DNA of 32,566 nucleotides from Marinobacterium arenosum. GTDB taxonomy: Bacteria > Pseudomonadota > Gammaproteobacteria > Pseudomonadales > Balneatricaceae. Position numbers and translations under genes: made by a program. The notes beneath the pieces were generated by a model that saw only the letters and a list, made by a program, of their open reading frames with translations, was not told where the DNA came from and searched no databases. Location of the stretch: the NCBI RefSeq assembly GCF_019795155.1, contig NZ_JAILYN010000051.1, positions 1 through 32,566 of the forward strand. The letters are read 5' to 3'. Of this stretch, positions 1 to 32,566 are shown piece after piece (position 1 is the stretch's first letter; every line of letters begins with the position of its first letter).

Positions 1-382
1 GGGGCCTCATCTACAGGGCAGTCTTTTCGACTTCGCAGCCCGCCTGGCTCACCGGCTCCTTGCGATGGGCGGTAGCTAATCACCCATCAACGAGAGATAC
101 AAGCAGCCCGCTCTGCGGGCGACCGATCCATAGCTCCGACGGAACCTCTATTGGTCGCGGATAAATCCCCTCCTACATGGTGGGCACGTTTTGTGTGCCC
201 ACGCGGCGTTGGTTCGCCTGCTGTAGATGTTTGCCGCTAATGTGCGGCGAAACCCAAAAAACCGTTAACCGATTTGCTCCACCACCTTATCGCAGCCCGC
301 TCTGCGGGCGATCGTGATTAGAGAATGGGTCGCGGTGAAACCTGCGGGTCGAAGCCCTTCAGACAACAAAAGACGGCGGCGA
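1..382. repeat. Gene-free, hairpin-rich repeat region
   Basis: No convincing coding frame is visible here. The stretch carries several REP-like palindromes. The 20-mer GCAGCCCGCTCTGCGGGCGA, itself a hairpin (GCCCGC/GCGGGC), occurs identically at 103-122 and 292-311. A second hairpin (GTGGGCAC/GTGCCCAC type) lies near 180-205, and TTTGCCGC pairs with GCGGCGAAA (one bulge) near 230-252. A GATGGG/CCCATC pair lies near 64-88. No T-run follows these hairpins, so they look like dispersed intergenic repeats rather than ordinary terminators. The region lies downstream of the leftward LysR gene. Confidence 0.5.
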
Positions 383-1282
383 TCAGCTATCGGCGGACTG
401 CTCACCAAAACGGGCCAGCAGCTTGTCGCTGAGCACCTGGCCAGCCCGGCCCAGCGGCAGGTCGAGCCGGCTGACCAGCACCGGGGTATAGCGGTGGCGG
501 GAGCCGCCCTGGTAATCCAGTTCCACCAGACTGCCGTCGGCCAGCTCCCGGGCCACCTGTTCGATCGGCATCCAGCCGTAGCCCAGCCCCATCTCCAGCG
601 CCTCCTTCTTGGCCCGGAAATCACTCAGGTAGAACACCCGCTCACCGCCGAAGGTCTGCCGGCCGCCGTAGGCCTTGCTGTAGCTGGAGTCGTGCACCGT
701 CAGCTCGACATGCTGTTGCAGCGTCGCCAGTTCAATGCCCTGCGCTCTGGCCAGCGGGTGACCGGCCTGCGCCACCAGCACCGTCTCCGCCGGCGCCAGC
801 GCCTGGCTCGAAAGACGGGTATCCGGCCGGTACTCGAGCGCCAGCATCAGGTCGGCCCGGTCCTGCTCGAAACGCTGCTGCACCCCGCCCAGGTATTCGA
901 CCCGCAGCTGGATATGGGTCGGAATCTTCAGCTCCACCATCTCCTTCAGTACCGCCAGCAATTCGGCGCTGGGCAACATGCCGTCGACCACCAGCTCCAG
1001 CCGTGGCTCCCAGCCTTCAGAGAACTGATCGACCAGGCTGGAGACATACTGGGCCTGGTTCAATAACCGCTGCCCCTCGGCCAGGATCCGCTCGCCGACC
1101 GGGGTCAGTTCGGCCCGGTAGGCGGAACGGTCAAACAGCGCGGTACCGAGCCGTTGCTCCAGCTTCTGAATCTGGTAGCTAACCGCCGACTGGGTCTTGT
1201 TCAGTTTCTCCGCCGCCTTGGCGAAGCCCCCCTCGCTGACCACCGCGGCCAGCACCCGTAAACTTTCCAGATCGACCGACAT
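383..1282 (-). CDS. LysR-family transcriptional regulator (beside hpd)
   Basis: A 299-residue protein with the standard LysR layout. The N-terminal winged helix-turn-helix covers about residues 4-63 (AKAAEKLNKTQSAVSYQIQK is the recognition region), and an effector-binding domain fills residues 90-290. Length is typical of the family. It starts with ATG and is transcribed divergently from hpd across a 170 bp intergenic region, the classical arrangement for a LysR protein controlling its neighbour. That it regulates hpd or aromatic amino-acid catabolism is inference; the ligand cannot be read from the sequence. It is not recognisably one of the named LysR proteins, so no symbol is given. Confidence 0.9.
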   Translation of the reverse strand: MSVDLESLRVLAAVVSEGGFAKAAEKLNKTQSAVSYQIQKLEQRLGTALFDRSAYRAELTPVGERILAEGQRLLNQAQYVSSLVDQFSEGWEPRLELVVDGMLPSAELLAVLKEMVELKIPTHIQLRVEYLGGVQQRFEQDRADLMLALEYRPDTRLSSQALAPAETVLVAQAGHPLARAQGIELATLQQHVELTVHDSSYSKAYGGRQTFGGERVFYLSDFRAKKEALEMGLGYGWMPIEQVARELADGSLVELDYQGGSRHRYTPVLVSRLDLPLGRAGQVLSDKLLARFGEQSADS

Positions 1283-1452
1283 GGATACCTCATCAAATTA
1301 TCCGATCAAGTGGATCATAATATTCCGCTTTTTCCTGATCATCAAAGCCACTACCTTTGATCTCACCCAACGGCTGCCAAAGCACCCACTCTTGCACCCT
1401 GTACAAACAGGGGCGGCAGCAAACCACCGATAACAAGAATCAGGAGCGAATC
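1283..1452. promoter_or_regulatory. LysR/hpd divergent promoter region
   Basis: AT-richer gap between the divergent LysR gene and hpd. It contains the inverted repeat CCCTGT-ACAA-ACAGGG at 1397-1412, and the shorter ATCC-N8-GGAT pair near 1300-1315 with the symmetry expected of a LysR site. Neither has been matched to a known operator. An AGGAG ribosome binding site at 1442-1446 precedes the hpd ATG at 1453. Confidence 0.35.
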
Positions 1453-2487
1453 ATGAGCAACAATCCGCTTGGCCTGCGTGGCATCGAATTCACCGAGTTT
1501 GCCAGCCCGAATACGGATTTCATGCATGATGTGTTCACTGCGTTCGGCTTCTCCAAACTGAAGCGTCACGCCGACAAGGACATCACCTACTACAACCAGA
1601 ACGATATCCACTTCCTGCTCAACAACGAGCGCGAAGGGTTCTCGGCCGCATTCACCAAATCCCACGGTCCGGCAATCTGCTCCATGGGCTGGCGTGTAGA
1701 CGATGCCGAAGCGGCCCAGGCGGAAGCGGTCAAGCGTGGCGCCCGCGCGGCTGATCCGGCCGATACCGATCTGCCCTACCCGGCAATCTACGGCATCGGC
1801 GACAGCCTGATCTACCTGATCGACACGTTCGGCGACAAGGGCAACATCTACGAGCGCGATTTCGTCGCGCTGGATGACGCCAACATCGTGCCGGACCTCG
1901 GTTTCATCGAGATCGACCACCTGACCAACAACGTCTACAAGGGCACCATGGACACCTGGGCGAAGTTCTACAAAGAGGTGTTCGGCTTCGAAGAGGTACG
2001 CTACTTCGACATCAAGGGCCAGAAAACCGCCCTGCTGTCCTACGCCCTGCGCTCTCCGGATGGCAGCTTCTGCATCCCGATCAACGAAGGCAAGGACGAC
2101 AACAACAACCAGATCGACGAATATCTGAACGATTACAACGGTCCGGGCGTACAGCACATCGCCTTCCGCAGCGACGACCTGCTGAGTTCGCTGGACAAGC
2201 TGAACCGTGACGTGATCGATACCCTGGATATTCACGACAACTACTACGAGGAAGTCTTCGACCGCGTACCGAACGTGACCGAAGACCCGGCGCGGATCAA
2301 GGATCACCAGGTCCTGGTCGACGGTGACGAGAAAGGCTACCTGCTGCAGATCTTCACCAAGAACCTGTTCGGCCCGATCTTCATCGAGCTGATCCAGCGG
2401 AAGGAAAACCTTGGCTTCGGTGAAGGCAACTTCCAGGCGCTGTTCGAATCGATCGAACGCGACCAGGAGCGCCGCGGCGTTATCTGA
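1453..2487 (+). CDS. hpd: 4-hydroxyphenylpyruvate dioxygenase
   Basis: Converts 4-hydroxyphenylpyruvate and O2 to homogentisate and CO2 in tyrosine/phenylalanine degradation; it is a soluble Fe(II) enzyme. The 344-residue protein has the two-domain VOC fold of bacterial HPPD. The iron-binding facial triad is visible as His156 (IDHLT), His235 (GVQHIAF) and Glu312 (FIELIQR), and the C-terminal helix motif GFGEGNFQALFESIE is present. The start at 1453 was chosen because it has a good AGGAG site 7 bases upstream; the upstream in-frame extension has no family counterpart. No homogentisate dioxygenase, maleylacetoacetate isomerase or fumarylacetoacetase lies next to it, so the rest of the pathway must be elsewhere. 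The gene stands alone and is followed by its own terminator. Confidence 0.97.
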   Translation: MSNNPLGLRGIEFTEFASPNTDFMHDVFTAFGFSKLKRHADKDITYYNQNDIHFLLNNEREGFSAAFTKSHGPAICSMGWRVDDAEAAQAEAVKRGARAADPADTDLPYPAIYGIGDSLIYLIDTFGDKGNIYERDFVALDDANIVPDLGFIEIDHLTNNVYKGTMDTWAKFYKEVFGFEEVRYFDIKGQKTALLSYALRSPDGSFCIPINEGKDDNNNQIDEYLNDYNGPGVQHIAFRSDDLLSSLDKLNRDVIDTLDIHDNYYEEVFDRVPNVTEDPARIKDHQVLVDGDEKGYLLQIFTKNLFGPIFIELIQRKENLGFGEGNFQALFESIERDQERRGVI

Positions 2488-2510
2488 TAGCGAATCTTGT
2501 CAGGATTCTC

Positions 2511-2550
2511 AAAAGGCGGTCCCGAAAGGGCCCGCCTTTTTTATTTTTTC
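2511..2550 (+). terminator. Rho-independent terminator after hpd
   Basis: AAAAGGCGG and CCGCCTTTT form the stem, with one T/C mismatch, then CCC/GGG closing a GAAA tetraloop. The 3' side runs into a T-rich tract (TTTTTTATTTTTTC). It lies 24 bases after the hpd stop and may also stop leftward transcripts of the response regulator. Confidence 0.9.
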
Positions 2551-2602
2551 TTTCCTTAATATTTGATGCGAACCGGCAAGGAGAAACGGGGAAAGCCTCG
2601 CG

Positions 2603-2691
2603 CAACTCACAACTCACAACTCACAACTCACAACTCACAACTCACAACTCACAGCTTGCGACTTGTAGCTTGTAGCTTGTAGCTTACACCC
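2603..2691. repeat. Heptanucleotide tandem repeat
   Basis: Seven perfect copies of CAACTCA run from 2603 to 2651, followed by a related set of 7-mers (ACTTGTA, then GCTTGTA twice) to about 2691. Read on the minus strand these are AGCTACA- and AGTTGTG-type heptamers. The array ends at the last codons of the leftward response regulator gene. Such simple heptamer arrays vary by slippage; no coding role is apparent. Confidence 0.85.
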
Positions 2692-3382
2692 GACAATAAC
2701 GCCGCTCCGGTCGTCCGACGCTGCCGTAACTGACCTGGGCGCTGAGTTCGTTGGCGCTGACCAGGTACTCCAGGTAGCGCCGCGCGGTGGTACGGCTGGC
2801 GCCGATCTGTTCGCCCACCTGCTCGGCATTGAGCGCCTCCCGCTGGTATTCGAACACCGCCCGCACTTTATCCAGGGTCAGTGCATCGATCCCCTTCGGC
2901 AGGCGAGCCGGTTCCAGTTCAACCGCCTCGCTGACGCCCCCCTGGCCACGCGGCAGCAGACCGTCGACATCGCTCTGCGCCAGCGACTCCATCGCCTGAA
3001 GCTTGTCCAGGTGAGCGGCATAGTTGTGCAACGCCTCCTGCAGCCGCTCGAACACCAGCGGCTTGAGGATATAGTCGAACACTCCGCCGCGCAGCGCCTC
3101 GCGCAGGGTCGAGACCTCCTTGGCGGCGGTAATCAGAATCACATCGGTACTGCTGTTGCCGGCCCGCAGGGTGCGCAGCAGCTCCAGCCCGGTACCGGTC
3201 GGAAACTGGATATCCAGCAGCAGCAGCTCCGGCTGCAACACCTCGACCAGATCCTGCGCCTCCGGCAGGCCATGGGCGACGCCGACCAGTTCGAAACCGT
3301 CGATACGTTGCAGAAATCGTTGCTGAATCTCGGCGATCTGCGGATCATCCTCGGCGATCACCACGCGAATGGTTCGACTCAT
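2684..3382 (-). CDS. CitB/DcuR-type response regulator
   Basis: A 232-residue response regulator. The receiver domain (residues 1-125) has the acidic pocket E11-D12-D13, phosphoacceptor Asp57 (LLLLDIQF), Thr85 and Lys107. The C-terminal third (about 160-232) is the CitB/DcuR/DctR-type helix-turn-helix (LNAEQVGEQIGASRTTARRY). It is cotranscribed with the sensor kinase upstream: the kinase TGA and this ATG overlap by one base (TGATG at 3384-3380). The pair is divergent from tctCBA and most likely activates the transporter genes in response to an external carboxylate. That target is inferred from position and from the palindrome at 5093-5142. Confidence 0.93.
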   Translation of the reverse strand: MSRTIRVVIAEDDPQIAEIQQRFLQRIDGFELVGVAHGLPEAQDLVEVLQPELLLLDIQFPTGTGLELLRTLRAGNSSTDVILITAAKEVSTLREALRGGVFDYILKPLVFERLQEALHNYAAHLDKLQAMESLAQSDVDGLLPRGQGGVSEAVELEPARLPKGIDALTLDKVRAVFEYQREALNAEQVGEQIGASRTTARRYLEYLVSANELSAQVSYGSVGRPERRYCRV

Positions 3383-5022
3383 CAGGACTCCTGGCTGTGC
3401 ATGGCCGGGCTCGGCTGTTTCGGAATATAGACGGTAAAGCGGCTGCCGCCCCGGTCACCCGGCTCCAGGGTTATGGTACCACCGAGTCGCGCCAGCAGGC
3501 TCTTCACCAGGTGCAGGCCGATGCCGTGGCCCTGCTCCTCCTTGCTGGTGACCCCTTTCTCGAAGATCCGCTGCTGCTCCGCTTCAGGGATACCCGGCCC
3601 CTGGTCCTCGATCTCGAAGATCAGGTCGTTGCCCAGGTCGGTCATGCTCAGCATCACTTCGCCGCCAGCACCGGTATGATTCAGCGTGGCTTCCAACGCG
3701 TTATCGATCAGGTTGCCGAGGATGCTGACCAGCTGCTCGCGCGGCAGCCGCTCGGGCAGCTCCGCCATCTGGCTCTCTTGATCGATTTTCAGTGTCAGCC
3801 CCAGTTCACGGGCCCGGTTGTACTTGCCGAGCAGGCAGCCGGCCAGGATCGGGTCCGGCACCGCCTCCACCAGCAGGTGGATCAGCGCCTGGTGGCCCTG
3901 GGTCTCCTGGCCGATCAGCGCCAACGCCTGGTCGGTGGCACCGATCTGGATCAAGCCGGCGATGGTATGCAGCTTGTTGGAATATTCATGCGACTGACTG
4001 CGCAGGCTGTCGGCGTACTGCTGGATGCGGGTCAGTTTGCGACTGACCAGGTCCAGCTCATCCTTGCGGCGGAAGCTGGATACCACCCCGGTAATCTCAC
4101 CCTGCTGACGCAACGGTAATCGGTTGACGATCAGGTTGCGGTCATGCAGCCAGACCTCCTGGTCGAACTGCGGCTCGCCGCTGCGCAATACCTCCAGCAT
4201 CCGGCTGTCGGGCAACACCTGCTGTACCGGCCGGCCGATCAGCGGCGACCCTTCCGGCAGCCCAAGGGTGTCGATCGCGGCACGGTTGAAGGTGGTGATC
4301 TCGCCCCGAGCGTTGATAGCGATAATCCCCTCGCGGATCGATTCCAAGGTAGCGTTGCGCTCCTCGAACAGCCGGCCGATCTGTTCCGGTTCCAGGCCGA
4401 AGATCGCCTTCTTGAAATGGCTGGCAAACCAGAGCGCGATCGCCACGCTGAGCAGGAACGCCAGCGCGATCACCAGTATCAGAGTATTGCGGTAACGATC
4501 GATCACCGCCTCCACCCGGTCACGCAGATAGCCGACCGACACCAGGCCGATCAGCCGCTCACCGGTGGCATCGAAGATCGGCGCCCGCGCCCGCATCGAG
4601 CGGCCCAGGCTGCCCATTGCGGTGTAGGTGTACCCCTTGCCGCCAGGAAACACCAGCTCGATCCCCTCCGCCTCATCCTCCTGCATCGAGAAGCCGATCC
4701 GCTCCGGGTTGGGGTGTGACAGCCGAATCGCGTTGGCATCACCGATCACCACGTAGCGGGCTTCGGCCTGCTGGGCCAGGTGCAGGCTCAGCGGTTGCAG
4801 GGTCGCGCTGTCGCGCGTCTCCACCGCCTCGACGATCTGCGGAATCGCGGCAATGGTGGTGGCCACATGCAGCGCCCGCTGGCCGATCTGCTCGTCCAGC
4901 GCCTGGGTCAGGTAGTTGAGTGCGAACAGACCGATAAAACCGGTCTGCAGCAGGGCCATCAGGCCGAGGATCAGAATCATCCGGCTCTTCAGTTTCAGCC
5001 GGCGTAGGGAGATCAAAGCCAT
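3382..5022 (-). CDS. CitA/DcuS-type sensor histidine kinase
   Basis: A 546-residue membrane sensor kinase. Transmembrane segment 1 is at about residues 15-38, the periplasmic Cache/PAS-like ligand domain at about 40-172, and transmembrane segment 2 at about 178-201. A cytoplasmic PAS domain follows (about 215-320, with the SIREGIIAIN linker typical of CitA/DcuS). The phosphoacceptor is His345 in SHEYSNKLH, and the ATPase domain has the N-box (NLIDNALEAT), DQGPGIP and GHGIGLHLV. The ATG at 5022 is preferred: a TTG start at 5103 would begin inside the palindromic operator. Family members sense citrate, C4-dicarboxylates or related acids; with tctCBA opposite, the ligand is probably the transported carboxylate. 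The exact ligand is not determinable here. Confidence 0.94.
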   Translation of the reverse strand: MALISLRRLKLKSRMILILGLMALLQTGFIGLFALNYLTQALDEQIGQRALHVATTIAAIPQIVEAVETRDSATLQPLSLHLAQQAEARYVVIGDANAIRLSHPNPERIGFSMQEDEAEGIELVFPGGKGYTYTAMGSLGRSMRARAPIFDATGERLIGLVSVGYLRDRVEAVIDRYRNTLILVIALAFLLSVAIALWFASHFKKAIFGLEPEQIGRLFEERNATLESIREGIIAINARGEITTFNRAAIDTLGLPEGSPLIGRPVQQVLPDSRMLEVLRSGEPQFDQEVWLHDRNLIVNRLPLRQQGEITGVVSSFRRKDELDLVSRKLTRIQQYADSLRSQSHEYSNKLHTIAGLIQIGATDQALALIGQETQGHQALIHLLVEAVPDPILAGCLLGKYNRARELGLTLKIDQESQMAELPERLPREQLVSILGNLIDNALEATLNHTGAGGEVMLSMTDLGNDLIFEIEDQGPGIPEAEQQRIFEKGVTSKEEQGHGIGLHLVKSLLARLGGTITLEPGDRGGSRFTVYIPKQPSPAMHSQES

Positions 5023-5092
5023 GAATTGTTCTTTTACGGCAATGGGTCGCTGGTTCCATAGTAGCCAGAACCCTGCCGAAAGGCCCGCGAAC

Positions 5093-5142
5093 TTTATGAA
5101 CAAAAAGGTTTTTATGCACTAAAAACCTTTTAAATTCATAAA
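5093..5142. promoter_or_regulatory. Nested palindrome between sensor kinase and tctC (candidate response-regulator site)
   Basis: Two nested inverted repeats share one centre near 5117. The inner arms are AAAAGGTTTTT (5103-5113) and AAAAACCTTTT (5121-5131); the outer arms are TTTATGAA (5093-5100) and TTCATAAA (5135-5142). The arms are perfect. The element sits in the divergent promoter region between the kinase (start 5022) and tctC (start 5219), the expected place for the CitB/DcuR-type regulator to bind. Function is inferred from location. Confidence 0.65.
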
Positions 5143-5218
5143 CTTTTCTAAAAAGCCGGCAACCTCTAGCCTGCAGACTGAAGAACAAAATAAAGATAAC
5201 AACCGCGAGGTATGCCCA

Positions 5219-6208
5219 ATGTCTTTCAAACTGTCTGCAGCTAAAAAATCCACGATTCTGGCCACCGCCCTGGCGGGCTGCCTGAGTGCCGGCGCCTCGT
5301 TCAGCGCCATGGCGCTGGATTCCGTTCACTTCCTGATTCCGGGCGGCGCCGGCGGCGGCTGGGACACCACCGCCCGTGGCACCGGTGAAGCGCTGCACAA
5401 GTCCGGCCTGGTAGACACCGTCTCCTATGAGAACATGTCCGGTGGCGGCGGCGGCAAGGCGATCGCCCACCTGATCGAGACCGCCGGTCAGAAGCAGGAC
5501 ACCCTGATGGTCAACTCGACGCCGATCGTGATCCGCTCGCTGTCCAAGGTGTTCCCGCAGTCGTTCCGCGATCTGACCCCGGTCGCCGCAACTATCGGTG
5601 ACTTCGGCGCCTTCGTGGTACGGGACGACTCCAAATACCAGAGCTTCAACGACGTGGTCGCCGATTTCCGTAACAACCCGCGCTCGGTGAAGATCGCCGG
5701 CGGCTCGGCACGCGGCAGCATGGACCACCTGGTCGCCGCGATGGCGTTCAAGGCGGCTGGCGGTGATCCGCGCCGGGTCAAGTATGTCGCCTATGATGCC
5801 GGCGGCAAGGCGATGGCCGGCCTGCTGTCCGGCGAAGCCACCGTGCTGTCGACCGGTTTCAGTGAAGCGCTGAGCCTGGCCGAAGCGGGCCAGGTACGCA
5901 TCCTGGCGATGACCGGCGAGCAGCGTTCCGACGCCGCACCGCATGTGCCGACCCTGCGCGAGCTGGGCTACGACGCCGCCTTCGTCAACTGGCGCGGATT
6001 CTTTGCCGCACCGGGCATCTCCAATGAGCAGAAAGCCGAGTTCGTCGAGACCCTGCGCAAGATGTACGACACCCCGGAGTGGGAGACCGTACGTGCCCGC
6101 AACGGCTGGGCCGAGACCTTCAAGCCGGACGCCAAGTTCGTCGCCTTCCTGGAAGAGCAAGAGCAGTCGGTGGGCGATCTGATGCGTGAGCTGGGCTTCC
6201 TGAAGTAA
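5219..6208 (+). CDS. tctC: TctC-family periplasmic solute-binding protein
   Basis: The extracytoplasmic receptor of a tripartite tricarboxylate transporter (TTT). The 329-residue precursor begins with a Sec signal peptide (basic n-region, hydrophobic stretch about 11-29, likely cleavage after AMA at residue 32). The mature protein starts with the TctC hallmark FLIPGGAGGGWDTTAR. The start at 5219 follows a GAGG site at 5207-5210. It is first in an operon with tctB and tctA and is controlled from the palindromic region upstream. Family members bind citrate, tricarballylate or other carboxylates; the ligand cannot be told from sequence. A long stable hairpin after the stop codon probably helps the binding protein to be made in excess over the membrane subunits. 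Confidence 0.93.
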   Translation: MSFKLSAAKKSTILATALAGCLSAGASFSAMALDSVHFLIPGGAGGGWDTTARGTGEALHKSGLVDTVSYENMSGGGGGKAIAHLIETAGQKQDTLMVNSTPIVIRSLSKVFPQSFRDLTPVAATIGDFGAFVVRDDSKYQSFNDVVADFRNNPRSVKIAGGSARGSMDHLVAAMAFKAAGGDPRRVKYVAYDAGGKAMAGLLSGEATVLSTGFSEALSLAEAGQVRILAMTGEQRSDAAPHVPTLRELGYDAAFVNWRGFFAAPGISNEQKAEFVETLRKMYDTPEWETVRARNGWAETFKPDAKFVAFLEEQEQSVGDLMRELGFLK

Positions 6209-6227
6209 TTTCCTCTAGTACGTTTTT

Positions 6228-6260
6228 GCCCGTGACACTGTAATGGCCGGTGTCGCGGGC
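6228..6260 (+). other. Intercistronic hairpin between tctC and tctB
   Basis: GCCCGTGACAC (6228-6238) pairs with GTGTCGCGGGC (6250-6260), an 11 bp stem with one G-U pair, followed by a pyrimidine-rich CCTTTCTTTCC. It lies 19 bases after the tctC stop and 71 bases before tctB. It could be a leaky terminator or an mRNA 3'-end stabiliser that raises TctC relative to TctB/TctA. Confidence 0.6.
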
Positions 6261-6331
6261 CCTTTCTTTCCGCCACGGCCTGGCAATGACGCCGGACCCT
6301 GGCTGCGAGACCGAGTTCCGAGGACCTTCCC

Positions 6332-6814
6332 ATGACTATTAGCAAAGATCAGCTGGGCGCGCTGATATTTCTAGTGCTGTCGATCGCCTATGGCTACAAC
6401 GCCACCCTGATCCCGCTGCTGCCGGGCGACGAGTTCGAGCCGATCAACGCCCAGAGCCTGCCGATCGCACTGGCGACACTCGGCGGTATCTTCTCCTTCC
6501 TGCTGCTGGTGGGCAGCACGCTGAGTAGCAAGCGCAGCGACGACAAGCTGGTGCTGCACGGCTACGACTTTGCATTGGTCGGCAAACTGCTGGCGCTGAT
6601 CGTCGGCTTCGCGCTGGCACTGGAGTGGGTCGGTTTCCTGCTGGCCACGGTGCTGTTCCTGATCGGCGGCTACTGGCTGCTGGGCGAGCGCCGGCCGAAA
6701 ACGCTGCTGATCGCTTCGCTGCCGTTCGCCGTCGGCATCTGGTTCGTACTGGCCCAGCTGCTGGATATCTACCTGGCGCCGGGCCGCCTGTTTAGCGCAC
6801 TGTTCGGAGGTTAA
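6332..6814 (+). CDS. tctB: TctB-family small membrane subunit of TTT transporter
   Basis: A 160-residue integral membrane protein with about four hydrophobic segments (about 7-25, 48-66, 87-120 as two adjacent spans, 128-150), matching the size and topology of TctB. It pairs with TctA to form the membrane part of the tripartite carboxylate transporter. The start at 6332 follows GAGGA about 8 bases upstream. Its stop codon is three bases before the tctA start, so the two are translationally linked. Primary sequence is poorly conserved in this family; the call rests on topology and on its place between tctC and tctA. Confidence 0.88.
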   Translation: MTISKDQLGALIFLVLSIAYGYNATLIPLLPGDEFEPINAQSLPIALATLGGIFSFLLLVGSTLSSKRSDDKLVLHGYDFALVGKLLALIVGFALALEWVGFLLATVLFLIGGYWLLGERRPKTLLIASLPFAVGIWFVLAQLLDIYLAPGRLFSALFGG

Positions 6815-6817
6815 GTT

Positions 6818-8374
6818 ATGTTGGACGGAATCATGACCGGGCTGACCACCGCGGTGATGCCCTTTAACCTGCTGATGGTGGTGGTCGGCTGCTTCGCCGG
6901 CACCTTTATCGGCATGCTGCCGGGGCTGGGCCCAATCTCCGCCGTGGCACTGATGATCCCGATCACCTACGGTCTGGATCCCTCCTCCGGCATCATCCTG
7001 ATGGCCGGGGTCTACTACGGCGCGGTCTTCGGCGGCTCCACCTCGTCGATCCTGATCAACGCGCCGGGCTGCGCCAGCACCGTGGTCACCGCCTTCGACG
7101 GCTACCCGCTGGCCCAGCAGAAGCAGGCCGGCAAGGCACTGGCGCTGGCCGCCTACTCCTCGTTCACCGGCGGCACCATCGGCGCCATCGTACTGCTGTT
7201 CGCCGCGCCGGCACTGGCCTCGGTATCGCTGAGCTTCCAGTCCAGCGACTACTTCGCACTGATGCTGTTGGGGCTGACCGCCGTGGCGGCGTTCTCCGGC
7301 AAGGGCCAGGTATTGAAGGCGATGATCATGACCATCTTCGGCCTGATGATCGCCACCGTCGGCACCGACGTGATGTCCGGCGCGCCGCGCTTCACCTTCG
7401 GCAGCCTGGATCTGATCGACGGGGTCAGCTTCCTGTTGCTGGCGATGGCCACCTTCGCACTGGCCGAAGTGGTGATGACGGTGCTGAAGGGCCAGCACAA
7501 GGAGGAGGAACCGGAGATGGATATGGCCTCGCTGGGCAGCATGAAGCTGAGTAAGGACGAGGTGAAGGAGATCGCCCCGACCGTCGCCCGCTCGTCGGTG
7601 TTCGGCTTTATCATCGGCGTGCTGCCGGGTGCCGGCGCCACCATCGCCTCCTTCCTGGCCTACGGCCTGGAGCGCAATCTGGCCTCCGCCAAGGAGAAGC
7701 TGAAGTTCGGCAAGGGCGCGCTGCGCGGCCTGGCGGCGCCGGAGTCGGCCAACAACGCCGCCTCCACCGGCTCCTTCGTGCCGCTGCTGACACTGGGTAT
7801 TCCGGGCTCCGGCACCACCGCCATCATGCTCGGCGCGCTGATCGCCTACGGCATCCAGCCCGGCCCGCGGCTGTTTATCGACAACCCGGACGTGTTCTGG
7901 TCGGTGATCATCTCAATGTACTTCGGCAACCTGGTACTGCTGATCCTGAACCTGCCGCTGATCCCGTACATCTCGCGCCTGCTGGTGATCCCGCGGCCGA
8001 TCCTGATTCCGCTGATCCTGTTCTTCTCGATCACCGGCGTCTACCTGGTCAGCTTCAACACCTTCGATATCCATATGATGGTGATCATCACGGTGCTGGC
8101 GATCCTGCTGAAGCTGCTGAACTTCCCGATGGCACCGATGCTGCTGGGCTTCATCCTCGGCGGTATCATGGAGAACAACCTGAGCCGGGCACTAACCCTG
8201 TCTGACGGCAGTTTCGCGTTCCTGTGGGAGCGGCCGCTGACACTGGCGATCGTGGTTATCACTCTGCTGGTGCTGCTGGTGCCGTTGATCAGCCCGCTGA
8301 TCAGCCGCGCCATAGGCAAGCGCAAGACGAGCTATCCGGGACCGGAGGCGGCGGTCACCGAAGGCGAGGGTTAA
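6818..8374 (+). CDS. tctA: TctA-family large membrane subunit of TTT transporter
   Basis: The 518-residue permease of the tripartite tricarboxylate transporter, with about a dozen transmembrane segments. Conserved TctA motifs are present in both halves: GMLPGLGPISAVALMIP near the N-terminus, GGSTSSILINAPG, and in the second half GVLPGAGATIASFLAYG and GIPGSGTTAIMLGAL. It imports the ligand delivered by TctC using the ion gradient. A strong GGAGG at 6806-6810 precedes the ATG at 6818. It is the last gene of the operon and is followed by a clear terminator. Confidence 0.96.
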   Translation: MLDGIMTGLTTAVMPFNLLMVVVGCFAGTFIGMLPGLGPISAVALMIPITYGLDPSSGIILMAGVYYGAVFGGSTSSILINAPGCASTVVTAFDGYPLAQQKQAGKALALAAYSSFTGGTIGAIVLLFAAPALASVSLSFQSSDYFALMLLGLTAVAAFSGKGQVLKAMIMTIFGLMIATVGTDVMSGAPRFTFGSLDLIDGVSFLLLAMATFALAEVVMTVLKGQHKEEEPEMDMASLGSMKLSKDEVKEIAPTVARSSVFGFIIGVLPGAGATIASFLAYGLERNLASAKEKLKFGKGALRGLAAPESANNAASTGSFVPLLTLGIPGSGTTAIMLGALIAYGIQPGPRLFIDNPDVFWSVIISMYFGNLVLLILNLPLIPYISRLLVIPRPILIPLILFFSITGVYLVSFNTFDIHMMVIITVLAILLKLLNFPMAPMLLGFILGGIMENNLSRALTLSDGSFAFLWERPLTLAIVVITLLVLLVPLISPLISRAIGKRKTSYPGPEAAVTEGEG

Positions 8375-8395
8375 CAAAGCCAGTCGCTTAAAACG

Positions 8396-8435
8396 AAAAA
8401 GCCGGTCAGTAATCACTGACCGGCTTTCTTTTTTC
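8396..8435 (+). terminator. Rho-independent terminator after tctA
   Basis: AAAGCCGGTCAGT and ACTGACCGGCTTT form a perfect 13 bp stem with an AATC loop, followed by CTTTTTTC. An A-rich flank on the left side means it could also stop leftward transcription from the DUF1338 gene. Confidence 0.93.
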
Positions 8436-8454
8436 AGCATCTTTTCAGTACTGA

Positions 8455-8525
8455 GAGCCTGTAGGAGGCGCGCGCCGCGGCGACGCTACTCCGCAACCGG
8501 CGCGGAATCCGGTCGCGGTTATAAA
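8455..8525. repeat. REP-like intergenic palindrome cluster
   Basis: GC-rich stretch with short inverted repeats (GGCGCGCGCC; CGCAACCGGCGCGGAATCCG) beginning CCTGTAGGAGGCG, a lead-in common to dispersed REP-type sequences. It has no coding content and lies between the tctA terminator and the 3' end of the DUF1338 gene. Confidence 0.35.
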
Positions 8526-8532
8526 AAGAAAA

Positions 8533-9330
8533 TCAGGCGGCGTTGGTGGATTCGAAGATCTTGTCGGCGTTGGCTTCGATAAAGCCCTGGTAGACCACGC
8601 CCTCGGCATCCGGGTAACGCTTGGCGAACTCGTAGAAGCAGGTCGGGATCTCGTGGCTTTCACCACCGGCAAAGGTGTAGCTCTGACGGTCGGCCATGGT
8701 GGAACCCTGCTCCAGCAGAGCTTCCGGGGTGCCCTTCACTTCGCCACCGACTTGGTTGACCGCGTAGCCGGCATCTTTCACCCGCTGCAGCACGTCGCGG
8801 ATGCAGTCGGTGCTGGTCAGGTGGTTGACGCTGACGGTGAAGTGGTTGACGCGAACGCCGATCGCCAGCAGCCAGGCGCCGTATTCGCTCTCTTCCATTA
8901 CCTGGTGGTACTCCTCCCAGCTCGGCATATCCCAGTGACGGGCGGACCAGAACACCGAGTGGTCCAGCGGTTTGGCTTCGATCTGGGCGCAGTACTTGGC
9001 GATGATCGCCTGCACCGGCTCGCTCAACTGGTCGGTCAGCAGCTCGGAGATGAACACCTTGGGTACGTTCGGGTTCGGGTGGATGAAGCTGTGGGCGCGC
9101 AGTTTCTTGGCCTTGAACTCGTAGCTGTCCTGGCGCTCATAACCCATCATCAGGATCAGCGGCTCCAGGTTGTCCAACTGCAATGGCGTGTTGGCGAAGG
9201 TACGAAAGGCAACGTGGTCATTGATCACCACGCCATCGGTGGCGGCAAACAGCTGCTTGACCTGCTCGGCCTGCGGGGTGATGTCGATGTAGTCCTGCCA
9301 CAGGCGGTCGAAAAATTGCTCTGCGTTCAT
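8533..9330 (-). CDS. DUF1338 family protein (2-oxoadipate dioxygenase/decarboxylase-like)
   Basis: A 265-residue protein of the DUF1338 family. Characterised long members (HglS/YdcJ type) are Fe(II) enzymes that convert 2-oxoadipate to D-2-hydroxyglutarate and CO2 in lysine catabolism, with chemistry related to HPPD. The likely metal triad can be proposed as His39 (NDHVAFRT), His163 (VNHFTVS) and Glu234 (CFYEFAKR). Conserved family segments include SFIHPNPNVPKVF and HSVFWSARHW. It is clearly shorter than HglS (about 460 residues), so the substrate may differ. The ATG at 9330 has a GGAG site just upstream; longer in-frame starts lack one. A LysR gene lies 83 bp upstream on the same strand. Confidence 0.85.
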   Translation of the reverse strand: MNAEQFFDRLWQDYIDITPQAEQVKQLFAATDGVVINDHVAFRTFANTPLQLDNLEPLILMMGYERQDSYEFKAKKLRAHSFIHPNPNVPKVFISELLTDQLSEPVQAIIAKYCAQIEAKPLDHSVFWSARHWDMPSWEEYHQVMEESEYGAWLLAIGVRVNHFTVSVNHLTSTDCIRDVLQRVKDAGYAVNQVGGEVKGTPEALLEQGSTMADRQSYTFAGGESHEIPTCFYEFAKRYPDAEGVVYQGFIEANADKIFESTNAA

Positions 9331-9413
9331 TTCAGCTCCGGCACAAGGATGATTGTTGTTATGCGCGCAGTGTCGCGGTTCGCTGCCCGCCGAGCAAACA
9401 ATAAAACTTACCG

Positions 9414-10355
9414 TCAAGCCTCAGATAAATTTACCCTGGTAGCGCGCGGATGCTGTCGCAGCCAGCCACCCATCCAGTCGAGGAACTCACCGATCAGCGG
9501 TTCCCGTTCGGCACCGTCGCGCACCACCAGCCAATAGCCCGGCATCAGTACCGGATTCAGGCTGCTGATTGGCTGATCTCCGAGCGGCGCGACCAGACGC
9601 CCCTCGCGGCAGGCCTGGCGCGCCTCGTCAACCGAGATCAACGCCACACCAAGCCCCTTGACCGCCGCCTCCACCAGCCCGGCATGGCTGTCCAGCGGCA
9701 GCACTTGGCGCTCGACCAGCGCATCGACGCCTAGGGTGTTGAGCAGCTGCCGCCATAGCTCGACCGACAGCTCGGTGCAGAGCAGCCGATGGCCGGTCAG
9801 GTGTTCCGGCTTACTGAGCGGCTTGCCCCCCTGCAACAGCGACGGTGCGCAGACCAGCAGCTTGTCGTCGGTCAGCAATAGCTGCTTACGGCTGAACGGC
9901 CACTGGCCGAAGCCCCACTGGATCGCCAGATCGAGACGCTGCTGCTGAAAATCGGGAAAGCGCACCGAGGTGCTGACCAGCAGATCCACATCGGGATGGG
10001 TTTGCTCGAATGCACCGATCTCAGGCAACAGGCAGTTGACCGCGAACCAGGGCGAGGCGCTGATCCGCAATTGACGCCGCTGCTGGCGTTGCTGCACGTC
10101 GTGGATACCGCGCTCGATCAGCCCGATACCGCGCTCGACATAGTCCAGCAACTGCTCGCCGGCAGCGCTCAGCGCGATCCCGGCCGGCTTGCGCTCGAAC
10201 AGCGCGAAGCCGAGCTGCTCCTCCAGCGCCTTGATCTGCAGGCTGACCGCCTGCGGGGTGACATAGAGTTGATCGGCGGCATGCTTAAAGCTGCCGTGGC
10301 GGGCGGCCACCGCAAAGGTATGCAGGCTGCGCAGCGGAGGGGTACGGGCGGACAC
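9414..10355 (-). CDS. LysR-family regulator (GcvA-like)
   Basis: A 313-residue LysR protein of the GcvA-like subgroup (PPLRSLHTFAVAARHGSFKHAADQL at the N-terminus, split here by its turn YVTPQAVSLQIKALEEQLG). The DNA-binding domain covers about 7-66 and the effector domain about 95-300. The start is a GTG at 10355 (CAC on the plus strand). It lies directly upstream of, and in the same direction as, the DUF1338 gene, which it may control; the inducer is unknown. Upstream is a repeat region associated with the RAYT transposase. Confidence 0.88.
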   Translation of the reverse strand: MSARTPPLRSLHTFAVAARHGSFKHAADQLYVTPQAVSLQIKALEEQLGFALFERKPAGIALSAAGEQLLDYVERGIGLIERGIHDVQQRQQRRQLRISASPWFAVNCLLPEIGAFEQTHPDVDLLVSTSVRFPDFQQQRLDLAIQWGFGQWPFSRKQLLLTDDKLLVCAPSLLQGGKPLSKPEHLTGHRLLCTELSVELWRQLLNTLGVDALVERQVLPLDSHAGLVEAAVKGLGVALISVDEARQACREGRLVAPLGDQPISSLNPVLMPGYWLVVRDGAEREPLIGEFLDWMGGWLRQHPRATRVNLSEA

Positions 10356-10459
10356 GTATGGAGTTCTCGAAATTTGATTCAGACCGAAGGAGGTATTTTA
10401 ACAGGCAAGACCATGCCATTCCCGCACATAACAACACCGTCCCTTAGTCTTGCGGATTG
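10356..10459. other. Gap between LysR gene and RAYT repeat
   Basis: About 100 bp containing the presumed promoter of the leftward LysR gene; nothing else recognisable. It continues into the first RAYT-associated repeat at 10460. Confidence 0.3.
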
Positions 10460-10594
10460 GAAGCCCTACGGGCTTCTGGTCGGCTGAAGCCAACCCTACA
10501 GCACCTGCCGACCAGCCAAGTACTACCTGTAGGGCGTACTCGGTGTGCCCTTTGGGTATCAGTGCGCCAAAGCTGCCAGCAGCAGCTTTATACC
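10460..10594 (+). repeat. RAYT-flanking repeat, copy A
   Basis: A 135 bp element opening with the hairpin GAAGCCCTACGGGCTTC (10460-10476). It continues with GCCAACCCTACA, then GTAGGGCGTACTCGG, GTGCCCTTTGGGTAT, AGTGCGCCA and GCAGCTTTATACC. The same ordered blocks recur in the same orientation at 11137-11280 on the other side of the transposase gene. Internal inverted pairs (CCTACA/TGTAGG) mark it as an REP/BIME-type structured repeat. Confidence 0.85.
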
Positions 10595-10672
10595 TCGACA
10601 TCTCGGTGTACTCCGCAACCTACAGCTACACTCAAAGTCTTGCCACATCAACCAGAACTCGGAGCGACAAGG

Positions 10673-11104
10673 ATGTCCTACGATAATCTGCTGCCCGGCC
10701 ACGCCTATTGTATTACCACGGTCACCGCCGGCCGGCTGCCGTTATTCAACAGTCTGACCGCAGCTCGGCTGGTCATCGGCGAGATGCGCCGGTTACATGA
10801 TGCCGGTGCCCTGAACTCCATCGCCTGGGTGCTGATGCCCGATCACCTGCACTGGTTGATTCAGTTGGGCGAAGAAGAGTCCTTAGGGGCGGTCATGCAA
10901 CATTTCAAAGGTCGCAGCAGCCGGATGTTGAATAACGCATTGAACAGCCAGGGCAGCCGCTGGCAACGGGCCTATTATGATCGCGCACTGCGCAAGGAGG
11001 AGGATCTTCGCCAGTTGGCCCGTTATATGGTGGCCAATCCGTTACGGGCGCGATTGGTGGAGCAAATTGGCGAGTATCCCCATTGGGATGCGGTTTGGTT
11101 GTAG
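10673..11104 (+). CDS. REP-associated tyrosine transposase (RAYT)
   Basis: A 143-residue member of the IS200-like Y1 transposase superfamily, RAYT branch. Visible hallmarks are the metal-binding pair His58/His60 in MPDHLHWL, the FKGRSSR segment, the YYDRALRKEEDL segment (Tyr101/Tyr102) and ARYMVANPLRA near the C-terminus. RAYTs are single-copy domesticated nucleases that mobilise REP palindromes and do not move as ordinary IS elements. The start at 10673 has GGAG at 10661-10664; upstream in-frame sequence is repeat DNA. It is flanked by direct copies of a structured repeat, its probable substrate. Confidence 0.92.
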   Translation: MSYDNLLPGHAYCITTVTAGRLPLFNSLTAARLVIGEMRRLHDAGALNSIAWVLMPDHLHWLIQLGEEESLGAVMQHFKGRSSRMLNNALNSQGSRWQRAYYDRALRKEEDLRQLARYMVANPLRARLVEQIGEYPHWDAVWL

Positions 11105-11136
11105 AGCGCGGTCAGTTCGACAAGGTAAGTGGTTTG

Positions 11137-11280
11137 AAAGCCCTACGGGCTTTTAGTTGGCTGAACCTGCCCGGCCGGAGCCAACCCTACACAATCTGGC
11201 CGAAGCCTCAAATTGTAGGGCGTACTCGGCGTGCCCTTTGGGTATTAGTGCGCCACAGCTGCCGAAGGCAGCTTTATACC
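11137..11280 (+). repeat. RAYT-flanking repeat, copy B
   Basis: The 144 bp partner of copy A, in the same orientation. It opens with AAAGCCCTACGGGCTTT (11137-11153), then GCCAACCCTACA, GTAGGGCGTACTCGG, GTGCCCTTTGGGTAT, AGTGCGCCA, GCTGCC and GCAGCTTTATACC. It differs from copy A mainly in the central spacer, and the base changes keep the first hairpin paired. Confidence 0.85.
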
Positions 11281-11340
11281 ACCAATGTACCGAAGCCCAC
11301 CGATACAGAGTTTACCCTAAGGGACCGACGCGGTATGAAA

Positions 11341-11376
11341 GAAAAAGAAAAGCCGGCACTGATAGCGCCGGCTTTA
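11341..11376 (-). terminator. Rho-independent terminator after gbuA
   Basis: On the minus strand AAAGCCGGC (11375-11367) pairs with GCCGGCTTT (11357-11349) around a 9-base loop and is followed by TTCTTTTTC. It lies just past the stop of the leftward guanidinobutyrase gene, closing the gab-gbu operon. Confidence 0.9.
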
Positions 11377-11392
11377 AAGAAGTGATTAAAAA

Positions 11393-12352
11393 TCAACGGG
11401 TCTGGTAGTTGACACCCGGCAGCACGCAGAGCATCTCGTACAGCAGGTTGGCCGCCACCAGCGAGGTGTTGCCGGAGGTGTCGTACGGCGGGGAGACCTC
11501 GACCAGGTCGCCGCCGACGATATCCAGCCCCTTGCAGCCGCGGATGATCTCGATCCCCTGCATCACCGTCAGGCCACCGACCTCGGCGGTGCCGGTACCG
11601 GGCGCGAAGGCCGGGTCCAGGCCGTCGATATCGAAGCTGATATGCACCGGGCCGCCACCGACTTTCTCGCGCACCTCTGCCATCAACGGTGCCAGCGACT
11701 TGTGCCAGCACTCCTCGGCGGTGACCACGCGGAAGCCCCGGTCGCGCGACCAGTCGTACTCGTCGATCGAGTAGCCGGTGCCGCGCAGGCCGATCTGCAC
11801 CACCCGGTCGCAATCCAGCAGCCCCTCTTCCACGGCGCGGCGGAACGGGGTGCCGTGGGCGATCTTCTCGCCGAACATGTGGTCGTTGATATCGGCGTGG
11901 GCGTCGATATGGATCAGCCCCACCGGGCCGTGCTTCTTCTTCAGCGCCCGTAGAATCGGCAGCGCGATGGTGTGATCGCCGCCGATTGTCAGCGGTGCAA
12001 CGCCATGCTCCATCACCTGGTCGTAGTACTCCTCGATGATGCGGATACTGTCCTGCAGGTTGAAGGTATTGATCGGCACGTCACCGATGTCGGCCACCGT
12101 CAGGCTGTTGAACGGATCAGCACCGGTGGAGACGTTGAACGGCCGCAGCATGCGCGATTCGTCACGAATCTGGCGCGGCGCCAACCGGGCGCCGGGCCGG
12201 TTGGAGGTGCCGATATCGAACGGCACGCCGATGAAGGCGGCGTCCAGTTCATCGGACAGCTCCACCGCCGGCAGCCGCATGAAGGTCGCCGGACCACCGA
12301 AGCGCGGCATCTCGTTGCCGCCAAGCGGCTGATAGAATTTCTTGTCGGACAT
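11393..12352 (-). CDS. gbuA: Guanidinobutyrase (ureohydrolase family)
   Basis: A 319-residue Mn(II) ureohydrolase. From memory it matches Pseudomonas GbuA (4-guanidinobutyrate to 4-aminobutyrate plus urea) along its length, including QPLGGNEMPRFGG, GGDHTIALPILRALKKKHG and VEVSPPYDTSGNTSL. The metal ligands are His127 (GGDHT), Asp150/His152/Asp154 (DAHAD) and Asp241/Asp243 (SFDIDGLDP). The start at 12352 has GGAGGAG close upstream. It is last in an operon after a class III aminotransferase (16 bp gap) and a semialdehyde dehydrogenase, which fits use of the released 4-aminobutyrate. Guanidinopropionase or agmatinase activity is the main alternative. Confidence 0.9.
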   Translation of the reverse strand: MSDKKFYQPLGGNEMPRFGGPATFMRLPAVELSDELDAAFIGVPFDIGTSNRPGARLAPRQIRDESRMLRPFNVSTGADPFNSLTVADIGDVPINTFNLQDSIRIIEEYYDQVMEHGVAPLTIGGDHTIALPILRALKKKHGPVGLIHIDAHADINDHMFGEKIAHGTPFRRAVEEGLLDCDRVVQIGLRGTGYSIDEYDWSRDRGFRVVTAEECWHKSLAPLMAEVREKVGGGPVHISFDIDGLDPAFAPGTGTAEVGGLTVMQGIEIIRGCKGLDIVGGDLVEVSPPYDTSGNTSLVAANLLYEMLCVLPGVNYQTR

Positions 12353-12368
12353 CTCGCTACTCCTCCGT

Positions 12369-13721
12369 TCAGGCAACCAGCAGGTTCTGCTTGGTGACGA
12401 ACGCCAGGGTCTCATCCAGTGCCTTGGCAAACTTGCTGATCAGCTCATCAACCTGCTCCACGGTGATGATCAGCGGCGGGCAGAAGGCGATGCTGGAACC
12501 GGCCACCGCACGGACGATCAGGCCATTGTCCTGGCACGCCTGCTGGGCGAAGGCACCGACGACACCGCCTGCGAACGGCTGGCCGGTCGCCTTGTTGGCG
12601 ACCATCTCGACCGCACCGATCAGACCGCTGCCGCGCACTTCGCCGACCAGCGGGTGGTTTTCGAATTCGCGCAGGCGGGCCTGCAGGTACTCGCCGACCC
12701 GGGCGGCATGCTCGAAGATCTTGTCGCGCTGGTAGATCTCCAGGGTTTTCAGCGCCACCGCGCAGGCCACCGGGTGACCGGAGTAGGTGTAACCGTGGCC
12801 GAATACACCGACCTGGGCGCTCGGTTCGATCATCGCCTGGTACATATCCCCCTGAATCACCGACGCGCTGATCGGCATGTAGGCGGAGGACAGCTGCTTG
12901 GCCAGGGTCATCATCGCCGGCTTGTCGATGCCCACGGTGGTGGAGCCGAAGTCGTTGCCGGTACGGCCGAAACCGCAGATCACCTCGTCGGCCCAGAACA
13001 GGATGTCGTACTTGGCCAGGATCGCCTGTACCTTCTCATAGTAGCCGGCCGGCGGCACGATCACGCCGCTGGCGCCGGTGATCGGTTCGGCGATGAAGGC
13101 AGCGATGGTTTCCGGCCCCTCGCGCAGGATCAGCTGCTCCAGGTTGTTGGTGATGCGGTCGACGAACTGCGCTTCGCTCTCGCCCGGCAGCGCGCCACGG
13201 TAGTAGTGCGGTGCGTCGGTGCGCAGGATGCCCAGCGCTTCGAACGGCAGATCGAAGTGGGTGTGGTTCGGCGTCAGGCCGGTCAGCGACGCGGAGGCCA
13301 CGGTAACGCCGTGATACGCGCGCTCACGGGCGATGATCTTACGTTTTTCCGGCTTACCGATCGCGTTGAAGTAGTAGCGCAGCAGCTTGACGTGGGTGTC
13401 GTTGGCGTCGCTGCCGGAGCTGCCGAAGAACACCTTGGCGTCCGGGGTCGGCACCATCTCGGCCAGCTTGTCGGCCAGTTCGATACCCACCTGGTGGGTC
13501 TTGCCGCCGAACATGTGCGAGTAGGTCAGCTTGCTCATCTGCTCGCGGGTGGTCTCGATCAGCTCCTGATTGCCGTAGCCCAGCGAGGTGCACCACAGGC
13601 CGGCCAAGCCTTCCATATACTGCTTGCCGTTGCTGTCGTAAACGTAAACGCCTTCGCCCCGGTCGATGGTGAGCTGCTCGGTGGCGGTCAGATTAGTGGT
13701 CGGATAGATGATTGCGCTCAT
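12369..13721 (-). CDS. Class III (omega) aminotransferase, probable GABA transaminase
   Basis: A 450-residue PLP-dependent class III aminotransferase of the omega-amino acid:pyruvate type. PLP contacts visible are SSGSDAND (101-108), YHG (136-138), Asp245 in WADEVICGFGRTG and the Schiff-base lysine Lys275 (TLAKQLSSAY). GYTYSGHPVACA is the C-terminal family motif. The ATG at 13721 is preferred (MSAIIYPTTN) with GAGGA upstream; the longer reading is not supported. Placed between gabD and gbuA, it most plausibly converts 4-aminobutyrate to succinic semialdehyde, with pyruvate as likely acceptor. Beta-alanine or a diamine is possible. Confidence 0.9.
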   Translation of the reverse strand: MSAIIYPTTNLTATEQLTIDRGEGVYVYDSNGKQYMEGLAGLWCTSLGYGNQELIETTREQMSKLTYSHMFGGKTHQVGIELADKLAEMVPTPDAKVFFGSSGSDANDTHVKLLRYYFNAIGKPEKRKIIARERAYHGVTVASASLTGLTPNHTHFDLPFEALGILRTDAPHYYRGALPGESEAQFVDRITNNLEQLILREGPETIAAFIAEPITGASGVIVPPAGYYEKVQAILAKYDILFWADEVICGFGRTGNDFGSTTVGIDKPAMMTLAKQLSSAYMPISASVIQGDMYQAMIEPSAQVGVFGHGYTYSGHPVACAVALKTLEIYQRDKIFEHAARVGEYLQARLREFENHPLVGEVRGSGLIGAVEMVANKATGQPFAGGVVGAFAQQACQDNGLIVRAVAGSSIAFCPPLIITVEQVDELISKFAKALDETLAFVTKQNLLVA

Positions 13722-13783
13722 GCTCAATGTCCTCATTGCCGCCGCGCTCGTCGGCGCGGCGGTCGGTTGTAGTGGCAACGGGC

Positions 13784-15250
13784 TCAGCCGTTCAGGCCGC
13801 CCATGCAGATGTATTTGGTTTCCAGGTAGTCATCCAGGCCGTACTTGGAGCCTTCGCGGCCCTGGCCGGATTCCTTGACACCACCGAACGGGATCACCTC
13901 GGAGGTGATGGCGGTTTCGTTAACGCCCACCATGCCGTACTCGATCCCCTCCGATACGCGCCAGACGCGGCCGATATCGCGGGTGTAGATGTAGGACGCC
14001 AAGCCGAACTCGGTGTCGTTGGCCATGGCGATCGCTTCAGCTTCGCTGCTGAACTTGAAGATCGGTGCCACCGGGCCGAAGATCTCCTCGCGCGCCACCC
14101 GCATCTCGTCGGTGACGTTGGCCAATACGGTCGGCTGGTAGAAGCAGTCGCCCTGCTCGCCACGCTGACCACCGGTGGTGGCGGTGGCGCCCTTGGCGAG
14201 TGCATCTTCGACCAGCGCGCTGACATCGTTGACCGCCTTGGCGGTGATCAGCGGACCGTGGGTACTGTCGGCATCCATCCCGTTGCCAACCTTGAAGCCG
14301 TTGACCGCCGCCGTGAATTTCTCAACGAAGGCATCGTAGACGCTGTCCTGCACCAGGATGCGGTTGGCGCAGATGCAGGTCTGGCCGGAGTTGCGGTACT
14401 TGGAGCCGATCGCGCCGGCCACCGCCTGGTCCAGATCGGCATCGTCAAACACCAGTACCGGCGCGTTGCCGCCCAGTTCCATCGAGGTGCGCTTGACCGT
14501 CTCGGCGCACTGCTTCATCAGCACTTTGCCAACCGGGGTGGAACCGGTGAAGGTCAGCTTCTTGACGATCGGGTTGCTGCTCAGCTCGCCGCCGACTTCG
14601 CGGGCATCTTTACTGGGCAATACGTTGAACAGTCCGGCCGGCAGGCCGGCACGCTCGGCCAGTTCGGCCAGTGCCAGCGCTGACAGCGGGGTTTCCGCCG
14701 CCGGTTTCAGCACGATGGCACAGCCCACCGCCAGCGCCGGGCCGGCCTTGCGGGTGATCATCGCGTTCGGGAAGTTCCAGGGGGTGATCGCCGCGACCAC
14801 GCCGACCGGCTGCTTGATGACCACGGCGCGGCGGTCGGTCTGCGGGGTCGGAATCACGTCGCCGTAAACCCGCTTGGCCTCTTCGGCGAACCACTCGATA
14901 AAGGAGGCACCATAGGCCACTTCACCACGCGATTCGGCCAGTACCTTGCCCTGCTCGGCGGTCATCAGCACCGCCAGGTCCTCCTGGTTCGCCAGGATCA
15001 GCTCATACCAGCGGCGCAGGATCGCAGAGCGGGCCTTGGCACTGCTGGCCTTCCAGGCCTGCATCGCCTGCTCGGCCGCCTCGATGGCGCGGCGGGTTTC
15101 GGCGGCACCGACGCTGGCCACCTCGGCCAGCTGCTCACCGGTGGCCGGGTTGCTGACGGCGAAGGTTTCACCGTTGTCACCGGCCAGCCATTGGCCGTTG
15201 ATGTAAGCCTGGGTCTTCAGCAGGCTGGAATCTTTCAACTGAATCGACAT
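13784..15250 (-). CDS. gabD: NAD(P)-dependent succinate-semialdehyde dehydrogenase
   Basis: A 488-residue aldehyde dehydrogenase superfamily member of the GabD branch, oxidising succinic semialdehyde to succinate. Features are Asn159 in TPWNFPNAM, KPAAETP, the nucleotide-site FTGSTPVG (234-241), the general base Glu258 in MELGGNAP and nucleophile Cys292 in SGQTCICANR. A second cysteine (C294) gives the CxC seen in SSADH. The C-terminal SGQGREGSKYGLDDYLETKY is typical. The start at 15250 gives the usual GabD N-terminus. It is first in the operon with the aminotransferase 62 bp downstream. Upstream is a 362 bp gap with the probable promoter. Confidence 0.93.
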   Translation of the reverse strand: MSIQLKDSSLLKTQAYINGQWLAGDNGETFAVSNPATGEQLAEVASVGAAETRRAIEAAEQAMQAWKASSAKARSAILRRWYELILANQEDLAVLMTAEQGKVLAESRGEVAYGASFIEWFAEEAKRVYGDVIPTPQTDRRAVVIKQPVGVVAAITPWNFPNAMITRKAGPALAVGCAIVLKPAAETPLSALALAELAERAGLPAGLFNVLPSKDAREVGGELSSNPIVKKLTFTGSTPVGKVLMKQCAETVKRTSMELGGNAPVLVFDDADLDQAVAGAIGSKYRNSGQTCICANRILVQDSVYDAFVEKFTAAVNGFKVGNGMDADSTHGPLITAKAVNDVSALVEDALAKGATATTGGQRGEQGDCFYQPTVLANVTDEMRVAREEIFGPVAPIFKFSSEAEAIAMANDTEFGLASYIYTRDIGRVWRVSEGIEYGMVGVNETAITSEVIPFGGVKESGQGREGSKYGLDDYLETKYICMGGLNG

Positions 15251-15612
15251 GTTCTGTTCACCTCCAGAGATAAGGGCGCTCCGGCCTGTCGGCATCGCGG
15301 AACGGTCAGTGGCTCTGTTATAGGCCCCCTTTGTTTTTGTTAATATCATTGGTTAAAGAAGATCACATTTGCATTTACAAATATTATCCCGCGCATCCTC
15401 ATCCCATACCGTGATTCCCTGTGGGAGGGGTTCCGGCCGGGTAGCTCCGGGGGGCAGGTTTGGCTTCACCCTGATCCGCACCCGATACCTAAAATTCATG
15501 CCATATCCGGTCGTTTGGATTTTTAAGGCAACAACTATCCCTGGCGACAGAACAAAGATCCGACACCATTAAAATTTAAAAACCATTACGATTTTCTAAA
15601 ATATAAACAAAT
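15251..15612. promoter_or_regulatory. gabD upstream region with candidate LysR box
   Basis: AT-rich gap between the leftward LysR gene and gabD, with no convincing gene. ATTTG-CATTTA-CAAAT at 15367-15382 is a perfect 5 bp inverted repeat with the spacing of a LysR site and lies about 117 bp upstream of the gabD start. Control by the adjacent LysR protein is inference. The segment about 15420-15480 is GC-richer and REP-like; 15560-15612 is very AT-rich with no clear terminator for the LysR gene. Confidence 0.35.
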
Positions 15613-16500
15613 CTAAACAGCTAGTTGTTTCGCCAACCAAGCAGGAACATCTGTCATACTCTCATTCACCGCACGAGATTTATCGCTCACCAGATAGTAA
15701 TACTGCATCCGCTCCTTACAGCCTTTTATATTAAGACGAACCAGGTTTTCCTTTTTCAATTCCTGGCCGGCAGTCAGTTCATCCACCAGCACAACGCCCT
15801 GGCCGGCCAGGGCCGCATCTAGCGCCATCGACGATTGGTTGAAATAGGTTTCCCGGCAACCGGCCAGCTCGATACCATTGACCCGGAACCAGTCGCGCCA
15901 GGCGTCACCCCGATCGCCATGCAGCAGCCGCAGGTTGAGCAGCTGCTGCGGGCCCTGTAGCGGTTCCAACCGGGCGACCAGATCGGGCCGACAGGCCGGA
16001 AACACCGAATTGCGGTACAACAGCTGGCTACGAAAACGGACGCTATCCGGCTCCGGTAGCTGCAGGCAGATCGCCGCATCGACCTCGGCCAGCGCCGCCG
16101 ATGTCGGCTGGTCGCACAGCTGCAGCCGAAGCTCTATATCCGGACAGGCATCATGCAGTTGCTCCAGCCGACCGCTCAGCCAGCGATGAGCCAATGCCGA
16201 CGGCAGCAATAGGGTGAATGGCCGTGGCGCATCGGGACGGCCGATCTGCGCAGGTATATTGGCAATCAGCGCAAACGCCTGCTGGATGGTGGGTCGCAGG
16301 CTGCGACCACAGTCAGTCAACCTCATCTCGCGCCCCTCGCGCTGGAACAGCTTAACCCCCAGATACTCTTCCAATACCCGCACCTGATGGCTGATGGCAC
16401 TGTCCGACACCGACAGCTCCTCGGCGGCCTTGGCAAAATGCTGATGACGTGCCGCCGCCTCGAAGGCGCGCAGGGGGTTCAACGGGGGTATACGACGCAT
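15613..16500 (-). CDS. LysR-family regulator (GcvA-like)
   Basis: A 295-residue LysR protein of the GcvA-like subgroup. The helix-turn-helix lies in residues 7-65 (PLNPLRAFEAAARHQHFAKA, then SDSAISHQVRVLEEYLG). The effector domain covers about 90-290. Start is ATG at 16500. It lies upstream of and parallel to the gabD-aminotransferase-gbuA operon, so it is the best local candidate for regulating guanidino acid/GABA catabolism; this is inference from position. The last 50 codons and the following sequence are noticeably AT-richer than the rest. Confidence 0.88.
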   Translation of the reverse strand: MRRIPPLNPLRAFEAAARHQHFAKAAEELSVSDSAISHQVRVLEEYLGVKLFQREGREMRLTDCGRSLRPTIQQAFALIANIPAQIGRPDAPRPFTLLLPSALAHRWLSGRLEQLHDACPDIELRLQLCDQPTSAALAEVDAAICLQLPEPDSVRFRSQLLYRNSVFPACRPDLVARLEPLQGPQQLLNLRLLHGDRGDAWRDWFRVNGIELAGCRETYFNQSSMALDAALAGQGVVLVDELTAGQELKKENLVRLNIKGCKERMQYYYLVSDKSRAVNESMTDVPAWLAKQLAV

Positions 16501-16683
16501 ATTGGATCGCTCTCCAGGGGCTTTCTGCCTCTTTTTTGAACAGGCTAGAGGGAGAGCGAGCGTTGCTGAATACCCTGATCAGGGTAGCCGGCGGGGATGT
16601 CGCAGCCGCCGGGCTGGCAGCTGCGGAATCGAAGAGTATGTCGCGGTGCAGGGCCCGACCGCCGAAAGGCCGGGCCTGGAGGA

Positions 16684-17406
16684 TCAGAGCGCCTTGGAGA
16701 GGGTCAGCACCACGGCATCCTGGTTGGCCAGGTGGTCGCTGTCGATGGCGAAATCACCGGACAGGTCGGTATCCATGTAGGCCAGTTCGAAATCGATTCC
16801 GGCCCAGGACTTGCTCAGGCTGATCGAGTAATCGGCATACTCTTCCAGGCCCAGCATATCCGGGTCGTCGAACACGTCGCCGAAGGAGTAACCGGCATGG
16901 AATTTCAGGCCGAACTCCTGCGGCAGTTCCAGGCTGTAGTTCGCTTCGGCATACTGGTAAGCCTCACCCAGCTGCAGGTAGTCGTCGGCGTAGGCATAAC
17001 CGAGGCGTACCGGGCCCCAGTCCAGCCCAACGGCGATCTCGTTGTAATCCTGATCGATGTCGTCACCCGGATACAGGTAGCGGTACAGGGTGATGTCATA
17101 GCTGATCTGGTCGTTGATCGCACCCGCGTAACCGGCATAGATATCCAGCTCGGCGGAAGCGCCGTCATCCAGGGCGTCGCCGGTCGGATAGAAATCGACG
17201 TTGCTGCCCCAGGCGCCGGCAAAGAAACCGGCATCATTGAACCAGTCCAGGCCGCCCTGCAGCGCAAAATCTTCCGCGGACTGGGAGACACCCCGGAAGC
17301 GGTAGTCGCTGGTCAACGCAACATTGCCGCTGACATCGGCGGCTACAAAGGAGGAGGACAACGCCAGGCCAGTCGCCAGTACCGCCGGGACCATCTTTTT
17401 GATCAT
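16684..17406 (-). CDS. TorF-family putative porin
   Basis: A 240-residue outer-membrane beta-barrel protein of the TorF type (conserved N-terminal SGNVALTSDYRFRGVSQS). It has a Sec signal peptide, likely cleaved after VAA at residue 23. The mature part is rich in alternating aromatic/glycine strands and ends with the hydrophobic LTLSKAL instead of a terminal Phe. These proteins are proposed small porins, often connected with energy-limited or respiratory conditions; the substrate is unknown. AAGG lies about 10 bases upstream of the ATG at 17406. It is monocistronic as far as visible. Confidence 0.85.
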   Translation of the reverse strand: MIKKMVPAVLATGLALSSSFVAADVSGNVALTSDYRFRGVSQSAEDFALQGGLDWFNDAGFFAGAWGSNVDFYPTGDALDDGASAELDIYAGYAGAINDQISYDITLYRYLYPGDDIDQDYNEIAVGLDWGPVRLGYAYADDYLQLGEAYQYAEANYSLELPQEFGLKFHAGYSFGDVFDDPDMLGLEEYADYSISLSKSWAGIDFELAYMDTDLSGDFAIDSDHLANQDAVVLTLSKAL

Positions 17407-17797
17407 GAAGTTTTACCTTTTATTATATTTCTGGTTAACGCAGTTACGTATGTTTTGCGAGGGGGAAATCGCGTCAGAAAGGCTATTCAAAATCTCTTTT
17501 CAAAACCATTGATAATTCTTTAACCCAACCCTGAAAATTTCTCAGGATCGCTATTTAAAGAAGACATAAACCAGCATCTCATCAAAATAAAATCAATCAT
17601 TCGACAAATAAAAAATCTTTAGAAAGGCTTGTTGATCGAGCCATCGCTGTAACCAGCCAGCCCTCCGCCAGCTCTCTATCGGGTAGTAAGAATTACTGAC
17701 TTGTTGATCCAGATTCTGGTAGCCGGGCGCCATCCAGGGGCACAATACAGCCAGATACCCGCCTGCTGTCTGGCGGTACTACCGGCAAGGCAAACCG
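17407..17797. promoter_or_regulatory. Divergent intergenic region torF-like / diguanylate cyclase
   Basis: 391 bp, strongly AT-rich in 17500-17640, holding the promoters of the leftward porin and rightward diguanylate cyclase genes. An inverted repeat CCTGA-N7-TCAGG lies near 17529-17545. I could not identify a clear -35/-10 or -24/-12 pair, and no small gene is visible. Confidence 0.35.
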
Positions 17798-19462
17798 ATG
17801 AAAAAGCTCGTCCTGAAACCCAAATACTGGCTACTGCCGATCACCGTCTGGAGCGCCCTGGTGGCGGCCTCTTTCAGTTGGAACTGGCAGAAGCTGGACC
17901 AGCACACCATGGAACTGGCCAATGACCGGGCTCGCTTCGTGTTCAAGGTGATCGAGTCGGTTCGCATCTGGAACGCACGCCATGGCGGCGTCTATGCCGA
18001 GGTCAATGAGTACACCCCGCCCAACCCCTATCTGAAAGTTCCGGAGCGCGACCTGACCACCACTGATGGTCTGTCGTTAACCCTGTTGAATCCGGCCTAC
18101 ATGACCCGTCAGTTGTCCGACATTATCGAGCAGATCGGCGACGTTCGGATCCATCTGACCAGCCTGAAACCGCTAAACCCGGACAATGCCGCCAGTCCCT
18201 GGGAAGCGCAGGCACTGAAAGCCTTCGAACAGGGCGAACCGGACCGCGTCGAGCTGGTGAGTGCCTCTACCGGCGAGGTCGTACGCTATATGGCGCCGTT
18301 GCACGTAAAGCAGGAGTGTATGCAGTGCCACCAACACCAGGGTTACCAGGTCGGCGATATCCGCGGCGGTCTGAGCGTCAGCTTCTCCGCCGCCCCCCTG
18401 CTGCAGGATGAGCTGCGCAGCCAGCGCAACCTGATCGCGTTACATGGTGGAATCTGGACGCTGGTCTGCGGCCTGCTGCTGATCGGCCTGTCGCAGATCC
18501 GCCGTCAAATGCTATCGCTGCGCAAGGCCAAGGAGCATCTGGACGAGCAGGTGAAACAACGTACCGCCGAGCTGCACACCCTGTCCAAGGCGGTGGAGTA
18601 CAGCCCGACCTCGACGGTGATTACCGACCCGGACGGCAACATCGAGTACGTAAATCCAAAGTTCAGTGAAGTGACCGGTTACCCGCTGGATGAAGTGCTC
18701 GGCCAGAATCCGCGGCTGTTGCAGTCCGGCGAAACCGACCAGAAGGTTTATGAACAGCTCTGGCAAACCATTACCGGCGGCAACATCTGGCAGGGCCAGT
18801 TGCACAATCGCAAGAAGGACGGCACGCTTTATTGGGAACAGTTGTCGATTTCACCGATCCTGGACAGCGACGGCCGGATCACCCACTTCGTCGCGTTGAA
18901 GGAGGACATTACCGAACATCGCGCCCAGGCCGAGCTGATCCACTACCAGGCCAATTACGACCACCTGACCGGCCTGCCCAACCGCAAGCTGTTCCACGAG
19001 CGGCTACGGCAGCAGATCGACCAGGCGCGCCAGAGCGGCCGGCCCTTTGCGCTGCTGTTTATCGACCTGGACGGTTTCAAGGCGATCAACGACAACTTCG
19101 GCCACGACGCCGGCGACCTGCTGCTGAAGGAGAGCGCCCGACGGATCGCCGACTGCGTACGCAAGAGCGACACCGTGGCCCGGCTGGGCGGCGACGAGTT
19201 CACGTTGATCCTGCAGCAACTGGACGATCCGGCGGTGATCGGACAGATCGCCGGCAAGATCATCAAACGGCTACGCCAACCGTTCCAACTGGGCAAGCAG
19301 CAGGGCCAGGTGAGCGCATCGATCGGCATCGCCCGCTACCCGGAAGACGGCAGCAACGACGAGGCACTGCTAAAGCTGGCAGACAGTGCGATGTATCAGG
19401 TCAAGCACAACGGTCGGGAGAATTACCGGTTCTGCGACGAGGTGGCGGAGCCGGTCGAGTAA
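17798..19462 (+). CDS. Membrane diguanylate cyclase with heme-c DUF3365-type sensor and PAS domain
   Basis: A 554-residue signalling protein making cyclic di-GMP. It has TM1 at about 11-29 and a periplasmic DUF3365/Tll0287-like domain at about 35-205. This contains one c-type heme motif, CMQCH (Cys174, Cys177, His178). TM2 is at about 214-232, followed by a short coiled coil (238-262), a PAS domain (about 262-375) and a GGDEF domain (about 385-545). The active-site GGDEF is intact (464-468) and the inhibitory I-site RKSD (455-458) is present, so it should be an active, product-inhibited cyclase. The heme suggests redox or gas (NO/O2) sensing in the periplasm; that is inference. It is a single gene converging on nasA. 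Confidence 0.92.
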   Translation: MKKLVLKPKYWLLPITVWSALVAASFSWNWQKLDQHTMELANDRARFVFKVIESVRIWNARHGGVYAEVNEYTPPNPYLKVPERDLTTTDGLSLTLLNPAYMTRQLSDIIEQIGDVRIHLTSLKPLNPDNAASPWEAQALKAFEQGEPDRVELVSASTGEVVRYMAPLHVKQECMQCHQHQGYQVGDIRGGLSVSFSAAPLLQDELRSQRNLIALHGGIWTLVCGLLLIGLSQIRRQMLSLRKAKEHLDEQVKQRTAELHTLSKAVEYSPTSTVITDPDGNIEYVNPKFSEVTGYPLDEVLGQNPRLLQSGETDQKVYEQLWQTITGGNIWQGQLHNRKKDGTLYWEQLSISPILDSDGRITHFVALKEDITEHRAQAELIHYQANYDHLTGLPNRKLFHERLRQQIDQARQSGRPFALLFIDLDGFKAINDNFGHDAGDLLLKESARRIADCVRKSDTVARLGGDEFTLILQQLDDPAVIGQIAGKIIKRLRQPFQLGKQQGQVSASIGIARYPEDGSNDEALLKLADSAMYQVKHNGRENYRFCDEVAEPVE

Positions 19463-19553
19463 GCGCGACCTATTGTGCACAGGCCCCGCCGATGTCGACC
19501 AGTCACCAGATTGCCGGACCACGCGGGGCGTGCCTTTCACGAAATATGAAAAT

Positions 19554-22178
19554 TCAACCCGCCTTGCGCAGCAGCGCCTTCAACTCCGGAATGCAGGAAC
19601 CACAGTTGCTGCCGCATTTCAGACGGCTGCCCAGCGCTTCGACGCTGTCGATGCCGGCGGCCATGGCATCGGCGATCTGCCGCTCGCCAACCTGGAAGCA
19701 GCTGCAGACGATGGCGCCGCAATCGGGCTTGTCGGCGGCACTGGCGCTGAGCAGCTGGCGGCGCGCAGCCGGTTCCAACGTACGCTCGGCGAAGCGCAGG
19801 TCGAGCCAGCCGGGATCGGGGAACTGCTGGTAAGGCAATACCAGCAGCAGCCACTGCAGCCGCCCCTCCTTCAATCCGGCGGCGCGGAACCGGCCACCGG
19901 CCGGATCGTCCAGCCAGAGCACCGGCTCGCCGAGCCGCTGCTGACACCACTGGTGCCAGTCGTCGACCGGCTGGTCAGCGGCCAGGTGGTAGCGGATCGA
20001 ATGGGCCTGAGGAATCCGTGCCCAGTATAAATCCTCCGCCCAGTTTTGCTCTTCACGGCAGATCAGCCAGGCCTGCCAGCGGCTCGGATAACGGCGCAGT
20101 GCGACACTGGCATGTTTCAACTCCGGCTGGCCGGAGTTGGGATCGGTGACCGGCGCGATCAGGCTGCCCATCCGCGCGGCACCACTGAACTGGCCGTTCC
20201 AGTGCATCGGCACGAACAGCTCGCCGGGACGCTGGCCGTCGTCGAGCTGCGCCCGCAGCAACAGTTGGCCACGCTCGTTGTGCAACCGTACCAGATCGCC
20301 CTCCCGCACCGCATAGCGGCGGGCATCGTCCGGATGCAGCGCCACGAAGGGTTCGGCACGGTGCTGGAACAGTCGCGCCGCGTTACCGGTTCGGGTCATG
20401 GTATGCCACTGGTCGCGGATCCGGCCGGTGTTCATGATCAGCGGTGTAGCGACAGTCGGCTGCTGCTGCGGCCGGCGCGACCGGATCGGCACGAAACGGG
20501 CCCGGCCGCTGGCGGTGAAAAACCTGCCATCGCTGAACATCCGCGCGGTGCCGGTCGGCGCCGCTTCGGTTACCGGCCACTGGATCGGCGCCAGGGCGTC
20601 ATACTGGGCGTCGCTGAGGTCGGCCAGCACGCCGATGTCGAAATCGCGTGTGCCGTTGTTCTCGAACGCCGACAGCCGGGCATGTTCGCGGAAGATCTCG
20701 GCCGGCGAGCGGTAATCGAAGGCGGCGCCGAAGCCCATCAGCCGCGCCACCTCGCTGATGATCTGCCAGTCGTGGCGCGCCTCGCCGGCCGGCGGCAGCA
20801 GGCCGCGCTGGCGGGAGATACGCCGCTCCGAGTTGGTTACAGTGCCGTTCTTCTCGCTCCAGCCGGTGGCCGGCAGCAGGATATCGGCCAACTGGCCGCT
20901 ATCGGTCGGCGCGCTGCAATCGGACACCACCACCAGCGGGCAATTTGCCAGCGCCCGCTTGACCCGGTCGGCATCCGGCATGCTGACCACCGGGTTGGTG
21001 GCCATGATCCAGACCGCCTTGATCTCGCCGCGTTCGATCGCCTGGAACAGCTCGACCGCCTTCAATCCCTCCCGGCGCGCCATATTACCTGCCCGCCAGA
21101 AACGACCGACCCGGTCGATCGCGCCCGGCGTGCTGAAATCCATATGGGCCGCCAACTGGTTGGCCAACCCGCCGACCTCGCGGCCGCCCATGGCATTGGG
21201 CTGGCCGGTGATAGAGAACGGTCCCATGCCCGGCCGGCCGATCCGGCCGGTGGCCAGGTGGCAGTTGATGATCGCATTGGCGTTGTCGGCGCCACTGGCG
21301 GACTGGTTGACCCCCTGGGAATAGAAGGTGACGCTGCGTTCGTGAGCACGGAACCAGCCGAAGAAGGTCAGCAGCTCTTCGGGGTTAAGCCGGCAGGTCT
21401 CGGCCAGTCGCTCCAGCGTTCCGGCCTCGTTGCGGGCTGCCGCCAAGGCCACGTCGAAGCCTTCACAGTGCTGGTCGATGAACGCGGTATCCAGCGCATC
21501 CTGCGTTGCCAGCCAGGCCAGCAGGCCGTTGAACAGCAGGCTGTCGCTGCCGGGCCGAATCTGCAGGTGCAGGTCGGCCAGTTCGCAGGTGGCGGTACGG
21601 CGCGGATCGACCACCACCACTTTCATATGCGGATTGGCCTGCTTGGCGGCCTGCATCCGCTGGAACAGCACCGGGTGGTTCCAGGCGGCGTTGCTGCCGA
21701 CCAACACCAGCAGGTCGGCCAGTTCCAGATCCTCATAGCAGACCGGCACGGTGTCGGTGCCGAACGCCCGCTTGTAGCCGACCACCGACGACGACATGCA
21801 GAGCCGCGAGTTGGTATCGACATTGGCGCTGCCGATAAACCCCTTCATCAACTTGTTGGCCACGTAATAGTCTTCGGTCAGCAGCTGACCGGACAGATAG
21901 AGCGCCACCGAGTCCGGGCCGTGCTCCGCGATGGTGCGCCGAAAGCCGTCGGCGACCCGATTCAGGGCTTCATCCCAGCTGGCCCGGCGACCGTCCACCA
22001 TCGGATGCAGCAAGCGCCCCTGCGACTGCAGGGTCTCATGCAGGCTGGAACCTTTGATGCACAGGCGGCCCCGGTTGGCGGGGTGCTGGCGGTCGCCGCA
22101 GACCGTCTCAACGGTGTCGCCGGTAACCTTCAGCTCCACCCCGCAGCCCACGCCGCAGTAGGGACAGGTGGTTTTCAT
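19554..22178 (-). CDS. nasA: Assimilatory nitrate reductase catalytic subunit
   Basis: An 874-residue cytoplasmic molybdoenzyme reducing nitrate to nitrite for assimilation. The N-terminal [4Fe-4S] ligands are Cys5, Cys8, Cys12 and Cys40 (TCPYCGVGCGVE...GRLCIKG), and the probable Mo ligand is Cys127 in SRLCMSSSV. Bis-MGD-binding domains follow, then a C-terminal BFD-like [2Fe-2S] domain (about 820-874) with Cys825, Cys827, Cys859 and Cys862, as in Klebsiella-type NasA. There is no Tat signal, consistent with assimilation. The ATG at 22178 follows a leader with a terminator and a sigma-54 type promoter. No electron-donor reductase (NasC), nitrite reductase (nirBD) or transporter gene is adjacent. 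Confidence 0.95.
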   Translation of the reverse strand: MKTTCPYCGVGCGVELKVTGDTVETVCGDRQHPANRGRLCIKGSSLHETLQSQGRLLHPMVDGRRASWDEALNRVADGFRRTIAEHGPDSVALYLSGQLLTEDYYVANKLMKGFIGSANVDTNSRLCMSSSVVGYKRAFGTDTVPVCYEDLELADLLVLVGSNAAWNHPVLFQRMQAAKQANPHMKVVVVDPRRTATCELADLHLQIRPGSDSLLFNGLLAWLATQDALDTAFIDQHCEGFDVALAAARNEAGTLERLAETCRLNPEELLTFFGWFRAHERSVTFYSQGVNQSASGADNANAIINCHLATGRIGRPGMGPFSITGQPNAMGGREVGGLANQLAAHMDFSTPGAIDRVGRFWRAGNMARREGLKAVELFQAIERGEIKAVWIMATNPVVSMPDADRVKRALANCPLVVVSDCSAPTDSGQLADILLPATGWSEKNGTVTNSERRISRQRGLLPPAGEARHDWQIISEVARLMGFGAAFDYRSPAEIFREHARLSAFENNGTRDFDIGVLADLSDAQYDALAPIQWPVTEAAPTGTARMFSDGRFFTASGRARFVPIRSRRPQQQPTVATPLIMNTGRIRDQWHTMTRTGNAARLFQHRAEPFVALHPDDARRYAVREGDLVRLHNERGQLLLRAQLDDGQRPGELFVPMHWNGQFSGAARMGSLIAPVTDPNSGQPELKHASVALRRYPSRWQAWLICREEQNWAEDLYWARIPQAHSIRYHLAADQPVDDWHQWCQQRLGEPVLWLDDPAGGRFRAAGLKEGRLQWLLLVLPYQQFPDPGWLDLRFAERTLEPAARRQLLSASAADKPDCGAIVCSCFQVGERQIADAMAAGIDSVEALGSRLKCGSNCGSCIPELKALLRKAG

Positions 22179-22215
22179 AGGGTTCTTTCCTCGGTTGCGA
22201 TTAGCATCCTGGCAA

Positions 22216-22257
22216 TAAAAAATGCCCGCCCCGCTCCCCAGGGAGCAGATGCGGGCA
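22216..22257 (-). terminator. Leader terminator upstream of nasA (antitermination target)
   Basis: On the minus strand TGCCCGC (22257-22251) pairs with GCGGGCA (22229-22223), enclosing a second stem GCTCC-CTGG-GGAGC, and is followed by TTTTTTATT. It sits 45 bases before the nasA ATG, inside the predicted leader. An intrinsic terminator before its own gene, opposite a nasT ANTAR gene, fits NasT-dependent antitermination. Confidence 0.85.
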
Positions 22258-22309
22258 CCATTGCCATGTCGTCTGTTGTTGTTCTTCCGGTTCTTCTTGT
22301 TTTTCTTAA

Positions 22310-22339
22310 CGGGCCCGGGATGCGCACCGGAGCCGCCCG
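22310..22339 (-). promoter_or_regulatory. 5' hairpin of the nasA leader RNA
   Basis: On the minus strand CGGGC-GGCT-CCGG-TGCGCATC-CCGG-GCCCG folds as two stacked stems with a 4-base bulge and an 8-base loop, beginning directly after the predicted sigma-54 start site. It is a candidate for the first hairpin of an ANTAR target; its loop is not the usual hexanucleotide. A possible second hairpin, GGC-AATGGT-GCC (22265-22254), has a hexaloop with A1 and G4 but only a 3 bp stem and overlaps the terminator arm. Confidence 0.4.
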
Positions 22340-22352
22340 ACAGAAGTAGTAA

Positions 22353-22368
22353 TGCAGATGCCGTGCCA
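22353..22368 (-). promoter_or_regulatory. Sigma-54 type promoter for nasA
   Basis: TGGCACGGCATCTGCA on the minus strand matches the -24/-12 consensus TGGCACG-N4-TTGCW with the invariant GG and GC exactly in register; one base in the -12 box differs (CTGC for TTGC). Predicted start is near 22342, giving a leader of about 165 bases that contains the terminator. Confidence 0.75.
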
Positions 22369-22395
22369 ATCCTTGTCGCCGACCGACCAATCAGT

Positions 22396-22411
22396 TGGAA
22401 CGCCTTTTGCT
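22396..22411 (+). promoter_or_regulatory. Sigma-54 type promoter for nasTS
   Basis: TGGAACGCCTTTTGCT on the plus strand matches TGGCACG-N4-TTGCW at all positions but one (A for C), with GG/GC spacing correct. It faces away from the nasA promoter, with only 27 bases between the two. Predicted start is near 22423, about 63 bases before the nasT ATG. Nitrogen control via NtrC is inferred; I did not find a clear NtrC site. Confidence 0.7.
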
Positions 22412-22485
22412 ATATCTATTTATATGGCGCCTCGACCAGGCGTCCCAAACTGCTTACGCAATAAAAAAACATAAGAAAGATAACC

Positions 22486-23082
22486 ATGCCTCTGGACGTA
22501 CTGCTAATCGACACTGAACCGGGCCGCATCCGTACCCTGACCGATGCCCTGCACGCATTGGGCCACCGGGTGGTCGCCACCCTGCCCAATGCTGAAACCC
22601 TGAGCACCCATGTGCAGCAACTGCAGCCGGATATCGTGATCATCGATATGGACGGGCCGGACCGCGACACGCTGGACAGTATGGCGGCGATGAGCCGTAC
22701 CGAACCGCGGCCGATCGTGTTCTTCGCCGAAACCGGCCAGCCGGCCGACACCATCGGCGAGGCGATCCGCGCCGGCGTCAGCGCCTACGTCAGCGACGGC
22801 GTACAGGCGGAGCGGGTCAAGCCGATCCTCGATACCGCCATCGCCCAGTTCAACGCCTTCAACGAGCTGCGGCTGGAACGCGACCAGGCACTCGACAAGC
22901 TGGAGGAGCGCAAGCTGATCGACCGCGCCAAGGGGCTACTGATGAAACACCAGAACTGGGACGAGGAGCAGGCCTACAAAACCTTGCGCAAGCTGGCGAT
23001 GGACCGTGGCCAGAAACTGGTCGACGTGGCCCGTCACGTGATCGATGCCCTGGAAAACCTGCTCGACAACGCCAAGCGCTAA
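22486..23082 (+). CDS. nasT: NasT, ANTAR-domain antitermination regulator
   Basis: A 198-residue RNA-binding response regulator. The receiver-like domain (1-120) keeps Asp54 (VIIDMDG) but has YVSDG where ordinary receivers have the conserved Lys, as in NasT/AmiR-type pseudo-receivers. A coiled-coil linker (about 122-142) leads to the ANTAR domain (about 142-190, LIDRAKGLLMKHQNWDEEQA). Known NasT proteins bind a leader hairpin to prevent termination before nas genes when released by NasS. Here the presumed target is the leader of nasA on the opposite strand. The stop is followed closely by nasS. AAGAAAGA acts as ribosome site. Confidence 0.94.
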   Translation: MPLDVLLIDTEPGRIRTLTDALHALGHRVVATLPNAETLSTHVQQLQPDIVIIDMDGPDRDTLDSMAAMSRTEPRPIVFFAETGQPADTIGEAIRAGVSAYVSDGVQAERVKPILDTAIAQFNAFNELRLERDQALDKLEERKLIDRAKGLLMKHQNWDEEQAYKTLRKLAMDRGQKLVDVARHVIDALENLLDNAKR

Positions 23083-23109
23083 CCGGACCCCACCATGAGA
23101 GGCAACCCG

Positions 23110-24090
23110 ATGCTGGAAACCACCACCCTGAAACTGGGCTTCCTGCCGCTACTGGACAGCGCCCCGCTGATTATCGCCCGCGAACGGGGCTTCTTTGCCG
23201 ACGAGGGGCTCGATGTGATCCTGGTGCGGGAGCACTCCTGGGCCAATATTCGCGACCGGGTCAGCTGGGGGTTGCTGGACGGTGCCTCGATGCTGGCGCC
23301 GCTACCGCTGGCCGCCAGCCTCGGCCTGGCCGCGCCGGCGGTGCCGATGCTGACCGGCCTGGTACTGAGCCGGCACGGCAACGCCATCACCCTGTCGGAG
23401 CCCCTGTGCCAGCGGCTGGAATCCTACCAATTGCCGCTGGGCGAAGCGTTGCGGCTGGCGATCCGCGAGGAGCAGTTGTCGCTGCATCTGGCCACCGTCT
23501 ACCCCTACTCCTGCCACCACTACCAGTTGCGTAGCTGGCTGGAACAGCACCAGCTGGAGCCGGATAACGACCTCTGCTTCAGCGCCGTGCCACCCAACCG
23601 GATGCTGGAAAAGATGGAAGCCGGCGAGCTGGACGGCTACTGTGTCGGCGAGCCCTGGAACAGCCTGGCCGAACAGCGCGGCAGCGGCCGGATCGTCGCC
23701 ACCGGCGAGCAGATCTGGCCCAACTTCTGTGAAAAGGTGTTTGCCGTCACCCGCAGCTGGGCCGAACGGAATCCCAACAGCCACCTGGCCCTGCTGCGGG
23801 CGCTGAAGCGGGCCTGCGACTGGCTCGGCCAGCCAGCCCACCGCGCCGAGGCACTGGAGCTGCTGACTTTACCACCCTACCTGGACCGGCTGGCCGGCCT
23901 GCTGGAACCGGAGCGCATCCTGCCATTGATGCCGCAGTTCCATCTCAATAACCGACCCGACCCGGCCGACGCGGCCTTCCTGTTAAGGCAGATGCAGCAG
24001 TGCCGGCAGTGGTCCGGCGACGATATCGAGCAGGTTGCCGCCGAGGGGTTCCGGCCGGATCTGTACGACCGAATAGCGTCGGGCAATTAA
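23110..24090 (+). CDS. nasS: NasS nitrate/nitrite sensor
   Basis: A 326-residue cytoplasmic protein of the NrtA/CmpA-like binding-protein family. The start at 23110 (MLETTTLKLGFLPLLDSAPL) is preferred because GAGAGG lies 7 bases upstream, whereas the ATG at 23095 has none. There is no signal peptide, separating it from periplasmic transporter receptors. Motifs such as REHSWANIRDRVSWG, LDGASMLAPLPLA, YPYSCHHYQLR and GYCVGEPWN are those of NasS. It is known to hold NasT inactive until nitrate or nitrite binds. It is 27 bases downstream of nasT and completes the nasTS operon. Confidence 0.93.
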   Translation: MLETTTLKLGFLPLLDSAPLIIARERGFFADEGLDVILVREHSWANIRDRVSWGLLDGASMLAPLPLAASLGLAAPAVPMLTGLVLSRHGNAITLSEPLCQRLESYQLPLGEALRLAIREEQLSLHLATVYPYSCHHYQLRSWLEQHQLEPDNDLCFSAVPPNRMLEKMEAGELDGYCVGEPWNSLAEQRGSGRIVATGEQIWPNFCEKVFAVTRSWAERNPNSHLALLRALKRACDWLGQPAHRAEALELLTLPPYLDRLAGLLEPERILPLMPQFHLNNRPDPADAAFLLRQMQQCRQWSGDDIEQVAAEGFRPDLYDRIASGN

Positions 24091-24160
24091 CGGATGGCCA
24101 TAACGTTGAGATCGCTGCCAGCAGCCTGTCGCCCGCGGCACCCGCGGGCATAAAAGCGGG
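24091..24160. other. Spacer with perfect GC palindrome after nasS
   Basis: Contains GCCCGCGG-CAC-CCGCGGGC (24131-24149), a perfect 8 bp stem with a 3-base loop, 40 bases after the nasS stop. It has no T-run, so it is at best a weak or Rho-assisted terminator, or an REP-type element leading into the tandem array. Confidence 0.5.
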
Positions 24161-24620
24161 TTGCTACGACAGCCCCCGTAGCAACGGGCGCCGACCGCGA
24201 CTGACCGCGACCGACCCGGTACCGCCAGCAGGTATCGCCCTCAAAGCGAGCTGCTACGACAGGGCCCCGTAGCAGCGGGCTCCGACCGCGACTGACCGCG
24301 ACCGACCCGGTACCGCCAGCAGGCATCGCCCTCAGAGCGGGCTGCTACGACAGGGCCCCTTAGCAGCGGGCTCCGACCGCGACCGACCCGGTACCGCCAG
24401 CAGGTATCGCCCTCAGAGCGGGCTGCTACGACAGGGCCCCGTAGCAGCGGGCTCCGACCGCGACCGACCCGGTACCGCCAGCAGGCGTCGCCCTCAGAGC
24501 GGGCTGCTACGACAGGGCCCCGTAGCAGCGGGCTCCGACCGCGACCGACCCGGTACCGCCAGCAGGCGTCGCCCTCAGAGCGGGCTGCTACGACAGGCCT
24601 CTTAGTAGCGGGCTGATACG
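24161..24620. repeat. 81-91 bp tandem repeat array, five units plus a partial
   Basis: Unit starts at CTGCTACGAC (first TTGCTACGAC): 24161, 24251, 24342, 24423, 24504 and a truncated sixth at 24585. The unit lengths are 90, 91, 81, 81 and 81. The longer first two units carry an extra CTGACCGCGA within the GACCGCGACCGACCC part. Every unit includes an imperfect or perfect hairpin CTGCTACG-N8-CGTAGCAG and the block GGTACCGCCAGCAGG. The array fills the gap between nasS and the metallophosphatase gene. Because 81 is a multiple of three, an open frame with a 27-residue period runs through it on the minus strand; this is judged fortuitous. Confidence 0.92.
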
Positions 24621-24658
24621 CCCAGCCCTGCAGCAACCGGCGACGGCTGGTTTCGGGA

Positions 24659-25498
24659 TCAGATGATCAGCGTTTCCAGCCGAAGAGGCTGCCCCGCCCG
24701 ACATTTTTCCGCCTCCGGTAAGACATCCATGCTGGGCCATAAGCCGGTTTGCAACGCCTCGGCATAGCCGTTCGAGAGACCCGCTTCGAGCATCGCCTGA
24801 TAGCTTGCGGCAACCTCATACGACAGCCGATGCCAGCTGGCTTCGATACGGTCCGCCTGCGGGGTCAGCAGCAGGTACCAACCATCGGGGGTGCCGTCAT
24901 TGGCTGGCATGCCGATAGCCCCGCTGTTCAGCCAGTAGCCCGATTCCAGAGCGGAGCCGAAAGGGATACCGCAGTGGCCGCCGACCACCACATCGGCAGC
25001 AGCCTGCGCCAGCTGAGTCTGTTTCTGCACGGCGGAGCTGCTGGCGAACAGGAACTCGTTGATCCGCTCGACCCCGCCATGCACCACCAGGAAGCGTCGG
25101 CCATTGAGCTTGAAGCGGATCTGGCGGGGCAGGCCCGCCATCCAGCGGCGCTGCGGTTCACTGATCCGCTGGCTGGCATAGCGATACCAGCCGACGGACA
25201 GCAACGAACAGGCGCTATCCGCTTCGAAACCACAGCCGCAGTCCGGCGCGCCCTCGGCCAGCGACTGCTCGCAGTTGCCCATCACCACGGCAATCCCCCA
25301 GCGGCGGATCAACTCCACCGTCTCCGCCGGCTGGGCACAGTAGGCCACCGTATCGCCGGTACAGATCAGCCGCTCCGGCGCGATCCCCAGCCGGCGGGCC
25401 TCCAGTTGCATCGCCTGGCTGGCCGCCAGGTTACTGTAGGGGCCGCCGAACAGCAGTACCGGACCGTTCAGCTCGCCCAGGTCGATCACCGATTCCAT
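24659..25498 (-). CDS. Metallophosphoesterase family protein
   Basis: A 279-residue calcineurin-like phosphoesterase. Conserved pieces are CTGDTVAYCA (Asp49), VVMGNCE (Asn75), VVHGG and VVGGHCGIPF, giving most of the dimetal site. The first motif, normally D-x-H, is replaced by LLFGGPYSNLAA, so it may bind metals differently or be weakly active. It is the second gene of a leftward operon, 12 bases after the sodium:solute symporter. The shared upstream promoter-like element links it to the arsS-type operon. Substrate unknown; removal of phosphate from a pathway intermediate is a guess. Confidence 0.8.
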   Translation of the reverse strand: MESVIDLGELNGPVLLFGGPYSNLAASQAMQLEARRLGIAPERLICTGDTVAYCAQPAETVELIRRWGIAVVMGNCEQSLAEGAPDCGCGFEADSACSLLSVGWYRYASQRISEPQRRWMAGLPRQIRFKLNGRRFLVVHGGVERINEFLFASSSAVQKQTQLAQAAADVVVGGHCGIPFGSALESGYWLNSGAIGMPANDGTPDGWYLLLTPQADRIEASWHRLSYEVAASYQAMLEAGLSNGYAEALQTGLWPSMDVLPEAEKCRAGQPLRLETLII

Positions 25499-25510
25499 CC
25501 CGCCACTCCG

Positions 25511-26911
25511 TTACGGCTGTGTTTGCATCAGGCTACGCTCACGGCTGGCGGCGTTCAGCCCACCCAGCCAGAACATCAGGCAGCCCACCACCAGTACGGT
25601 CGCGGAGATCCACAACAGCTTGGTGTACTTGTGGCTGTCGCCCAGCAGCGCCGTATAGCCGGATGATTCGGTGAAATAGAGCAGCGCGCCGCCGATCGCC
25701 AGCGCGAAGCTGGCCAGGTAACTCCACAGCGGGATATCTCGCCGGTTGCCCCAGAGGCTGAAGAAGATCACCGGCGCCAGATACATCGATGCCGTACCGC
25801 TGACCGCAACGGCGCTGAACAGGTCCTTGTTGCCGACAAACACCAGCCCCACCCCGAGCAGCATGAACAGCGCCATCGCCAGCCGGCCGTTGCGGATGCC
25901 GGCCGGCAGCAGCGCCATATCGACTACCGTCAGCTTGGCGGCGCTGGACAGGGTACTGTCCAGCGTCGACATCGCCGAGATCACCAGCGAGGCACTGAAC
26001 AGCAGCATCGGCAACTCGCCAAGCAAGCGACTCAGCACCTGGTTCATCGATTCACCGGCCAGCGCGTTGGCGCCGGCGATCACCCCCAACGAACCGAACG
26101 CCAGAATACAGAGGGTGCTGATCCAACCGGCATGGATGAAGCTGCGCCTGGTGGTTTCGCGATCCGCCAGGAAACCGCGATCCATCATTACCGGGTCGTG
26201 CATCGGGTAGCTCCAGATCTGCAACAGCGCCACCAGCAGCAGGATCGGCCCCGGCTCGGAGATCACGAACGGCTTGAACGCCAGCAGTTCGCTGCCGAAG
26301 TGGCCGCCAAAACCGACGATGGCCAGCAGCAGGATCAGCACCAGCAGGAAGATCAGCATCTGGAACAGGTCGGTGCGCAACGAGGCGTGCAATCCGCCCA
26401 GCATCGAGTAGCAAAGAGTTACCAGCGCCAGGCCGAGCACCGCCAGGGTATACGACTGGCTGCCGGCCACCCCGAACAGGATGCCGATCACCAGCAGGTT
26501 GGCAAACACCTCGCTGACCAGCCGCACGCCGATCACGAAGTTGTAGCAACCGGTGCCCCAGCGCCCAAAGCGGTCGGCCAGAAACGCCTGGATGCTGCCA
26601 TAGCCACGCTCGAAACGCAGCTGGTCGATGATCCGGCCGCCGGTCAGGAACGACAGGTAGTAGGCGCCGTAGGCCAGGGTGCCCCAGATGCCGTAATAGA
26701 ACCCCAGGATCGCCGCGTTCAGCAGCGAGCGGGCAAAGATCCAGGTGGTCACCTGGGAGAACACCAGGGTGATCAGGCCCGGCGCCTGGCCGTCCGGCGA
26801 CTGGCCCCGAAAAAACTCGCCCTCGCGGGCGGCTTTGCGTGATAGAAACAGCGAGATGATCGCCACCAGTGCGACCAGAGCAGAAAGCTGATAATCCATG
26901 GTTTCCGGCAT
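25511..26911 (-). CDS. Sodium:solute symporter (SSF) family protein
   Basis: A membrane protein of about 466 residues with 13 or so transmembrane segments and SSF-type features (GFYYGIWGTLAYGAYYLSFL; YSMLGGLHASLRTDLFQM; ISAMSTLDSTLSSAAKLT, the Na+-site helix). It would import a small organic solute with Na+. Two ATGs are plausible, 26911 and 26899; the ATG at 26950 is disfavoured because it coincides with the predicted transcription start of the element at 26958-26987. It is the first gene of an operon with the metallophosphatase. Substrate is not recognisable. Confidence 0.85.
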   Translation of the reverse strand: MPETMDYQLSALVALVAIISLFLSRKAAREGEFFRGQSPDGQAPGLITLVFSQVTTWIFARSLLNAAILGFYYGIWGTLAYGAYYLSFLTGGRIIDQLRFERGYGSIQAFLADRFGRWGTGCYNFVIGVRLVSEVFANLLVIGILFGVAGSQSYTLAVLGLALVTLCYSMLGGLHASLRTDLFQMLIFLLVLILLLAIVGFGGHFGSELLAFKPFVISEPGPILLLVALLQIWSYPMHDPVMMDRGFLADRETTRRSFIHAGWISTLCILAFGSLGVIAGANALAGESMNQVLSRLLGELPMLLFSASLVISAMSTLDSTLSSAAKLTVVDMALLPAGIRNGRLAMALFMLLGVGLVFVGNKDLFSAVAVSGTASMYLAPVIFFSLWGNRRDIPLWSYLASFALAIGGALLYFTESSGYTALLGDSHKYTKLLWISATVLVVGCLMFWLGGLNAASRERSLMQTQP

Positions 26912-26957
26912 CCGACAGAGATTATTGTTAACGGCAGGCACGTTCGCCATCGCTTCT

Positions 26958-26987
26958 TAGTCGCGGCACCCTGCGGTTTCTTACAGT
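26958..26987 (-). promoter_or_regulatory. ECF-like promoter element upstream of symporter operon
   Basis: On the minus strand ACTGTAAGAA (26987-26978), a 14-base spacer starting ACCGCAG, then CGACTA (26963-26958). The same two boxes with the same spacing occur in front of the arsS-type gene. A CGACTA -10 and a TGTAA-containing -35 resemble ECF sigma promoters. It is about 47 bases upstream of the preferred start codon. Confidence 0.6.
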
Positions 26988-27018
26988 TTTTGCCGACCTT
27001 AAAAAACCGGCCGCCCGC

Positions 27019-27699
27019 TCAGCGATACAGCTGTGCCAGCCGGGCCGGGTCCGCGCCACGCCAGTACGCCCAGCGCAGCCGCCACATCAGCAGGATGGTT
27101 TTCCAGACGCCGCGGGACTCCCAGCGGCGGCCGGAGGTGAGGACGCGATCGCGCAGGCAGAGCGGCGCGCCGAACCGCTTCAAACGGGCCGACAGCTCGA
27201 TATCCTCCATCAACGGCTGCTCGGGGAAACCGCCGACCTGCTCGAACACCGGGCGGCGGACGAAGATCGCCTGGTCGCCGGTGGCGATGCCGCTGAGTCG
27301 CGAGCGCAGATTCATCATCGTCGCAATCAGCGGCAGCATCGCGGCATTACCACTGAGCCGCACGTCGAAACGGCCCCACTGTTTATCGCCCGACTGCAGC
27401 GCCGCCAGAAGTCGCCGGTCGGCCTCCTGCGGCAGCCGGGTATCGGCGTGCAGAAACAGCAGCACCTCCCCCTGCGTCTCCTCGGCACCGGCATTCATCT
27501 GCCGTGCCCGGCCGCGCGGGGCATGCACCACCCGGAAACCGGCCGCTTCGGCGATATCCGCCGAGCCATCGCTGCTGCCGCCATCCACCAGCAGAATTTC
27601 ACAGCCACGCGGCTGCCAATACCGTAGATGCTCCAGCAACTCGGACAGCACCGCCGCTTCATTGAGCATCGGCACGATAATCGATAGCGGTTTTGGCAT
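27019..27699 (-). CDS. Family 2 glycosyltransferase (TIGR04283, rSAM/selenodomain-associated transferase 2 type)
   Basis: A 226-residue GT-A fold glycosyltransferase. It begins with SIIVPMLNEAAVL, followed by the nucleotide-sugar motif LLVDGGSSDGS (37-47) and FLHADTRLP with metal-binding Asp86. RGRARQMNAGA, GDQAIFVRR, GGFPEQPLMEDIELSARLKR and RRWESRGVW are typical of the transferase family that travels with ArsS-type radical SAM genes. It follows the flavoprotein fusion gene by only five bases (TGACAAAGATG), so it is translationally coupled. Role in decorating the ArsS product is inference from known gene neighbourhoods. Confidence 0.88.
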   Translation of the reverse strand: MPKPLSIIVPMLNEAAVLSELLEHLRYWQPRGCEILLVDGGSSDGSADIAEAAGFRVVHAPRGRARQMNAGAEETQGEVLLFLHADTRLPQEADRRLLAALQSGDKQWGRFDVRLSGNAAMLPLIATMMNLRSRLSGIATGDQAIFVRRPVFEQVGGFPEQPLMEDIELSARLKRFGAPLCLRDRVLTSGRRWESRGVWKTILLMWRLRWAYWRGADPARLAQLYR

Positions 27700-27704
27700 C
27701 TTTG

Positions 27705-29942
27705 TCAGCTTCCAACCTTCGAGTCGAAGGGCTCGCTGCTGTCCGAGCCCGAGGAGCCCGCAGGCTGGCGAGTGTCGCTCGGCACGCCTTTACCTCGCCG
27801 CCAGCGGTGGTAGCGCGCCAACCAGTTCAGCAGGGTTTGCGGCGCGTGTGCCCGCTTCCACTCGCCGGCGGCGTACTTGTTCGCTTCCGCCCAGGTCGGA
27901 TAGGCATGCACGGTGCCGAGTATCTTGTTCAGCCCCAGACCATGCTTCATCGCCAGCACGAACTCGGCCAGTAGATCGCCAGCATGCTCACCGACGATGG
28001 TGACGCCGAGAATCCGGTCCTTGCCCGGTTCGGTCAGCACTTTGACGAAACCATGCGCACCGCTGTCGGCGATCGCCCGGTCCAGATCGTCCAGCCCATA
28101 GCGGGTGACTTCGACCGCGATCCCCTTGTCCCTGGCCTGCTGCTCGTTGAGGCCGACATGCGCGACCTCGGGATCGATAAAGGTGGTGCGGGGGATCACC
28201 CGGTAATCGACCTGGAAGCGCTTCAGATTGCCGAACAGCGCATTGACCGCGGCGTACCAGGCCTGATGGGCGGCGGTATGGGTGAACTGATAGGGGCCGG
28301 CCACATCGCCGACCGCATAGATGTTCGGATAGAGGGTCTCCAAATAGGCGTTGGTGACCACCGTGCGGTCGGTCTCGATACCCAGCTCCTCCAGGCCGTA
28401 ACCGTCCAGCCGGGGTTGACGGCCGACCGCACAGAGCAGATCGTCGAACTCGATCGACGTTTCGGTACCCTGATGTTCGACGACGATAGTTTTGACATCG
28501 CCGTCGCATTCGCAGCGCAGCGCCGTATGGCCGGTCAACACCTGGACGCCGTCGGCGCGCAACGACTGTTCGGCCAACACCGAGACATCCTCATCTTCCC
28601 GTCCCAGCAAACGTGGGCCGCGCTCGATCTGCACCACCTCGGAACCGAGCCGGGCGAAGCTCTGCGCCAGTTCGCAGCCGATCGGCCCGCCACCGAGCAC
28701 CACCAGCCGCTTGGGGCTCTCTTCACGCTGGGCGAAAGTTTCCCAGAGCGTATCGCTGGTGACATAGCCGGTCTGCTCGATACCCGGCAGCGGCGGCACG
28801 ATCGGGCTGGCGCCGGTGGCGATCACGATACTGCGGGTGGTCAGCCGCTGCAGCTGGCCGTCATGGCGTTTGATCTCGACGGTCCAGGGGTCGACGATCC
28901 GCGCGTAGCCCTGCACCACGTCGACACCGAGCCCGGTATAGCGCTCGACGCTGTCATGCGGCTCTACCGCCTTGATTACCTGATGCACCCGCGCCATCAC
29001 CTGCTTGAACGAGAAGCCGGGCGTGGTGCTCTGCAGGCCATAGCGGTCGGCGTGGCGCATCTGGTGTGCCAAGCGGGCGCTCTTGATTAGCGCCTTGCTC
29101 GGTACGCAGCCGTAATTGAGGCAGTCCCCGCCCATCTTCTGTGCTTCCACCAATGTGACCTTGGCCTTCACCGCCGCGGCGATATAGGCGGACACCAGGC
29201 CGCCCGCGCCGGCGCCGATCACCACCAGGTTGCGATCAAAATGTGCCGGCCGCTGCCAACGGGCGTAGACCCGGCGACGCTGAACCCAGGCCAGGACCTT
29301 GCGGGCCAGCAGCGGGAACAGGCCGAGCAATGCGAAGGAGAACAGCAGCGCCGGTGACAGGATGCCGGCCAGGCTATCCAGTTGCGCCAGCTGGGTACCG
29401 GCGTTGACGTACACCAGGGTACCGGCCAGCATGCCGACCTGGCTGACCCAGTAAAAAGTGGTCGCCCGAATCGGCGTCAGCCCCATCAGCAGGTTGATCA
29501 GGAAGAACGGAAACACCGGCACCAGCCGCAGCGTGAACAGATAGAACGCACCATCCCGCGCCGCGCCCTCGTTGATCGCCTTCAGCCGGCTGCCAAAGCG
29601 GGACTGGACGCTGTCGCGCAACAGGTAGCGGGCGACCAGGAACGCCAGCAATGCACCCAGGCTGGAGGCGAAGGAGACCAGCAGCGTCCCCCAGAGCAGG
29701 CCGAACAGTGCGCCGGCCGCCAGGGTCATCACCGCCGCGCCCGGCAACGACAGCGCCGTCACCGCGACATAGAAGAGGAAAAACAGCCCGCCCATCAACA
29801 GGGGCTCTTCGGCCCGCCAGGCTTCGAACTGCCCCAGGCCCGACTTGACCCCCTCCAGGGTCAGCAAGCGGTCCAGGTCGAACAGGAAAAAGGCCCCCAC
29901 CATCAGTACGATCGCCAGGATAATCAGTCCTTTCTTCATCAT
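27705..29942 (-). CDS. TVP38/TMEM64 membrane domain fused to mercuric-reductase-like FAD oxidoreductase
   Basis: A 745-residue fusion. Residues 1-220 are a TVP38/TMEM64 (VTT) membrane domain with several transmembrane segments (GAAVMTLAAGALFGLLWGT and RLVPVFPFFLINLLMG motifs). Residues 236-700 are a class I pyridine nucleotide-disulfide oxidoreductase with FAD motif GAGAGG (243-248), redox-active Cys274/Cys279 (GGDCLNYGCVPSK) and VLGGGPIGCELAQ for NAD(P). Near the C-terminus VHAYPTWAE has Tyr681 where lipoamide dehydrogenase has its catalytic His, as in MerA-type enzymes. The last 25 residues are low-complexity. It is the middle gene of the operon, 9 bases after the radical SAM gene. Substrate unknown; thiol, metal or metalloid redox at the membrane is plausible. 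Confidence 0.92.
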   Translation of the reverse strand: MMKKGLIILAIVLMVGAFFLFDLDRLLTLEGVKSGLGQFEAWRAEEPLLMGGLFFLFYVAVTALSLPGAAVMTLAAGALFGLLWGTLLVSFASSLGALLAFLVARYLLRDSVQSRFGSRLKAINEGAARDGAFYLFTLRLVPVFPFFLINLLMGLTPIRATTFYWVSQVGMLAGTLVYVNAGTQLAQLDSLAGILSPALLFSFALLGLFPLLARKVLAWVQRRRVYARWQRPAHFDRNLVVIGAGAGGLVSAYIAAAVKAKVTLVEAQKMGGDCLNYGCVPSKALIKSARLAHQMRHADRYGLQSTTPGFSFKQVMARVHQVIKAVEPHDSVERYTGLGVDVVQGYARIVDPWTVEIKRHDGQLQRLTTRSIVIATGASPIVPPLPGIEQTGYVTSDTLWETFAQREESPKRLVVLGGGPIGCELAQSFARLGSEVVQIERGPRLLGREDEDVSVLAEQSLRADGVQVLTGHTALRCECDGDVKTIVVEHQGTETSIEFDDLLCAVGRQPRLDGYGLEELGIETDRTVVTNAYLETLYPNIYAVGDVAGPYQFTHTAAHQAWYAAVNALFGNLKRFQVDYRVIPRTTFIDPEVAHVGLNEQQARDKGIAVEVTRYGLDDLDRAIADSGAHGFVKVLTEPGKDRILGVTIVGEHAGDLLAEFVLAMKHGLGLNKILGTVHAYPTWAEANKYAAGEWKRAHAPQTLLNWLARYHRWRRGKGVPSDTRQPAGSSGSDSSEPFDSKVGS

Positions 29943-29951
29943 CAGATCTCC

Positions 29952-30902
29952 CTATAGGGCTCCGCCGCAGCTACTGCCCTGCCCCGCGGTGCAGCCATAA
30001 CAGTGGTCCGCTACGCAGATCGCTTTACCGGCCATATCCTCATTCAGCAGATCGCGCAGGTGCCGGGTTTTGCCGGCCACTGCCAGACCCAGCTGCTGGT
30101 TGAAGTCACAGTCATACAGCTTACCCTGCCAGTCCACGCTGATCAGCGAGCGGCACATGACGCCATCGAGATTCGCAGCCGTGTAGTTGTCCTTCAGCAG
30201 CTGCATATACGGTTCGAACTGCCCTTTCGAGATCAGCATCGAGCCGAACCGCTTGATCGGCATGTTCGCCAGCGCATAGAGCTCATTGAACCGGATGCCA
30301 AAATGCTGCTTCAGCTCGCGCTTGTAGTCGGCCTGCAGCGCCTGCTGGGATGGCGGTAGCGAGGGCCCCTGAGGGTTATAGACCAGATTGAGTTTCAGGC
30401 CGGAGGCTTCATCGCCATAGCCCAAGGCGTTCAGTTTCTGCAGACCGGTAATACTCTTGTCGAACACCCCCTTGCCCCGCTGTTTATCAACATTTTCCAA
30501 CGAATAGCAGGGCAAGGAGGCGACCACCTCGACGCCCTGCTCGGCAAGAAACTCGGCCAGCCCAGCCTGCTCCGGCTCGAACAGGATGGTCAGGTTGCAG
30601 CGGTCGATCACCCGCACGCCCAGCGCGCGCGCCTGGCGCACCAGATCACGAAAACCCTGATGCATCTCTGGCGCACCGCCGGTGAGGTCCAGCGTGCCAA
30701 TGGCACGCTTTTGCAACACCTCGGGAATCAACGCCAAGGTCTCCGGCGCCATCATCTCGCTGCGATGGGGCCCGGCATTCACATGGCAATGAACACAGCT
30801 CTGGTTACAGCGATACCCTAGATTAACCTGCAGCGTCTCGGTCCTCTGACGTTTGATTCGGGGAAAGTCGGTGACCTCGAGCAACGGTAGGGTGGCCAGC
30901 AT
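29952..30902 (-). CDS. arsS: ArsS-like radical SAM / Cys-rich domain protein
   Basis: A 316-residue radical SAM enzyme with the cluster motif CxxxCxxC at Cys32, Cys36 and Cys39 (YRCNQSCVHCHV) and the following LDLTGGAPE. The C-terminal Cys-rich domain includes VMCRSLISVDW, LYDCDFNQQLG and CYGCTAGQGSSCGGAL. This is the TIGR04167 family, named ArsS where it joins the adenosyl moiety of SAM to dimethylarsenic in arsenosugar synthesis. Some relatives have selenocysteine at the C-terminal SSxGG; here it is TGC cysteine (residue 312). The ATG at 30902 follows CAGGAG. It heads a three-gene operon; no arsM is in the window, so the arsenic role is provisional. Confidence 0.88.
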   Translation of the reverse strand: MLATLPLLEVTDFPRIKRQRTETLQVNLGYRCNQSCVHCHVNAGPHRSEMMAPETLALIPEVLQKRAIGTLDLTGGAPEMHQGFRDLVRQARALGVRVIDRCNLTILFEPEQAGLAEFLAEQGVEVVASLPCYSLENVDKQRGKGVFDKSITGLQKLNALGYGDEASGLKLNLVYNPQGPSLPPSQQALQADYKRELKQHFGIRFNELYALANMPIKRFGSMLISKGQFEPYMQLLKDNYTAANLDGVMCRSLISVDWQGKLYDCDFNQQLGLAVAGKTRHLRDLLNEDMAGKAICVADHCYGCTAGQGSSCGGAL

Positions 30903-31087
30903 GGTTTACTCCTGTTTGCGAAATTTGTGCACGCCTTCCGGCAGGCTTTATTCAGTAGTCGTCACAGACCGCGGATTCTTACAGTCTGTTGCACAGTAAC
31001 GCAGATAGACCATTCCACCCACCGCAGATTCAACCTGTCTTCTAACTGCTGCCGGTTCAATGTCCATATCCGTGCACTGCCATCAAC
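30903..31087. other. Upstream region of arsS-like operon
   Basis: Gap between the leftward arsS-like gene and the rightward CMD gene's operator. Besides the ECF-like element it has an inverted pair ACAGAC-N14-GTCTGT (30964-30989) overlapping that element's spacer and -35 box, and no small gene. Confidence 0.35.
30956..30985 (-). promoter_or_regulatory. ECF-like promoter element upstream of arsS-like operon
   Basis: On the minus strand ACTGTAAGAA (30985-30976), a 14-base spacer starting TCCGCGG, then CGACTA (30961-30956), matching box for box the element at 26958-26987. Predicted start is near 30948, about 46 bases before the ATG. Confidence 0.6.
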
Positions 31088-31141
31088 TTGAACACTTGCT
31101 CAATCCAAGCTAGATTAACCCCATATTGAGCACTTGCTCAA
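31088..31141 (+). promoter_or_regulatory. Sigma-70 promoter with two TetR-type operators
   Basis: Two 16 bp near-palindromes lie 38 bp apart: TTGAACACTTGCTCAA (31088-31103) and TTGAGCACTTGCTCAA (31126-31141), the second perfect apart from its 2-base centre. Between them is a strong sigma-70 promoter: TTGAAC (31088-31093), 17 bases, TAGATT (31111-31116). The first operator covers the -35 box and the second the start-site region, so a bound repressor would block transcription of the CMD gene. The TetR protein encoded downstream is the likely ligand. Confidence 0.8.
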
Positions 31142-31179
31142 GCCAGTCATCCAAACCCCCAGCAATCAGGAAACACCCC

Positions 31180-31719
31180 ATGAGCCACTTCGAAATCCAT
31201 GACCTCGACTCCGCCCCCGCGGAGAGTAAACTCCTACTGGAGCGCTCGATTCAGAATTTCGGCAGCATCCCCAACCTGCATGGGGTGATGGCCGAGTCTC
31301 CCGTCGTACTGGAGGCCTACCAGCAACTGCATACCCTGTTTCAGAACAGCTCGTTCGACGCGGAAGAGCTCACGGTGATCTGGCAGACCATCAACGTCGA
31401 ACACAACTGCCACTACTGCGTGCCGGCCCATGCCGCCATTGCGCAGATGATGAAAGTCGACGACCAGCTGACCGAAGCACTGCGCGAACGTCAGCCGATG
31501 CCCAAGGAAAAACTGCAGGTGCTGCACGACACCACCCTCGCTCTGGTGCGCGAACGTGGCATCTTGAGTGCCGAGCAGCTCGACCGGTTCTACAATGCGG
31601 GTTACAACCAGAAGCAACTGCTGGAGATCGTACTGGGCATCGCGCAGAAGGTTATGAGCAATTACATCAACCACCTGGCAGACACGCCGCTGGATGAGCG
31701 ATTCGCCGGTTTCGCCTAA
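31180..31719 (+). CDS. Carboxymuconolactone decarboxylase/AhpD-fold protein
   Basis: A 179-residue all-helical protein of the CMD/AhpD superfamily, peroxidase-related branch. The redox site is E-H-N-C-H-Y-C-V-P-A-H with Cys77, Cys80 and His84, the CxxCxxxH motif used for disulfide-based peroxide or electrophile reduction. The ATG at 31180 gives the normal length and follows CAGGA; the upstream frame includes the operator. It is controlled by the paired operators immediately upstream and followed 156 bp later by a tetR gene. A stress-induced detoxification role is inferred. Confidence 0.9.
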   Translation: MSHFEIHDLDSAPAESKLLLERSIQNFGSIPNLHGVMAESPVVLEAYQQLHTLFQNSSFDAEELTVIWQTINVEHNCHYCVPAHAAIAQMMKVDDQLTEALRERQPMPKEKLQVLHDTTLALVRERGILSAEQLDRFYNAGYNQKQLLEIVLGIAQKVMSNYINHLADTPLDERFAGFA

Positions 31720-31731
31720 GCGACAACGGCC

Positions 31732-31763
31732 GGTAACCGCCCTCCGGCAGGCGGGCGGCTACC
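31732..31763. repeat. Imperfect palindrome after CMD gene
   Basis: GGTA-A-CCGCCC pairs with GGGCGG-C-TACC around a 10-base loop, 13 bases past the stop codon. No T-run follows, so it is either a weak terminator or an REP-type element. Confidence 0.45.
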
Positions 31764-31875
31764 AGCCCATAGCCAAGAGGCCTGTTCGCAGCTACCCAAG
31801 CGGTTCACCGGCGGCTTTGGTTGCGGGAACAGGACCGGGATATACTTGGCGGATCAAAATATTTCGGGGGCCGGC

Positions 31876-32445
31876 ATGGTCAATATTGCAAAATTTGATC
31901 GCCAGGAGGTGGTCAGCCGCGCCATGCGGCTGTTCTGGCAGAAAGGTTTCAAGGGCACCTCCACCCGCGACCTGCAGCAGGTGATCAATATGCACCCCGG
32001 CAGCATCTATGCCGCCTTCGGTAGCAAAGCCGGCTTGTATCGCGAGGCACTCGATTACTACGCCGGTGAGATGGCAGCGCGGCTGCAATCGCTGATTCAA
32101 CAACATGGCTCGGTACTGGAGGGGTTCCAAGCCTTTTTCCGGCAGGCGCTGCTCGACCAACAGCACAGTCCGCCGAGCAATATGTGCATGCTGGTCAAGA
32201 CTGCGGTAGAGCTACAGGGCAAGGAAGTGGCGCTCTGCGAACAGGCGAAGCTTCGCCTGGCGGAAACCGAGCAGCTTTTTACCCGCTTACTCGATCAAGC
32301 GCGGGCTAACGGGGAGCTACCAGCAGAGACCTCCACGACCGAGCTGGCTCGCTATCTGCAAATACAGATGATGGGACTGCGCAGCTACAAGGCCTGCAGT
32401 GCCGAGACCCAGACCATTGAAGCCATGATAGAACGTTTGTTTTGA
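31876..32445 (+). CDS. TetR/AcrR-family transcriptional regulator
   Basis: A 189-residue TetR repressor. The DNA-binding domain is residues 8-55, with helix-turn-helix GTSTRDLQQVINMHPGSIYA and FGSKAGLYREAL as in the family. The C-terminal ligand domain contains Met/Cys residues (SNMCMLVKTAVEL; Cys114 and others) that could be thiol sensors, which is speculation. The ATG at 31876 is preferred over a TTG at 31846. It very likely binds the TTGARCACTTGCTCAA sites before the CMD gene. The stop codon TGA lies exactly at the border of an IS256-type element, so the original 3' end may have been altered. Confidence 0.9.
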   Translation: MVNIAKFDRQEVVSRAMRLFWQKGFKGTSTRDLQQVINMHPGSIYAAFGSKAGLYREALDYYAGEMAARLQSLIQQHGSVLEGFQAFFRQALLDQQHSPPSNMCMLVKTAVELQGKEVALCEQAKLRLAETEQLFTRLLDQARANGELPAETSTTELARYLQIQMMGLRSYKACSAETQTIEAMIERLF

Positions 32446-32566
32446 CCCTGTAAATAATTCTGTGTAACTGCCAAGGTTAAATATAGTCCGCCAAGCGGTC
32501 TTCAAATTCGATCATAAAGCGGTTCAGGGCAGCCTTCCAGTTCCTGATGGGCATTGTCCATTTTTT
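32444..32566 (-). mobile_element. End of an IS256-family insertion sequence (runs off the window)
   Basis: GACCCTGTAAATAATTCTGT from 32444 resembles the terminal inverted repeat of IS256-family elements, and the C-terminus of a transposase follows on the minus strand. The element starts within one or two bases of the tetR stop codon. The rest lies beyond the right edge. Confidence 0.7.
32477..32566 (-). CDS. IS256-family transposase, C-terminal fragment (partial)
   Basis: Minus-strand frame ending at TAA (32479-32477). It reads ...KWTMPIRNWKAALNRF then MIEFEDRLADYI, the conserved C-terminal tail of IS256-type (DDE, Mutator-like) transposases. Only about 29 codons are inside the window; the start and catalytic domain lie to the right, so completeness cannot be judged. 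Confidence 0.82.
   Translation of the reverse strand, partial: KKWTMPIRNWKAALNRFMIEFEDRLADYI

Follow-up and report, generated by a model that had tools for sequence, protein, structure and literature searches.

Two bipartite elements and the genes behind them

The stretch of DNA analysed, referred to here as the window, was contig NZ_JAILYN010000051.1 of Marinobacterium arenosum, positions 1-32,566 of the forward strand. It contains two copies of the element ACTGTAAGAA-N14-CGACTA with identical boxes and a spacer of 14 bp (Table 1). Both copies were found where the original prediction had placed them, and its statement that the window holds no other was correct, as none was detected at up to three mismatches. 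In 100 dinucleotide shuffles of the window, the mean number of matches at up to three mismatches was 0.04 and no shuffle reached two. A relaxed scan of the window (TGTAAGRA, CGWCTA, spacers 13-16) added three places only, each with three mismatches. The flanks and spacers of the two copies are unlike each other, indicating that the copies are not parts of one duplicated block.

Table 1. Putative promoters and downstream genes in the window
Feature	Position	Strand	Elements or profile matches
Putative promoter P1	30956..30985	minus	-35-like TGTAAGAA 30983-30976, 14-bp spacer, -10-like CGACTA 30961-30956
ArsS-type radical SAM protein, 316 aa	29952..30902	minus	TIGR04167 472.8 bits (cut-off 300); DUF3641 and Radical_SAM
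VTT/TVP38 membrane domain fused to pyridine-nucleotide-disulfide oxidoreductase, 745 aa	27705..29942	minus	PF09335, PF07992, PF02852
Family-2 glycosyltransferase, 226 aa	27019..27699	minus	TIGR04283 292.2 bits (cut-off 182)
Putative promoter P2	26958..26987	minus	-35-like TGTAAGAA 26985-26978, -10-like CGACTA 26963-26958
Sodium:solute-symporter-like (SSF) membrane protein, 479 aa as listed	25511..26950	minus	TIGR00813 E 4.4e-8, 32.6 bits (cut-off 184)
Calcineurin-like metallophosphoesterase, 279 aa	24659..25498	minus	PF12850 and PF00149, both above cut-off

The predicted +1 position, eight nt beyond CGACTA, is an A at both sites, at 30948 for P1 and at 26950 for P2, and an AGGAG motif lies ahead of the arsS ATG. 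Because the listed start of the SSF gene coincides with the predicted transcription start, translation more likely begins at the 26899 ATG (MDYQ...), from which the protein would resemble the N-terminus of a relative in L080. A Pfam search with the SSF-like protein gave no match. The two operons had been described as separate; there are indeed two putative promoters, but the operons are adjacent and in tandem, with P2 lying between the glycosyltransferase stop and the SSF gene.

An exact site precedes the gene for an ECF sigma factor

When the 4.80 Mb genome of M. arenosum was scanned with TGTAAGAA-N14-CGACTA, four exact matches and one with a single mismatch were found, compared to none for the reversed pattern at up to one mismatch, in agreement with the expectation that the element would be scarce at random positions. 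At two mismatches the 14 matches were not above background (23 for the reversed pattern); with the two extra bases AC in the pattern, five matches were found compared to two for the reversed one. The exact sites precede both window operons and, as had been anticipated, an ECF sigma factor gene, and the one-mismatch site precedes a metallophore operon. The remaining exact site (contig C39) is an orphan with no gene and no convincing RNA structure behind it, and a small-RNA reading of this site was dropped at a folding z-score of -0.46. None of these five sites has an msr gene behind it.

The sigma factor (C26:85736-86368) belongs to the TIGR02943 family, with 245.7 bits against a cut-off of 162.2, and also exceeds the PRK12544 cut-off. 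The exact site ends 86 bp before its GTG and 113 bp before an in-frame ATG. A small anti-sigma factor is encoded directly after it (NF052368 77.4 bits against 50; zf-HC2 35.1 against 22.2), and the motif C-X25-H-X3-C-X2-C, of zinc-binding type, was read from its sequence. The looser ZAS-type motif [CH]-X20-30-H-X3-C-X2-C was present in seven of seven anti-sigma genes of relatives and after 20 of 20 sigma genes linked to arsS elsewhere. These 20 genes, all matching TIGR02943 at E<=1e-10, lie at 19 of the 80 arsS loci examined (the best 80 of 566 matches), where open reading frames of 150-300 aa with E<1e-8 were kept and one more sigma-bearing locus, L208, was dropped thereby.

A metallophore-type operon behind the one-mismatch site

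The one-mismatch site (contig C65) precedes genes for a precursor with EGKCG repeats, an MNIO, a DUF2063 partner and a DoxX protein. The precursor contains the NF050137 domain (134.4 bits against 19.5) and is named HvfA-like here, as it scored below the NF050188 equivalog cut-off (85.0 against 95); the MNIO, DUF2063 and DoxX proteins exceeded the cut-offs of PF05114, PF09836/PF22106 and PF07681, respectively. According to the available parts of the sources, oxazolin/captophorin and bufferin clusters hold the same four components in one operon (PMC12668002, PMC12452194), and the term ArsS was found in neither paper. Buf1 clusters are reported to include sigma and NrsF-type anti-sigma genes (PMC12452194, available part), whereas the anti-sigma factor found here is of the zf-HC2 type. 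The related metallophore-type operon gig lies beside the ECF gene rpoQ, and control of gig by RpoQ is unproven in the text available (PMC10304878).

Sites track the sigma factor in other genomes

Among 37 genomes, exact TGTAAGRA-type sites were present in nine of the 10 whose sigma match was strong and in one of the 27 others (Fisher 8e-7), where the strong class was set post hoc at a gap in the E values (E<1e-39; next match 2e-27). In a second sample, exact sites were found in 8/21 genomes with the sigma factor compared to 4/124 without it. Exact sites in G057, G121 and G108 lie within or antisense to long open reading frames and were taken as chance matches. Among the 10 strong-sigma genomes, G000 and G009 alone had an exact site directly before the sigma gene. 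Six of 15 scanned genomes had no exact site at all, and none was found in the Halioglobus genome G164, whose arsS-linked sigma factor is 73% identical to the query. The shuffle control applied to the relatives' sites kept base composition alone.

In the congener G002 the gene order is sigma, anti-sigma, exact site, arsS, VTT-flavoprotein, SSF and phosphatase, and G003 has the same order up to the contig end inside the VTT-flavoprotein gene. The sigma gene also adjoins arsS in G012, in G023 and, with a weaker sigma match, in G027. In G172, all six exact sites precede genes, namely arsS, a DUF2282 operon, a VTT-flavoprotein, a phosphorylase with a glycosyltransferase, and MsrPQ-like and MsrAB-like genes. 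Sites also precede msrAB in G007 and MsrB in G166, and a one-mismatch site precedes an msrPQ-like pair in G008; the names MsrPQ-like and MsrAB-like, as well as ArsC-like, are interpretations of Pfam and NCBIfam matches.

The site before the sigma gene, the rarity of the pattern and its tracking of the sigma factor support the original suggestion of ECF-type -35 and -10 boxes. We consider it very probable that both window elements are promoters for the TIGR02943-family sigma factor whose gene lies on contig C26. They could instead be promoters of another ECF sigma factor that also controls the TIGR02943 gene through its upstream site. Four matches to the TIGR02943 profile at E<=0.001, one of them above the cut-off, occur in the M. 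arenosum genome; 18 arsS-linked sigma genes lack an upstream site; and in G111, where no such sigma factor exceeds the cut-off, an exact site is separated from arsS by one gene position. This reading is nevertheless highly unlikely given that the sites follow the TIGR02943 sigma factor in two genome samples and that its gene adjoins arsS in the five genomes named above and at nearly a quarter of the arsS loci among the best 80.

Upstream regions at arsS loci

The arsS set comprises the best 80 of 566 confirmed matches, and its rates are not those of the population. Named relatives in it with 72-76% identity include Microbulbifer, Halioglobus and Caldimonas, and 62 of the 80 genes were retained after gene calling and filtering by length. 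A strong site (score 15, with weights and cut-off set by us) was found upstream of 17 of these 62 arsS genes compared to 10 of 926 other genes; the counts were 17/62 and 15/926 at a cut-off of 14.5, and 11/62 and 6/926 at 16. The other 45 of the 62 had no strong site within 250 bp upstream, and within the same distance none was found for 18 arsS-linked sigma, seven SSF, 16 phosphatase and five MNIO genes. Some genes without a site sit inside operons or behind a precursor gene. Conservation before orthologous genes is partial for arsS, and for the seven SSF genes elsewhere it was not found.

Eight matches within sigma genes just ahead of anti-sigma genes (L202:2627, L211, L215, L224:7968, L231, L240:9218, L200 and L205) are in frame, encode a CKxLxIS-like stretch and were not counted as promoters. 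These coding coincidences make up six of the 10 matches classed as 'other' and both classed as 'ASF' in the upstream scan. Co-occurrence of arsS and the sigma factor by genome (11/21 compared to 44/124, p 0.15) was not significant and was replaced as evidence by linkage at the locus.

The low share of arsS genes with a strong site in this set would suit the explanation that the elements are real but the metallophore and Msr genes alone are physiologically meaningful targets, with arsS and SSF as passengers, and the regulons of Neisseria meningitidis and Haemophilus influenzae are described without arsS in the available parts of the sources (PMC2893595, PMC7907618). Against it, a site of its own precedes arsS in a number of bacteria (the window, G002, G003, G023, L225, L242, L244 and L255), and G172 has three units of arsS-pathway type with one site each. 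We regard the passenger explanation as unlikely, and favor the arsS and SSF operons as members of the regulon. The original prediction of one regulon holds in that the window operons share sites; its list of members was too short, since the metallophore operon and, in relatives, Msr genes have sites as well.

The arsenosugar label

The radical SAM protein and the glycosyltransferase exceed the curated cut-offs of the NCBIfam arsenosugar-type ArsS pathway (TIGR04167, TIGR04283, TIGR04282), and a TIGR04282 partner was found in the relative G023. TIGR04283 bears the NCBIfam name 'arsenosugar biosynthesis glycosyltransferase'. ArsM-like genes lie near arsS at 19 of 80 loci (best 80 of 566), 10 of which are at least 67% identical to the query. 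Unlike that pathway, the operon has an ECF-type promoter element before it, and no recognisable ArsM was found in the M. arenosum genome by searches with NF008823 and with an ArsM-like protein of G112. The best NF008823 score was 68.1 bits over the methyltransferase core, compared to 169-198 in six relatives, whose matches spanned most of the profile; the profile is strict, since none of 37 genomes reaches its cut-off of 263. The best match to the G112 protein had 39.7 bits, and the arsM-like and arsC-like matches of G112 themselves fall below curated cut-offs.

In M. arenosum and similar bacteria with no recognisable ArsM, the module might tentatively be a stress-induced pathway whose substrate is either a methylated arsenical taken up by the cell or some other thiophilic element or compound. 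It would then form a second arm of the ECF response, one directed at small molecules, and for these bacteria the arsenosugar label would be wrong or incomplete. We hold this to be possible rather than probable. If true, such an arm would join copper-binding thiooxazole peptides and, in relatives, the repair of oxidised methionine.

Proposed regulon and comparison with known systems

In the proposed mechanism, drawn by analogy with Neisseria and Haemophilus, the anti-sigma factor would be inactivated by oxidation of thiols or by a metal(loid) that reacts with them, and the sigma factor would be released. RNA polymerase carrying the TIGR02943 sigma factor would then read P1 and P2, and would also transcribe the sigma factor's own operon and the HvfA-like metallophore operon, leading to copper-binding thiooxazole peptides and, in relatives, to methionine sulfoxide reductases. 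The same response would co-express the arsS/VTT-flavoprotein/glycosyltransferase and SSF/phosphatase genes. For a radical-SAM module of unproven product, this points to a probable regulator, to a probable condition of induction and to genes controlled together with it, which makes its function testable, and further members of the regulon can be predicted with the 28-bp pattern.

The genes had been noted as a set not recognised as a described system. The sigma factor and promoter are of a kind already described in Neisseria; the place of the arsS module in such a regulon was not found in the literature: no title or abstract opening among the matches listed from the open-licence literature joined arsS with this sigma factor, bufferins or oxazolins. 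The arsS, VTT-flavoprotein, glycosyltransferase, SSF and phosphatase genes were not found among the N. meningitidis sigma-E targets in the available parts of PMC2893595 and PMC3240639, nor was the arsS module in that of PMC7907618 on H. influenzae.

According to the available part of PMC2893595, the Neisseria sigma-E promoter has a -35 element GTMAGBWTT, a -10 element CGTCTAAH 12-13 nt after this 9-mer and a conserved A at the start, six nt after CGTCTAAH. The sites described here share the GTAAG core, CG-N-CTA in the -10 box, the place of the +1 A, and two distances, 21 nt between the opening G of GTAAG and the opening C of the -10 box, and 12 nt after the 9-mer. They differ in base 6 of the -35 element (A, outside B, in M. 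arenosum; G in several relatives), in the trailing TT, which is not kept, and in the third base of the -10 box (CGACTA, A for T). For 38 hand-picked sites, including one-mismatch sites and two before genes of unassigned type, DUF3047 and DUF3179, the frequencies within the boxes are circular because the sites were selected by the boxes, and the positions outside them alone are informative: an A follows the -10 box in 33/38 and stands at the +1 place in 23/38.

These positions, the best conserved outside the boxes, extend the -10 box and mark the expected start, and they argue against the element being an operator for an activator or repressor. Two identical copies would equally be expected of a shared operator, whose regulator might be encoded next to a target. 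The boxes are, however, dissimilar and lack dyad symmetry, a site precedes the sigma gene, the spacing equals the published sigma-E consensus (PMC2893595, available part), and no tool result spoke for an operator, which we therefore consider very improbable compared to a sigma-dependent promoter.

The likeness extends to gene organization. In N. meningitidis, as described in the available parts of the sources (PMC2893595, PMC3240639), the anti-sigma gene mseR directly follows the gene for sigma-E (NMB2144), as is the case here. Sigma-E is reported to be autoregulated, and here a candidate site precedes the sigma gene; its operon holds a DoxX-like gene, a shared feature; and its targets include msrA/msrB, comparable to the sites before msrAB in relatives. 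H. influenzae RpoE2/HrsE, studied under hypochlorite stress, shows only slight autoregulation, compared to the exact site before the sigma gene here, and has a 67-aa anti-sigma factor with a zinc motif similar to the present type (PMC7907618, available part). It controls msrAB and a DoxX-like/DUF2063/UPF0276 cluster, similar to the candidate targets found here. The Neisseria and Haemophilus type of sigma-E regulon would thus extend to environmental Beta- and Gammaproteobacteria and to more classes of target.

The bipartite element in the M. arenosum genome

Both 30-bp elements of the original prediction, P1 and P2, were found at the given positions; their boxes are identical and the spacer is 14 bp in each. 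The window contained no further copy at up to three mismatches (0.04 expected). P2 lies between the glycosyltransferase and SSF genes, so the two window units are in tandem. When the 4.80-Mb genome was scanned with TGTAAGAA-N14-CGACTA, four exact and one one-mismatch sites were found compared to none at up to one mismatch for the reversed pattern; exact sites are rare. Two-mismatch matches were at background level (14 compared to 23 in the reversed control), and therefore only the five best sites were used. The suspected ECF sigma gene, whose product was above the TIGR02943 and PRK12544 cut-offs (profile match), was present behind one of them, on contig C26, and is followed by an anti-sigma gene; this site ends 113 bp before an in-frame ATG of the sigma gene. 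The C39 site has the start ACAACCG in common with the sigma promoter, and the RNA behind it folded no better than shuffles.

Coordinates of sites and neighboring features
Feature	Location	Genes or remarks
P1	window 30985-30956, minus strand	arsS-type radical SAM protein, VTT domain fused to flavoprotein disulfide reductase, TIGR04283 glycosyltransferase
P2	window 26987-26958, minus strand	SSF-like symporter, metallophosphoesterase
Own-genome site, exact	C26	ECF sigma, zf-HC2 anti-sigma
Own-genome site, one mismatch	C65	HvfA-like precursor with EGKCG repeats, MNIO enzyme, DUF2063 protein, DoxX
Own-genome site, exact	C39:93610-93637 (= L004:1503-1530)	faces 3' end of a presumably oadA-like gene (named from its sequence); no gene behind
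16-bp copy	window 31141-31126	perfect dyad
16-bp copy	window 31103-31088	imperfect
AhpD-like peroxidase-related protein	window 31180-31719	divergent from arsS
TetR regulator	window 31846-32445	divergent from arsS
G014 stretch with exact TGTAAGRA-type site	L101:5498-4654	DUF3047 gene
G019 stretch with exact TGTAAGRA-type site	L096:4948-5962	DUF3179 gene
G112 stretch with exact site	L176:258-1784	ArsM-like methyltransferase, ArsC-like protein
G177 stretch with exact site	L269:1501-3028	phosphonate-type ABC transporter (binding protein, permease)
Pseudogulbenkiania subflava, exact boxes, 15-bp spacer	L196:2889-2917, 6938-6966, 7022-7050	around arsS/sigma locus
28-bp chance matches	L202:2627, L211:4017, L215:8808, L231:8859	inside sigma genes

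Between arsS and the divergent genes, window 31088-31141 contains two copies of the 16-bp TTGAGCAAGTGYTCAA, perhaps candidate operators of the divergent TetR protein.

Occurrence of the element and of sigma across genomes

A total of 37 genomes were searched for sigma and for TGTAAGRA-N14-CGACTA. Sigma matched strongly (E below 1e-39) in 10 genomes, and nine of these had an exact site compared to one of the 27 others (G019; Fisher 8e-7). The nine genomes contained 16 exact sites, of which 14 lay before genes for sigma, MNIO/bufferin, the arsS module or msrAB; the two exceptions are the C39 site and the one before the DUF3047 gene of G014. A site directly 5' of sigma was found only in M. arenosum and G009 among the 10 strong-sigma genomes.

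In an order-wide set of 145 genomes, sigma was above cut-off in 21, arsS in 55, and the exact site was present in 12: eight of 21 genomes with sigma and four of 124 without (p 1.8e-5). arsS was not significantly more common in the sigma-bearing genomes (11 of 21 compared to 44 of 124, p 0.15). Outside the M. arenosum family, sites preceded HvfA-like/MNIO genes in four sigma-bearing genomes (G138, G060, G151 and G041). The site in sigma-bearing G112, of another family, would tie the element to arsenic-type genes there, both below curated cut-offs. In G111, where sigma was not above cut-off, a site preceded a flavoprotein gene followed by arsS; sites in G108, G057 and G121, also without sigma above cut-off, look like chance.

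Whole-genome scans of 15 organisms from the arsS-locus set gave 16 exact sites in nine genomes (control, 1) and none in the other six, including Halioglobus. Nine sites were new: seven before regulon-type genes, one before an anti-sigma gene and one before the G177 transporter, possibly an uptake system in the sigma regulon. Six of the 16 lay in one Rhodocyclaceae genome, G172 (before arsS, a DUF2282 operon, VTT-flavoprotein, nucleoside phosphorylase plus glycosyltransferase, and MsrPQ-like and MsrAB-like genes).

These findings show, as far as sequence comparison reaches, that the element is rare, position-specific, sigma-linked and promoter-like.

arsS loci and gene order in relatives

From the GTDB contigs, the best 80 of 566 confirmed relatives of arsS were taken with up to 10 kb on either side, shorter at contig ends. 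A linked sigma gene was recovered at 19 of these best 80 of 566 loci, and all 20 such genes matched TIGR02943 and were followed by a [CH]-X20-30-H-X3-C-X2-C motif. Near arsS were found a TIGR04283-type glycosyltransferase (55/80), DUF2064 (52/80), VTT-flavoprotein at 50% identity or more (41/80), phosphatase (23/80), SSF (9/80, each time with phosphatase) and MNIO (7/80). When orthologous upstream regions from these 80 loci were compared, the expected conservation was borne out in part for arsS: a strong element preceded 17 of 62 testable arsS genes, compared to 10 of 926 among other genes (p 2e-15). It did not extend to SSF (0/7) or phosphatase (0/16). Frequencies were 5/55 for VTT-flavoprotein-type matches, 1/2 for DUF2282, 1/39 for glycosyltransferase, 1/41 for DUF2064, 0/18 for sigma and 0/5 for MNIO.

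The 1.36 Mb of these loci contained nine exact sites with a 14-bp and four with a 15-bp spacer; five rounds of shuffled loci contained none. Nine of the 13 preceded arsS (four), a VTT-flavoprotein-type gene (two), DUF2282 (two) or DUF2064 (one); the L208 site points to sigma 533 bp away, and two sites, in L196, had no assigned gene. The 15-bp spacers of L196 suggest a lineage with one extra spacer base. The L202 site was rejected as a promoter, being a coding coincidence inside the sigma gene. Chance occurrences of the 28-bp pattern within sigma genes encode a CKxLxISTT stretch of the protein and can mislead motif scans in this sigma family.

In the congener G002, sigma, anti-sigma, an exact site, arsS, VTT-flavoprotein, SSF and phosphatase form a single row. 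G003 has this order up to the contig end within VTT-flavoprotein, and the third congener, G001, had no strong sigma match and no site. In G023, a site is followed by arsS, VTT-flavoprotein, fatty-acid hydroxylase, glycosyltransferase, DUF2064 and sigma. G012 carries arsS, a DoxX/DUF2063/MNIO set (one-mismatch site), sigma, anti-sigma, SSF, a phosphatase-like gene and VTT-flavoprotein, then an exact site before glycosyltransferase and DUF2064. In G008, a site precedes two DUF2282-type genes, MNIO, DUF2063, a DoxX-cluster gene and VTT-flavoprotein, and a one-mismatch site precedes an msrPQ-like pair; msrAB in G007 is preceded by a site.

The finding itself is real. The interpretation as an ECF-type -35/-10 and a regulon holds, its odds resting on the window sites, G002 and the two genome samples.

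Proposed regulation

Sigma would be freed from its zinc-type anti-sigma by oxidation of thiols or by thiophilic metals or metalloids; release by such signals has been proposed for anti-sigma factors of this type. Freed sigma would jointly express copper-binding peptides, the arsS pathway and, in relatives, repair enzymes. If ArsS makes an adenosyl-arsenical, the associated phosphorylase, phosphatase and glycosyltransferases would chemically suit later steps. No strong ArsM-profile match was found in M. arenosum or the other nine strong-sigma genomes (below 70 bits).

Comparison with known promoters

The sigma and promoter are of an already described type. An arsS module inside this sigma regulon was not found among the open-licence literature matches listed. 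At 38 listed sites, which share ancestry, so that binomial p-values make them look more independent than they are, two positions outside the selected boxes were frequently A: directly after the -10 (33/38) and at base 36 of the element (23/38). According to PMC2893595, the Neisseria sigma-E promoter consists of a -35 GTMAGBWTT and a -10 CGTCTAAH separated by 12-13 nt, and transcription starts at a conserved A six nt beyond the -10. Compared with that description, the bases of the element differ in both boxes; the spacing and the place of the predicted start are equal.
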